In this document: one piece after another, positions 1-64,000 of the stretch
Layout: each line of letters opens with the position of its first letter
How positions within the stretch are numbered: position 1 is the stretch's first letter
NCBI GenBank assembly: GCA_021307315.1
Contig: JAJSPD010000085.1
Location: 121,845 to 185,844 of the forward strand
DNA from: Bisporella sp. PMI_857
Lineage: Eukaryota; Ascomycota; Leotiomycetes; Helotiales; Helotiaceae
Direction: 5' to 3'
DNA length: 64,000 nucleotides
The notes under the pieces: model-generated
Database searches by the model: none
What the model saw: the letters and a program-made list of their open reading frames with translations, nothing else
What the model was told of the DNA's origin: nothing
Program-made: the position numbers and the translations under genes

Positions 1-753
1 ACGCTTGAAGGCCACTCTTCCTCTGTTACATCTGTAGCCTTCTCTCCTGACGACAAGCAAGTCGTCTCTGGATCATGGGATAGAACGGTGCGGCTTTGGG
101 ACGCTTCTACAGGAGCAGGGCTGCAGACGCTTGAGGGCTATTTTTCCTACGTTTACTCTGTGGCCTTTTCCCCTGATGGCAAGAAGGTCGTTTCTGGATC
201 TAGCGATAAAACAGTGCGGCTTTGGGATACTGTTACAGGAGCGGCGCTGCGGACGCTTGAAGGCCATTCTTCTTCCGTTAACTCTGTAGCCTTTTCTTTT
301 GACGGCAAGCAAGTCGTCTCTGGATCTAGCGACAAAACGGTGCGGCTTTGGGACGCTGCTACAGGAGCGGCACTGCAGACGCTCGAAGGCCATTCTTCTT
401 CCGTTAACTGTGTAGCTTTCTCTTCTGACGGCAAGAAGGTTGTCTCTGAATCATGGGATAAAACGGTGCGGCTTTGGGATGCCTCTACAGGAGCGACGCT
501 GCAGCTTGAAAGCCATTCTTCCTTTGTTAATCCTGTGGACTCTGTGGCCTTTTCCCCTAATAGCACTCTATCTACTTTGCATGTATCTGATTATTGGGTA
601 GTAGAACATAAAGCGGATATTCTCTGGCTACCTCCCGATTACCGATCTATTTGTGAAGCTATTTGGGATCAAACTATTGTTCTAGGACATTCATCAGGGA
701 AACTTTCATTTCTTCAGTTCAGACAAGGGCCAAAGCTTATAGTACGTAGCTAG
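1..753 (+). CDS. WD40-repeat STAND protein, C-terminal part
   Basis: The frame is open from the first base to a TAG at 751-753, so the gene begins outside the window. It holds four full 126-bp (42-residue) WD40 units with starts near 1, 127, 253 and 379, then a degenerate fifth. Each unit carries a VAFSPDGK strand and a TVRLWD end. The tail after the propeller has DILWLPPDYR and IVLGHSSGK blocks, which I know from the C-termini of fungal NACHT/NB-ARC WD40 proteins. In that family the propeller is the ligand-sensing part of a STAND receptor for programmed cell death and non-self recognition. The nucleotide-binding half is not visible, so that assignment is inferred from the family. The units are very alike at DNA level, typical of fungal repeats under concerted evolution. 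Confidence 0.85.
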   Translation, partial: TLEGHSSSVTSVAFSPDDKQVVSGSWDRTVRLWDASTGAGLQTLEGYFSYVYSVAFSPDGKKVVSGSSDKTVRLWDTVTGAALRTLEGHSSSVNSVAFSFDGKQVVSGSSDKTVRLWDAATGAALQTLEGHSSSVNCVAFSSDGKKVVSESWDKTVRLWDASTGATLQLESHSSFVNPVDSVAFSPNSTLSTLHVSDYWVVEHKADILWLPPDYRSICEAIWDQTIVLGHSSGKLSFLQFRQGPKLIVRS

Positions 754-1117
754 TTAGTATATAGTAAACTTTGTATTACAGTCTTTATATCATATCTCTT
801 TCCCTTTTTATCACTATTTCATAGAGGATTCAAGAGGAGCGCGTGGCTTAGTAGTTGATAATTGCCACTTAGTTTCTAGAAATCTTCTAGATTGCTGTAT
901 ATACAGTATGGCAAGATGATCGCGAGTTATAAGTTGTACGGTGGGTACTAAAGTCAGGAGCCCGATAATACTATAATAACAGTTGAGTAACTGATTTCGA
1001 GTAGCTATCAGTACTGTACCATAAGACGTTAGCGCCGATTTAGTATTCGCTCGCTATCGGTCAAAAGCCGCCTACAGTTTAGTCGGCAAATAATTACATA
1101 ATTGAAATTACGTCGTA
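754..1117. other. Intergenic, no gene seen
   Basis: No supported reading frame or RNA gene. The sequence is moderately AT-rich and ends at the truncated LTR. Confidence 0.5.
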
Positions 1118-1296
1118 ACAAGGCCTCGCTTACACTGGCCCCTGGCCAGTCTCCTGTATATAAAGCGCTGCTTTCCTTCCCTTCTTCTATTTGTAGCTTG
1201 TTCTCTTTGTCATAATAATTGATAGCCGTTCATACCTTTGAGTCCTTCTCCCTGAGATCTACGGATCGGGATCCCTGACCGCCTTGAGTTGTTACA
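1118..1296 (+). mobile_element. Truncated solo LTR, family A
   Basis: This matches, in the opposite orientation, the LTR at 1571-1800, and also those at 44863-45110 and 54537-54787. It contains the shared CTGGCCAGTCTCCTGTATATAA promoter-like segment and ends with TTGTTACA. Its 5' part, which in full copies begins TGTCACGG, is missing. It forms a roughly 180-bp inverted repeat with the copy at 1571-1800. Confidence 0.7.
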
Positions 1297-1326
1297 ATAA
1301 CGGTGCTCCGGGATATGTGATAATTT

Positions 1327-1986
1327 GAACTCAACATTATACACTGTTTCGTTCCCGATCCTAGTGCGTTTCTACGGAAGCTGGAGGACTTCGAGAGGTT
1401 CGTGGAGCATAGAGGTGCTCGTCATCGGCCGAGGTCGAAGGACGTCCGCGATTAGCCCGGGACTACGCGTCATCAATCTCGAGGCTTGCGGCGTATGGCG
1501 ATGCTCGTCACTGATTGGAGTTACTGGGTGTCTAGGATGGACAGAAGGCTCTTCGATTTCCTCGAACGGGTGTAGCAACTCAAGGCGAACAGGGATCTCG
1601 ATCCGTAGATCTCAGGACGAGGGGCTCAAAGGTGTGAACGACTATCAATTGTTATAACAAAGAGAACAAGCTACAGTCAGAAGAAAGGAAGGAGAGCAGC
1701 GTATTATATACAGGAGACTGGCCAGGGGCCAGTGTAAGCGAGGCCTTGTGGTGTCAGGGGCCGAACCCCAAGGGGCTCTAAGCGAGGTAAGGCCGTGACA
1801 ACGGGGAGCCTTGGTCATCGACTCGTCGAAAGCATTGGCCCTTTACAAACCCCATCAGACGCTGTGCATATTCTAGTTCGATGATGAGAATGTTGAGGAT
1901 GTTGTCGACCTTACAAGGTACGCGTCCTCTGAGAAAAGAAAAATATGGGTTGTTAGACGATTTCTTGAGAATTATCACGTGTACAT
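1327..1986 (+). pseudogene. Remnant of an unidentified coding sequence split by an LTR
   Basis: When the LTR at 1571-1800 and one ACGGG target-site copy are removed, one plus-strand frame runs across the junction with sensible amino-acid composition. It includes FLRKLEDFERFVEHRG before the LTR and SSEKRKIWVVRRFLENY near the end. At least two in-frame TAG codons break it. I do not recognise the family. It could be a host gene or part of an older retroelement. Confidence 0.35.
1571..1800 (-). mobile_element. Solo LTR, family A, with 5-bp target-site duplication
   Basis: It begins TGTAGCAACTC and ends CCGTGACA, so on the minus strand it is a TG...CA LTR. It is flanked by the direct repeat ACGGG (1566-1570 and 1801-1805), the expected 5-bp LTR target-site duplication. 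No internal region is present, so it is a solo LTR left by recombination. Confidence 0.85.
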
Positions 1987-2002
1987 AAATTATGCATAGT
2001 AT

Positions 2003-3407
2003 TTATTTGATTGTCTGCTGCCCTTTCCTCCATATCTGTCTCTCCCAAGCAGGCAATGCCCATTTAGTCACGTACTCCGACTCCATCAACTGCTCCGCCG
2101 TAAGCCACTCAGCCGGTTCAAACGCCATCAGCCTCTAGGCAGGTCCTCCAAGGCCTGAAGTTCACCACTGGCAACATCCCACTAGCAAGCCTTGGGCGTC
2201 TCACCGCACCCCATATCCCATAAGCGCTGGCGAAGCCGGTGGAAGATGGGCGTACTTTTTCGCCGGAAGTCTGTGACCCATTCACCATCGGGCTCGAAGA
2301 ACTCCCCGCGGTTTGTCCGGGAACTCCACCACCTTGCAGGCAGCGGGCCGAGGGTATTGACTATCTCGCCTATAACGTCGTCTAGGTCCCAGGCGAAAGT
2401 CTCGAATAGCGGTCATTCACCTAGCACTTCGTAAAGGTTCACACCGAGAGTCCACACGTCAGCCGCAGGCGTGACTGGTTCTTGGAAGAAGCCTTCTGGA
2501 GGTGCATAGAGTGCTGGGGTGTGGAGTGTTGGGGATGGTGTCTAAGTTGGGATGAAAGACGCCCCATAGTCAGAGGTTGTAACTTCCGGGTCAGACACTT
2601 CATTAGCAGATAAGCTTGGGATCATCGGATAGATCGCGTGAGGGGCTGCATGGGGTTCGGGTGCATTTCCATCAACTCGTCGAATGCGAGCCTCATATGG
2701 TTTGCCGTAGTGGTTGTATAACTCCTCGGTGGTCAGTGAATCGAAACTTGGAATACGCAGGAAAAAATTGCGTACGTGTAATTCTTCAAGCATTTCATTA
2801 ACTTTCGCGCTGAGTTGGGGTTTTGAGGCTAGTTATCTCCACGACAGATCCCGTTTGCGTGCAGGTATAATAACCCCATTATAAGCTGGGCAGCAGCAGA
2901 CCAAGCAGCGTCTACTGGGAACATGAAATTCGCACTATCCTCCTTGGACTTCGATATACTACAACCGTACAGCACCCCGACAAGGCAAAGCTGTTGCCCA
3001 TTTGGACCTTTAAACTTGAACTCGTCCAAAATGGTTTGGATAAATTGCTTACTAGGATGACCCGAGTTTCCGTTTTGAAGAAGACGAAGGATGTTGGCTT
3101 CGTTGCTATTCCCCGATAAGCTTGCCACTAATATTTTAAGTGACACATACCGCTGAAGCTGCTGGTCGCGGGCAAGGCAAATCGTCGAATAGCCACCGAA
3201 GCCAAGTTTGTGGACGATTCTATAATGATAATGGCCGTCGCGAAATGTGTCCACAATCGATGTTGGGTGGAATCCGCTAGGAACATATTCCTCGAGGTTT
3301 TCCACATCAGCTTCAGGGTGGTATAACTCCTCTACCAGAGGTGATGTGCTAGGATCAATCATAATGTGCAGCCGTCGATGCGAATCAGCCAAACAGTTCA
3401 ATTTCAA
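2003..3407 (-). pseudogene. SRPK-like protein kinase pseudogene
   Basis: The N-lobe at 3407-2829 is well preserved: DGHYHYRIVHKLGFGGYSTI is the glycine loop and VSLKI holds the ATP-binding lysine. The catalytic loop reads CRGD where this fungal SRPK-like family usually has H-G-D. The C-lobe follows at 2793-2003 with a DYG magnesium motif, a degenerate APE (PPEGFF) and ADVWTLGVNLYEV. The copy is dead: a stop follows the catalytic loop where a splice donor may be lost, TGA replaces an arginine codon after YEVLGE, TAG follows PKAC, and a frameshift lies near 2140. Members phosphorylate SR-type proteins or are orphan secondary-metabolism and defence kinases; this one should have no activity. The mutations are mostly C-to-T or G-to-A type. 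Confidence 0.85.
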
Positions 3408-4430
3408 CTTGCCAGCGCGCGCTCGTGCAAATGAGCGATTAAAAACCAGACAGTTCCGTCCTGAAAATGGATTGGGGTGAATTACCTTCGTGATTTGGAG
3501 GAAGAAACTCCTCCAACATGAATTTTCTCATAATTTGGATGTCACTTTGGATTTAACGGAGGAGAAAAGACAAGCGCTAGGTTTTGCGGTTGTGTCCAAG
3601 GCACAGGCCATTTTGTCCATTCCCTTAGGAGGGGCTAGCTACACCTCGACCAATGATTACGCTGCCATACACGGAGTTTGTCCATCAGTGATAAACCTCC
3701 CCCGTCGGGAGTCCCACAGTAGTCTGTGCTACTCATCCATATGTCATTTGTAACCGATTCTGCCCTGTATTCCATTACCCTTGTTAGGCAAGTGGAATAA
3801 ATACGCGAGTGAAACAGCACCCCTGCAACCACCACAACTTTTTGCCCTTTGATAGCCTCGAGAGTGAATATCAACTTGCCTTGCCAATGATAAAATATCG
3901 GACTTCCAGCTCAACCCCTCCTTCTTCCTTCCAACTTACATCCTTACAAGGACAACAACAAAACGACCTTCAGAGCTCTCGATCTCTCTCAGAAAAGTAT
4001 CTCGAGGATCTAATCAATCCTCTATTCGATTCCCACTTCCTTAGATCCCCTTGCGAGAACCAAATTCTAACTGTTCACCTTCAGAGCCATCCCCCATACT
4101 CCGAACCCCTCCATACTTCGAACGAGTCGAAATGCGTAGCTTGCGGTAACTAATAGGTCCTTAGCATGAAAGAATCGAGAGTATCCTTCCAAAGGTAGGT
4201 TCACTTCGTTGATATTGCATAGATTGATCTCCAGATGGGCCTCCCTCCTCACCTTCGAATCGCGATCCTCCTGAGAATTACAAGTTGAAGCTATAACGTC
4301 AACAAGGCTGCAACGCAGAGCCGAGGTAAGTTGAGCTCCACCCTTCAGTTCTTATTGCTAATCATTGATTCTACCAACTTTGTTCTTCTTCGAATCATAA
4401 TTGGCAAAGGAGTATTGAACTTGGAGCCCT
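3408..4430. other. No supported gene
   Basis: A plus-strand frame at 3809-4153 and frames near 3490-3753 are open but match no family I know and have no splice or start context I can defend. I see no transposon ends here. Confidence 0.4.
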
Positions 4431-4770
4431 GTCCCATAGTTGATGAGAGATCTCTGACCCGTAGCCTACCTTCTTGGCGGTGAGGGCGGAGATCTATCCA
4501 CCGGAGGGTTTTCCTGGTGCGTAACGCATCATAGGAGAGCCTTAAGGTGACCTGACGGGTTGTTGCCTTCGGTCGACAGCAGCGTTAGATGTCCCATACT
4601 TGATGAGATCTCCTACCCGTAGCCTACCTTGTCTGTTGAGCTTCGGTTGCTCTTGGCGGCAAAGGCGGAGATTCGCCCACTGGAAAGTTGCATGGTGTAT
4701 CCACCATAGCCAGCTCTAAGGTGATCCAACCTGTTGTTGCTTTAATCACAACAACGTTGGAAAAATCCAG
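4431..4770 (+). repeat. Imperfect tandem duplication, unit about 165 bp
   Basis: Two adjacent copies start near 4431 and 4590. They share TGTCCCATA, TTGATGAGA, ACCCGTAGCCTACCTT and CTTGGCGG, in the same order. The second copy has a short extra segment. No coding function is evident. Confidence 0.6.
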
Positions 4771-5687
4771 GTCGTTGCGCAACGTGCATCGTTTGCCTGT
4801 AGGTAGCGGGGAACGTCCGTCTATGGATCTTTGATCCTATATCCGGGGAACAACAGGCTAAGAAAGTTCGAGCTTGCCTGTAGGGAAGTATTCTCAAACT
4901 CTCGATTCACTCTGTGTATTGGGGCTGCTACTAGCTAATGGTTATAGAATAGAAACTTCCAGGACTTCCTAACTCTAGGCTGGCCCAGGACCTTCCGTGG
5001 ATTGGCCCTATTCTCGTAACTGGACATGGACCTGGATACCTGGTTCTGGATTGTGAGCTTAGACTTCTTTCGGGTTCTGGGGGTTGTTTGACTCTGATTG
5101 GCCTATCTTGGGATGGCTTTTGGCTGTTCTTCATCTTTATCTCTCTGTGGGCTCTGGGGGGTTTGCGTACTATTCATTGGTGCGATGGTTACAGAAGCTT
5201 TTCCTCCCTGCACCTATGAGTGTCTAGGCCACAGCTACGACCCCTACCCACGCAACGGGGTGCTGAATTGTGCGCGTCCTGGCTCACAAAAGGCAGAGAT
5301 AGGGGAACTGTGGAAGTGACCGTCGCTGAGCTGGTGGGTAGGACGTATGGTAGTTGGTGACAACTGCCGTCGGCGACCCGGTTTGGGACCCGTTCTTCGT
5401 CGGCCAAGACTCTCTCTTTCGTATAAGGGGTTTTCTAGGCCGGTAGCACTTTGAAGCTTTAATAGCTTGAGGATTCCTCGGAATCATCAACCATAGCATA
5501 TAGGCTCTTTTGCGCATTCGTTAAAAGGGGTAATTGAATGATAATTTTTCTGTTCCCTTCTTTCTGTTTCTTCAAAATCAGATTCAGAGTCGGAATCGGT
5601 TTCTATCGACACGTTATTTATATAAATTAAGCATTTTACTTGGTATTTGCTACGATCTGGGGAGCCTGAAGCACGCAGGCCGCCAGG
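4771..5687. other. No supported gene
   Basis: Several short frames of fewer than 85 codons overlap on both strands. None has recognisable motifs. Confidence 0.4.
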
Positions 5688-6005
5688 TGTTACGATCACG
5701 AGTCCCAAGGCGAATGCCAGGGACAGGTGGTCCTAGAATGATCAAAGATCCCAGGAAAGAGCATTCTAGGATGCTCTGAAAGCCCGGGGGTGTTGTGACT
5801 CCTGGGACCTCGCAATATCGTTGTACAAAGCATTATGTAACACGATTAGGAAGCCATGGGATCCTGAAGGGTTAGATTACGTGATGCAGCCCAGGGACCG
5901 CTGAGAAACTGAGGGACTCCAGAGGACTTCAAATTCACGAAGTCCTATATAAGTAGATAGTTTCCTTCAAGATAAGAGTCGGATTTAGGCTTAGTATCTG
6001 TAACA
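5688..6005 (+). mobile_element. Solo-LTR-like sequence
   Basis: It starts TGTTACGATCACG, holds CCTATATAAGTAGATAG and ends CTGTAACA. The layout and the TATA-like block match the better-supported LTR at 31985-32301. The flanking five bases differ (CCAGG and CATGA), so a target-site duplication is not visible. Confidence 0.5.
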
Positions 6006-6414
6006 CATGATTTAACATTGCATAGAAAATTCAGAAAACTGGCTACTCGATGCGAAGCTCAATATAACCAATTAGAAATGAGAACACTTCTCTTCATCAA
6101 CATAAGCTGGCGCCTAAACAGTCCCCGGGTTTCTGCTGGTTAGTTTTCGACTACCAAATGCTTATTTTTGACATTCAAACTGTCGGAACGCATGTAAATA
6201 AGGTCATGTGGACCACCGGTACAAGTGAGTTTGTGGGTCCTGAAAGGACCTACAACCTCTTCGCAATACCGTAGCTTAGAATCATCGAATCAAGGAACCA
6301 TAATCACACCAGCAAGAGCGTGGTTACAACTACTACGGCTTTTGCTACGTGATAGGTATCCGACAAGAACAAAAGCCTTGCCAGTACTTCCCCAGACATT
6401 TTGGACGATAGACG

Positions 6415-7002
6415 CTAAGTGAGCCTTCAGCTATCTCCGAAGTATCATCGAACAACGTACGCCCTACTATTGCGCAGGAAGAACGAGTTTTCGAAAATGC
6501 TTTACTGCAAGGACAGGGACAAGTTTTCGATCCATATATGAGCAGTGCAATTGGGAGGGTAAAAGTCAAGCGCGAAAGCATAGCCTCATCAAAGGCCGCT
6601 GTGACAATAATCTTTCCTTCTTGGGCATTACTGGATTGTTTTATGAGTTTGGAGATCGGTGCAAGCATAGTACAATATTTTGCGATGGCTTTGTTCAATA
6701 TAAGAGCGGAATCGATCGAAAAGGCTCGGTACATTAACTGGAAAGGAGGGGTCAGAGCGGCACTCAATCACGAAATTACTCTGAAAGGCGTTCCGGATAA
6801 TGCCATTATTGAAGTGTTTGGATGTGAGATACACGGGGCAATTAGCGCATGCGGTATGCGGGGAAAGGAACTAGACGAAGGAAACAGCGCTACGGTGTGT
6901 GTATCAATGACATTTACAAGCAATTCTAATGAAGGGGCGATTATCAGTTTAGCCCTTGGGTTGAAAAAAGGCGCTCAAATACGAGAGAAATTATATACCT
7001 AG
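6415..7002 (+). CDS. Hypothetical protein, possible exon
   Basis: A plus-strand frame opens just after a TAG at 6412-6414 and runs to TAG at 7002. The first ATG is at 6538, but the sequence upstream of it (with PTIAQEERVFENALLQGQG) also reads like protein, so the frame may be a 3' exon joined at the ATAG before 6415. The composition is balanced, with SKAAVTIIFPSWALLDCF and a KGVPDNAIIEVFG stretch. I do not recognise the family. Competing minus-strand frames overlap it, so coding strand is not certain. Confidence 0.35.
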   Translation, partial: LSEPSAISEVSSNNVRPTIAQEERVFENALLQGQGQVFDPYMSSAIGRVKVKRESIASSKAAVTIIFPSWALLDCFMSLEIGASIVQYFAMALFNIRAESIEKARYINWKGGVRAALNHEITLKGVPDNAIIEVFGCEIHGAISACGMRGKELDEGNSATVCVSMTFTSNSNEGAIISLALGLKKGAQIREKLYT

Positions 7003-7034
7003 AGTGTTGTCCATCTTTGGTACCCCACACAATG

Positions 7035-7560
7035 TTATGAGATCTTCAACTTTCCTCCAAAACAGTACAACTCAATACCTTCCGGTACCTCTGATTTCCC
7101 ACTCCGCTTAAGGCATTTTGTCCCTTTGTCCTTCTTCCCCTTGCTATCCATTACAAAGATAGTAACATTACACTCCTGGAAGGTTACAGTTTGACCTATG
7201 CCAACAATCCACTTTACATCGTTTGCATCACGGACATCATCGAAAACATCGGTCGATTCGAGATCGCGAGGTTCAAAAGCCTTATACCATATTAGATTAG
7301 GATTGCTCACGGGCGAGGCGGCTTACCATTGACACGATGTCTTATTACTGCTAGGATACAGTGCCGGAGAAAATCGATCGCTCGGCGACTTCACCCTGCT
7401 TTGCGGAGTGCAATGATAGATCTCCTTGGGAAAAATGGTATCCCGGCAACTCGTTGCGAACGCTTGCAAATCCGGGCTGCTTAGAACGGAGATCGTCTGT
7501 CACCGTGTGTATAGCCCGTATAATATCAACAGCTGCCTGGGCCGCATGGTAAACGAAGAG
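7035..7560 (-). CDS. Hypothetical protein, possible exons
   Basis: Two minus-strand frames read like protein. The upper one (about 7560-7368) contains AAQAAVDIIRAIHTVTDDLR and LPGYHFSQGDLSLHSAK. The lower one (7310-7035) contains DVRDANDVKWIVGIGQTV and ends at a stop. They could be two exons of one gene, but I could not place a clean splice between them. No family is recognised. Confidence 0.3.
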
Positions 7561-7764
7561 GTTTATCCTGTCTTACCCCCGTTGTGTATGGTGGTAGATT
7601 GAGCCTGCCGGTTTCCGCAAATGAAGAACATTCGAGTCTGCGAAAGTCGAAGGCGCTATTTGTGCAGATAATAAATAGAAGGGAGTAAAAGCGTGTAGCA
7701 AATAAATAAAGAATCAGATGGAATGGCAGGATGCTGATGGGCTGGCTATCCTTTAGTCAAGTCA

Positions 7765-7935
7765 ATGTTTGGCGGAAGACAAGGGGTCATCGCAAGTGCG
7801 GATGGGGCTCCGCATTTGATCAGCCAAGCAGCGGAAGCCAGCAAGGCTGCAGCCGTGCTTCAGGAGATGAACAATTTTGCAACGGCTATCCAGAGTGCTC
7901 TGCCTCCGAATAGCTTCTACGGCTCAGTACTCTAG
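7765..7935 (+). CDS. Short hypothetical frame, alanine-rich
   Basis: An ATG-started plus-strand frame of 56 codons contains GGRQGVIASADGAPHLISQA and an alanine-rich helix. A TTTAG acceptor-like site lies just upstream, so it may be a last exon. No homology is recognised. Confidence 0.3.
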   Translation: MFGGRQGVIASADGAPHLISQAAEASKAAAVLQEMNNFATAIQSALPPNSFYGSVL

Positions 7936-8223
7936 GAATTGAATAATATCCATGAGCCTAATATCCACAAGCATGCCACATACCTTAACAAATGTCTTAG
8001 TGAAACAAGAAGAAACAACCAATCCCCTCCCCATTTCTCAAGCTTCTTATCGCATCCATGTATACACTGGTCAGGAAAGTTGAAAAATCACCCAACTATA
8101 GCACCGTCACAGAAGCACTTACGCCACAACGATGTACCAGACTACTATCTCATTACGGCAAGGATTTAGAATCAATTAGCAAGCCAATTACTACAATTGC
8201 GAAAACTCCCATTGTTTATTTAA

Positions 8224-8470
8224 ACGGCAAATATCTGGGATACCACCGAAAAGTGCCCATATTTCTCGGATACCACCACTTTATTTGAAGGCTTTCTCAA
8301 CATACCACTTTTTTAAAACGGTGGTATATGAGATAGCTTCCAAAAAAATGGTGGTATTTCAGAAATATCTCAAATATCATCATTTTTTTGGTGTATATCT
8401 GAAATACCATCATTTTGTCAGCAGATATCTAGTATACCACTGTTTTGCTGCCAAGATACTAAAATAAAGT
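8224..8470. repeat. Left terminal and subterminal repeats of the MULE
   Basis: After the terminal inverted repeat come at least six short copies, in both orientations, of a GGTATTTNAGA-like motif such as TGGTGGTATTTCAGA. These are typical transposase-binding subterminal repeats. Confidence 0.65.
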
Positions 8471-8888
8471 ACCACATGACCCACAAACTATTGAATTCAA
8501 ATAATTATTTCTTTGAAATCGTTCTTTTTTATTGTGTATTCGACAACAATATGGCTCTTTCTGTAGGCTCTACTTTTCCTGATATTTCGTCAGCAAAAAA
8601 AGCTATTAAAATCTTTATTGCAGATGCTTCTGAATCATGGAAAGCTACTCATTCAGATAAAAAGCGCTTCAATATTGTGTGCCGTACGCCGAAGCTGTGC
8701 AACTTCAAAATTAAAGCGTGTGATTCTAAAAAAAGAAAAGTAGTCATAACTCACTTAGAACCTCATACTTGCTCTCCTGCGAGTCACTTTAAGGCCTTGA
8801 ATACGAATAGCTTGGAGTATTTAATACCTCATCACCGTGCCTCGATTGTTGATAATTGTAGGATTACGCTAAAGCAAATTCAGTCGAC

Positions 8889-9080
8889 TGTCACGGTCCT
8901 CAATATCGCACCAGACGCCCATTGGTTCGCTTACCAGCTCGCCTATTGTGGTCACGTGGTCATGGTCTTTATGTTAGGGATGCCACAGCAACAGCTACAC
9001 CTTTCCTCCTTAGTTTAGTATTCTCGTATTGAAGCACCTATACTACGCCCCATCAGGCTCATAGGATCGTGATCGTGACA
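8889..9080 (+). mobile_element. Solo LTR, family B, in the MULE transposase
   Basis: It runs TGTCACGGTCC to GATCGTGACA, 192 bp, flanked by TCGAC on both sides (8884-8888 and 9081-9085). Removing it and one repeat restores the transposase reading IQST-ERFQYYNN. Confidence 0.9.
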
Positions 9081-9168
9081 TCGACTGAACGTTTTCAGTA
9101 TTATAACAATATCCCGTACCTTCAAGCGTACCGTGTAAAACAAGCTGTTCTCGAAAAGTTGTATAGTA

Positions 9169-10996
9169 AGTCCGTGCACCCCCCTTTGGATACCCCCCCC
9201 TTTGGATCACTTAAAATAGTAACCATCAACTCCACCAAAATACTTGTAATTAAATAACTACTCAATTTCAATACAATCTGAAGTAGAATCAGACTCAATA
9301 GACTCTTCTTCATCATCCTCTATAGTTACAGCTTCCCCTGCAGCCAATTGCGTTTTCCTGATCTGTTCGATGTCCGCAAACTTCGAATTTGGACTAGTTT
9401 TAACTTTCCTTCTTTTTCTTGGTCTAGCCTTCTCTAATTGAACTTCTAAAGACTGTATTTTATAGCTATGATCAGCTAGAATACTTTCCTGCTCCTCAAA
9501 TCCCTTTACAATCTTTCGAAATAAAAGTCTTTGTGTAGAAGGGTTGCTCTGTCCAAGCATTTGGAACTTAGCTACTTAAACCTTAATTTCAGCCGATTTT
9601 TGAGGAGTACAGAAAAGCGTGTGTAAAGAATCGATTTCGGGGCCATTGTTAAAGCATTGCGTCGGTAGTGGAGTGTCCTTCTTTTGAATTGCTATTCTCT
9701 AAAAGCAAAGGACTTAAAAGAGGTTTAGCCATCGATTTTGGCCATAAACCAGTTGCTTTCCATCCAGCTTTGATTATTTTGGCAGATAAAGCTTCTTTTC
9801 TAGCTATTTGATAACAAGCAAGAAAGTTTTGCTTTCCAATTGGACTAGAATCAGTCAAAAGGTTCAAATGGCCAACTGCCGTTCGATAATAACTTTTGAG
9901 GGACGAAAAGACTGACAAATCCAAAGGTTGTAAAGCATGTGATGTATATGGAGGTAAAAAAAGTAAGTGTATGTTGTTTTAATAACATAGATACATAAAA
10001 TCAGTAGTTTCATAACTGCTATGGCCGTTTAAAATAAGTAATCTAGGCTCGAGGGGAGTAGCAGGAGTAGTTTGAGGAATAAACACTTTTTTGAGCCATT
10101 CTACTGCTGTAGAATCAGATGTCCATGCGTTATCGGTAGCTGTGAATTTCCAGTCTTTATATTGATCGATATTTGATGGAAACCATTGTTGTTGGACTGA
10201 TTTTCCTTTGAAAATAACCAATGGAAGAAGAGCGTTGCTTGTAGCAGAAACACACTCAATAAATAACGTCCACGTTCGAGAACCGAGCTGTTTCTTTTAA
10301 ATAGAACGCTTTTCAGAGCTTCCTACTACTAAGCCATTTGTCCCAAAGCCTTCCATTATGCCTGATTCGTCCATATTCCATCGATTTTCGGGTTTGATAG
10401 CCAAAATAGCAGGAACAGAAGGCCGTGAGAACCATGACTTAATTATAGCAGTTGTAGCGTTATTGACTCTTGTAGAATCAATATTCCGAGCCTTTTTAGT
10501 CCGTAAAATAGGATTGCGCCGTAGAAAGCTTTCTATCCAGCGTTTCCCTAGCTTTTTGTGATCTCCTTTGATTTCTAGTAGTCGAGTTGCAAATTGTCGA
10601 ATTTAGCCATGAGTTAAAGGAACACCTAGAGCTTCTTGGGTCAAAACCCAATTAGATAAGTGCTCCTTTTGTGCCTTTGATAGTCTCTGTAGACTTTCAG
10701 CTGCAACAACACGATTTTCTGTCCCTTGAATACGATTTCGTAGTGTACTGAAAGGAACACCCCACTTTTTGCTAGTTGACTTCAAGGACTTCCTATTTCT
10801 AACTTCACTAATCACAGCAAACAAATCTTGTTCAGTATATTGAGGCACAATCACTTAAAGACAAAGAATTTAAAATAGGAAGTAATTTGAATCAGAATTG
10901 ATTTAATAATCAATGATATTGTTGAGGTGGCGGTGTAGAAATTCGTCTATTTTAGGCGATCCAAAGGGGGGGTATCCAAAGGGGGGTGCACGGACT
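9169..10996 (-). mobile_element. Tc1/mariner (pogo-like) DNA transposon
   Basis: Terminal inverted repeats AGTCCGTGCACCCCCCTTTG and its complement bound 1828 bp. Each is followed by a second C-run block (CCCCCCCTTTGGAT). TA lies outside both ends, the target duplication of this superfamily. It is inserted in the MULE transposase, whose frame resumes cleanly at 10999. Confidence 0.9.
9258..10854 (-). pseudogene. Pogo-type transposase pseudogene
   Basis: The first segment (10854-10603) is a psq-type helix-turn-helix plus CENP-B-like DNA-binding domain with SLKSTSKKWGVPFSTLRNRI. The DDE core follows: MDESGIMEGFGTNG, then LLILNGHSSYETTDF, then LFLPPYTSHALQPLDLSVFS. The second catalytic position reads N where the family has D, a G-to-A type change. 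In-frame stops follow PLTHG, SEKRSI and YLCY. A coiled, basic C-terminal part (9560-9258) ends in an acidic tail. It cannot be active. Confidence 0.85.
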
Positions 10997-12267
10997 TAAT
11001 GAAACTGAATCTTTTGCGCTGTTTCCTAGCTATATCGAAAGATTTAAAGAAGCCGATAAAAATAATTACGCTGTACTTGAAACTCGGGCTGACGGCGTAT
11101 TCCAAGCAGCTTTTTTTGCTCCAGGCCCTTTTCGTTCAGCGGCAAAACGTTTTCGTCAGTTTTTTGCTATCGACGGAACTTATACAAAATCGCGGTATCA
11201 TATAGTATTATTGATTTGCTGTGGTATCGACGCAAACGACAAAGTAGTCCCTTTAGCCTGAGAATTAATGCCTATTGAAGATCAGCGTTAGTGAAGCTGG
11301 TTTTTGCGTCATTTAAAGCTTGCTTTCCCAGTAACTTTACAAGCTCAGCATACTTTTATTTCTGATCGCGAGAAAGGTATAGCGAACGCTGTAGCAAAAG
11401 AGTATCCCGCAGCAATTTGTCACGATCACGATCCTATGGCCTGTAAGGGCGCTGAATAGGTGCTTCAATTACGAGAATACTAAACTAAGGAGGAAAGGTG
11501 TAGCTGTTGCTGTGGCATCCTTATCTCATAAATCAGACCCTCGGAAATACGAGAAGTTTACCCGCACGGGCCATACGGCCCTCTCATTGGCTCAGGAGTT
11601 GCCAGGAGTACGAATTAGGAAAGGCGGATCCTTGGCTCGAGAACTTCTCTTCCGAGGGTCTGAGAGATTTTCGCAAAAATTTTGCCCTAAAAAAAAGCTA
11701 AGGAAAACCGATTTCCAGTATTTTTGACTAATACTCAATAAATATTAAGATTCAAGCTTACAATCCCGATAATAAGTATACTTTAACCATTTCTATACCT
11801 ATTCCGACAGTTTATACTATTTCAAATGGCTGATTTAATATAGAAGTATAGGGTTAGCAAACCAAAGGTCAAAAGCTTCGTTAGAGCTAAGAAAATGGCC
11901 GGAACGCTATTAATTACAACACAATAATAAACCTTTTTCCACTCAAATACAGCCATCTACTGTTCTACTCTTCAATACAAATCGACGTACGTTTTCGGAT
12001 TTTCAATTATTTGCGTGGTTGTTGCGCAAACAAGAAGGCGTCGAATTATGGTTTCTGTTAAAATCCAGAGAAAGTGCTGTCAAAAAATCGAGATCAAACT
12101 TATCAATATCTCCACAACCACAAATCATATTACTGATTTAATAGTATTTTAAGTGTTACTTCGGCATTTCGAATTAAATAGTAGTCGATATTATTCACAA
12201 ATAAAAGTAGTTGTTGAATAATAGACACAAAAAGTGGGATTGATCAAAAAGCGGGGTGTCGCCGACT

Positions 12268-12545
12268 CCTGAGCCAATCAAATAGCTAGATTTCACTTAT
12301 CATAATTCCGAAATCAACTTCTGTAAGCTCCTAAGAACTCCTGAGAACTCTTAAGCCAATCAAATAGCTAGATTTCATTTATTATAATTCCGAAATCAAC
12401 TCCTGTAAGCTCCTGAGAACTCCTGAGAACTCCTAAGAACTCCTGAGCCAATCAAATAGCTAGATTTCACTCATAACAATTCCGAAATCAACTTCTGTAA
12501 ACTCCTGTAAGCTTGTGAGAACTCCTAATAACTCCTGAGCCAACC
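12268..12545. repeat. Three tandem copies with the CTCCTGAGCCAAT motif
   Basis: Units of about 80-95 bp repeat AACTCCTGAGCCAATCAAAT, then GCTAGATTTCA and AATTCCGAAATCAACT. The core motif, and its reverse complement, also occurs at many other points of the 11.4-kb element. Confidence 0.7.
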
Positions 12546-12565
12546 AAAATAACTAAAATCCAACT

Positions 12566-15500
12566 TTACAACCCCGGAATGCTTTTTATTTCCTCGAAAT
12601 CTATTATTGCTGTTGCTTCTTCTATTTCATTTGTTCGCTTATCGAAATTAGAATCCTCAAATCTGATTGTTAATTCCAGAGGCTCATAATCCATAGATAA
12701 ATATAACGAAAATATCGAGGCAGTGCCGTAAACTACTTCGTTATTAAACTTTGCTGTTTTTTCGGCAATTCGATCAACTTCAAGTCGAATAATATCTTCG
12801 GAAAACCAACAGTTCAAGTTCTTTAGCTGGTTACTTTTGCGTGGTTCCGCTAAATTACTATTATAAACCTTTCGAGCAAGCGTGAATATGTCGTTTCGTA
12901 TTGAAGCTGTAGTGTAGCTATTCGGCGTATTTTCTTTACACCAAGCTTCTAAACTTGAACGATATTGTCGAATTATAGTGTTTGTAAAACAAACTCGTCC
13001 AAATATAATATTAGCGTCGTGTGTAGAGTTTTTGTAGCACTTCATTTCGATTTTTGCACTTCCATTTAAATGCTTTAATCTTAAATCGATAGGCTTGTGT
13101 GTAGTTAGTCTTTCAAGCCAGTTAACTAATCCAGAAGCTAAAATAAAACGCTAAAGTTCATCAGTGCTTACTTTCGGACTTAGTAGCTACCGGTAGTATA
13201 GCATTTCCTGACCGTAATTCTATTAGGAAGCACTTAGAAAATGAACAATAAGTAGATTAACCACATAGCGAAGAACTCCAATATCGCCAGCTTTTACAGC
13301 GTAACGAACAGTCAAGTATAATCCGACTTTTTGCAACATTCTACACATAGTTGTAAATGTAGGATCGGTGTGGTTATTGCCTTCCTATACGTCTTTAGTA
13401 AAAGCTGTTGTTTGGATATTTTTTACTAAATCCAGTATTTGTTGTAAAGTTAGAGTTCCAAGGATTTTGTCCCAGTCTTCTGGTCGATTCATTGTATCGA
13501 CAGTCGGATCAATATAAACCAAATAACCTTGTTTCCGTAATACTGCATATAGCAAAGCTATAATCCGAGCATTAAAACTTTGAGCTACAACTAAAGAATA
13601 AACATAGTACTTAATACTGTTTCTAGATTCCTTAGAAAGACCTAAAGTATCTGTAACAGTCAGCCGAAGGGTTTTCAGCTGTAGGACTTTCAGGGCTGCA
13701 AGCGGCACGCTCCGCCCATGGCCAGCCACGGGCTTACAGCTACAGCAGCCACAGGCTTCCAGCTACAGCAGCTACAGCAGCCACAGGCTCACAGCTACAA
13801 CAGCTACAGCAGTCACAGGCTTCCAGCTACAACAGCTCCAGCAGCCACAGGCTCACAGCTACAACAGCTACAGCAGCCACAGGCTCACAGCTACAGCACA
13901 GTGAAAGATATAAGGAACAGCTAGAGCTTTCTGAACAAGGCAAGCTTGAGTTTTTCCTTCCATGTTAGACTTACAAGCATACTTCTAATATCAATTCATC
14001 ACTATTGCAACGACATCGCTAGTCACATATTTTATCTGTTATATTGCAATCCCTCCTGCTGCCCTCTATTTGTTACAGTACCTATATCCTCTGTTAAAGA
14101 ATAAAAGAATTCTTGACGTGCTTTGCTATTTACCGGTCCCTAGTAAGTACGAACGATTGTACACAAAAAGTTCATTTGGATATAAAACCATGCAAGTACA
14201 AGCAACAGCCAGTCTTGTCAATCGTAAGTCCTTTTAGCTGCTCTTTGTTCTTTTTTTGTACTACGAGATCGAACAGCACTCAGCTGATCCCTATAAAGTA
14301 ATTGTAGCTTATAAGTAAAGTCATCTGTATTGCCCGGATTTTTGGCTTTAAGACCAAGTTAGTCTAAATATATACTATCGTGAACTTCATAAGTCCCTTA
14401 AATAGTACTTTCGTCAGCATTAATCGACGCTAACTGCCAGTATTAAGTTTTGTTCAACTGAACTTTGTTTATTACAAAGAAAATAACAGATAACTCTGAA
14501 TTTGCGAAAGCTTTGTTTACTCTTTCAAAATGAACTGATTTAATAGCTTCAAAAATCAAATACCGCAAAACATTAAAGTCGAATTCCTCGTTTTGACCGG
14601 ATAACCCGGAAGAAGCGTAAATATCGTGAATATCCAGTTTGATCGATGAGTTATGCATCGATTGCAAAAGGCCAAATACCGGTAAATCGGAACATACTAC
14701 AATTGCAGCAACAGTTAAAGCTTCTATTTGAGCTTTGTAACTAAGACGTTCATCGCGGACAGTATTTTTGAAATTAATATTGTCATATACAATTACGGTC
14801 TGAGGATTGCGAGCTAGCGTTTTGATTTGTTTCTATTAAGTTGTAGTTAGTACAACTATTTGTATTGGAACAGATTGTAAAGTTTACCCGAGCATTAGCT
14901 GCAAGTTCACCAAAAAGATTGTTTCCATAATAATAACTATAACAAACGCTTAGTCCAGATAATACTTGAACTACTCGACGTTTTACACCAGACCCAAGCA
15001 AATAAAAGTCTAGTACAGAAAGCAAAAAGTTTGAATTGTATTTCGCTTTTGACATACATATCATAAATGTAGTTATAACAATTCGATTAAGAAACTTGTT
15101 ACTTTGCTTTTATAGCATCGACTAGCTAGTTTGGAAATCGCGAGGATTAGACATAATATTGCTAATTAATTTATAATAAGTTGAAGCTATTTTAGCAATA
15201 TCAGAAGCAGCTTGTTCGAACTTGATAGATTCCGGATGATTAGTATAAGTATATTTGCCAAAAAAATAAAAAGACGCTACAAAAGCGACTAATTCTTCAT
15301 TAATAGTCGATACAACGTTATCGACCGTGCACGAACTTAGTACATTATTGCTTTGAAAAGCAGCAACTAAAATAGCTTGACGCTTTTTAGCTGTGCTATA
15401 TTGTCGAGATTAAATGACTACTTCGAGACATCGTGTGCTTTTTTCTTGAACCCACGTTTCGATCATTTCTTCGAATGTTTAATTTACGTTAGTGAAAAAC

Positions 15501-15775
15501 GTTACAAACGCTTCTAGTTTATTTTTGCGTTTTTAGTAAATAATAAAGTCTTGAGAAGTCGATGCAAACGAAAAGTCGATTAAAGTAAGTTCTGCGGATT
15601 TGCGAGTAAAACTGGAATAACCTAAAGCTTTTAAAACAGATGTTGAAAAAGAAGAAGATATAATACTAGAATCATATAGTAAAGTATTTGGAAACTCTAT
15701 ATTTTGAGTCGAATTAATAAAAGGCAATAGTAATAGACTCGATTTATTCGAAAAAGCTATATTGAAAGCGACCAA
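12566..15775 (-). pseudogene. DUF6589-like protein of the 11.4-kb element, degenerate
   Basis: Read on the minus strand across stops, conserved blocks appear in order. These are VIVYDNINFKNTVRDERLSY (near 14790), SMHNSSIKLDIHDIY, GTYEVHDSIYLD and LLYRDQLSAVRSRSTKKEQ. After a solo LTR come TLGLSKESRNS, FTTMCRMLQKVGLYLTVRYA, VKAGDIGVLRY and a C-terminal frame at 13045-12566. I recognise these from the fungal DUF6589 family, common in repeated genes; a role as transposase is only an inference. More than ten stops, many at expected Q or W codons, break it. Removing the LTR at 13652-14077 rejoins the frame. Confidence 0.65.
13652..14077 (-). mobile_element. Solo LTR, family C, 426 bp
   Basis: It runs TGTAACAGTCAG to TTTGTTACA with flanks GTATC and GTACC, a target duplication with one change. 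It contains a short minisatellite of 15-21-bp units built from CAGCTACAGCAGCCACAGGC (about 13732-13900). A second copy of identical length lies in the opposite orientation at 16658-17083. Confidence 0.85.
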
Positions 15776-16098
15776 ACTGGAACCGAGTGTTTAATTAGTT
15801 CAAAAGTTCGCAGAAGTTTGAAAAAGTTCTCAGAAAATTGCAAAAGTTAGTCAAGTGCAATAGTTAGTATAACTTTTTTTGCTCAAAACTAATAAAGTGG
15901 GAAATTTCGCTTAGTTCTTTTATTTAATTGGCTCAAGAGTTTGCAGAAGTTTGGATTACTTGATATAATTAAAAAGCAAGTATAATACAAATCATGTCAA
16001 GTTCATGTACTTTTATAGCGTTTTAGACAGAATATCTTACTTGCTTTCCGCTTGGAATTAACTTTTTTCAGAGTAAAAACCGCCAAAAACCTGGAGAG

Positions 16099-16272
16099 TG
16101 TCACGTCGCGTGCTCCCAGGCACACGTGACCCATATTAGGCGAGCTCCCTGAGCGCCTCGTGTATATATAGCCTGCTCTCCTCGAGCTCCCTCTTCCTTC
16201 CTCAGCTATAGATTCTCGTATGATACCACCGTTGCCCTCTGTATCTGTAGATCCACAGCGCGTGTCGTGACA
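16099..16272 (+). mobile_element. Solo LTR, family D, 174 bp
   Basis: TGTCACGTCGCG to CGTGTCGTGACA, flanked by GAGAG on both sides (16094-16098, 16273-16277). It contains CGTGTATATATAGCC, a likely TATA box. Copies of the same length occur at 20002-20175 and 30542-30714. Confidence 0.9.
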
Positions 16273-16657
16273 GAGAGCAAATAAAAGTTGTATTGCTCGA
16301 GCTAAAAAATGAGATTTTGTATGTAGCTATTTCAGAATTCGATAATAACGTCTTTAAATATCCAGCTTTCGGTGTTCAAATTCTTTTGGCAAGCAATTTC
16401 GGAAACCAGTAAAATGAAAAACCTTCAAATAAAATTCCGCTTTAACTTAAAACAGACTAGTAAACCCGCTTCTATTAGCTAATTGAACTCTTGAGAACTC
16501 CTGAGAATTCCTGAGCCAATAAAAACGCTGTATTTAAGCGAGTCAGTACTTAAATAAGCTTGAACGTCACAATTGTTACTACAAATTTCAAAAAGTATTA
16601 ATCTCGAGAATCAAATGTATTTATGCTATGCAAGCTAACACTTGCGGTTAGGCCTAT

Positions 16658-17083
16658 TGTAACAAATAGAGGGCAGCAGGAGGGATTGCAATATAACAGA
16701 TAAAATATGTGACTAGCGATGTCGTTGCAATAGTGATGAATTGATATTAGAAGTATGCTTGTAAGTCTAACATGGAAGGAAAAACTCAAGCTTGCCTTGT
16801 TCAGAAAGCTCTAGCTGTTCCTTATATCTTTCACTGTGCTGTAGCTGTGAGCCTGTGGCTGCTGTAGCTGTTGTAGCTGGAAGCCTGTGGCTGCTGGAGC
16901 TGTTGTAGCTGGAAGCCTGTGGCTGCTGTAGCTGTTGTAGCTGTGAGCCTGTGGCTGCTGGAGCTGCTGTAGCTGGAAGCCTGTGGCTGCTGTAGCTGTA
17001 AGCCCGTGGCTGGCCATGGGCGGAGCGTGCCGCTTGCAGCCCTGAAAGTCCTACAGCTGAAAACCTTTTGGCTGACTGTTACA
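16658..17083 (+). mobile_element. Solo LTR, family C, 426 bp
   Basis: TGTAACAAATAG to GACTGTTACA, flanked by CCTAT (16653-16657, 17084-17088). It is the reverse-orientation sister of 13652-14077 and has the same internal minisatellite. Confidence 0.9.
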
Positions 17084-17390
17084 CCTATCAAAAACACTCA
17101 GGCCCGTTCGGTCTACAACTTACTAAGTTCTTCTGAGGTTTATTAAAAGCTTTCCCTACGAAGTATTAACAAGCAGAAAGCTAACTAAAAACTAAACACT
17201 AGCAACCCGCCAACTCCAGAATAAAGGAAAACATAAGTGCTATGCAAGCTAATACTTGCGGTTGGGCCTATCAAGAACACTCAGGCCCGTTCGGTCTACG
17301 ACTTACTAAGTCCTCCTAAGGCCTATTAAAAGCTTTCTTTACGAAGCATTAACAAGCAGAAAGCGAACTACTCTCTCTCCAACTATGCAG
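17084..17390. repeat. Tandem duplication of about 150 bp
   Basis: The sequence CACTCAGGCCCGTTCGGTCT, followed by TTACTAAGT, TATTAAAAGCTTTC and AACAAGCAGAAAGC, occurs twice, near 17096 and 17280. The older unit was opened by the LTR at 16658-17083, since TGCTATGCAAGCTAA lies on the far side of that LTR. Confidence 0.65.
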
Positions 17391-18300
17391 CGATGCTACT
17401 GCCGCTAGCACCCGGCGAAAGCGGGCGGGGCAACAAAAGTCGCGAAGGACTAGAAGGCGGGGGTGGTCCGCGCGGATCTTGGCTCGACTTACGCGTCGAA
17501 AGACTGCAACCGCCAGCGCGGCCAGCCACCCGACAGCGAGCACAAGTACTCCCGGGACGAGACACTTGCTGTCTACTTTTTGCAGAGTAGACTCAACACT
17601 CTTAGTCCAACTGCCGACAAGCAGTGCACCGCGCATCTTCCACCAACTTCTCCTTCAACTCCGTTTTTATAATTCGGCCAATATGACCGAAGTCGTTCCT
17701 TTTTGGCCCGAAAGCCTCCATTTGCTCGGCGGTCTGCGACCACTATTTGCCAGTAATAACTGGCGTATATAGAGCGGCCGACTTGCCGCTAGCTTGCCAG
17801 CCCCAAAAAAGTCGTGGCTGATTGGCCACCTAGAAAGCATCGAACTCCACCTGGGACATAGCGGAGTTCTCCGCTTCACTAGGGGCGAGGACAAAGGCGG
17901 CGGTGGCGGCGGCGGCAGCGGCGGGAGAAAAAAGGACGGGTCTGAACTTAGTTAGTAATGCTTATTGATAAGTATTAACTAATAATATATACTTACTCCT
18001 TTTCCTCTTCGTCCGAAGCCGGACCAAAAAGAAAAAATCCTTTTTCATCATTATCATCGTCGTCGTCGTCGTCCCGAGGAACGGGAGAAAGAGCTGGTGG
18101 TGGTGGTGGCGGTGATGGTGATAGTAGTGGTGGCGGTGATGGTGATGGTGGTGGTAGTGGTGGTGCTGCGGCGCGAATAGCAGCGCGAACGGCAGCATGG
18201 CTGCGGCGGAGAGAGGCAGCGCGAGCGGCGGCGGCAGCACGAGCAGAGCTATTTCCGATTAGTTACTACTAACACTAATACTAATACTACTACAGATCTA
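17391..18300. other. GC-rich island with trinucleotide repeats
   Basis: This part of the 11.4-kb element is much richer in G+C than its AT-rich surroundings. It contains GGC/GGT repeat tracts near 17890-17930 and 18060-18170. Overlapping frames exist on both strands at 17393-17772 but none is recognisable. It may be captured host DNA. Confidence 0.45.
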
Positions 18301-19094
18301 TAAATTGAAAGAAACATACAAGAAGTTGCGCTGGGAGCGCCCCCGGCGTAAAGCCTTATCGAGGAAAATAATAACTGGGCCGAAGCCCGGGAAATTTGGT
18401 GAGTGAGCTATAGCCCATTAAGCCCGCGAAGCAAGCCAAACTATTCTGATGGGTTTATATATAATAATTGTAGTTGTAGTGGTTGTTGAAGTTCAGAAGT
18501 TATTAGAAATTGGCAAAAGTTAAGTTATTTATATTTCAAACAGTTGTTTACTGTAGTTGCTTTACTATTGTAAGTCAAATAATACTTTATTTGTATAACA
18601 AAGATTTACAATAGTAACAATCGAGTATAAACGAGTTAATCCTATATCTTACCGCTTTTTGTATACAGAAAACAAACAGTATTCAACAATTTATGCCTGT
18701 TTAATAAGTATTGCTTACATACAACAACTATTATTGTTGTTATTGTTGTTATTGCAAAGCAAACCTGATACAATAGCAAGCAACAGTATAACTCACTATT
18801 GGAATAATACTAATCTCCAATAATTCATTTTTATTGGCTCAGGAGTTAACAGGACTTAGTGGCCCTACTAAAACTTGGCAACCGAAGCGAGCTTAAACAA
18901 CCGAAGTTTATTTTACACGAAGTTAATTGGCTTAGGAGTTTACAGTACTTAGTAGCCCACTAAACTTTAGCAACGGTGCTTCAATAATATTGAAATTCTT
19001 TACTGCTACAACAAAAACAACCCCGCAAACTCTTATAAACTTCTGAACCAATAAAAAAGCTGTATTGCTTGTACACAGTTTACATATAGTTATA

Positions 19095-19764
19095 TTAGCC
19101 TTTTGAAGTTAATACTTTAGTACGGCCACTTTTCGACGTAAAAGAAAAAGTTAATTCTAAACTATTACTGTCAATAGTAGACAAAGCTCTTTTTCGTTTT
19201 CGAAAAGTTATTGCTTGACTAGTAATTTCGGCATTCAATTGAGTATCCGACACTAGGTCTAACTGAGTTTCCGGCACCAAGTCTAACTGAGTTTCCGGCA
19301 CTAAGTCTACTTGAGGCATATCAAATACCGCCGAGCTCGGAGAACTTGGAGAAGCAGCAGCTATACTTGCGTCTATAGACGCTGTTCGAGCTCGAATATT
19401 TTTTAGCCGTTGAACATGTTTTTGCAGATCAGTGTCTAAGTTAAGTGGTTCTGCTGGCACTTAAGCTACAAAAAATGCTCTAAAAAAAGAAAAAGATACT
19501 AGATGCTGAACCCATGAACAAATAAAACTTGAAAACAGCGAATCTGTAGCTTTTTTGTTGTTCAGATAACCGTTGTAACTCTTTTTTCGCAACTGCCATT
19601 GCTAAAGTGTCGTCGCTTTTTCGTAATTCCGCGCGAGTTAAAAGCAAGTTTGCTTTTTCTACCGATGATTGTGTTTTCTGATCAAAAGCCCTTTGCTTTT
19701 TAGAAGCTGCAATAATTCTTGATTCCGCTCGTTTGCAATTTACTACTTTAGCTATTTGTTGCAA
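19095..19764 (-). pseudogene. Downstream frames of the helicase gene or a small separate gene
   Basis: Two minus-strand frames follow each other across a stop. The first (19764-19480) is a charged helix with KKQRAFDQKTQ and LSEQQKSY, probably coiled coil. The second (19460-19095) has three copies of DLVPETQL-type octamers and a basic FRKRKRA stretch resembling a nuclear signal. They could be the C-terminal tail of the helicase protein. No domain is recognised. Confidence 0.4.
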
Positions 19765-20001
19765 CTGAAATATTAAATCAAAGCTTTGACTTGTCTAATG
19801 CTTCCATAGTAAAACTAATGGAGCTTTTACAGCCAAGCTTTCGACGGTTATAGATGCTCAATATACCGAACTAATGTTGTCGTTAAATAAATGAGCTAAC
19901 TGCTATATACAACTTTGATCCATAAAAACAGAAAAAAGGCATTAGAAAACGCTTTCCGGGACAAGTAAATAATAGTTCCGCATGTAGTCTAGCCCACTTT
20001 T

Positions 20002-20175
20002 TGTCACGGCACGCGCTGTGGATCTACAGATACAGAGGGCAACGGTGGTGCAATACGAGAATCTATAGCTGAGGAAGGAAGAGGGAGCTCGAGGAGAGCA
20101 GGCTATATATACACGAGGCGCTCGGGGAGCTCGCCTAATATGGGTCACGTGTGCCTGGGAGCACGCGACGTGACA
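20002..20175 (-). mobile_element. Solo LTR, family D, 174 bp
   Basis: Reverse copy of 16099-16272, from TGTCACGGCACGCG to CGACGTGACA, flanked by CTTTT (19997-20001, 20176-20180). It interrupts the helicase C-terminal extension. Confidence 0.9.
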
Positions 20176-20331
20176 CTTTTCTAAAGCTTCAGCTGCCTAT
20201 CGACTATTAAAATTAGCTATAAGGCAAGTAATTGGAAGATTCGGTTTTAGTGCAGAAACAAAAATTGGAAATAACGCAGAATTACAACCGCTGCAACAAG
20301 TTTTTTTAGAAGCCGGAATCGCTTAGAAATC

Positions 20332-22098
20332 TTAAGATAATTCGTTGTTTCCTAAAACTGCTAAAAATCCAGCACGCTTGCAATCTCCATTAATAATGGA
20401 CTTCCAGTTCAAATCAAGCTTTGCACGTTTCAGCCGTTGAGTTTTGGTCCAGTATCTTTTTTTGGTAACAAAGCAAATACGTAAACTGCTAACGCAAGTA
20501 AGTTCAGACACCGAAATCAAGCTTTCCGCTTCACTGAAATTTTTATTACTGCTATCCTCTGAGTTGTCGTTAAAAGCTCTTACAGCTCGATCAGACGAAA
20601 AACAATTTTTCCCAGACTTTTTCCTGCTAGGAAGTTGTTTTGTAATAGAAATAAGAACTTCGTTCGGCCGTTCTGCTCCTTCTGAATCAAAACACCAACT
20701 AAACAAAAAGACATACGCTATACTGGTTATTCCTGGGCCACGACCTCCGCGACCAATACGCTGCTATATCTCTTCAATAGTATCTTTTATAGGGAACTTC
20801 CAAGTGACAACTCTAGCAATATCTTTTATGTTAACACCCATTCCTAAAGCAGTTGTTGCTACTATTATTCGAATAGTTGAATCGGGTTTTTTGAATTCTT
20901 CAAATCGAGCTTTCCGGTTATACAAAGATATTTAAGACGTATAACATTAGATAATATTAGTAACACAGTATCGTTTTTCTCCGTTTACTGTATAACGTTG
21001 GGCTTCTAAGTCGCTACTAGTAAAACTTTGTAGCTCAGATACGTCGTTTCGTAAAGCATTCGCAAAATATACTTGCAATTCGTACACTTCTTTTCGACTG
21101 TCAATAAAAACAATCGTTTTTGGGATCAAGTGTAAAGAACGTTGCTTATTTTGGAATGCATCGCCGAGTAAAAAATACAACGTTTCATAAAACTTTAGCT
21201 TTCCTGCTGTAATCGGACATATGCACAAGCTAACATCTGGCCGATCGATTGAAGTTTTTATAACAAGAGTTTGGAATTCATGTCGACCAACAACTCGAAA
21301 CCCGGCTTCATTTAGAACTATTTGCTCCGTTTCGTGGCTTACTGTGCCGGAGCAGCCGAACCAAATAACATCGCGAGGTAAAATAGTCCGCAATTGGCTT
21401 AGCATAGTAAAAGCTACTCGAAAGTCTTTCTATTGTTTTACCAAATAGCATTCATCAATTGCTACTAAACCAATATTTGATTGCAGATTACTGGTTTTTA
21501 ATAACTTGCGGAACTCCGAAAAAGAAGCTTGTTCTGGCCCAAGCAAAATATAAGTATACTTCAAATTCTGAATATCTTGAAATATAAAAAAGTCGAATTG
21601 CTTAGTTTTTCTTGTTACTAAACAAAGATTCGAACCAGGAAGCCTTTGAATATCTAAGAACTGTTCTTTGCCTAATTGATCTAAAAGAATAATTTGCAAT
21701 GTAATCAATCTGGTCAAAATAGAATATGCTTGGAATATAATGCTTTTTCCGAACCCTGTACGAGCAATCAACAAAGTATCTCCATAGCAATAAATAAGCC
21801 TGCGCAAAGTTCGAACTTGCTCGTCAAAAGGCTGAGCGTCTTGCCTATGTAAATATTGTAGAATTCGAGCTAGACAGCTTTGTACTATTTCCTCCTGATA
21901 TTGAACATTCTTTGTCGTTTTTGCTACAGCAATAATAGTATGCAAAGCTTCGATCTTCATTGTTGAGATTAATCGAATATGTGCAGAAGTAATTGTTGTA
22001 TTAGAAGTAACAGTTGACTTCTTTTTTGCTCTCGCACGTTTTGTTCGTTTATCATTAACTCGTTTATGGCCATGACAAGCTTTCCGAGTAGAAAGCAT
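20332..22098 (-). pseudogene. RecQ-like DNA helicase of the 11.4-kb element
   Basis: Starts with ATG at 22098. Superfamily 2 helicase motifs read in order: LLIARTGFGKSIIFQ (Walker A), LLGPEQASFSEF, VAIDECYLVKQ (DExH, motif II), WFGCSGTV (motif III), KTIVFIDSRKE (motif IV) and QRIGRGGRG (motif VI). A C-terminal extension to about 20300 includes a CC-x2-C pair that may bind zinc. Breaks: TAG after LVKQ where this family has W, a break near 20940 and TAG before QRIG. RecQ-type helicases unwind DNA 3' to 5'; copies in repeats are known from fungal subtelomeres and mobile elements. Confidence 0.8.
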
Positions 22099-22149
22099 AT
22101 TCGAGAAAGTGTTTTAATTGGCTCAGGAGTTTCCAGGAGTTTAAAGGAG

Positions 22150-22280
22150 TTTGAAGGAGTTTTCAGGAGTTCGCAGAAGTTTGTAAAGGTTTGCAGAAGT
22201 TTGCAGAGGTTTGCAGAGGTTTGCAGAGGTTTGCAGAGGTTTGCAGAGGTTCGCAGAGGTTCGCAGAGGCTTGAAAAGTT
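22150..22280 (+). repeat. 10-bp tandem repeat TTTGCAGAGG
   Basis: About nine near-perfect copies of a TTTGCAGAGG decamer follow an ATTGGCTCAGGAGTT motif near the right side of the 11.4-kb element. Confidence 0.7.
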
Positions 22281-24299
22281 CGCATTGATAAGAAAGCTGT
22301 AATATTATTAGTAGTAGTCTATTTAGCCAGTTTTGGGTATACAAACAAGACTTTGTGAGAGTCTAAAAGGTCGAAAAACTGTCAAGAAGCTGAAAATGTT
22401 CTTGAAATACTGGCGAAGCTGTTGTAGAGTCGAAACAATAAAATGCAATTACTCTACATGCTAACTTTATTACGGCATTTGATTGGCTCAGGAGTTTCCA
22501 GGAGTTGCCAGGAGTTTGCGGGGCTGTTTAGCGTGTTTGGCAACGCGACAAAAGCGCGATTGAAAATCAAAATAGTTTTTGATTTGAACTCGCGATATTA
22601 TTAGTTCTATTAACTTAATCATTTTGAAAAGTATCACTTTCGATGCAGATTTAATCAATTATTATTTTTGTTTTTATAAGTAAATTGATCGCTATTATAT
22701 TTAATAGAGATGTACAGCTTTGAAGTTGAGCAAAATTTTGTTAGCAAAATTGAATGGTTAGCTTTTTTTTTAGGGCAAAAATTTTGCGAAAATCTCTCAG
22801 ACCCTCGGAGAGGAACCACCCTCCGAGCTCTTTTATTGGCTCAGGAGTTCGCAGGAGTTTACGCCCCACATGTGGGGCATATTACCTCTCCGAGGGTCTG
22901 ATTTATGAGATAAGTGGCATCCCTAACATAAAGACCATGACCACGTGACCGCCATAGGCGAGCTGGTAAGCGAGCCAATGGGCGTCTGGTGCGATATTGA
23001 GGACCGTGACACAATTCATCTTCACTGTTGTCAGCATATTGCAAATAACTTACAGCAAAGATTTGGCAATAAAATAAAGCCATTATTCTGGAAAGCCTGT
23101 AACGCAAAAACAAAGCAATTGTTCAAAGCCGAAATAATGAAAATGAAAAAAGTCAATAAAGCTGCGTTCGATTACCTTTGCGATATCGACAAAAAGCTAT
23201 AGACTAGAGCGTATTCTAAATATCCTCGGTTTGGCCATAATACTTCTAATATCGTTGAATCTCTAAATTCGGTTTGGAACAATTATCGACATATGCCTTC
23301 TCTTCAATTACTAGACGGTATTTATTTGTCAGTAACTGAAACGTAGTTGAAAAGGCGTTCAGCAATTAGCAAGTCAAATCACCTTGCCGACGTACCTATA
23401 GCCAGATTCAAAGATCGCTTTCATGCTTCTCGTCGATATCGAGTATTTCCTTCGAATAAGACTATTGCGCAAGTCGAAAAGCCTACAACAAGTCGTAAAT
23501 AGGTGGTCAATATCAATCAAAAACAATGCGACTGTGCAGATTTCTATAAGTATCAATCGCTTTGTTCTCACGCAATTGCAGCTGCAAGAGTTCTGCAAAT
23601 TGATTCAGCCGATTTATTTGATAGCTACTTTACTACAGCGATTTACAAGTCGACTTACCGCCATACAGTCATGCCAGTTTCAATCGAAAACCTTCTTCAC
23701 GATAATTCAATTAAACCACCGATATTGCGTAAAGCAACTGGCCGACCTCGGACAAAACGCGTACGCAAAAGTCAATAGAGCAAAAAACAAACACGCTGTA
23801 GGAATTGCCTTGATTAGGGCCATAATCGTCGTCGATGTACCAACCAGCCTGTTTCAAGCGGACGTCGAGAACGAGCTTACGAATGGCTAAAATCAGATTC
23901 TGAAGGAGAAGAGGAAGAGAAAGAGGAGGAGAAGAAGGATGAGGATAACGAGAATATTGAGGATGATGAGGAAGAATTGGAAGCTCAACGCCTTGATCAA
24001 GAGCTTGGAATACAAATAGAAGCTGTCGATATTATGTTGGGGCTGCGTAATAGCGACGACGACGACGACGACGACGACGACAACGACGAGCTTTCAGACG
24101 TTGATAGCGATATTTTCGATCAGGAACCTATTAAGCCTACCCCACCTGAATTACGATTTTCTACAAGGTCAGGAAGAGCGTATGGAATATAAATTGATTT
24201 GTGGAATTAGAGCAATAAAAGTACATTGGTTTTAGGTCTATATTCTATCTACAGCGTGCCTACAGCGTACCTACAGCGTGCCCACAGCGTGCCTACAGC

Positions 24300-24446
24300 G
24301 AGTGTTGGAGGCTTTCTGAAATACCACCAGTTATTTGGAAGCTTTCTCAAATACCATCAAAAGTGGTATCTGAGAAAGCCTCCAAATAAAGTGGTGGTAT
24401 CCGAGAAATATGGGCACTTTTCGGTGGTATCCCAGATATTTGCCGT
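24300..24446. repeat. Right terminal and subterminal repeats of the MULE
   Basis: Mirror of the left end: GGCTTTCTGAAATACCACC, then CTTTCTCAAATACCATC, then the terminal inverted repeat ending at 24446. Confidence 0.7.
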
Positions 24447-25084
24447 TATTTAAAAGCAACACGAGATCGAAATTTTGGACATTCAGCAAATTAATTACTT
24501 CTAGCTCCTCTCTTTTGGGCCAATTTGAATGCCTGCGCATGGCCCAGTGCGACATAGGTGGTTGGGCCAGCTCCAGAAGCGCCAAGGAGGACCCAGCGGC
24601 TGCGAGCGTAAAGGCTGAGCAGCAAATTGGTGCCCAAATCTTCCTGCCAAGCGGCAGACAACACAAGGCGGTGAAACCCCCAACCGCCAGTAGTACACGC
24701 TAGAATCAGAACAGCAATAAGCTGTGTCCTTACATCGTCTCTAAGCATAGGTTCATACCCACTAGAAATGCCAATGCTATAGAATAAAATTAATTCTTTC
24801 GCCCATATCGCTGATGCAAAACTGTCTAGGATTGTAAAATTGAAGATCGTGGTCAACAATGCTGTGAAACATTCGTTACCTGGACCTGATTGGACATCAT
24901 TACCTCCACAAAAGCCGGCGATTATGCCTATGGCTCTGCCCCGCGTAAAGGTGGCGTCGAACTCAGCCTCATAAGTAAGAACAGCTGAACATGGACCTTC
25001 GCTTGATATCAATGTTGAAAATCTGTGTCACGATCAGTGAAGAACCGCACAGCTTTATGCCATTTTACCCCAGACCGTTATGCT
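24447..25084. other. Spacer between MULE and NLR gene
   Basis: A long minus-strand frame (25012-24491) lacks a near ATG start and shows no known domain. This span should hold the promoter of the NLR gene at 25085. Confidence 0.4.
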
Positions 25085-28000
25085 ATGGCAGAACCTTTTG
25101 GCGTCGTTGGCGTTATTGGCCTGGTTATTCAAATCACCCAAGCAGTGGTTCAAATTGGCTTAGATTGGAAAGATGCACCAGACAATGTCAAAGCATTTAT
25201 GGCGGAGCTGGGAACCTTAAAAATTATATTGTCGGAAACAAATGCTAATATTATTCTTAATTCAGAATTCGAAAAAGCGTTTCATAATCGACCATCGCTT
25301 CTCTTTTCGCAGCTAGGTCCTAATGCTTCGAGTACAGACACAAAATTTATGTTGGACCTTTGTCGGGAAAAACTGGAAGATTTGCTGAAAGAGCTCACGA
25401 AAAAAGAATACGGCCACCGGCTAGGTTGGGACAGGTTAAAAGGAGCATTTTTGGCCAAAGCTACTCGAGATTCAGTCGAAAACCTTAGCCGACAGTGTCA
25501 AATCCTGAACTCTATGCTTTCTATCGATACAGCAGTGCTTGCGGCGAGTACTTACAAAAAAGTCAGCGAAGCAAAAGAAGAGCAGCAGCGATGGCATCAA
25601 ACGGACAACGAAACGTTATTAGCTATTCGAAACAGCGCTGATCGGTCCGAATTGTGGCAGAAAAGCAAAGAAAACCAAGCTATCCTTAACTGGCTCTCTC
25701 CGATCGATTATACTTCTCAGCAGCATGACTTTATCCGTAGACAACAGCCGGGAACTGGCCAATGGCTGTTAGATGCGGCGGAATATCAAGAATGGATAAG
25801 AGTGAAAAAGAAAACATTATTCTGCCCCGGGATCCCTGGCGCTGGAAAAACAATTCTGACAGCAATCGTAATTGATGACCTTAGTACGCGTTTTGCCAAC
25901 GAAAGAAATGTTGGGCTGGCTTATGTTTATTGCAATTTTAAACGGCAAGATAAGCAAAAAATTGACGATCTTTTTGCAAACCTACTGAAGCAGCTTAGCC
26001 AAGGAACAGTATCTCTGCTAAATAACATAAAATCTCTTTACGACCACCATTCAAAAAAGCAGTCTCGACCGGCGAAGGACGAAATCTTGAAAGCACTGCG
26101 GCATGCAGCTTCTACATTCTCGAGAGTTTTTATCATTGTTGATGCTTTAGACGAGTGCCAAGTGTCTGATGGCTGCCGAACGGAGCTTTTGTCAGAGCTT
26201 TTTGACCTCCAGGCAAAATGCCAGACCAATTTATTTGCGACTTCGAGGTTTCTCCCGGAAGTTGATAAAACATTCGAAAGTAGCATACATTTAGAAATTC
26301 GAGCAAGCGAACAGGATGTCCAGAGATACTTAGATGGTCACTTATCGTCGCTTCCGAAATTTGTACGAGATAATTCGGAACTAAAAAACGAAGTTAAATG
26401 TGAGATCATTAAGGCTGTCGATGGCATGTAAGTTTTTTAGTTTTTTTTTAGAGTTCTAGTAGATGATGCTAATACTTGCGCTTTATAGGTTCCTGCTTGC
26501 ACAGCTTCATCTTAACTCTTTAAAAGGGAAAAGATCCCCAAAAGCTGTCCGTACTGCTCTAAGCAAGCTTGTCACTGGATCCGAGGCGTATGACCGTGCG
26601 TACGAGGAAGCAATGGAAAGAATTGAAGGTCAACTTTCGGACGAAGAAGAGCTTGGAAAACAGGTACTCTATTGGATCATATGCGCAAAGCGCCCGTTAA
26701 CTACGGCTGAGCTTCAACACGCTCTTGCAGTTGAGCCTGAAGAAACGCAGCTTAACGTTGAGAATTTATCACAAGTAACAGATATGATTGCGGCATGCGC
26801 TGGACTAGTCACGGTTGACAAAGAAAGCAGAATCATTCGTTTAGTCCATTATACAACGCAAGAATACTTTAAACGAACTCAGCATAAATGGTTTCCTGCA
26901 GCAGAAGCGAGTATAGCATCGACTTGCATTACATACCTTTCTTTTTATTCATTTAACAGTGGAGCTTGCTGTTCCGATACTGAACTTGAAAAGCGACTTC
27001 AATCTAATATGCTATACTATTATGCCGCACAGAACTGGGGACATCACGCTCGAGGAGCTTCGGTTTTAATTACTGAAGTTGTGAACTTCCTGTGTCACGG
27101 ACCTAATTTGGAAGGATCAATCCAGGCTTTAATGGCTCAAAAACTTTATTCTATGCAGTCAAATTATAGCGAGAATTTTCCGAGAGGAATGACAGGACTG
27201 CACACAGCCGCGTATTTCGGTATCGAAAGCGTGATAAATATTTTGCTAGATCAGGGGCATCTCAACATACAGGATAGCAATGGTAAAACACCGCTAGCGT
27301 GGGCTGCTGAAAATGGCCATGAAGCTGTTGTCAGGCTGTTGCTTGACGCAAACAAAATCGATGTCGACTTACAAGACAAGTCCGGCCAGACCCCGCTATC
27401 GTGGGCTGCTCGAAATGGCCATGAAGCTGTTGTCAGGCTGTTGCTTGACACAGGTAAAATCGATATCGACTTACAAGACAAGTCCGGCCAGACACCGCTA
27501 TCGTGGGCTGCTCGAAATGGCCATGAAGCTATTGTTAGACTGTTGCTTGACACAGGTAAAATCTATGTCGACTTAAAAGACAAGTCCGGCCAGACACCGC
27601 TATTGCGGGCTGCTCGGAATGGCCATGAAGCTATTGTTAGACTGTTGCTTGGCACAGGAAAAGTTGATATTGACTCACAAAACAACGAGTCCAGCTGGAC
27701 ACCGCTGTTGTGGGCTGCTGATAATGGCCACGAAGCTATTGTTAGACTATTGCTTGACACAGGCAAGGTTGATATTAACTTCCAAGACAACGAGTACGGC
27801 CGGACACCGCTATCGTTGGCTGCTGAGAGTGGCCATGAAGCTGTTGTTAGGCTGCTGCTTGACACAGGAAAAGTTAATGTTGACTCACGAGACGAGTACG
27901 GCCACACACCGCTATCGTTGGCTGCTTGGAATGGCCACGAAGCTATTGTTAGACTGTTGCTTGACACAGGCAAAGTTGATATTAACTTCCAAGACAACGA

Positions 28001-29165
28001 GTACGGCCGGACACTGCTATCGTTGGCTGCTGAGAGTGGCCATGAAGCTGTTGTCAGGCTGTTGCTTGACACAGGAAAAGTTGATATCGACTCACGAAGC
28101 AAGTCGGGTCGCACACCGATATCGTTGGCTGCTCAGAATGGCCATGTAACTATTGTCAGGCTGTTGCTTGACACAGGCAAAGTTGATATCGACTCACAAG
28201 ACAAGTCCGGCCATATAACACTATCTTGGGCTGCTCAGGATAAGCGTAAAGCTGTTGCCAGACTGCGGCTTAACATAGGAACAGTTGATATTGACTCACG
28301 AGACGAGTACGGCCAGACACCGCTATCGTGGGCTGCTTGGAATGGCCATGAAGCTATTGTTAGACTGTTGCTTGACACAGGCAACGTTAATATCGACTCA
28401 CGAAGCAAGTCCGGTCACACACCGCTATCGTGGGCTGCTTGGAATGGCCATGAAGCTGTTGTCAGGCTGTTGCTTGACACAGGAAAAGTTGATATCGACT
28501 CACGAAGCAAGTCCGGCCAGACCCCGCTATTGTTGGCTGCTCAGAATGGCCATGTAACTATTGTCAGGCTGTTGCTTGACACAGGCAACGTTAATATCGA
28601 CTCACGAAGCAAGTCCGGTCACACACCGCTATCGTTGGCTGCTCAAAATAGCCATGAAGCTATTGTTAGACTGTTGCTTGACACAGGCAAAGTTGATATT
28701 AACTTCCAAGACAACGAGTATGGCCGGACACTGCTATCGTGGGCTGCTGAGAGTGGCCATGAAGCTGTTATCAGGCTGTTGCTTGACACAGGCAAAGTTG
28801 ATATCGACTCACGAAGCAAGTCCGGCCAGACGCTGCTATTGTGGGCTGCTGAGAATGGACGCGAAGCTATTGTCAGGCTATTGCTCGACACAGGAAAAGT
28901 TGATATTAACTTACAAGACAACGAGTACGGCCAGACGCCACTATCGTGGGCTGCCCAGAATGGGTACGAGGCTATTGTCAGTCTGCTGCTTGAGAATGGC
29001 GCGATTACAGATATAGTAAACCGAACTGGTTGCGCTAGTCTACAGCTAGCAGCATTGAATAAGCATGAGGAGATAGAGCGAATCTTGATAATGCACAATG
29101 CATATGAACCCGAAGACTTTTATGGTCTTCAAGCTCTTTTCTTTGAGGCATTAGTTACAGTATAG
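25085..29165 (+). CDS. NLR-like NACHT protein with 19 ankyrin repeats
   Basis: Exons 25085-26427 and 26489-29165, joined over a 61-nt GTAAGT...ATAG intron with GCTAAT branch site, give 1339 residues without a stop. I chose the ATG at 25085 because MAEPFGVVGVIGLVIQI is the usual start of fungal NLR N-terminal domains; an upstream in-frame extension has none of this character. The NACHT domain shows CPGIPGAGKT (Walker A) and VFIIVDALDEC (Walker B). From about residue 700 there are 19 ankyrin units of 34-35 residues built on GQTPLSWAARNGHEAIVRLL. Several units are almost identical at DNA level. Fungal NLRs of this build sense non-self and trigger cell death; ligand unknown. The gene begins about 640 bp right of the MULE end and shows no RIP-like stops. 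Confidence 0.9.
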
Positions 29166-29534
29166 CTTTAATATAACCACTACCTATTGATTTCAATGCG
29201 AAAGACACGAATAGTGCTTATCTATCACTATTTTCGATAAGAAACTACTACAGAATATCTTTGTCACGATCCCAATACCGGCGCCGGCTACAGCTGTTTG
29301 CAAGGCATCATATACGAAGATTCTAACCTAAGGAGGAAAGGTTTTGTGAATGAATGGATGAATGAAATGAATCTATTTCAAGTCTTGGCGGGGGTACGTT
29401 GCAAGTGCTGCATGGCTCCCCAGGCTCCAAAATCGAAGAAAAGATGCTAGAGGACATGCCTCTAGTATGGTGTAGCCTTTCCACTCTTGGTATATACAGA
29501 CGCCAGCATTGTATCCTAACTGCCAGCATAAAAA
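29166..29534. other. Intergenic with LTR-like debris
   Basis: From about 29263 a TGTCACGATCCC start and a CCTAAGGAGGAAAGGT stretch resemble the family B LTRs, but the right end is not clear. No gene seen. Confidence 0.4.
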
Positions 29535-30274
29535 CGTAACAGTTAAAGCCTGTTACAGGCTGTAGGCGAACTATCAAAGTAACGAAAGCTAGACGATGGC
29601 CAGCCGAAGACTTGCAGCTACGGGCTTGCGGCCACTACAAAGGCATATAATTTAGACTGTGGCGGGCTCCAACTGCCAGAATACCGTTCGGGAATACCGA
29701 AGCCTAAAACTCGGTAACTCTGTAAGTAAGGAATATAGAACGGTTGGGGAACAAAAGATATAAAGGAAAGTTCGAGCTTTCTGGGTGAAAGCAATCTTGG
29801 GCTTTCTTCATGAATTAAAAGGCCTACTCTTGATATCAATGCATCACTATTACAATTACATCACCAGTTGTCAGGTGCCAGGATGTCACGTGCTAAAGGG
29901 GCAAGGAGCGGCTCTGTCAGAAATATAAGATTAATAGTGGTATCACGTCGATAGAATACGGGTTGTTGTGTGCTTGTATTGTATGTTCTGTATCTACGTT
30001 GTAGACATGTAAGAGATTTCTAGTTTCTTGGCCTATTACGTAAGCCAGTTCCTGACAGGCTCGGTAAGAGCCATGATGCTGGGCATATATGGGCACGTGG
30101 GGAGCCGCCAGGGGTACGGAGGGTATAAGTAGGGGACTCGGGACGTAGTAGAGAGGGTAGAGATTAGTCTTGTATCAGAATTGCAGTTGACTTGTGCCAC
30201 ACTACTCCAGCACCTTACACCAGTTGAGCGTTCTTGTTATATTGCAATCCCTCCTGCTGCCCTCCTTTGTTACA
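29535..30274 (-). mobile_element. Solo LTR, family C, opened by another LTR
   Basis: Outer ends CGTAACAGTTAAAG and CCTCCTTTGTTACA match the reverse complement of the LTR at 48664-49041 along the length, including ACAGGCTGTA and GATGGCCAGCCGAAG. The left terminal base is C instead of T and no matching target duplication is seen. Confidence 0.75.
29869..30219 (+). mobile_element. Solo LTR nested in an older solo LTR
   Basis: TGTCAGGTGCC to CACCTTACA, 351 bp, flanked by CCAGT on both sides (29864-29868, 30220-30224). It carries GGTATAAGTAGGGG as a TATA-like segment. Confidence 0.85.
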
Positions 30275-30291
30275 CGATGCGGCTGTTTTTA

Positions 30292-31329
30292 CGGAATCGA
30301 TTAAAACGGGCACGAATAGCGTGGCGCTAGAGCCTTGGCAACATGGGAACCTTGTATTTAAGCGAGCCAATAGCTAAAAGAAGTGGCTTGGAGTGGCTAG
30401 GGGTGGCTAGGGGTGGCTAGGGGAGGCTGGGTCGGCATAATATATGGCCGATTGGCCGGCTACAAAGCACCTAGAATCCATGAATTCTAAAGCTTTTTTA
30501 CCTTACGATTTTTTGATCAATGGATGCTTTTACTTTACTACTGTCACGTCCCGTGCTCCCAAGCACACGTGACCTATATTAGGCGAGCTCTCAGAGCGCC
30601 TCGTGTATATATAGCCTGCTCTCCTCGAGCTCCTCTTCCTTCCTTAGCTATAGATTCTCGTATGATACCACCGTTGCCCTCTGTATCTGTAGATCCACAG
30701 CGCGTGTCGTGACAACTACGTGAGACTTGTCAAATTAGTCACGTGCGACAACTACTTTTTAATATCGCGTTACTTCGAAGCTGTAACGATCGCAATAGGA
30801 ATAGGTTTTACCGCTACGCCAGCTGGCCAAAAAGGCACTTGAATTGACCGAAAGGTCAATTCCCTATTCTGCTATATATAGGTCACGTACCGTGACAGAA
30901 GCTTAGTATAAGTGATTTTAAGCTTTATTGACCTACAGTTGACAATATTTACGTCATACAAAAAACAACAAAGTCAAAAGACTTTATTTCTCGGCTGATC
31001 AATTGTCGATTTAAGCGAGGCTATAAAGCTAAGCCTAATTCGGCCGCAAAACTATACAAGTGAAGCGTTGGATCAAAAGCGGACCCGCCTTTTTGAGCTA
31101 AGCGAGCTAGCTGGCCAATTGAATGAAAATGAAAAAAAGCCGGCTATTTCAGGATGGAAACAAGAAGTGCTCCACTTTTCTACGGCTTTGGTTGGTTCAT
31201 CATTAGACGAGTGGGTCTCTAGGGTACGTGATCCTATTTTGTTTTAGCTATTGGCTCGCTTAAATACAAGGTTCCCCTGTTGCCAAGGCTCTAGCACCGC
31301 GCTATTCGTGCTCGTTTTAATCGATTCCG
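30292..31329. mobile_element. 1.04-kb non-autonomous TIR element
   Basis: The first 88 bases from CGGAATCGATTAAAACG match the reverse complement of the last 88 with only a few differences. TTTTTA lies outside both ends (30286-30291, 31330-31335). No long reading frame is inside, so it is a MITE-like element. A family D LTR sits in it. Confidence 0.75.
30542..30714 (+). mobile_element. Solo LTR, family D, 173 bp
   Basis: TGTCACGTCCCG to CGTGTCGTGACA, flanked by ACTAC on both sides (30537-30541, 30715-30719), with the same CGTGTATATATAGCC segment as its sister copies. Confidence 0.9.
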
Positions 31330-31599
31330 TTTTTACGAGTCATCGAAGCTGATACGGGCTCTCGCGGCGAGCCCGTGGGAAATACGGTTAACGTGGAGGC
31401 CGACGGTCGTTACGTGTAGGTGCCCTCGACCGATATCTGCTTCTTCTAACTGCCGTCTGGTTTTATATATAGTCGCTGGTTGACGCGATCCACTCTACGC
31501 TTTCTGTCGCAGGATCCGGTCGTAGCGTTCTTGATACCCGTTATATACATGTAGAAAGTATTAGGAGCGTGGAAGGATATTAAAAATGAGTATTATTAA

Positions 31600-31780
31600 G
31601 CAGGATTTCTACGCTTTTTACATCGGAACCTAACAAATTTTCTGCAAATCCATTCCGATCACGGTATAAAAAGGATTCCGATATACACAGCCAAAAACCG
31701 GCCGTTCCAGACTTCCTTTCCGATATATAGAGGTTTCCGATATAAGGAGTTCCGATATAACCAGGTTTCACTGTATAGAA
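31600..31780. mobile_element. Probable end of a pogo/Tigger-like DNA transposon
   Basis: Several TCCGATAT-type subterminal repeats lead to GGTTATATCGG (reverse strand) and a CAGTGAAACC terminus followed by TA at about 31772. This resembles Tigger/pogo termini. The other end was not found. Confidence 0.35.
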
Positions 31781-31984
31781 GTACAGTGTCTTGCAATTGC
31801 AATATCGCACGGAAATGAATATTTGCTTGGAAGGATCGGCCTTATTGTAGCGAATTCAGAATTTGACTATGCTAAAATTACCTGGTCTCACATCAAACTA
31901 CCATTACAAGACTAGCCGGGCGTAGCATCAAAATACCAAATGAATTCCCGATTCGAAGATTCCATAGTTTGGCGTTTACCATAG

Positions 31985-32301
31985 TGTTACGCGCATCGCT
32001 AACAGGCTTATGCCTTAGGGGCCTGAGGCTCGGTAAGCTTGGCTTACACAGAGAACCCCTGGGTAAGAAGGTCACGTGATGGATCATGGCTTCTGCAATG
32101 ATCCAACCCCGCGGAGACCCTATATAAGTAGATGGCTTTCCCATTAGATAGGAGCTTCGTGCTCAACTCAAATAGTATTTTTCAGTAGCATACTTGTTAT
32201 TGGGATCCAGTCTTATATGTGATATACCTACTTCTCCCCAGACCAACAACCTCGGACCAGGATCTTTTATCCATATTGGGTCAGCCAATAGGACCGTAAC
32301 A
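31985..32301 (+). mobile_element. Solo LTR, 317 bp
   Basis: TGTTACGCGCATC to GACCGTAACA, flanked by CATAG on both sides (31980-31984, 32302-32306). It contains CCTATATAAGTAGATGG, shared with 5688-6005. Confidence 0.85.
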
Positions 32302-32324
32302 CATAGCTTTTAAGTGAATATCAA

Positions 32325-33366
32325 GGACAAGTATGGCATGACATAACGACCAACGTGCAACAACGCAAAATGAGGTAATAAAATATAATAATTGATCAAA
32401 TTGCAAATCGCAAATCGAAATCATTCAATTAATAACTTAGTGCTTTTGACTTTCCTGGCCCTCGGCGTTCCTGGCCCTTGACTTTCTTGGCGCCTTCGAC
32501 GTTCCTGGCCCTCGACGCTCCTGGCCCCTCGACTTTCTTGGCTCTCGAATTCCTGGCGCTCTTGACTTTCCTGGCCTTCGACGTTCCTAGCTCTCGACAT
32601 TCCTGGCTCTCGACGTTCCTGGCTCCCGACTTTTAAAATAAAGCTGTATTCGTTTTTATTGTAAAAATAAAAGAAAAATACAAACACAAATACTTGTAAA
32701 TACTTTAAAAAAAAAGCAAATACGCCAAGACAGTCCCTTGCGTAGCAAATTTTTCCACTTTTTTTGTTTTTTTTAAATGCAAACGAAACTAGCTTTAAAA
32801 AATCGACAGCGCCAGAAAAATCGAAAGCGCCAGCAATGTCGAGAGCCAAGAAAGTCGAAAGCGCCAGGAACATCGAGAGCTAGAAACGTCGAGAGGCAGG
32901 AACGTCGAGAGCCAGAATGTAACAACCGGTATGCCCAAAGTGCGACACGGAGATCATGGCGCAGGAGCAAGGGGTAATGACAAGGGTATAAGGGGTTTCA
33001 GAGCCGATACGGAGAAGAGTCGGAGTCGCCTATATAAAGGCCTGCTCCTACTCTCTACAGTTGTTCCTCATGTTTTTGTATCCTTCGTGGTTAGACCTAT
33101 AAGGCAATCACTATCAGCCTATTGTACGCACTCCAATATGCCTCTATTCTAGCCCGTGATTCCTTGCGTCGATACACAGAAAAGTCGAGGGCGCTGGGCC
33201 AGGAACGTCGAGAGCCAAGAAAGTCGAGGGCCAGGAAAGTCAAAAGCACTAAGTTATTAATTGAATGATTTCGATTTGCGATTTGCAATTTGATCAATTA
33301 TTATATTTTATTACCTCATTTTGCGTTGTTGCACGTTGGTCGTTATGTCATGCCATACAAGTCCTC
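32325..33366. mobile_element. Foldback-type element with long inverted arms
   Basis: From TATGGCATGACATAACGACC the left arm is identical for more than 100 bp to the reverse complement of the right arm ending near 33360. Both arms run on into degenerate repeats of CGTTCCTGGCCCTCGACTTT type (32440-32640 and 32790-32920, 33180-33250). No reading frame is inside. The near-perfect arms suggest recent formation or conversion. Confidence 0.75.
32918..33176 (+). mobile_element. Solo LTR, 259 bp, inside the foldback element
   Basis: TGTAACAACCGG to CGTCGATACA, flanked by CAGAA (32913-32917, 33177-33181). CGCCTATATAAAGGCC is a TATA-like segment. Confidence 0.85.
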
Positions 33367-34309
33367 TGGAACCCATCGAAAAAGGTACAAAACCACACGT
33401 AAGCCCTGCTTGGTTGCTACTATCATTGTCCAGGTACGGACAGCCTTGAGAATCAAAAGGAGCTCCTTCGAAGAAGTCTGAGCTAAAAGTGGGGACCGTG
33501 AGAAGCAACAGGCTGATTTGGTTGCAGCCGTCGAGTAGTCGATCAGTGGCAAAGTTTATATTCTGAAGGGCATCAGAAAAGATCTTTGACTCATTCTGTG
33601 CAGTGCGCAGATAGGTAGGTGTGGTCCGAGAATCCAATATCCTTTTGCTCGGATCTAACAAAGTCAGCAATTAGGAAATCAAGAAATACGGATGAAGATC
33701 TTACTCGCTTGCTGAATCGTCCCAGTTCGTAAATGGATTTAAGGAAGTGTCCGGCGGCGTAAGTGCTTTTGCGAACCCAGTGGGATAAGTAGCGAACTTA
33801 CAAGCCTTTAATATATATGTCTCGTTATAGGATGATTTCTTATAGTGTGCAAAATCGCACGACCGTTTAAAATCCTTTTTGCACAGTACGCAGTATTTCG
33901 GATTTAGAACGCGAGTAAGGCTCAGATGCGGTTTATCATAAACACCTCGAATATGCCGATGCAAGTAGTCTGTTCTGACCAAAGCTTTGAAGCAGTTGTC
34001 GGCAAAGCAACTCTGTCGTTTTGAGGACTCTGTTCGTGTATAATCTATACTGACAGTGCTGGGTGGCTGCTCCAAAGCTGCGAGTTTTCCGAGTAGATTT
34101 TCAACAACGCCCGCGAAGTTCCGAATGGTTGACTTTTGTGCCAATATTTTGGTTGTTAATTCGCAAATTTCTCTATAATAGCACGTCTTGTGCCGTTTGT
34201 TACTGCCGCGTTCGCTTGCTGGTTCGAATGTTAAACGTCGTTTACGCCTATTTTGCGAAGCTGCGTTTTCCATTGCAGACGATATGAAGAAGAATAAAGA
34301 TCCTTGCAC
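33311..34309 (-). CDS. Hypothetical Cys/His-rich protein
   Basis: Two minus-strand frames (34309-33701 and 33670-33311) are separated by a GTAAGATC donor and a TTGCTGAC branch-like segment, so they are probably exons of one gene; the exact acceptor that keeps frame is not clear. The first has a basic KRHK stretch after residue 30, then CFADNCFKALVRTDYLHRH and YCVLCKKDFKRSCDFAHYKK, both spaced like zinc fingers of C2H2 or C2HC type. The second exon runs into the arm of the foldback element, so its true end is probably lost. No known family. Confidence 0.45.
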
Positions 34310-35036
34310 CAGGATATAACAAAATGTAGTAGATTAATAGAAGCACCTGACGTGACGCAGGTAGAAATGATCTGTACTTCTCAACTTTCCTTTAAACCGT
34401 AGCTCCTGAATGCTCGACCTTTTCAGGCGACTTCGAGGGCACAAGCCGACAACCGTGCCAATAAAAGGCGGATATTTGATGAAAGCGATCAAAGTGAAAG
34501 TATTATAATAAAGTCGACAGGGACAAGAGAAACAGGCGTTGAGAACGCAAAAGAAAAGCATCGGGACTGGTGGACGGCGGCGGTGTTGAAAAGCGGCGGA
34601 AAAATGCAGGGCGAAAAATGAGTATCGGGAATTGCAAGGCAGGAGTGGGCGGCGGTAAGCTGATGTTCAGCAAATTTCCCCAACCGTGAACGGCAAGCAA
34701 AGAACTTTAACCCTCATAGTTTCTGTGAGTCTTTCGCGCATCGACAATAACAGGTTGCTTTCGGGTCCGGCGAGTCTTTTATGACCACGTCCATTAGACC
34801 GATCAATATCTTCACTCAACTCAAGTGGAAGCGATGTGTCTTCTGACGATTGCGGCGGAGTTATAAGAGGGAATGTTAAGCTATTGGGCGAAGTGTATCT
34901 ATTGTTCACAGTAGGAAACTTGCATAAAGGGATTATTCTCATTGTTTGCTGGGAAAATCGCATTTGGCGGAGCGTACACAGTGTTTGCAGCAGGAATTTG
35001 CAGAGGAGTCATACTGATTCCTTGTCAGGAAACTCG
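34310..35036. other. No supported gene
   Basis: A minus-strand frame at 34963-34667 follows closely downstream of the next pseudogene, but its composition gives no family. Other frames are short and overlap. Confidence 0.35.
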
Positions 35037-36935
35037 TCAGTACTCCGTGAGTAATTGATTAGTCGGGTCCTCCCCGTTTTCATAGTCAGAGTCTGCAGTC
35101 TCGGCTGGTACACTTGGAGCCACAGGAGATTGATGATTTGCTAACTATTTCTAGTTTAGCTCGTCCCTCGACTTCTTCGAGGTTTTTTCGGCATTGTCCT
35201 GTAGATTCTCTAACCGTTGTCGGCTTTTCTTGAAATCTTTGTAGCTTAATATGAGGAAAGAGTTAGAAGTAGGATATTAATAGAATTTGACTTGACTTTC
35301 GGACTCAGATGAATAGTGCGCATAAGTGTTAAAGGTAGTACTGTCGGTAGTGAAAGTACGAACGTATGCATGACCGGCAGGATCAGGTCTGTTAAAAAAT
35401 GAATGTGCTTTGTTTCTGCTATAAACTATTGTTGGTATCACTCTCTGTGATACCTTCTTCGTATTGATGACTTGCAATAGCTTAAGTCGGTTACCCACGG
35501 GGCACGTAGCACCGCGGTCTCAGCGCAGTGCTATATATGCTCGTTGTAGGTGGTTGACTTGTTCTTGATTGTTCTAAGTTACGTTCTACGAGCGAGAACT
35601 TAAATACATTCAGGTGGTGGCCTGTGCGTCATGGGACGTTCACATGACTTTATACCAACAACTATACAGGCCTTATTATACGCTGCTTGAGTTTCCGCTA
35701 GAACTATATCCTTCTCAGGCCCTTTCCACTCTTCGGCTAAATGTGGTAAAGTTAGAGAGTCGCGCTCCGGAGTAGGAACGGCAGCTCCTCCAAGCTCTTG
35801 ATGGACGGGAAATGGATCGAACTCCGTCATTTTAAGACCTTCGATTATATCTGGCTGTGTAGCCGATAGCCCGTTGTTGAAACCTACATTTTTTGGGAAG
35901 TCGTTAAAAGCTTGGTTATATACGCGACCGTATCCTTTTTCACATCTCTTGAGCAATGTAAATGTCTCGAATGCCATTGTAATTTCGTTAGAAGCTCTCC
36001 GTATCCGATGGCAAAACGCCTTGTACTCTGACTCGTTCGGCGATGCTGTGTTGCGTGCTTTGTCAAGCTAATTTTGATGGGAACCAAGATTTTCTTGAGG
36101 TATAAAGTGGCCTGGATCAAGGATACCATTCTTAAATGCAAAACGCGGGAAGCTAAAGTCCGTCGTAAATGCTGTTTTGCTTGTGGACCCAATTGTAGCT
36201 GAGGATTTTGACGGGGCTCGGGAACGAGATGAATTTGCTCCGGATCCTGACGATTTCGATTTTGGGTCATTTCTTGTACGTCCTCCCATTTTTTCGAACG
36301 CTTTCAAATTTTCTTTCGTCAGACGGGCACGTTTTGAAGGTCTTCTGGCACCGGCCTCGATAGACCTGTCAGGTCTCCGTTTCCGAGTCTGGTGGTTATT
36401 GGTATGTAGTGGACCAAGATATTCTAGTGTGTTATATATGTATTAGCACACTGCTGGTCGAGAACAACGACTACAGCCAACCTCGAAACTGTTCTTTTGA
36501 AAGTACCGGCGGCGATGCTTCAACAGGACCCGAAGCTGGCACCCTCGTATATAAGGTCGCTCCAAAAAGCTGTAAAGTCTGAGGATCTCTTTGCCGTTGC
36601 TCGAAAGGGCTTTGAGATTCGTAGTAAGACCCTGGAATGTGAGGAATTGACACCGAGCGCTGCTTTGATTCTATCCGGGAGCTTCGTCTCCGCGACACTA
36701 TCCGACATTAATATTTTAGCAATCATCGTACAAAGAAATCTTGCCTACCCGAGGGAGTTTGATGTGGATCTGGCAGCGGTCGCTGAGGAGCCCGACGTTT
36801 ACGAGTCCGCGTAGATGGTGGATTCATGGTGGACATGGGCAGCTGAGTAAAGCGCGATGTTGATGGTTGATGTTGGGTGAGGAGGGGTCGGCGGGCTGAT
36901 AGCCCAAATTTTCGAGACAGGCGTATCGCATCCAA
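35037..36935 (-). pseudogene. Broken copy of an expanded fungal family of unknown function
   Basis: The N-terminal exon starts at 36935 or at a later ATG (MSTMNPPSTRTRKRRAPQRP). A GTAGGC...ATAG intron near 36780-36730 leads to SRRRSSRIESKQRSVSIP. After a break come TRKRRPDRSIEAGARRPSKR, then FSFPRFAFKNGILDPG, then YNQAFNDFPKNVGFNNGLSA, then PDPAGHAYVRTFTTD and HYSSESESQVKFY. I recognise these last blocks from a repeated family of hypothetical proteins in Pezizomycotina. A solo LTR at 35430-35660 and stop codons after GSHQN and QVKFY (expected Q) disable it. Confidence 0.6.
35430..35660 (-). mobile_element. Solo LTR, 231 bp
   Basis: TGTTGGTATCAC to TATACCAACA, flanked by ACTAT on both sides (35425-35429, 35661-35665). 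Removing it rejoins the host frame as ACIVYSRNKAHSFF. Confidence 0.9.
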
Positions 36936-37939
36936 AACGTGGTGATTTAGCTGGGTGATTTTGATTTACTCACTTTGCATGGCACGATTTTGGGCAAGGT
37001 ACGTATACTCAAAACCAATCCATCAATCGATTGGGAATTTGGTCGGTCGATGATGATGTTTTTCGCTGGATGACTAGTCGGAAGCATAATTTGCAAGCCA
37101 GTCGGAACAGAAGATCTGGAACCCCACCCGTTCAAATCTCCCCTGTTTTAAATGAGGCCCCAATATGTGGTATGGGGCAACATGCAAGGGTTTCGTTATG
37201 GATGTATCCTCCCGCCACTGGCTTTGTGAGTGACACAGTTGCTGGCGGGGCTTAGTGGCAAGCTACGCCCTACTGGGCTGAGTGGAAAAGACTCTCAACT
37301 AAGTCTGGCTCTCAGGCCAGGCGCTATTAGTCCTAATTAGGGAACACACGCGAGCTGGTCACCTCGATAACCGTGACAGCTAGAAAGTTTCGAAAAATTT
37401 CTGCTGCCTAAAAGACTTTACCGCTTCCATATTAGTCATTAATCATTGTTAATCACTATTAATCATGATTAATGATAATTTATTAATCACGATTTTGATT
37501 AATAGCTTTGAAGCGTTGATTTGATTATGATTAATAGGCCCATTAACCAACCAACCCCCCCTACCACACTGTGGCTGTGCCACTCCGAGACCTACTCGGA
37601 AAACACAGCCAATCAGAAATTTGGAAATACACTGACATCGCCCCATTGGAAGGCTATGTAACCCTCACCAGCATCACGTTCAGTAAGGCGGTTGGTTGGA
37701 CCCGCACATTGCTGGCACACAAGCCTCTGGATATCACATAATTCGAATTCCATCATCATTCCTCATCCTCCGCAGCTTCATCCTTTCGTATTTTCACACG
37801 CATATTACTTGAGAAAAAGACGGACGCAAAAGGTGAGAACACCCATGAAGCATTGCTTCTACCTGGCTTGAGCGAACCGGCCTCCGACACCAGTACACAC
37901 TACGCCGAGATTACAGCGTACACAGAAATTCCCTCCAAC
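36936..37939. other. Intergenic; ATTAATCA-rich tract
   Basis: No gene is supported. A low-complexity tract of ATTAATCA-like words lies at about 37435-37550. An ACCGTGACA at 37369-37377 looks like an LTR end, but I could not find its partner. Confidence 0.4.
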
Positions 37940-38797
37940 ATGTCGAATCTGGATGCCTTCACTCTTTTTCCCGCTCTCAGTCAAGAGCTCCGGCTACTCA
38001 TCTGGAGCTTTGCATTTATCCCACGCGTGATCCCGCTCGCAGCGGAAGCATATCGAGCAGGCGAAGATCCCACTGCAATCCGCTTTCACCTGATTCAAGG
38101 CATCCCACTCCCACCGGTAGAGCGGGCGGGCTCGCGGCTCCGATGGACGGGACGCTTCGTCCACCCGCAGATTCCATCGCAAGCCGTTTTCCACGTCTCG
38201 CGAGAAGCGCGCAATCATGCGCTCTTTCTCGGGTACCGGACATGGAAGCTGCAAAAAAAAGGCGGATTGGTAAGGAGATTCTTGTGGCACCCAGCAAAAG
38301 ATATCGTCTTGTTCCCCCGTCGAAATGCGGATGACTCAAGCATTAGTGAAACGCCGTACGTGCACCATTATGGATGGCTGCGCATGTTCCGTGTCCAATA
38401 CCCGACGGAAATTCAGCTGGTGCAAAATGTGGCACTATGGACGTCCCTCTGGTTTCGACTCAAACTGGAACGTCCCTGGGTCGTCGACCAGCTTTTCAAA
38501 TTTCAAAATATGCAGCGACTCACTATAGTGATCGATGAACCGCACGAGCGCGCTGTCGTCGCCCGCTTACAAGAGCGAGATATCGAACACGAGACCTGGG
38601 GTTCGTGGAAACTTCCACATTATATCGTTGAGACTTTAGAGCGGACCAAAGATCAGAACAACCTCCGTTTCACGATCCCCGAAGTGCGCGTGATAAAGGA
38701 TACCAACGATATTATAGCCGCGCCGAGCCTGGTCGTGACTTTGCGGTGTAATCCTTGTGAATATTTGGACCACCGCCCAGATCCACAACGACAGTGA
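37940..38797 (+). CDS. 2EXR-domain protein
   Basis: The ATG at 37940 (context CCAACATGTCG) gives 285 residues. The in-frame extension to 37853 starts with TTG and is unlikely to be used. The first 30 residues, with FTLFPALSQELRLLIWSFAF, are the 2EXR motif, an F-box-like module very frequent in Pezizomycotina. Further on, FHVSREARNHAL and an AKDIVLFP stretch are usual for the family, as is the WxxRLKLERPWVVDQL region. Function is unknown in this family. No signal peptide or membrane segment is seen. Single exon. Confidence 0.8.
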   Translation: MSNLDAFTLFPALSQELRLLIWSFAFIPRVIPLAAEAYRAGEDPTAIRFHLIQGIPLPPVERAGSRLRWTGRFVHPQIPSQAVFHVSREARNHALFLGYRTWKLQKKGGLVRRFLWHPAKDIVLFPRRNADDSSISETPYVHHYGWLRMFRVQYPTEIQLVQNVALWTSLWFRLKLERPWVVDQLFKFQNMQRLTIVIDEPHERAVVARLQERDIEHETWGSWKLPHYIVETLERTKDQNNLRFTIPEVRVIKDTNDIIAAPSLVVTLRCNPCEYLDHRPDPQRQ

Positions 38798-39678
38798 TGT
38801 GATGTGTACAGTTATCAGCATTACAGTGGAGACGTACTTTACTACAGTAGATTATCTTATGCTTAGAGTAAGTGAAGGAATCATAGTGGAATTCAGGCCT
38901 AGACTCACATCTATCTTTGAATCGAAATTTCAGTTCAACTTGTGTTTTAAAGTAAAGATAGCATAAAACCTCACTTTATATAGATTGAAAAGTAATGTGA
39001 CCATACGTAAAGCATTCCACGTGTTATATTTCGCTATTGGATAATGGCCGTGATCTTGACTCGCGTATTTGATTCATTAGGATGATATAAGAAATATGCC
39101 ACGATACGCCAAAACAACGTACCCGAAAATGACTTAGACTTTGTATATATGCCTGACTATACCCTAGAGTTGAGAGTAGAAACGAGGGGATAGTATGGTT
39201 CTTGTACGCATCGTTACAAAGCAGCACCCAAGCGAGCGCCTGCCAAACCCGATATAGCCTTGCTAAACCTACCTTAGCCAGACCCCCCAGAACCCGTGAC
39301 CCGCTAGCCGTCTCACAGAATACTTAAGTTTCATAACTCAGATATAAAGAGAAGTGAACTTGAGTTGAAGCACTAACTTATAAGTAATTGTAGAAGACTG
39401 AAAATTGAATAAGAAGGTAGATTACATTCTGCTAGTAGCTTGCCGTGCTATATATATGCTATATCCCACCTATAAATATCAAATAAATACAAAAACTCCA
39501 AGAAACGCCTCCCGAGAACGCCTATTCCAAAAAATCCAGACTCTTTTTGTTTAGAAACAAATGTAAACACTTTACTATGCACCCCCTTCTATCAACGCCA
39601 ACGATGATGCATCCGACTGCCTTTTCCCATGCGATGTATTTCAACTCACTCCGAACACTATCTGAAAAAGGAGGCAAT
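38798..39678. other. Intergenic, no gene seen
   Basis: AT-rich spacer between two convergent genes. No repeats or frames that I can support. Confidence 0.45.
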
Positions 39679-40347
39679 TTACTCGTCATCCTCGACACGA
39701 ACAGATCGCTTGCCACCCTTCCTAGACTTGGAGCTGCTGCGAGAGCCGGAGCTGGAGCTCTCTGGAGTTGGAGACTTGGAGAGCGGGTCGTTCCTGATAG
39801 TAACACTGCCCTTGTTGGCAAAGGTCGCCGAGAGGGTAAAGAGGTTTCTATTATTGCTAGCGACGTATGGATAATTCCGAACAGCGACGGTCTTGCCCGT
39901 CCACGTGAGGAGCCCCTTGAGCGCATTCGAGTCTGTGGTATCGGCCGCCGAGACAGCCACATGGGTAATCTGGGGGATTTTGGCTGCGGTAACTGCGTTC
40001 TTCAGCTTGGCCACGTCGGCGACGAAGTCATCGTCGGGGGTGTGCAGGCCGTAGATCTTGTCGGCCCAGATGAAGACGCCGGCGCAGCCATTGACGCCCT
40101 CGACCTCGACGTTGGTGGTGGAGGACTCGACCTCGTTCATCTCAACCCCTACACGCTTGCTGAGGACATCACGCTTGCGGCCAAGCTTGCATTTCTTGCC
40201 ACGCTTGGTGATAATGGTAAAGTCCCGGGCGTGGAGAGGGATGTCATATTCGACAATCTCGGCCTCGCGTTGCTCCAATGAGTCGTTGGCGAAAACGGCA
40301 GAGGCGCAGAGGCCGAGGAAAGTAACGGTAATGGTGGTGAAACGCAT
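39679..40347 (-). CDS. Predicted secreted protein, 222 aa
   Basis: Single exon from ATG at 40347. A signal peptide is clear: MRFTTITVTFLGLCASAVFA with likely cleavage after VFA. The mature part has two cysteines (KKCKLG and NGCAGV), then a globular stretch with VFIWADKIYGL, AKIPQITHVAVS and FTLSATFANKGSVTIRN, and a serine- and basic-rich tail (GSRSSSKSRKGGKRS). No enzyme motif is visible. It could be an effector or a wall-associated protein. The strand is fixed by the signal peptide; a plus-strand frame over the same bases is a shadow. Confidence 0.7.
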   Translation of the reverse strand: MRFTTITVTFLGLCASAVFANDSLEQREAEIVEYDIPLHARDFTIITKRGKKCKLGRKRDVLSKRVGVEMNEVESSTTNVEVEGVNGCAGVFIWADKIYGLHTPDDDFVADVAKLKNAVTAAKIPQITHVAVSAADTTDSNALKGLLTWTGKTVAVRNYPYVASNNRNLFTLSATFANKGSVTIRNDPLSKSPTPESSSSGSRSSSKSRKGGKRSVRVEDDE

Positions 40348-40943
40348 TTTGGAGGTTGGAAAGTGTTGTTGGAAGTTAGGAAAGTGATAGGGGGTGGTTT
40401 TGAAAGTAAGAAGGGGAGTAGATTGCTGTGAAGATTGTGAGATGATTGTTGTGTGACGATGAGTTTTAAGTCGACGAACGTACAGGCTTTTATACTCGAG
40501 ATGCGGGCATTATCTCCTTAATTCTACTAGAGAAATCTATTTTTATTGTTGTAGTTAGGAGATTTTCCTTTGGATGCGCAGTAAATCGAACTATCGTCAA
40601 TCCTGAGAATGTCTTATTGCAATCGTCAGAATACTCTCGCAAACGAGCGTGGAGATCCTTCCGCAGACCCGGAGAATAGAAATGGGTCTGAAGGATGAGA
40701 AAGTAATCCGGCCAATCCTATGTTCAGAACCTACATGGATGGGAATGGAGGTTCTACTCCTATCCTCCTCCAGAGCATCCCCTATGGCCATACCTACATG
40801 TGTATTATCCAATAGACAGACGAGTCATCAGAGGCTATGGCTGAGGCTAAGGCTGCGGTTGCGGCGAGACAATATCGCGGAACCCATGCCGTGCTGCAGC
40901 TCAGGAACGCTGTCATGGCTGTGCAGTGTGATCACAAACTAAT
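40348..40943. other. Promoter side of the secreted gene and spacer
   Basis: It should hold the promoter of the minus-strand secreted protein. The remainder up to the LTR fragment shows no gene. Confidence 0.4.
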
Positions 40944-41058
40944 TGTTGGTACAATTAACTGGAACTGGTCACGTGCTCACGCACTTGAACGAAGTAGAGT
41001 GCTGTTCACGTGACCCGGAACGAGGTTATATATACTCGTAGTTTCACCATAGTTAGAG
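40944..41058 (+). mobile_element. 5' fragment of a copia LTR
   Basis: TGTTGGTACAATTAACTGG and following sequence, including GTTCACGTGACCCGGAACG and a TATATA, match the minus-strand LTR at 62360-62557. It is cut where the LINE fragment starts. Confidence 0.65.
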
Positions 41059-41225
41059 CTACCAGGCTGAACACCGCAAAAGCAATGCTATCAGGCTGAA
41101 TCCACAATTATAAGCTAAAGAAAAGCAGAAAGAGCAACAAGAACACTACCCGACATAGTAGGAAAGTACTCTTAAGGAAATAGATACTGCACTGCCAGGA
41201 AGACTACTCGTACTTTATATGACAG
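41059..41225 (+). pseudogene. LINE fragment, RNase H-proximal region
   Basis: It reads TPQKQCYQAESTI and KAERATRTLPD, the same peptide region as in the LINE copies at 44800-43995 and 52790-53965. The fragment is only about 55 codons and contains stops. Confidence 0.65.
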
Positions 41226-41456
41226 TGTTGGTATGGTCCTGAGTCAATGGGGGAGTCAATGGGGGAGTGAATGGGGGAGTGAATAAAGGACTCAGTCACA
41301 TGACCACCTGTAGCATATAAGAGAACGTATTGTAGCAGTAGTAGCAATGATGAACTTTTACCACATTCTACTTACCAGCAACCACGTATCAAGTACGCGG
41401 CGTTGCTACAAGTGGAGTGGTACCTCAATCATACTATACCGCGATATACTACAACA
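41226..41456 (+). mobile_element. Possible solo LTR
   Basis: TGTTGGTATGG to ACTACAACA, with three copies of a GTCAATGGGGGA repeat near 41245. The five flanking bases do not match, so this is tentative. Confidence 0.4.
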
Positions 41457-42431
41457 CTAACTCTAATAACGCTATTCCGAAATTAGCAATACAACAAAGG
41501 TCTTAGCTTTTATAATTCGGTTATTCGTACTAAAAAAGGGTCAAGTTCATTTCAGACCTTTGTAAAAAAGCCCCAAAGTGGCCATAGCACAGTATTTAGT
41601 ATTATTGCCAATATGATATAAGATTCAATTTCTATACTAATACTAGCGTAGTATCAAAAAGTCGATCTTATATGTCTCGAGACTCGATATTACTAAATAC
41701 TACGATACTAACTCGTTCACTGGATAGAACATTGAACACTTGGAGGAATGAACTTCAAATTAACCTGCTACTAATCATGCACGAGATCTCGTTGACTATG
41801 TACTACTGAAATTGGAAAATATTGGCAAAAGCAATTTTGTATGGGCTGAAAGAGGCATTGGAAACCGAAGGAAATGTATATTATGTAATATAAACCAGGG
41901 CCTTCTAGGCTTAGCCGGGCGTAATAAAACTACTACTACTACTAGAGCCAGGGCCGTGACAGCTCTCCCTGTGGCCGCTCTGGCCACGGGGTTTGCCAGC
42001 ATTGCTGAGACGTTTCTTGAGGGGTGCTAGTATCATGGTCTTCGGAAAAATTCACTTAGTCACGGTTGACGGAGTTCCATGAGTCTAATCTTACGAGTGC
42101 TAGTTTGCTCCCTTTTCTCCGCATTTGTATCGTGATGTAATATAAAGAAGTATATCAGGTGTTTCTCAACCAGAAGGGTTTGCAAGGATTAACTATCAGA
42201 TACTAAGACGGTCCAATTTTTTGTCCGGCAGCCTGCATTCAAGTTGTCAACGATCGTAAGCGCCAAGCCTCCAAATTCAACCTCGACCAGCAGATTTATG
42301 TCTTTTCGTGGCTCTATTGCGTATATAAAATCCGGCAATGATCCCTCAACTGTGTGCTCAGCCTGATCCTAAATATCCAGAAAAATCTCGCGTACGAAAC
42401 TCGAGACAAGTTTCAACTGACAATCTGCACA
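41457..42431. other. Intergenic, no gene seen
   Basis: AT-rich with a short ACT repeat near 41930. It ends in the promoter of the secreted gene; TATATAAA lies about 110 bp before its ATG. Confidence 0.45.
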
Positions 42432-42936
42432 ATGCGCAAGTCCTCCCTCGTCGTCCTCGTCGCCGCAACGTTGCCATTGTGCAGCGTTGCAGTACCGGTC
42501 GACTCCCTCGACGCTGCAACTGCCGACTGGTTCGAAAATGCCGCTAGCGGCACGCTCTCCGCTCGGGTCAACCCAGCCGTGTACTGGCAGGCATACCCCG
42601 CGAGCGGATGCAGCGGCGACTACAGCACGCTACAGTCCGCCAGTGGCACTTGCTACGTCCTTCCTGGCTATGGCTCGTTGAAGATTACGGGTTTTGCTTC
42701 GGGCTGCGGTGGCAGCGGCCACAAAAGTAAGTTGAAGTATCCTCTAGTTTCCCTAATACCGGTCTTAGAAACACCTATAATCTGCAAATATTGCTAATAA
42801 CACAATCTGACATGATTAAATAGTAAGAGCTTATGGCAGTTCTGGTTGTCCGGGGACAGCAGCTTATACCGATTTCACCTCGCCTCTTTCATGCTACAGC
42901 ATGAGCGGCAAACGTTCGATGAAAGTTTTTTGTTGA
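42432..42936 (+). CDS. Small secreted cysteine-rich protein (effector candidate)
   Basis: Exons 42432-42726 and 42824-42936 are joined over a 97-nt GTAAGTTG...AAATAG intron and give 135 residues; the total is divisible by three and the junction codon is ATA. The start ATG follows a TATATAAA by about 110 bp. The signal peptide is MRKSSLVVLVAATLPLCSVA. The mature chain has six cysteines, in contexts SGCSGD, GTCYVL, SGCGGS, SGCPGT, LSCYSM and the last residue. Small size, secretion and even cysteine number are the usual marks of fungal effectors or small wall proteins. No family is recognised. Confidence 0.75.
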
Positions 42937-43994
42937 TCAAGCCACCTGCCAGGAGGGGATTAAGAGTCTACTGAGCAGTAAAACTTCGCTCTGAGAATTA
43001 AATGGGCGGTATTGAAAGTAGTAAAACAAGCCTGGGACACTATTAGGATGATTGTTAGATCCAATCCATCTTGAACCATGAAAAGTAACTTTAGTATAGT
43101 TTTTATATTGAAGATAGGAAGTAAAAACCGCAACAGGGTTGCAGTGAGCGTGCTGTCTACAGAATAAAAGAGAGACTTCATTGCTTTGGCTCTAAGGGGT
43201 CAGAACGAACCCCAGACCCTAAGCAGGCGCAACGAATGGATGAACTGATTAACGCTTGTATCAGGCCCACTTATGTCCACGAGATATATCAGGCGGTGAC
43301 ACAAAATAGTGTTGTAGTGTCAGATAATGATATATCTCGCGATCAAGTGCATATGGCGTTAGTAGCTCGTTTATTATTCGCTCATTTTTGGCCACTTGAG
43401 CTGAAAATATTTTACCTTGTACTCCCCCAACTTTACGGTACTTCTTCTCAAACAAATCAATGAAGCATCTCAAAAATAAAACGTCAACAGAACGTAACAA
43501 AGTTACCTTCATAAGCCACAGGGTAGCATTTATACGCTGACGGTCTTGTACTCAATTATCCTTCTCCGAGGCGACCTATCTGTCACCAGCCCATCAAGTA
43601 TACAGTAATAAGGGGTAAGCAGAAGCGGCCGCACCTGCGGCAACTTCAATAAATGCGGTACTGCGATTGCAGCAACGTACATTGCGAGGTATCGGAAACG
43701 CGTCAAGGACCATAGTCGCGTTAGATTGTAAGACTTAACGTTGTTCACTAGCGAACCGATGATTGATTGATAATGATAATGAAGAAGTTTATTCGCCCGG
43801 TTCTAAACTTAATGGGCTTTAGTCTATATTACATAATCCACTTCGTTCAATGTTTCCATGGCCTTCGATAGAGCCCATACAGAAATGCCTCTTCCAATAA
43901 TTTCCACTTTCAATAACTGCCTTAATCAAACGGGGTCTCCCGTGTGGTTAGTAGCAAGTGAGCTTAAAGATTATTCCTTCAAGTGTTTAATGTC
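42937..43994. other. No supported gene
   Basis: Frames at 43236-43463 and its antisense overlap and lack known motifs. A short inverted repeat around GATATATC near 43283 and 43330 is present. Confidence 0.4.
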
Positions 43995-44800
43995 CTATCG
44001 TTGGCGACTGAAGTGAAACCTACTAGGGACGCGAGAGTGCTGAGGTTTAGCCGGGGTAAAAGAATGAGATGGGATTGACTGTTGTGAGGTGTTAGCTGCC
44101 TGTTCCATCTTTATGTCCAAACGTCCTGGAGCAATAGCGAACTTGATTGTTGTTCGAACAGCGTCTATATTTGGTGTCCATTTCTCCGGGTCAGATAAGG
44201 CTTTTCTTCCCAGGCAGAAAGAAAGGTTGCCTCTTTTAGTGTCTGTCTGTGCCAGCATTGCGTTCGGTATATGTACTATCTTGTGCATCGGAAAAAGAAG
44301 TGCTTGACAGTTTCTGTTGCTTGTCCGCAGGCATATTAGTCAGATTCCGCTGCTTTAATACGGTGAAAATATCCGTTCGGTCGTCCTATCCCTGTATAGA
44401 GCTATAATAATACACTCGCTTTTCTCCGCTTAAGACCATCGTATAAAGTACGAGTATGTTTTCCTGCCAGTGCTGTGTCTATTCTCTGGAATACTTTCCC
44501 ACCTCGTCTGGTAGTGTTCTTGTTGCCCTTTCTGCTTTTTCTTTATTTATTATTGTAGATTTGGCTTGGTAGCATTGCCTTTGCGGTGTTCGGTCTTGCT
44601 CGGTAGCCTGTCGTACGACTTCCTTTGCTCTCCTGCCTAGCTCGAAGCTCTCTTGAAACGGGATCCATGTCATAGAGATAGAATTGCCTCTCGTTCTCGG
44701 CGTAAAAGCTACTTCATAAATCTTTTTAATGCTGGTGTTGGAATGCATGCACATAGCTTCACCCGTTCCATATCGCGAGGATTGTGGGTCTTCTGTCACA
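43995..44800 (-). pseudogene. LINE 3' end, RNase H-proximal and C-terminal region
   Basis: The minus-strand frame at 44799-44479 contains IPFQESFELGRRAKEVVRQA and TPQRQCYQAKSTI. After stops, LPGKKSLI and DTKYRRCSNNNQVRYC follow. The same peptides occur in the better-read copy at 52790-53965, so both belong to one Tad/I-like LINE family. Degenerate. Confidence 0.65.
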
Positions 44801-44862
44801 TATATCTACCTGGCAATAGGCCGTAGCTCAGAATGAATCAATGAATATCAAAACCACACCAG

Positions 44863-45110
44863 TGTCACGGCCCTGGCCTCTTTTCGGTGGCACCGGACAC
44901 TCCAAAGCTCGGACGGAGCTCAGCACCGGACACCACAGAGCTCGCTTATACTAGCCTCCAGCCAGTTCCTGTATATAGGGCGTTGCTTTCCTTCCCTTCT
45001 TCTGTCCGTAGCTTGTTCTCTTAGTTATGACAATTGATAGTTGTTCACACCTCTGAGTCCTTCCACCTGGATCTACGGATCGAGATCCCTGTTCAGCTTG
45101 AGTTGTTACA
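44863..45110 (+). mobile_element. Solo LTR, family A
   Basis: TGTCACGGCCCTGG to GAGTTGTTACA, 248 bp, with CCTGTATATAGGG. Flanks ACCAG and GTAAA do not match, so a target duplication is lost or the LTR recombined. Confidence 0.75.
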
Positions 45111-46399
45111 GTAAAGTTAGTAGAAATTTCTGAGTAGAGTCGGTCTATATTTGGCGCATACTGATTATGATGGTCTTTGGCTTAGTTAAGGCGGTCTTGT
45201 GTTTTAAGGCTATAACTCTTCTGCTAAAGTCGCTCTACATGGAGATTAGCCGATGCATCAAAGTAGTATTCAGGTGGATGTTGTACTTCATCATCGAAGA
45301 GTTTCGACATTGGTATCGCTTGCCGTATCCGCCTTATCGTTGCTACTGTTAAAAATGCTGTCCGTGTTGGAGTCGCTCGTGCTGTCAGACTTGTTATTGT
45401 AGATGGTCATCTTTATGTACCGTTGGCGCATTATTACACGGCGCTACGGAAAGGCTGGAAAGTGGTAAATTAATACGTCAAGATGGCTGCCAAGTAGGTA
45501 AAGAGGGGAGGAGGATAATTTCGATAGAGGAGACGGGACGACCGTTGCCACGAAAGCACTGCTGAAAAAGGGGTGGGAGATACAAGAGTGGATGATAAAG
45601 GCAAAGGGGTCGAGATAGAGTCAGCGAAAGATGAAGGCATTGTTTAAATCCATCTTCAGTATCGAGTGGGCCTAGAGGGAGCCTCTTTTGGGTCTTGATG
45701 ACCTTTGAATATGGGGGGAAGGTTCGAGGTCGAGAATCCGACATAATGACATAGGCGACTAATGAATACGCAGTGCCTGGGTCCCCTAAAACAGCGGCTT
45801 TAACCTCCCGAAAGCAGCAGCTTGCTAACCGTGACACTGTGTAATCAATGAATACTCTGATTTGATTTTGTTTTGATTTTGATTACTGGTAAATAGAGTC
45901 GATTTTATTTTGATTAATAGGTTCGGTAATCAAGTAATTAAATCATTTCTCGCACTGAATTACAATAGGAAACGTAACACTCTCGTTGCCGTTACTCCTA
46001 GCATTAGGTCCACAACATAGAACCTACTGTATTCGTTATTATGGTCGTTTAATGAAGAATAGAAATTCCAATAAGTTCCATCCTTGCCTGCCTTCGCATC
46101 ACGAGGCTCCGTATTTACCGCATCTTGTTCCGCAAACTGCGCCTTCAGCTCAGCGCGCCACAGCCCCGCTAAGAGGGGCATGGCAAATGCGCAATCTACA
46201 CACTGAAAACGCAGCACAGCTTAACGTTACATAATTCGTAGTCAGCTATAATAAACTTAAACTAAAAATCAATCACAACATAGCTCAGTAAGATTTGAAA
46301 TCGGTTTACTTCCTTATAGACAAGTCTCCTCGACTATCCTGAGCTTCTTTGCAGCTTTCGACATAATGTGCCTTGTCGAACTTATCGCCTGCGAGGTCC
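45111..46399. other. No supported gene; coding-like debris
   Basis: A plus-strand stretch near 45350-45470 reads RLVIVDGHLYVPLAHYYTAL before a stop and may be a gene fragment. A TTTGATTTTGATT low-complexity tract is at about 45860-45920. Frames near 45960-46230 overlap on both strands and cannot be decided. Confidence 0.35.
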
Positions 46400-46941
46400 A
46401 TGGCGCAGGTATTCGCGCCTATACCATCTGCCCAAATACAAGAGACCCTCTCGCCTGCATCGACGCAATGTATGTGTAGAGGCTATTCGCTCTATAAGTA
46501 CGGACAGCTCTATCTACAAATCCATCAATCTAATATTTTCTCCTTTTAGACTCCATCCGCAGCTTCAACCGCGACATTGAAGCCACGAACTCTGAAATCC
46601 ATACTATCCAGCATGCTGTTCAAGAGTTCATGCCTCTGACCCTGGCGGTCTTGAATCTGCGCGAGGGAGTATCACCGGCATGTGAATCTTTGCTGCAGCT
46701 ACCATCTCAACGGGAGGAATACTGGCTAGCACACGTCGCGAAGCTTCTAGGGCATAACCCCGCAGAAGAGCTGTGCCTCTTTTTTCGACTTGAAAGAGTC
46801 GCGACGGCATTGTGGGTGGATGGACGACGAGGGTTCATGCTTCAATGCTTCACAAGTGTGGAAGTAGATCTTGCACTATGTAGGTCCCTCCCTCTCATCT
46901 TTGCCCTTGGTCGCAGTGTTTACTTCTATACTCATCGCTGA
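46400..46941 (+). CDS. Hypothetical spliced protein
   Basis: ATG at 46400 (context CCATGGCG) opens exon 1 (46400-46469). A GTATGT...TTTTAG intron (46470-46549) leads to exon 2, and the split codon TAC keeps frame: STQY-SIRSFNRDIEATN. The protein then reads IHTIQHAVQEFMPLTLAVLN and SQREEYWLAHVAKLLGHNP, mostly helical, and ends in VYFYTHR at 46941. The last 25 residues are weaker and another intron may start at 46872 (GTAGGT). No family is recognised. Confidence 0.5.
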
Positions 46942-47476
46942 GGGCAAATGCATCTCGGAGTCAGCACGAAGGACCGAGCCAAGTTGCGTTGGAAGTCCAA
47001 CTATGCTTCCAGGTCCATTGCGGCACAGGATCAAGAGCAATATCCAGCCAAGGAGCCCTGAATACGAGCTGCAGAGAAGCCCAAAGCAATAATTTTATAT
47101 TTCCCGCCCTGTTGCCTGGTTATTTCTGTTGTGGCAGCTTACCGCCTCTCACTGCAACACTAGGCGCGGCCGAAACGAGCACTCTATTACGCCCCCTATT
47201 GGTCAGACCTACCCCGCATTGGTCCCCTCCATCAGACCGGGCCAACACTCGCCCTTCGAATACGAGGAAGAACTGGAACAGGTGACTGCCTATTCTTTCT
47301 GTCGCCAACCAACCTAACCCACGCCAACGATCAATGGTACAGTGCAGAGAAACACAATTTAAACCAGGGACACCCGCCCTGCATAAACCTTTGTTCCCTC
47401 TCTCCACAAACAAAACAAACAAATATCCCACACATTCGTTAACTGGCACAAACCGCACCTCCAGAACTGTACAACC
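46942..47476. other. Spacer and promoter region
   Basis: Short frames on both strands, none supported. The last 100 bp, C- and A-rich with CACAAACAAAAC-like runs, look like a fungal 5' leader of the next gene. Confidence 0.4.
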
Positions 47477-48211
47477 ATGCAGTTCACGACACTCGTTTCC
47501 ATCGCTACAGTCCTCGCGACTCTGCCTATCTCTGTATTCGGAACAGGCTACGAATCCGGGACCACGTGCGCTACTCTCACTTCGACCTCAGACTGCTACG
47601 GCGCCTACTCAACCTGCACCGTCCTCGCCTGTCTTGAAATCAAGCCCATCACCCAATCATGCGGCTGTACCACGATCCCCACTACAACTGTCTGCCAGAC
47701 AGCATGCCCGACTAGCTGCGGAGCTACCTCCTACATCACAGCCATAGAGGACTGCTTCCCAACACATACATGGCCGCCAACCACCACCACCCCACCACCA
47801 TATCCCACACTTACTACCACGCCCCCAACCGTCTATCCCAACATGACCAGAACCAAGACAAAAACCGAGACAGAAACACACATCACCACCCTAACCACAT
47901 GCCCGGTGTCCGTGACCTGCACCGGCCAAACCACCACCTACACCAGCACGGAAGTCTGCCCGACTACGACTTGCACTTGCGTCTTGCCAAGCGTTACGGG
48001 CACGAGCACGGCTCTGCCGGTGCCGACTGGGAATCGGACGACGACGTCGACGACGTTGACGACGGGCCCGGGGAACACGCCGCCTTCCCCAACTGCTACG
48101 CCGAGTGCGACCCCGACTTTCCTTGAGGTGAGTTTGGCTGGGAAGTGGGGAGTTTCGGTTGGGACTGGACTTGTCGGTGCTTTCGTGATTGCATTTTTGG
48201 GGATGATGTAG
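47477..48211 (+). CDS. GPI-anchored cysteine- and threonine-rich surface protein
   Basis: Single exon, 244 residues. The signal peptide is MQFTTLVSIATVLATLPISVFG. Residues 25-95 hold about twelve cysteines, including CGCTTIPTTTVCQTACPTSC. A Thr/Pro-rich stalk (TTTTPPPYPTLTTTPPTVYP) with an NMT glycosylation site follows, then a second small cysteine group (TTCPVSVTCTG, VCPTTTCTCV) and another Thr/Ser stalk. The last 25 residues are hydrophobic (VGTGLVGAFVIAFLGMM) after a small-residue site, as in GPI-anchored proteins. It should be exported to the wall or membrane. Similar to many fungal adhesin-like or effector-like proteins; no precise name. Confidence 0.75.
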   Translation: MQFTTLVSIATVLATLPISVFGTGYESGTTCATLTSTSDCYGAYSTCTVLACLEIKPITQSCGCTTIPTTTVCQTACPTSCGATSYITAIEDCFPTHTWPPTTTTPPPYPTLTTTPPTVYPNMTRTKTKTETETHITTLTTCPVSVTCTGQTTTYTSTEVCPTTTCTCVLPSVTGTSTALPVPTGNRTTTSTTLTTGPGNTPPSPTATPSATPTFLEVSLAGKWGVSVGTGLVGAFVIAFLGMM

Positions 48212-48663
48212 TTGGAAGGGGATGGTTAGGTGCGGGGATGTGGTTCGGTGGGAGGATGCATGTTGATACGTTGGGAGTAATAGGTCAATCCTTACGAATT
48301 TTGATGAATAGGGACGCCACTTGGCGGCAGGGTCGGGGGAGGGTATTGCTTGAGGGATTTGTTACCAGTCTGGCTGGAGTAAAATGCAATTTGTCGAGTA
48401 TCTCATACCCCCTTCGTATATGTAATGAAATTGAAAGTACCATTTACTCTCTTCCCAATCTATTTCTATGCGTGTCCCATGTTCATTGACCACCAGTATG
48501 GCCATGACTGTTTCACATCACGGCTATGGGGAAACAAAAATCAATTACCAGTGTAAGAAATTGGAGTTAAACTCTGGAGTTATATACTCAACTCTAACTC
48601 TTACTCTAGTTAGAAAGCTATAACTCTAATCTAACTCTAATAATATTAGAGTTGTTTAAAGTT
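48212..48663. other. 3' flank with TAACTC repeats
   Basis: Degenerate AACTCTAACTC repeats lie at about 48565-48655, just before the LTR. No gene. Confidence 0.45.
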
Positions 48664-49041
48664 TGTAACAGAAAGAGGGTAGCAGGAGGGATTGCAATAT
48701 AACGGATAGGAACACGTGACTGGCGATGTAATTGTAATAGTAGTGTATCGATATCAAAAGTGTGCTTGTAGATCCGGAAAGAAAACTCAAGCTTGCCCTT
48801 CTCCAGAGAGCTCTAGCTTTTTCTTATATCCCTTAACCGTACTGTATCCTTGACTTACGGAGCCACCGAGCTCTAGAAGTCGGTATCCCCGAGGAGCATT
48901 CTATCAATCGGAACCCACGATAGTCTGGACTATACGCCTCCATAGTGGCTGTAAGCCTTCGGCTGGCCGTCAGCTAGCCTGTGTTACTCTGATGGGTCGC
49001 TTACAGCCTGTAACCGTCCTTAACCGACTTTGGCTGTTACA
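48664..49041 (+). mobile_element. Solo LTR, family C relative, 378 bp
   Basis: TGTAACAGAAAGAGGG to TTTGGCTGTTACA. Flanks AAGTT and AAATT are a target duplication with one change. It shares GCAGGAGGGATTGCAATATA with the 426-bp copies but lacks their minisatellite. Confidence 0.8.
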
Positions 49042-50146
49042 AAATTACTTAATAAACAATGACACAGTTGGAGAGGCGCAGGTTTCGGGGTGTCGTCTCG
49101 CTTATTGTCTCGCTCTGCCGATTGGGGCACCGTGAGCATCCGTTCAGGTTATAGGAGTAAACTCGATTTCACTTCACCTTAGCGCGTTTCTTTGCTACCT
49201 CTCTCCTTCCATCCTTGAAGTCTCTCCAACCATCCCACCTTTCGAATTCATTTCACACCCCGGGGCTTTATAGCTGCCTTTGAATGGGAATGTAGGCTTC
49301 GCCAAAGAGACTACCTTAGAACGTCTACGATATATGGATGTCGACTCGCTTGAAAATAATCTGTTTAGTAATCGATGAGTTGCCGCCCGATTTGAATTTT
49401 GAGGCCTTACGGTAACGAGGAGCTCGACTCGGACGAAATACCAACAAGCACACAGAACGAAGTGAAGTAGAGTCTACAGCGGCGAGGAATCTAGCGAGGA
49501 CGATGCATCAAGAACTAGACCAATTGTCCCTACGCTACGTGGCCACAATACGCGCGCTTCCAACATCGACATGCTTCTCTCTCCGTTTAGCCTCCAGCAT
49601 TATTCTCCAAGAACAGGATCAGAAAAAGGTTGTGCAAACTCTTGGTTTATCCCCGCACGGCGCCAGCTATCCTGCTCTTCATTGTGTCCAGTCAGGTTTA
49701 CTGTAATGTTTAGGGCGATAATATCACGGGATTGGTAGATGTATAGTTCGATGGTTAAATGGATTTCTCGAGGAAGCTATACTCTTCTCCATCCCCAAAT
49801 CCCAATTGTCTGCTTGGTGCCATAGCCATCGGCATCCTCGATGCATGCAAATATCGGACGGTGCAAGTCATAATGCAGGAGATGGTTTCGAGAGAATACG
49901 ACAAGCGTAGTTTATTTAAGAGCAGACACCAAACGTGATCTCACAATAACATGCATCAGGAGATTTGAGACATCAAGCAGCGTAAGCCTCGTGTGTGAAT
50001 CTCCTCCGTGGTCGCGAATTCGGTTCGTGATAGTCTCGATGGCTGAACTTTGACAAATGGAAACCGCAAGATTTGCCGTGACGAAGTTTGCCCAAAGCCC
50101 TAGAAGGGCCGTGGAAATTCAAATGATGTTCTCAAAGTTCTAATAT
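49042..50146. other. No supported gene
   Basis: The frame at 49503-49706 is short and unrecognised. The region abuts the 3' end of the minus-strand gene whose stop is at 50147-50149. Confidence 0.4.
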
Positions 50147-50236
50147 TCACACATGACTTGTAATACTAAGTATCCGCCTTGCACTTTCTCGCTCAACCTC
50201 CAGCCTCCACCTTAGACCGCGATACCGATGCTCTAA

Positions 50237-51676
50237 TGTTGGTGATCAGCACGGCGAGAAGTTTAAAGGGTAAAAGCGGGTCGGGTTGGGTTGTTATACA
50301 TTCCTCGATTCTACCCAAGTTAGTTCTCAATCAAGGAAATCAAGACACTTCACAGGTTATGAGCCCAGGCTAGCACTTTTGAAGATATACTTCTCTGCAT
50401 TAGTCGCACCTCATCACTACTATGCCGTCTGATAATAAGAAGTTCCCCGATCTCGTCTACAACGACGACGGCACCCATAAATTCGCTCCTTAGAAGATTA
50501 ATACAAAGCCAGAGCTTCGCCCGAAGAAAGCTTGGCAATACACGCAAAAGCCTTTACCCCTGAATACCAATGCCACCCTTAAAGAAAAGCACGCTGATGC
50601 GGCAGATACGTTTACGCACCACATCTCGCAAGAAGTCAAAGACAAGCTGCCCGCCGGCGCGTTCGACGATGCCTACGTTATGTTCCAAGCCCTCGAAGCG
50701 ATCTTTACGCCAATCCCGAGCAAGCGTTTTACTTGGCATGCTGAGAGCTCTTTAGCTTACAGATCAAAAACTATTCGATCGGGAACTTCTTGACCAAGGT
50801 TAAGATGTTGAACAAACGGATTGAAGCCACGAAGGTTCCATTTAACGCCGACAAACGTGCTTTCCTCGTCCTTATGCTCGGTCTCGATGGCAATGCCGAG
50901 TACGACGGCCCCGTTTAAATCTGGTCCACGATGCCCAATCTCGACTAGGCGAAGGCGACTCGAATGCTCCGAGCGGAAACACAACGGCAGGATAATCGGA
51001 ATAACTTGGAGGTTACGTTGTTGGTTCGGCAAACAAGGAAGAGGAAAGTAGGGGAGCGCGATTTGAGGAGAGGTATGCCGCAAAGATCGAGGGGAGACGT
51101 CTCGAGGGGGGGTTTATCTTCCTTTCCGTTCCTACCGTACGAAATCTGCCGGAAACACTACCCGGGAGCGTGTTGGGTAGAGCACGTCTGTAAGATCTGC
51201 GGGATCAAGGGTCATATCAAACGTCGCTGTTACAATAACCCGGCAAACAAGAAGAAAGAAGACGTGGATAACGACGAAGATTGGATTATTCGAGGCACCG
51301 ACTTTGGCTACTTGGTGGTAGACGTGAGTAAAGGTATCTCATTGCGTGAGTAAGTTAAGGAGTGGTCCTTTATACCGGTTACGTTGTCAGTTGTGTGGTT
51401 ATTTACGTGGTTATTTAGCTAGTGAGTAATGGAATGAGTGACTTGAGTAGTGGAGTAAGTGGTGGAGTAAGTGGTGGAGTAAGTGGTGGAGTACGTGAGT
51501 TGAGTGGGAGTAGCTTCAAAATTTCCTATTTGGGACTCCAGCTGCTGCTAAAGGAAAGTGTTGGTGATCAGCATGGCTGGGAGATTAACGGGTAAAAATG
51601 GGTCTGGTTGAATTGTTATATATTCCTCGATTCCACCCAAGTGTGTACTCAATCAAGGAAATCAAGACATTCAACA
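50237..51676 (+). mobile_element. Gag-only mini LTR retrotransposon, 1.44 kb
   Basis: Two direct LTRs of exactly 118 bp (50237-50354 and 51559-51676) run TGTTGGTGATCAGC to TTCACA/TTCAACA. The target duplication is TCTAA/TCTGA with one change. Directly after the left LTR, GGTTATGAGCCC complements the anticodon arm of initiator tRNA-Met, as in copia-type half-tRNA primers. A purine tract AAAGGAAAG precedes the right LTR. Between them only a gag frame is found: no protease, integrase, RT or RNase H. Confidence 0.85.
50422..51353 (+). pseudogene. Copia-type gag with CCHC knuckle, degenerate
   Basis: ATG at 50422 opens MPSDNKKFPDLVYNDDGTHK; a TAG follows at codon 25. Further parts read KEKHADAADTFTHHISQEVK, AYVMFQALEAIFTPIPSKRF and, after a frameshift, KVKMLNKRIEATKVPFNADK. 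The zinc knuckle CKICGIKGHIKRRC has C-x2-C-x4-H-x4-C spacing. At least three stops and one shift break the frame, so it must have moved with help from an intact relative. The copia element at the right edge is a candidate family but I cannot match its gag. Confidence 0.7.
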
Positions 51677-52789
51677 TCTGAGGAATCGAGCACCGGGTTT
51701 CTTGCAATAAGCAAAGAAAAATAGCGTTGCAACTTCACGAACTCCCCGCCGTTTTCTGGAGCGTCGTATTCCATGCTCCATTTCCGATACCTCTCGTCAG
51801 TCTGCTTGCTGTTCAGAGGTGGAATACCGTGTCTGTAAACACAATGCCATGCGTCTCGATTCCAACCTCTCGCATCGATATCCGTGTGCTTGGTTGAATC
51901 GAAGGTCTTCGGGAAAGCGCTTCGATACGCAAGCGAGAATGGGTTGTGCGCCCTCATGATCCGGTACCGGTCGTTCATTGTGTTCGGTGTATCGTGTCCT
52001 TCCACGTCATCGAGTAACAATTTCTTGAGTTCATTCTCGTAAGGCGAGTTGCCATGCAGCTTGTCTGTATACCAAGAGCTGAAGCGGTCTAAGCGGAGCA
52101 TATTTGCTGTTTTCGACGGCAAGAGATCCAACATGCGCTCTACCATCATGAAGAGGAGGTCAAGGTGCTCCTCGACTCGTTTACCGTGATACCAATCTGG
52201 CTTTGCCCGCGATCTATAAGATGTCGATTTCCTCATGATCATTTGTGCTTTCATAAATGTCTCGCCTATCACCAGATTCTCTCGTTTTCCTTCGAACATG
52301 TCCGTAGAATACATTCTAGCCATCTTCACGTTCCGGATTTGTAGGAGCAGGGGGAAGATAAACTCGTAGTCCCATTTTGCCCCCCGGGATTTCTCCTCCC
52401 CATTGCAATAAATCGGCCTTGTTTTCGATCGAACACTGAGGCTAGGCATCGCCGAACCAGCTCGTGTTCTTCGTATGCCCGAAAACCACCCAGAGAGACA
52501 GAAATCTCTTCGCCCCCTTGAGTATCTCAACAAGGGCTCTAACTTTCTTGTAAAGACAGATGATTTGGGCATTGTCTTTTCTATGCAGGGCCCAGATCCA
52601 AATTTGAACATTCAGGTTATGCCAAGATAGGTCCCTGGAGATGGTGTCTGGTAGGTCCTTTAAATCCCATTACACTCCTTTAGTGTTTTTTGCTTTTATC
52701 CACGATTTGTATCAATATTCTGGCTTGGCAGATATTATGATCGTGTTGCCATTGTAACCAGACAGTACTTCGGCGGCTACTTCTGCGTA

Positions 52790-53965
52790 GATTTTGCGGC
52801 TTGTAAGAAGGATTTCCTGGTCTACTCACGGTGTTCGAATTGCAACAAGCTCGTCCGCAGAGAAAGGATTGGTTGGGATAGGCGGAGTTATTCACGACAC
52901 GCTCAGCATTAGAGAACCAAGCGCATTGTCGGTCACATTGGGAGTAAGAACGGAACAGAACCCGTACACGGCTGAACTCGCAGCGATAGCGATGGCAATG
53001 AAACATTTACCACCAGACTTAGTAAAAAGGCAAATCGCGATTATTTCAAGCAATTAAAGAGCTCTGCTAGCAACGAACCAACCAAAGTATTAATCAAGGC
53101 AAACCAGTATCAAAGAAATTTACGAAGCAGTTTCTACGCTCAGAAAAAAAGGCAACTCTATCGTACAATATGGATCCCGTTTTAAGAAAGCTTCGAGCTA
53201 AGCAAAAAAGCAAAAGAAGCCGCATAACAAGCCACTGAACTAGGCCGAACACCGCAAAAACAATGCTATCAGGCTAAATCCACAACTATAAGCAAAAGAA
53301 ATGCAGAAAGAAATGCAGAAAAAGCAACAAGAACACTACCCGACACAGTAGGAAAGTATTTTTTTAAAAAAATAGATACTGCACTGTCAGGAAAACATAC
53401 TCGTACTTTATATAACGGCCTTAATCGGAAAAGAGCGAGCGTGTTGGGACAGCTCCGTACAGGAATAATACATCTGAACGAGTACTTTTATTGGATTGAG
53501 GCGGCGGAATCAGACCAATGTGCTTGCGGACAGGCTACAGAAACTGTCAAGCTGTCACGACTCCAAATACAGGCGCTGGGTGTAGCTATTTGTATGGTGC
53601 CTAAATACGAGAATACTAAACTAAGGAGGAAAGGTGTAGCGGAGGCTGTAGCCTCCCATATAAAAAGAATGGTGATCACGTGGCTAGCATAGGCGAGCTG
53701 TTAAGCGAGCCAATGAGCGTCTCCACAGCTGGCGCGATATTGAGGTCCGTGACACAAGCGCTTTCTTTTCCGATGCACGAGATAGGACACATATTGTACG
53801 CAAAATGTTAGCACAGACAAATACAAAAAGAAGCAACCTTTCTTTCTACTTTGGAGGAAAAGCCCTATCTGACCCGGAGAAATAGGCACTAAATATAAAC
53901 GCAGTTCGAACAACAATCAGGTTTGCTATTGCTACAGGACGTTTAAATAAAGAGACAAAAACAGG
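52790..53965 (+). pseudogene. Tad/I-like LINE 3' region with RNase H
   Basis: The RNase H part reads VGIGGVIHDTLSIREPSA and QNPYTAELAAIAMAMKHLP. Then TPQKQCYQAKS-type linker sequence follows with stops, then the C-terminal part ASVLGQLRTGIIHLNEYFYW and ESDQCACGQATETVK, whose CxC...H pattern is the usual zinc-knuckle-like end of such LINEs. A solo LTR at 53553 cuts it before the histidine. The family is present in at least three copies in this window. Confidence 0.75.
53553..53754 (-). mobile_element. Solo LTR, family B, 202 bp
   Basis: TGTCACGACTCC to GGTCCGTGACA, flanked by CAAGC on both sides (53548-53552, 53755-53759). Contains the family signature TACTAAACTAAGGAGGAAAG. Confidence 0.9.
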
Positions 53966-54287
53966 CAGCTAACTCTCTGCAACAGTAAACTCTATTTCAA
54001 TTTTTATTCTAATTAACCCGACCAACCTTATATCACTTTTGTGTCCTTAGCAGGCCTCGCTTCAGTCGCCGACAATAGGACATTGAACATTTGAGGAATA
54101 AACTCCAAATTAACCTGTGTCAGGTTCCGAACCGGTATATGTAGTAAAATAAGCTTTCTGACATGCGACGTCGGATATTGTACCTTTTTGGCCCGCTGAG
54201 TGCCGTGGTAAAGCTTATCAACCCTGGCATCTGACATGTAATCACAAAACTCAAAACCATGAAAAAACCATGAAAATCGGCACCAAC

Positions 54288-54536
54288 TGTAACAGTCAGA
54301 GGGCAGCAGGAGGGATTGCAATATAACAAGTGAGAACACGTAGCGAGAGCTGCAATTGTAACGGTGGTGTATTGATATTAGAAGTATGCTTGTAGGTCTA
54401 AGAAGAAAACTCAAGCTTGCCCTTCTCCAGAGAGCTCTAGCTGTTCCTTATATCTCCTAACGATGCTCAACAGTGCTGTATCCTTTAGAAGTCGGCACTT
54501 CTGTAAAGGAGCCTGTAGCCGCCCTAAACCGACCTG
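54288..54536 (+). mobile_element. Solo LTR fragment, family C
   Basis: TGTAACAGTCAGAGGG and then GCAGGAGGGATTGCAATATA match the family C copies. Its 3' end fuses with a family A LTR at 54537. Confidence 0.7.
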
Positions 54537-54787
54537 TGTAACAACTCAAGCTGAACAGAGACCTCGATCTGTAGGTCTAGGTAGAAGGACTCAAAGGTGT
54601 GAACAACTATCGATTGTTATAACTAAGAGAACAAGCTACAAACAGAAGAAGGGAAGGAAAGCAGTGCCTTATATACAGGACGCTGGCCAGGGGCCAGCGT
54701 AAGCGAGCCCTGTAGCATCGGTCGCCAAGCTCTACCGAGCTCTGCAGTATCTGGCGCCAAGCTCGAGATAGGGCCAGGGCCGTGACA
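54537..54787 (-). mobile_element. Solo LTR, family A
   Basis: TGTAACAACTCAAGC to GGCCGTGACA. Flanks differ (ACCTG and ATTCT), so the left side was probably changed by recombination with the adjoining LTR. Confidence 0.75.
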
Positions 54788-55047
54788 ATTCTACTAGTAG
54801 GAGGCATTTGCCTTTCACTCAAATAGTTAATCTTACGAATGAGCTCTCGTTCCTGAAGGTCTGTAAGGCATTGTCGGCCAACAGAGTCTGCATGGGCTTT
54901 ATGACAGGTTTGACCCTTCAGCCTTTTGCTAATCGACGTAGGATTACATTCAAAGTGTGCCGCTGCTTGGGAAGCATTTAGAAACTCCCCTGATCGAATT
55001 GAATCAACAGCTTTGTCAGTAACGTCCGATTTGGTGTAGTTATTCAT
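54788..55047 (-). pseudogene. Pogo-type transposase N-terminal fragment
   Basis: From ATG at 55047 the minus strand reads SIRSGEFLNASQAAAHFECN, then PTSISKRLKGQTCH and LTDLQERELIRKINYLSERQ. This is the psq helix-turn-helix plus the start of the CENP-B-like domain. The rest is missing because the family A LTR follows at 54787. Confidence 0.65.
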
Positions 55048-55975
55048 ATTTGAAGATTTAGTATTTTTGAGTGGGATTTGATGTAGGACGGGATTTGTCA
55101 CGGGATCTCGGTTATGGCGCCGTTTGCGTGTCAGCCAGCCTACCAGCCTTAGCATTGCCAGCATGTTTGATCGACTCGTAGCTCGTTCCTTTTTTGCCCA
55201 TAGCCGCCTTCACACAGACTGCTTGAATGTAGCTAGATGACGTGCTGCAGTTCTGGGGATTTGATTGGTGTTTACGTTAGAATCTATGCCACTGTCACGC
55301 CATGTCGCTTGGTGATCGGCGTTGATGAGGCTGGTAGAACTATTGAATATCGGCAGTGGAGGCAGCCGTTCTGCGCAATACTTGCATCGGATCAACTCCT
55401 ATTCGCGGAATGGTACCGCACCATGGTCTGGCCACAACCAGGGGAGTGGTCAGTTGGGGATGCAGGCATTCGAATGCGCGCTAGCCGTTAGCCCAACCTC
55501 GCCCTTTTTCCTTTTGTTTAACCCATAGATGGCCAATCATACTCCCTAATCGTTGCTGAACAAGAGATAAGGAAGTACAAATGTGCGGTAGTACAGCTTC
55601 TTGCCGAATTGATCAGATTACAGGCACTCCCACCCTATCACCACATAGCATCTAACCACTGTTGTCGATCAATGATATAGTATCCAGTGTCTTATTCCGA
55701 TTAATCCGATGGCGATTTTCCGAGTCCCGAAACATGCTTACTTTGGCGGCGCCTTGGAGATCATGTGGCCAAAAATGATTCGCTCACTTACCGATCGAAT
55801 GGACAGAGCACATCTTTTAAACAGCCTGTCTCCTACATTACTCTTTTACAATATTAGCCAATTCTCTAGACGGCTGTATTGCGAGTACTCGTCTTAAAAT
55901 TAGCAGTGCCAAAGCAAGGACTGCACGGCGTGCATGCACGCACCTCCTAATTTGCGCAAAGGTTAAAACTCCAAA
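55048..55975. other. Promoter side of the HET gene, no other gene supported
   Basis: Minus-strand frames near 55395-55210 and 55164-55060 continue the transposon debris. A palindrome GCGTGCATGCACGC lies about 40 bp before the HET start codon. Confidence 0.4.
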
Positions 55976-58900
55976 ATGGAGGTAAGCCGACAGGCTGTGA
56001 AGTGTTATATTTTGAACTGATAGCGGTTTCTAAACTTCTATAGGAGGAGGTAAGAAAGTTCGTCGGAGTTTGGATAGCTAGAGTTAGTAGCTGACCGCAT
56101 CTTCTTGATAATCGCAGCGTGTAAGTGAACTTTCCATAGAAAAATGTACTGAATCGCCAGCTAAGTACGTGGTTTTAACGGCTGCAGCGTGTAAGTGGAC
56201 CCCGTTACGAAAGAGTGTTCTAAATAGATAGCTAACCGTGTGTTCTTGAGGATTATAGTATGTAAGTGGACCTGGCCAGAGAGTAATATACTAGATTGCC
56301 AGCTAAATACGTCCTCTTGACGGCTGTAGCGTGTAGGTAGATCGTGCTAAGAAAGGGTATACTGGATAAGTGGCTGATCGCGTGTTCTTGACGGCTGTAG
56401 TGGGTAAGTAGACTCTGCTTAAGAACAGTATGCTGAATAAATAGCTGACTACGTGTTTTTAATGGCTGTAGGAAGTAAGTAGACTCTGCTTAAAATAGTA
56501 TGCTGAATAAATAGCTAACTACTTGATGTTAATGGCTGTAGTATGTAAGTAGACTTTGTTCAAAAATAGTATACTAAATAAATAGCTGACTATATGTTTT
56601 TAATGGCTGTAGCATGTAAGTAGACTTTGTTCGAGAATAGTATACTAGATAAATAGCTGACTACGTGTTTTTAATGGCTGTAGCCTGTAAGTAGGCTATA
56701 TTCGAAAATAGTATACTAAATAAATAGCTAACTACGTGTTTTTAATGACTGTAGCCTGTAAGTAGACTATATTCGAGAATAGTATACTACATAAATAGCT
56801 GACTACGTATTTTTAATGACTGTAGAAAGTAAGTAGACTCTGCTTGAGAATAGTATGCTGAATAAATAGCTGACTACGTGTTTTTAATGGCTGTAGAAAG
56901 TAAGTAGACTCTGCTCGAGATAGTATGCTGGATAAATAGCTGACTACGTGTTTTTAATGGCTGTAGCTTGTAAATAGACTCTGTTCGAGAATAGTATGCT
57001 AAATAAATAGCTGACTACGTGTTTTTAATGGCCGTAGCCCGTAAGTAGACTCTGTTCGAGAATAGTATACTAAATAAATAGCTGACTACGTGTTTTTAAT
57101 GGCTGTAGCTTGTAAGTAAACTCTACTTGAGAATAGTATACTGAATAGATAGCTAATTACGTGTTTCTAATGACTGTAGCGTGTAAGTATACTTTGTTCG
57201 AGAATAGTATACTAGATAAATGGCTGACTACGTGTTTTTAATGGCTGTAGCGTGTAAGTAGGCTTTGCTCAAGAATAGTATATTACATAAATAGCTGACT
57301 ACGTGTTTTTAATGGCTGTAGGAAGTAAGTAAACCCTGTTCGAAATAGTATGCTGAATAAATAGCTGATTATGTGTTTTTAATGGCTGCAGCCTGTAAGT
57401 AGACTTTGTTTAAAAATAGCATACTAAATAAATAGCTAACTACGTGTTTTTAATGGCTGTAGCATGTAAGTAGACTATATTCGAAAATAGTATACTAAAT
57501 AAATAGCTGACTACGTGTTTTTAATGGCTGTAGTATGTAAGTATACTTTGTTCGAGAATAGTATACTAAATAAATAGCTGACTACGTGTTTTTAATGGCT
57601 GTAGCGTGTAAGTAGACTCTGCTTGAAAATAGTATACTAAATAAATAGCTGACTACGTGTTTTTAATGGCTGTAGCGTGTAAGCAGACTCTGCTCGAAAT
57701 AGCATGCTGGATAAATAGCTAACTACGTGTTTTTAATGGCTGTAGCTTGTAAGTAAACTATGTTCGAGAATAGTATACTGAATAAATAGCTGACTACGTG
57801 TTTTTAATGGGTGTAGAAAGTAAGTAGACTCTGCTTGAGAATAGTATGCTGAATAAAGAGCTGACTACATGTTTAACGGCTGTAGTATGTACGTAAACTT
57901 CGCTCGAGAATAGTATACTAGATAAATAGCTAACTATATATTTTGACGGCTGTAGGGTGTAAGTAGACCCTACTCGAAAGTATTATACTAAATGGATAGC
58001 TAATCTTGTTTTTCTAATTATTATAGCTGGTTAGTAAACCCTGCTAGAGAAACTATAATGATAATAACTATGTTTCTTTTACGGTTATAGAATGTAAGTA
58101 CATACTAATGTAGAGTGACTCGCTAGTTAAATGGCTAACTGTATCCTTTTATGGCTATAGGATGTAAATAACCCAAATGAACTATTATATCAGATGAACA
58201 GCTAACTCCGCGTTAACGGTAATAGAGAGTAAGTAAACTCGGCTAAAATGAAGCGTGCATCTTTATTGGCTAATTATACCTTTCTTGCCTTTATATAGAT
58301 TGTAAGTGGAAAGTATTTTAGTGCCATAGTTTTATACTTGCCTATTAGCTAACTATAACTTCTAATGACGGATAGGAAGTAAGTTAAGTAATAACGAGAT
58401 TCCCGTTTAAATTAATGTATTTGAACCCTTCTAATTAGTCTAGACTGTAAGTAAACCCTATTTAAGCAATATATATTTATATCTAAATTACTAACACTGC
58501 CTTCTTTTAAATGTAGGTTGTAAGTAAAGCCGCTTCCAACAGACCTTCCTATCGACTTTTAGCTGTATTGCCTCCTTACGACTATAGAAAGTGAGTATCC
58601 CTATCTAGGCCCGCCTTTCTATATTTTTGTAGCTAATTCTCGCCTTCCTAATATTATAGACTGTAAGTCACTTCTGATACAGTAGATCTTTCTCCTAAAA
58701 TTATCGCTGACCGCGCCGCCTTAACTATTGCAGGGAGTAAGTGAATTTATCGGGGTGTATATATCAACTTCTTGAAATGGTAGCTGATTGTACCTATTTG
58801 GCGGCTGCAGCTGGTAAGTTGAGGAAACCAGGCCAGAGCAATTCTCTTGTCTCACTAATTAATTGTGCCTCCTTATGATTGTAGGAAGTAAGTAAACTCT

Positions 58901-61094
58901 AGAATCGGCCACATTCTTATCTGAAGCTTACCACACACTTCGATAGCTGTATAGATTCGGAGACACGCCGACGGAAGATGAGGAAGTATCGGACTTGGCT
59001 ATCCATTTTGCGAAGCAGCACCTCCAATCCCATTCAAGATCTGAAATGTTATTGAAGCTGTGCGACTTATGCATTAGTATCCCTACTAAGTGGCTGCTCG
59101 AATCGCCAAAAAATGGCTATACTCTTTTTAAGAATGGACGAGAGCTAAGGGAGTCTGAAAAAACATGCGACCTCTGCGGGCTGGTCTGCGAGTTGACACT
59201 ACGATCCCACGGTAGTCTAGATTACGTGCAGAAAGTCAACATTGGTATTGAGCCACGATTCTTGATTATCGAAGCCGTAATTGGCGGTACGGTCAAACAC
59301 AGTTTTCTAAGACTCTGTGCAGATCCAGGTAGGTGGCATCTTTCAATGTCCAGATCTCCACGCATTCGCTTAGATTTATTCTAACTGTGATTAGACTCAG
59401 AAGCCGCAAGTATGGGTATTGGAGTGGGACTTCCACTCTTACTTGAAATGGGTACGGAACGGAATTTTTCCCTGCTTCGTGAATGGCTTCAAGACTGCGA
59501 CAAGAGTCACAGCGATCATAGATATGATTCTGCCAACAAAAAATTGCCGACAAGACTACTCGACGTTGGAGATTCGAAAAACTCGGAGAGGCTACTCCTT
59601 TACGATACCAATGAGAAACGAGGAGAGGACATTGAATGGAAAAAGTACATTGCCTTGTCTCATTGCTGGGGGGGTGCCACGCCGCTTCGTACCGAGAAAG
59701 GCACTATTGAGGCTCACCGCAAAGCAATGAAGTTCGAGGACTTACCGGAATTGTTTCAAGACGCTGTCACGGTTACTCGAAATCTTGGAATGCAGTTTCT
59801 CTGGATCGATTCACTTTGCATAATTCAGGATGATGAAAACGATTGGCAACGTGAAGCAAAACGCATGCAGGATATTTTTGCTTCTGCGTACTGTACTATC
59901 GCCGCCTCCACTGCCAAGAACTCGAAGGAACACTTTCTCCCTCGGACTGGCAAAAGGGTTGTCAAGCTTGTGGACAACAGCACAGGCACTTCATTCAACA
60001 TCTACGCTTGTGAAGTCGGCGGAAGTTTTAATGACGATGTAGAAAAGGGCGAGCTGAACAAACGCGGCTGGGTGTTACAAGAGCGAGCCTTATCACCTCG
60101 GACCATACATTTCGCCGGAACGTACACGTACTGGGAGTGCGGGTCTGTGATCCGTTGCGATAATCTGACTCAAATGGCTAAGTGAGTGTTATTTCGTATG
60201 GTCAGATCTCATAATTGCCCTTTGTTCATATATCCCCAATCCATTCGCGCCGATTTCATAATCTAACGTATTTTCTCAATGGAGCAAAGGCCTTCAAACC
60301 TGCTTAGTAGTTCTCGGTTCCCAATGATGACTGCAGGGCCACCTTCAGGAGGTGCAGTCTTTGCATTCGAAGATATCTTTGCCAGATACTCACAACGCGC
60401 CCTTACACGCAAAACAGACCGACCATATGCAATTGCCGGACTAGAACGTAGACTGGAGCAATTCTACTGGACGAAAAGTTCGCATGGCATTATTCACCGT
60501 TTCCTCGGCAAAAGCCTGCTCTGGCAACGGTCCGACAAGGCGTTGGAGGAAATAAAAGATTTCAAGATGGAGATAGTCCCATCGTGGTCGTGGATGAGAT
60601 ATGAGGGGAAGATTTGTTATGGAAATATTCCCACGATCGACACAAGCTGGGATCGAAGTATCGAACTCATCCCTACCAGCTTGAACGGTCCAGCTCAGTA
60701 CAAACTAGTGGGTTCAGTGGCGCAAATTTTGCCAAGTTGCAGCATTACACTGATGCCTGACACAACCTGCAAAATAAAATGCACCAAAGTTACCGTCGGA
60801 TGCATTCGATTTGACAATGAAAACCAACTCGATGTTGGACGTCTGGGATGCATTGTTCTCGCGCGGCATAAACCCAACGGCTGGAACGAAATTAGTCAAG
60901 AGAGTTGGAAAAAGTTTGCACGTGTTTCTTGGGATGAGCAGTTGGAGTCAGGTATTCTTTTTTACGTCCTGGTTGTCTCATATGCCGCTCTCGGGCAGGC
61001 ATGCGAAGCAGCGTCCCAAAGGCTGGGCGTGGCAGTTATCCAGGGTGAATATCTTTCATTCAGTGAACCACCGCGACGTCTGGAAATGTTCTAA
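55976..61094 (+). CDS. HET-domain protein with a 5' array of one-codon exons
   Basis: ATG at 55976 (context CAAAATGG) begins a 45-exon model: ATGGAG (55976-55981), GAGGAG (56044-56049), forty 3-nt exons, then 58947-59328, 59395-60181 and 60290-61094. The exons sum to 2106 nt, 701 residues plus stop, with no frame break. The first large exon opens at a TAG that is itself the splice acceptor, in phase 0. The HET domain spans about residues 240-400: YIALSHCWGG, QFLWIDSLCIIQDDENDW, MQDIFASAYCTIAA and KRGWVLQERALSPRTIHF are the family's three usual blocks. HET proteins trigger cell death upon meeting a non-self partner. Introns 43 and 44 (59329-59394, 60182-60289) are ordinary; the second ends AAAG, which is less usual. 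Confidence 0.8.
55982..58946 (+). repeat. Array of 42 short introns split by 3-nt exons
   Basis: Each unit reads GTAAGT (rarely GTGAGT, GTAAAT, GTTAGT, GTACGT, GTAGGT or GTAAGC), a branch site such as AGCTGACTA or GCTAACT, then TAG or CAG, then exactly three bases, then the next GT. Units from about 56401 to 57888 are near-identical with a 70-71-bp period and share CGAGAATAGTATACTAAATA and GTGTTTTTAATGGCTGTAG. Outer units (55982-56400 and 57889-58946) have diverged in sequence and vary from 59 to 74 bp but keep donor, branch site, acceptor and the 3-base spacing. The forty codons include 18 different ones, CGT seven times, and no stop. Confidence 0.85.
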
Positions 61095-62359
61095 GGAACT
61101 AAACAAGAAGCTGAAATGTTCCAAACCATACGATCTTCTGAATGCAAGGTGGGGGCTATTCCTTGATAACTCAATTGTTTGGAGATATAATAAAGCCTAT
61201 GTTTGTAATATCCTGTCCCGACTTCCGTCCAACCTCCAAGTTATCTCTCTCCGCATTCCCGCTCAGACCAGAATCATGGAATGATTCTGTATCAGTCGCT
61301 CTTAAAGAGGAACTTACTAGAGATATCACTCCTGGCCCTTTTGCGACGTCTTCAATGACTAATAGTGAGCTGGAGGAAGAAGGATCGACGACGTCAATAG
61401 CAACCTCTTTTCTTAGCTCCAGTCAGGTTCTACTACCGAAGAGTGTGATATTGATAAGAACCGCAGTTCTGATGTGTATAATCACCAAGTTAACCCATAT
61501 CCCCAGTTCGTACACCGCGATAGTAAATGTTCAAATAGAGGAAGAAAGTCACGTGGCCTTCAGAGAGTAATAGGGCAAACAAGTATCAATTGCTGAAGGT
61601 TGTAGAACCTAAACTACAGGAGATAATCCCTCTACTTATAGAGGTACGATACTCACATGTCATCACACTGTTGCCTACCGTTGCCTACCGTTGCCTACAG
61701 GTGCCTACCGGTGCCTACAATAGACTAGGTATGATCCTTAGACCTAGCCTGTTCAACAGGCAAGCCCCTAAACTTACACTGCACACCATCATCCCGACCA
61801 CAGATGGTATTATCCAGCCAACCAAAGATTCAACGAAAGCTGGTTCATCAAACTATACGATTCCCAAGAGGGAGCTGCCGATGGGAAGCCCAACTCTGAA
61901 CTCCCGGATGATTTCCGCCTCTGAAAATGTGCAGGGATTCTCCACACATCATTTGATAACCGAGATCCCGCCACAAATCCCGTCCCGGTACAAATCCCGC
62001 TGGTTTTACATACAAATCGCAATTATTTAACTTTTGATAACTTAACGATTTCTTTATAGTTTTTAATAAAATTTAAATGTTGAATTAAACTATATATATT
62101 GGTTTAATAGGTATTATAATATTTAATATTATATAATTATACATTTTATTAATAAAATTTTTAATTTAAATTAATTTCTAAATAATTTAAATACATAATT
62201 TATTATTAATATAAAATTTGACGTTATTTTGTTTAATATAATATTGAAATTTATTAATATACGTTTTTTTAATTGATTAATTATATTATTAATTAATATA
62301 TAAATTAAAAATATTAATAAAGTTAAAATATATATTATAAATTAGTATTAAAATTAAAA
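61095..62359. other. 3' flank: unsupported frames, short tandem repeat, AT-rich block
   Basis: A frame at 61142-61570 is open but unrecognised. GTTGCCTACC-type decamers repeat about five times near 61671-61720. From 62031 to 62359 the sequence is almost wholly A and T, like the AT-rich blocks left by RIP on old repeats. Confidence 0.5.
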
Positions 62360-62557
62360 TGTGGGTTCACTCTAAATACGGGGCACCACCACGTTCCTGA
62401 CGTGAGTGCTATTGTATTCTTGAGTGAGTGATTGATTGAGTGTTAAGTTCTAACTACGGTGAAACTACGAGTTATATAACCCCGTTCCGGGTCACGTGAA
62501 CGACACCCTTCGTTCGAGTGCGTGACCACATGACCTCTCTAGTTAATTGTACTAACA
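62360..62557 (-). mobile_element. 3' LTR of a copia-like element
   Basis: On the minus strand it runs TGTTAGTACAATTAAC to AACCCACA, 198 bp, with GGGGTTATATAACTCG. It directly follows the RNase H end of the polyprotein. A partial copy lies at 40944. Confidence 0.7.
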
Positions 62558-64000
62558 CTGGAACTACTCTAAAAGTTGAATCTAGCATTTAAGATTACTC
62601 TACAAGCTTGTATTACCCTTTTCGGGCCGTTCTACTTATTCTATAGTCTGCAAAAGAATCGTATTTGTATCAATAAGGCGTTTTAGGGCCGTAGAAGGGT
62701 TCTTCTTTGTAAGGGCGTCCGCGGGGTTGCTGTTGCCACTAATCTATTTGACTTCTGCGATTTCTTTTCGTTCGTATAATTGCCGAAGGCAAAGAACGTC
62801 AATTATAAAACGTTTTTTTTGCGTAGTACCGAGTTTTACTAGACAGTCGAACAAAGATTTAGAATTAGTGCAAAGGACTAAAGGGAGGTTGATCTGAAAA
62901 ATCGTGTTAATCGTTGCTTTGATCGAAGCACCGATATCGAATCCGTGGGCTATAGCGTATAGCTCTGAAGCTAGTACGCTTTTTGTGACCTTTTTGCATT
63001 TGACTGAAGACCAATGGACAATATTGGCACGGTTGTTGCCGTCGGTCAGTACAATAACGTATCCGATCTGTGAAGAAAGATTTCTGTTGTTGGCAAAAGA
63101 GGCGTCCGTAAACACTAATAGCTTTAGGGTGCTTTTTTCTAGTTGCACGAACTTTAGGCTTTTAGTTGAGTTGTCGATTTGCTATTGTAAGCGTTTGTTG
63201 ATGTTTTTAACGTCGTTGTTGTTAGGGTTAGTTGTCTGGGCAGCAAAAGCAAGGTCAAAAGAAGCTTTTGGTTGGCACATTGAAGCAATGTAGGCCTTTT
63301 TGGCTCGCTGAGAAATGTATTGTTTTTTCAGGTTCAGGTTGTTACGAGTATTGCTTTTAGAGCTGGTTGTTATTGTAAGGGTTTTGTTGACTAGATTTAG
63401 GTTTTTACACTGAAGTTCTTGACTAAAAGTAATATTGTGTTGATTAAGCTGTATTAAGCTTCTATTAAATTTGATTGGTTGTTCGGTGGTCAAAACTTTT
63501 CGGTTTTTGGCTAAAAACTGGGCTTTTTTTAGATTGCTTTGCTTTAGTGTTGCGAACTTTTCGTTTCCGAGAAACAATGTGTTATCAGTTTGCAGGCCAA
63601 CTAAGCCGAAAGGTTGGTTGCGGTACAGGAAGCAAAAGTCGTACGTGGATTGTTTTATGCTTAGTTCTTTTAGGTGGTAGGAGTAGTAAGTCTTAAACTA
63701 GTGGTTTCTAGCTTTAAGGACTTCATACAGAGGTTTCACGACTTTTAGTATAAATTCTTTAGAGATTCCGAGCTGATTTGCAAGCTTAATTGGTGGCGAA
63801 ATGAAAAAGTCTCGGTTGAGCTTTGTAGTAGACTGGACGTAGGCTTGTGAAATATTACGCGAGTATATTTGGTTTCCGTGTTTGGAGATATTGCAGCGAG
63901 GCAAAGAATAAGGCGTTGGCTGACACGCTGAATAGTCGGTGACTGTGTCATGTACGAAACTTTTTTCTAGGTCGTTGTAATTGTACGACGAGGCGTGATT
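62558..64000 (-). pseudogene. Ty1/copia-like polyprotein, RT and RNase H end, partial
   Basis: The element runs off the right edge. On the minus strand the RT part reads YSRNISQAYVQSTTKLNRDF and VVKPLYEVLKARNH (the family usually has LYGVPEAGNHW). Next come LFLGNEKFATLKQS and QRAKKAYIASMCQPKASFDL. The RNase H part at 63148-62744 reads LLVFTDASFANNRNLSSQIG, VTKSVLASELYAIAHGFD and LVLCTNSKSLFDCLVKLG. Stops after KARNH, NKRLQ and AEVK plus a shift near 63900 show it is degenerate. Order RT, RNase H, LTR fits an LTR retrotransposon. Confidence 0.8.

Follow-up and report, generated by a model that had tools for sequence, protein, structure and literature searches.

Predicted structure of the HET gene

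The window, the whole stretch of 64,000 nucleotides analysed here (contig JAJSPD010000085.1 of Bisporella sp. PMI_857), contains a gene of the HET type whose protein has HET as its only Pfam domain (PF06985, 109.8 bits at a curated cut-off of 22.5). The features of the gene are listed in Table 1. A first-pass annotation of this DNA had placed its first 44 codons on 42 exons, forty of them a single codon long. All forty blocks of three bases were found where that annotation located them, with AG before and GT after in 40/40, and the array opens with the ATGGAG that it had named. Joined together, the 42 exons give the stop-free leader MEEERRYRWEYHPPKKLPLRREPHYRRLKYGLNDRIETVKTGLE (44 codons), in agreement with the claim that no micro-exon is a stop. 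The TAG at the end of the array is indeed both acceptor and bounding stop, and a phase-0 join of the leader at this site opens LYRFGDTPTEDEE... into the HET protein. An alternative acceptor, the TAG at 58952-58954, was rejected because the HET exon would fall out of frame. Exon 2 may also be read as a single GAG codon, in which case its acceptor is weaker.

Table 1. Features of the HET gene in the window, with exons as predicted and positions counted from the first letter of the window
Feature	Position	Strand	Basis or remark
Exon 1, ATGGAG (the start and one further codon)	55976..55981	+	Sequence; donor GTAAGC follows
Exon 2, GAGGAG	56044..56049	+	Acceptor CTATAG, donor GTAAGA
Forty 3-nt exons and the 39 introns between them (61-74 nt)	56118..58887	+	Splice signals; chain search
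Hypervariable part, exons 5-27, near-identical introns (~71-nt period), differing codons	56401..57958	+	TRF; column variability
Anchor part, exons 28-40, codons L N D R I E T V K T G L E, diverged introns	58027..58887	+	Match in three proteins from other sources
TAG, acceptor of the last array intron and in-frame stop bounding the HET frame	58944..58946	+	Sequence; phase-0 join
First long HET-protein exon, opening LYRFGDTPTEDEE...	58947..59328	+	Shared FG-TPTEDEE motif
Second long exon, PF06985 at 59646-60083	59395..60181	+	Public model P0001 begins inside, at 59412
Last exon, with stop	60290..61094	+	Predicted

The acceptors of the forty blocks are [CT]AG throughout (35 TAG and 5 CAG), the donors are GT in 40/40 and mostly GTAAGT, and 34 of the 39 inter-block introns contain an exact RCTRAY, nearly always starting 25-31 nt before the next exon. 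TRF reports a period of 71 and 23 copies in the array. A chain search using splice signals alone, given the exon 2 donor and the last acceptor, returned the identical 40 codons. The longest one-codon chain in 600 dinucleotide-shuffled pieces of 9.9 kb (5.9 Mb) was 3, reached in 3 pieces, and chains did not exceed 2 in 15 other HET loci (L034-L048) or in positions 1-55500 of the window. Other exon lengths (0-15 nt, both strands of the window) gave no comparable chain, the next longest being one of 5 sites inside ankyrin repeats. Little weight attaches to chain length in the window array by itself, as any tandem repeat multiplies the motifs it contains; stronger tests come from the short paralogous arrays, which have unlike introns, and from the matches to other proteins.

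The public model of the gene (P0001, 524 aa) lacks the leader, its start lying at 59412. The first in-frame ATG of the first long exon is at 59046, and upstream of it lies an FG-TPTEDEE motif common to P0002, P0004, P0005 and P0007. Since this shared motif precedes any in-frame ATG of the long exon, coding must begin further upstream.

Codons shared with other proteins and with paralogous arrays

The anchor part of the leader is matched in register by proteins from other sources. RIETVKTGLE of the window corresponds to RIEAVRDGLE in P0005 of Xylaria bambusicola (7/10), RIKAIENGLE in P0007 (5/10) and RIAAMKVALE in P0004 (5/10), and the distance from this block to the motif G-[DNS]-[TS]-P-T-E-[DN]-E-E is equal in all four. 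When the order of the last 13 leader codons was permuted 200,000 times, 0, 0 and 13 permutations reached the observed score, and jointly 0. The match was thus found in three of the four proteins carrying the TPTEDEE-type motif; the RIE..GLE block is absent from the annotated model of the fourth, P0002 of Pyrenochaeta, although its FGDTPTEDEE block is present and it is the closest full-length relative (68 percent). P0007 and P0005 are continuous predicted proteins, with 88 and 71 residues respectively up to the end of the shared block. The source sequences of P0004 and P0007 could be RNA or DNA. A Pfam search of the leader gave one sub-threshold match only, and searches by N-terminal regions returned 2 proteins each and were uninformative.

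The genome contains at least 150 HET matches. Among the 23 HET loci with upstream DNA that we examined (the window, L029-L048, L049 and L050), arrays were found in seven (the window, L029-L033 and L049), and the array is consequently not the single-gene case of the first-pass annotation. As the loci were chosen by score or identity (L029-L033 are the five best-scoring paralogs, and L049 and L050 were taken for their 45 and 42 percent identity), 7/23 is no estimate for all HET genes. The remaining 16 of 23 lack an array, including L037 and L050, which belong to the kinase-HET or close HET family; the longest one-codon chain in the scan of L034-L048 was 2, and L037 (re-read by eye) and L050 (by eye) are array-free. 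L001-L008 were also scanned, over DNA reaching only 1.5 kb on each side.

The predicted arrays contain 60 one-codon exons in L029, 29 in L033, at least 29 in L049 (where the array runs past the 5' end of the DNA piece examined), 7 in L031, 7 in L030 and 5 in L032. The full chains of L029, L033 and L031 come from the chain search, and the blocks of L030 and L032 were hand-chosen from a listing of sites; a scan requiring GT[AGT]NG donors gave 36, 14, 7, 5 and 3 blocks in L029, L033, L031, L030 and L032, respectively. A phase-0 join to an open downstream exon is possible in all six paralogs. In three of them (L030-L032) the array is flanked on one side by an upstream exon encoding a protein kinase domain and on the other by the HET part.

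These three short arrays spell related codons in the same order (N-E-Y-R-F-T-P, N-Q-Y-A-A-P-P and (Q-E)-Y-K-F-P-K), and each is followed by L-[DN]-D-x-W-[DE]. The agreement has p 5.5e-5 by order permutation, counting for L032 the Q and E that end its preceding exon. The mean pairwise identity of the 19 short-array introns is 0.433, compared with 0.430 after shuffling; the accompanying comparison of long-array introns took 15 from each array. Some sites in the short arrays are weak (acceptors AAAG and CAAG, donor GTTAGA). P0060 of Kalmusia, found by a motif scan of 120 listed proteins and not by an alignment search, reads EEYRYTP-LDDKWKY, identical to L031 at 5/7 positions (rank 4 of 5040 permutations). 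Among the kinase-HET models seen, it alone has these codons, which are absent from P0121, P0122, P0037, P0029, P0067 and P0109.

Codon variability and comparison with known systems

Column tests took 22/40 units of the window, 55/60 of L029, 27/29 of L033 and all 29 found in L049 (an earlier comparison of the window used 21/39). Ranked by transversions, the three codon columns all fall within the top five for variability in three of the four long arrays, taking ranks 1-3 of 49 for both the window core and L029, and ranks 2, 5 and 1 of 43 for L049; codon position 2 of L033 (rank 23 of 49) is not hypervariable. The nine closest intron pairs of the window core differ at 4 percent of sites, compared with 59 percent codon difference. 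The 158 codons of the four arrays contain no stop, compared with 9.8 expected from column shuffles, and 0 of 100,000 shuffles were stop-free; the shuffle tests take related units as independent, so that their p values are too small. On this variability, selection for diversity on the array codons appears rather probable.

In the same units, codon identity was almost uncorrelated with the similarity of the flanking introns (p 0.06, 0.32 and 0.18, and 0.009 in L049), and a simple joint duplication of codon and intron is thus not clearly demonstrated. The closest intron pair has the same codon in L029, in L033 and in L049, and the codon palettes of L033 and L049 are narrow. Searches of the genome with unit DNA from three of the four long arrays, which skip very common words, found the units in their own array only, apart from one match of 75 percent over ~105 bases.

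Arrays of codon-sized microexons are already reported in the nank (NACHT-ankyrin) NLR genes of the truffle Tuber melanosporum (Iotti et al. 2012, Fungal Biol 116:261, as cited in PMC4986451, PMC3689799 and PMC10197012). The first-pass statement that no gene with dozens in series was known is therefore superseded, and one-codon exon arrays in HET and kinase-HET genes are a variant of the truffle type and not a new kind. As those articles present them, the truffle genes share with the present ones tens of 3-bp exons in series (here 40, 60, 29 and at least 29 as predicted in the window, L029, L033 and L049) and membership of a gene family tied to fungal non-self recognition. They differ in that the genes here are HET or kinase-HET genes of another fungus without the NACHT and ankyrin NLR architecture, with the array as N-terminal leader or linker. 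Alternative splicing is reported for nank; the exons of the arrays here are predicted. Further differences from the truffle genes as described are the hypervariable codons, the introns specific to each array and the conserved codons of the anchor part. We found no report of one-codon exon arrays in HET genes in open-access full texts.

The arrays resemble HNWD-type recognition genes, which are likewise HET-linked, in having near-identical repeats that evolve together and carry hypervariable codons. What HNWD-type genes repeat is a WD40 domain of an NLR, whereas the repeated element here is an intron, and each copy would add a single residue to the protein. In the micro-exon genes (MEGs) of Schistosoma, small symmetric exons also occur in runs, and skipping them in frame can vary the protein; MEG exons have various, greater lengths and encode proteins that a parasite secretes, whereas the array exons here are all one codon long and belong to a HET-type protein. 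MEGs are referred to in PMC11121469. Introner-like elements of fungi (PMC4457414) share with the arrays the near identity of introns within one genome. Introners spread over many genes, unlike the three units searched here, which apart from one weak match were found in their own arrays only. A single-nucleotide exon in CYP621A of Fusarium (PMC12940212) and a 3-bp micro-exon in Drosophila homothorax (PMC7392893) show that splicing of 1-3 nt exons is possible; both are lone exons, in contrast to the arrays.

Interpretation and significance

The array could be a non-coding tandem repeat, in a promoter or 5' leader, that mimics introns, with the HET protein starting at 59046 or at 59412 as in the NCBI model P0001; tandem repetition multiplies any motif. 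We consider this very improbable, given that a motif common to four proteins precedes any ATG of its exon, that leader codons match other sources in register, that the short arrays agree in codons despite unrelated introns, that 158 codons are stop-free and that six paralogous arrays can each be joined in phase 0 to an open exon. The in-register matches, the paralogs and the absent stops support the first-pass reading of the blocks as exons of the HET gene, and from the sequence evidence they are very probably real exons. An unlikely origin for them is that the leader was once ordinary coding DNA into which introner-like elements inserted repeatedly between codons, the codon variety being that of an ordinary protein. 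The continuous P0007 and P0005 would fit such an origin, as would codon identity that hardly tracks intron similarity and closest pairs in the window that mostly differ in codon. The shared codon of the closest pair in L029, L033 and L049 and the narrow palettes of L033 and L049 speak against it, and we know of no described mechanism that would insert elements in phase 0 at intervals of exactly three bases, dozens of times over. Mobile introners were set aside as the units searched are confined to their own arrays, save the one weak match.

Because every array exon is one codon, any exon skip would preserve the frame, and many isoforms per gene are possible. By analogy with truffle nank, the exons might therefore serve alternative splicing, combinatorial skipping giving a repertoire of leaders; the core units hardly differ in their splice signals, which would leave little local sequence to pair an acceptor with its donor. 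We hold this to be a minority possibility, since skipping one exon would create an intron of ~139 nt compared with 61-74 nt here, such that short-intron pairing should favour inclusion, and anchor codons common to other species point to constant inclusion of the anchor part. Regulated isoform diversity from one array is a tentative suggestion.

We favour as a probable explanation a HET gene with a leader built from forty one-codon exons in phase 0, with six paralogs built alike; more generally, the arrays very probably mark a HET and kinase-HET gene family whose leader or linker is put together codon by codon, the splicing being predicted. Each unit is a short intron (with donor, acceptor and usually an exact branch-site motif) together with a single codon. 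If the intron-borne repeats undergo unequal exchange and conversion, single codons could be gained, lost or swapped with the frame intact, and selection for change on the codons would yield a fast-evolving recognition or trigger peptide before the cell-death domain. The chances that the arrays act in non-self recognition appear evenly balanced. More speculatively, they may encode one-residue-per-cassette receptors, with germline recombination of intron repeats rewriting the peptide and exon skipping providing a somatic repertoire of isoforms in the mycelium before the cell-death domain.

If splicing is as predicted, one-codon exons number at least 177 across seven genes of one genome, forty of them missing from the public model of the window gene, and the arrays would put spliceosomal pairing of sites across 3-nt exons, up to sixty consecutively, to a severe natural test. 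Annotation pipelines may miss such leaders elsewhere. HET genes are abundant and often multiallelic, and PMC10197012 describes the driver of their diversity as an open question. The hidden hypervariable leader or linker is a concrete sensor candidate for these genes, and if the proposed explanation is true, a recognition surface evolves by recombination of a non-coding repeat of which the protein sees the variable residue only.

The codon array and its join to the HET protein

All forty three-base blocks that the first-pass annotation described at the start of the HET gene were recovered at the same positions, each with [CT]AG on its 5' side and GT on its 3' side. The introns between them measure 61-74 nt, and 34 of 39 contain an exact branch-site motif; the introns have complete end signals and lie in phase 0 throughout, and every exon of the array is a single codon. 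Two further exons, exon 1 (ATGGAG) and exon 2 (GAGGAG), lie 5' of the blocks, and exon 1, exon 2 and the forty blocks together read MEEERRYRWEYHPPKKLPLRREPHYRRLKYGLNDRIETVKTGLE when spliced. The phase-0 join proposed through the TAG at 58944-58946 was borne out in the sequence, with the leader running into LYRFGDTPTEDEE and the remainder of the HET protein (657 residues, three long exons, once joined). A chain search using only splice signals, from the exon 2 donor to this acceptor, recovered the identical forty codons. The HET protein of 59412-61094 in this 55.6-Mb genome is present in NCBI as a Bisporella sp. PMI_857 protein (P0001).

The first-pass reading of the blocks as exons is backed by protein matches in other sources, by arrays in paralogs and by the stop-free codons themselves, and on these three lines we conclude that the blocks are very probably exons, their splicing being predicted from sequence. 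The first ATG in the long exon starting at 58947 is at 59046. A motif 5' of this ATG, FG-TPTEDEE, is common, with small changes, to four proteins of other sources (P0002, P0004, P0005 from Xylaria bambusicola, and P0007), and in three of them the residues spelled by the last thirteen blocks are also found at an equal distance 5' of the motif (window LNDRIETVKTGLE versus LQRRIEAVRDGLE in P0005, LQERIKAIENGLE in P0007 and VYHRIAAMKVALE in P0004). Among 200,000 order shuffles of the forty codons, 0, 0 and 13 reached the observed score for P0005, P0007 and P0004, respectively, and none of 200,000 reached the joint score over all three. The annotated model of P0002 has no block matching these thirteen codons, although the motif is present. 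In the window array, the stretch adjoining the HET protein is an anchor with matches in other sources, and the codons farther out are variable.

Arrays in paralogous loci

Twenty HET loci of the same genome and two further stretches were fetched for comparison. One-codon arrays are found upstream on the coding strand in all five best paralogs (L029-L033) and in L049. Intron sequence is particular to each long array (mean identity 0.76-0.86 within and 0.53-0.56 between arrays, 0.48 when shuffled), and DNA searches with units of three long arrays matched their own array, with one weak match in another. No array was found in 16 of the 23 HET loci examined, including the family members L037 and L050; read by eye, both have just one intron where the array would lie. 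In L050, the YVTEYLRESWDAIPD of the ordinary exon is perhaps the array motif left after intron loss.

The 19 introns of the short arrays (L030-L032) have no excess likeness (identity 0.433 versus 0.430 shuffled). Their codons agree, reading N-E-Y-R-F-T-P in L031, N-Q-Y-A-A-P-P in L030 and (Q-E)-Y-K-F-P-K in L032 (codon-order agreement p 5.5e-5, including the Q and E that end the preceding exon of L032), and L-[DN]-D-x-W-[DE] directly follows each array. An annotated Kalmusia protein (P0060) has EEYRYTP-LDDKWKY at this place; the short-array codons were not found in the other kinase-HET models examined, and such exons may be missing from the gene models published for relatives in other fungi. 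Since a protein kinase domain lies in an open frame 5' of the array in L030, L031 and L032, the short array would be the linker of a kinase-HET fusion.

Arrays and other features in the window and in HET loci (L numbers) of the same genome
Feature	Position	Strand	Remarks
Window array	56118-58887	+	40 blocks
L029 array			60 codons; REDLRLHYYPEESPEEEPERDPDWDPFDGSGPYEDWFDETRRRDLRIEHDNKDHREYKAA then LDNKWLY
L033 array			29 codons; NEYHYRHRRYNYYDYHEHDRYEEYQHHHR then LDVWH
L049 array			at least 29 codons; NEWENESFWERFENFFWERSWEKERSFEF then PSLSRISQTES
L030 array	exon ending 7364		7 blocks
L031 array	exon ending 7654		7 blocks
L032 array	exon ending 7643		5 blocks
L029 GC donor	2893	reverse complement	GAG/GCAAGT, 5' of first block
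L032 GC donor	7768		AAG/GCAAGA, within array
L029 open frame	~740-1800	reverse complement	upstream; resembles Tc1/mariner-type transposase (by eye)
L029 proline-rich repeat	~2760-2870	reverse complement	PPADEPPADE in first exon, 5' of array
L050, kinase-HET relative without array	~1724-1900		YVTEYLRESWDAIPD in ordinary exon after single intron (by eye)
WD40 repeats	1-753	+	126-bp units, 81 percent alike, cut by window start
NLR-type genes or exons	25025-29165	+	
NACHT / NPHP3_N frame	25025-26431	+	followed by frame with ankyrin repeats
Ankyrin repeats	27288-28993	+	near-identical 102-bp units, 16.6 copies
10-bp satellites	22124-22275 and 12398-12447		GTTTGCAGAG, AACTCCTGAG

Variation of codons and introns

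The 158 codons of the four long arrays contain no stop. Shuffling codon columns within each array gave a mean of 9.8 stops and zero stops in none of 100,000 trials, a test that overstates the case because related units are counted as independent. R, K, E, D, H, Y, W, F, N or Q account for 123 of the 158 residues, which are thus mostly charged, aromatic or amide. With 22 of the 40 window units (the window core) and 55 of the 60 units of L029 compared, the three codon columns hold transversion ranks 1-3 of 49 in both arrays; they hold ranks 2, 5 and 1 of 43 in L049, and ranks 1, 28 and 1 of 49 in L033, where position 2 is not variable. Across window 56401-57958, L029 and L033, intron copies differ mostly by transitions and codons mostly by transversions, except at position 2 of L033.

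In the nine closest intron pairs of the window core, 4.2 percent of intron sites differ versus 59 percent of codon sites. It looks, short of proof, as though the codons are under selection for change and the introns kept alike through exchange or a need of splicing. The tie of codon identity to intron similarity is weak (p 0.06, 0.32, 0.18 and 0.009 in the four long arrays), as would also be expected if introns had been inserted time and again into a coding stretch that was already present. Against this, L029, L033 and L049 each have the same codon in the two units whose introns are closest.

Precedent and proposed working

The ankyrin NLR-type locus is another repeat-built receptor, ~27 kb from the HET gene, and the WD40 repeats resemble HNWD-type receptors. 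The nank NLR genes of Tuber melanosporum are cited for alternatively spliced codon-sized microexons, tens of them per one account (Iotti et al. 2012, as cited in PMC4986451, PMC3689799, PMC10197012). This kind of array is therefore already known, and the first-pass statement that no gene with dozens in series was known gives way to these citing passages. No report of one-codon arrays in HET or kinase-HET genes was found in the open-access literature; within it, as far as searches show, four features are new: the HET/kinase-HET setting, the anchor codons that other sources share, the intron repeats particular to each array, and the hypervariability of the codon columns.

Working by intron definition, the spliceosome would take out every short intron, and the window protein would then carry a 44-residue leader. 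Unequal exchange among the intron repeats would alter this peptide in steps of whole codons that always leave the frame intact, and block skipping would likewise preserve the frame.
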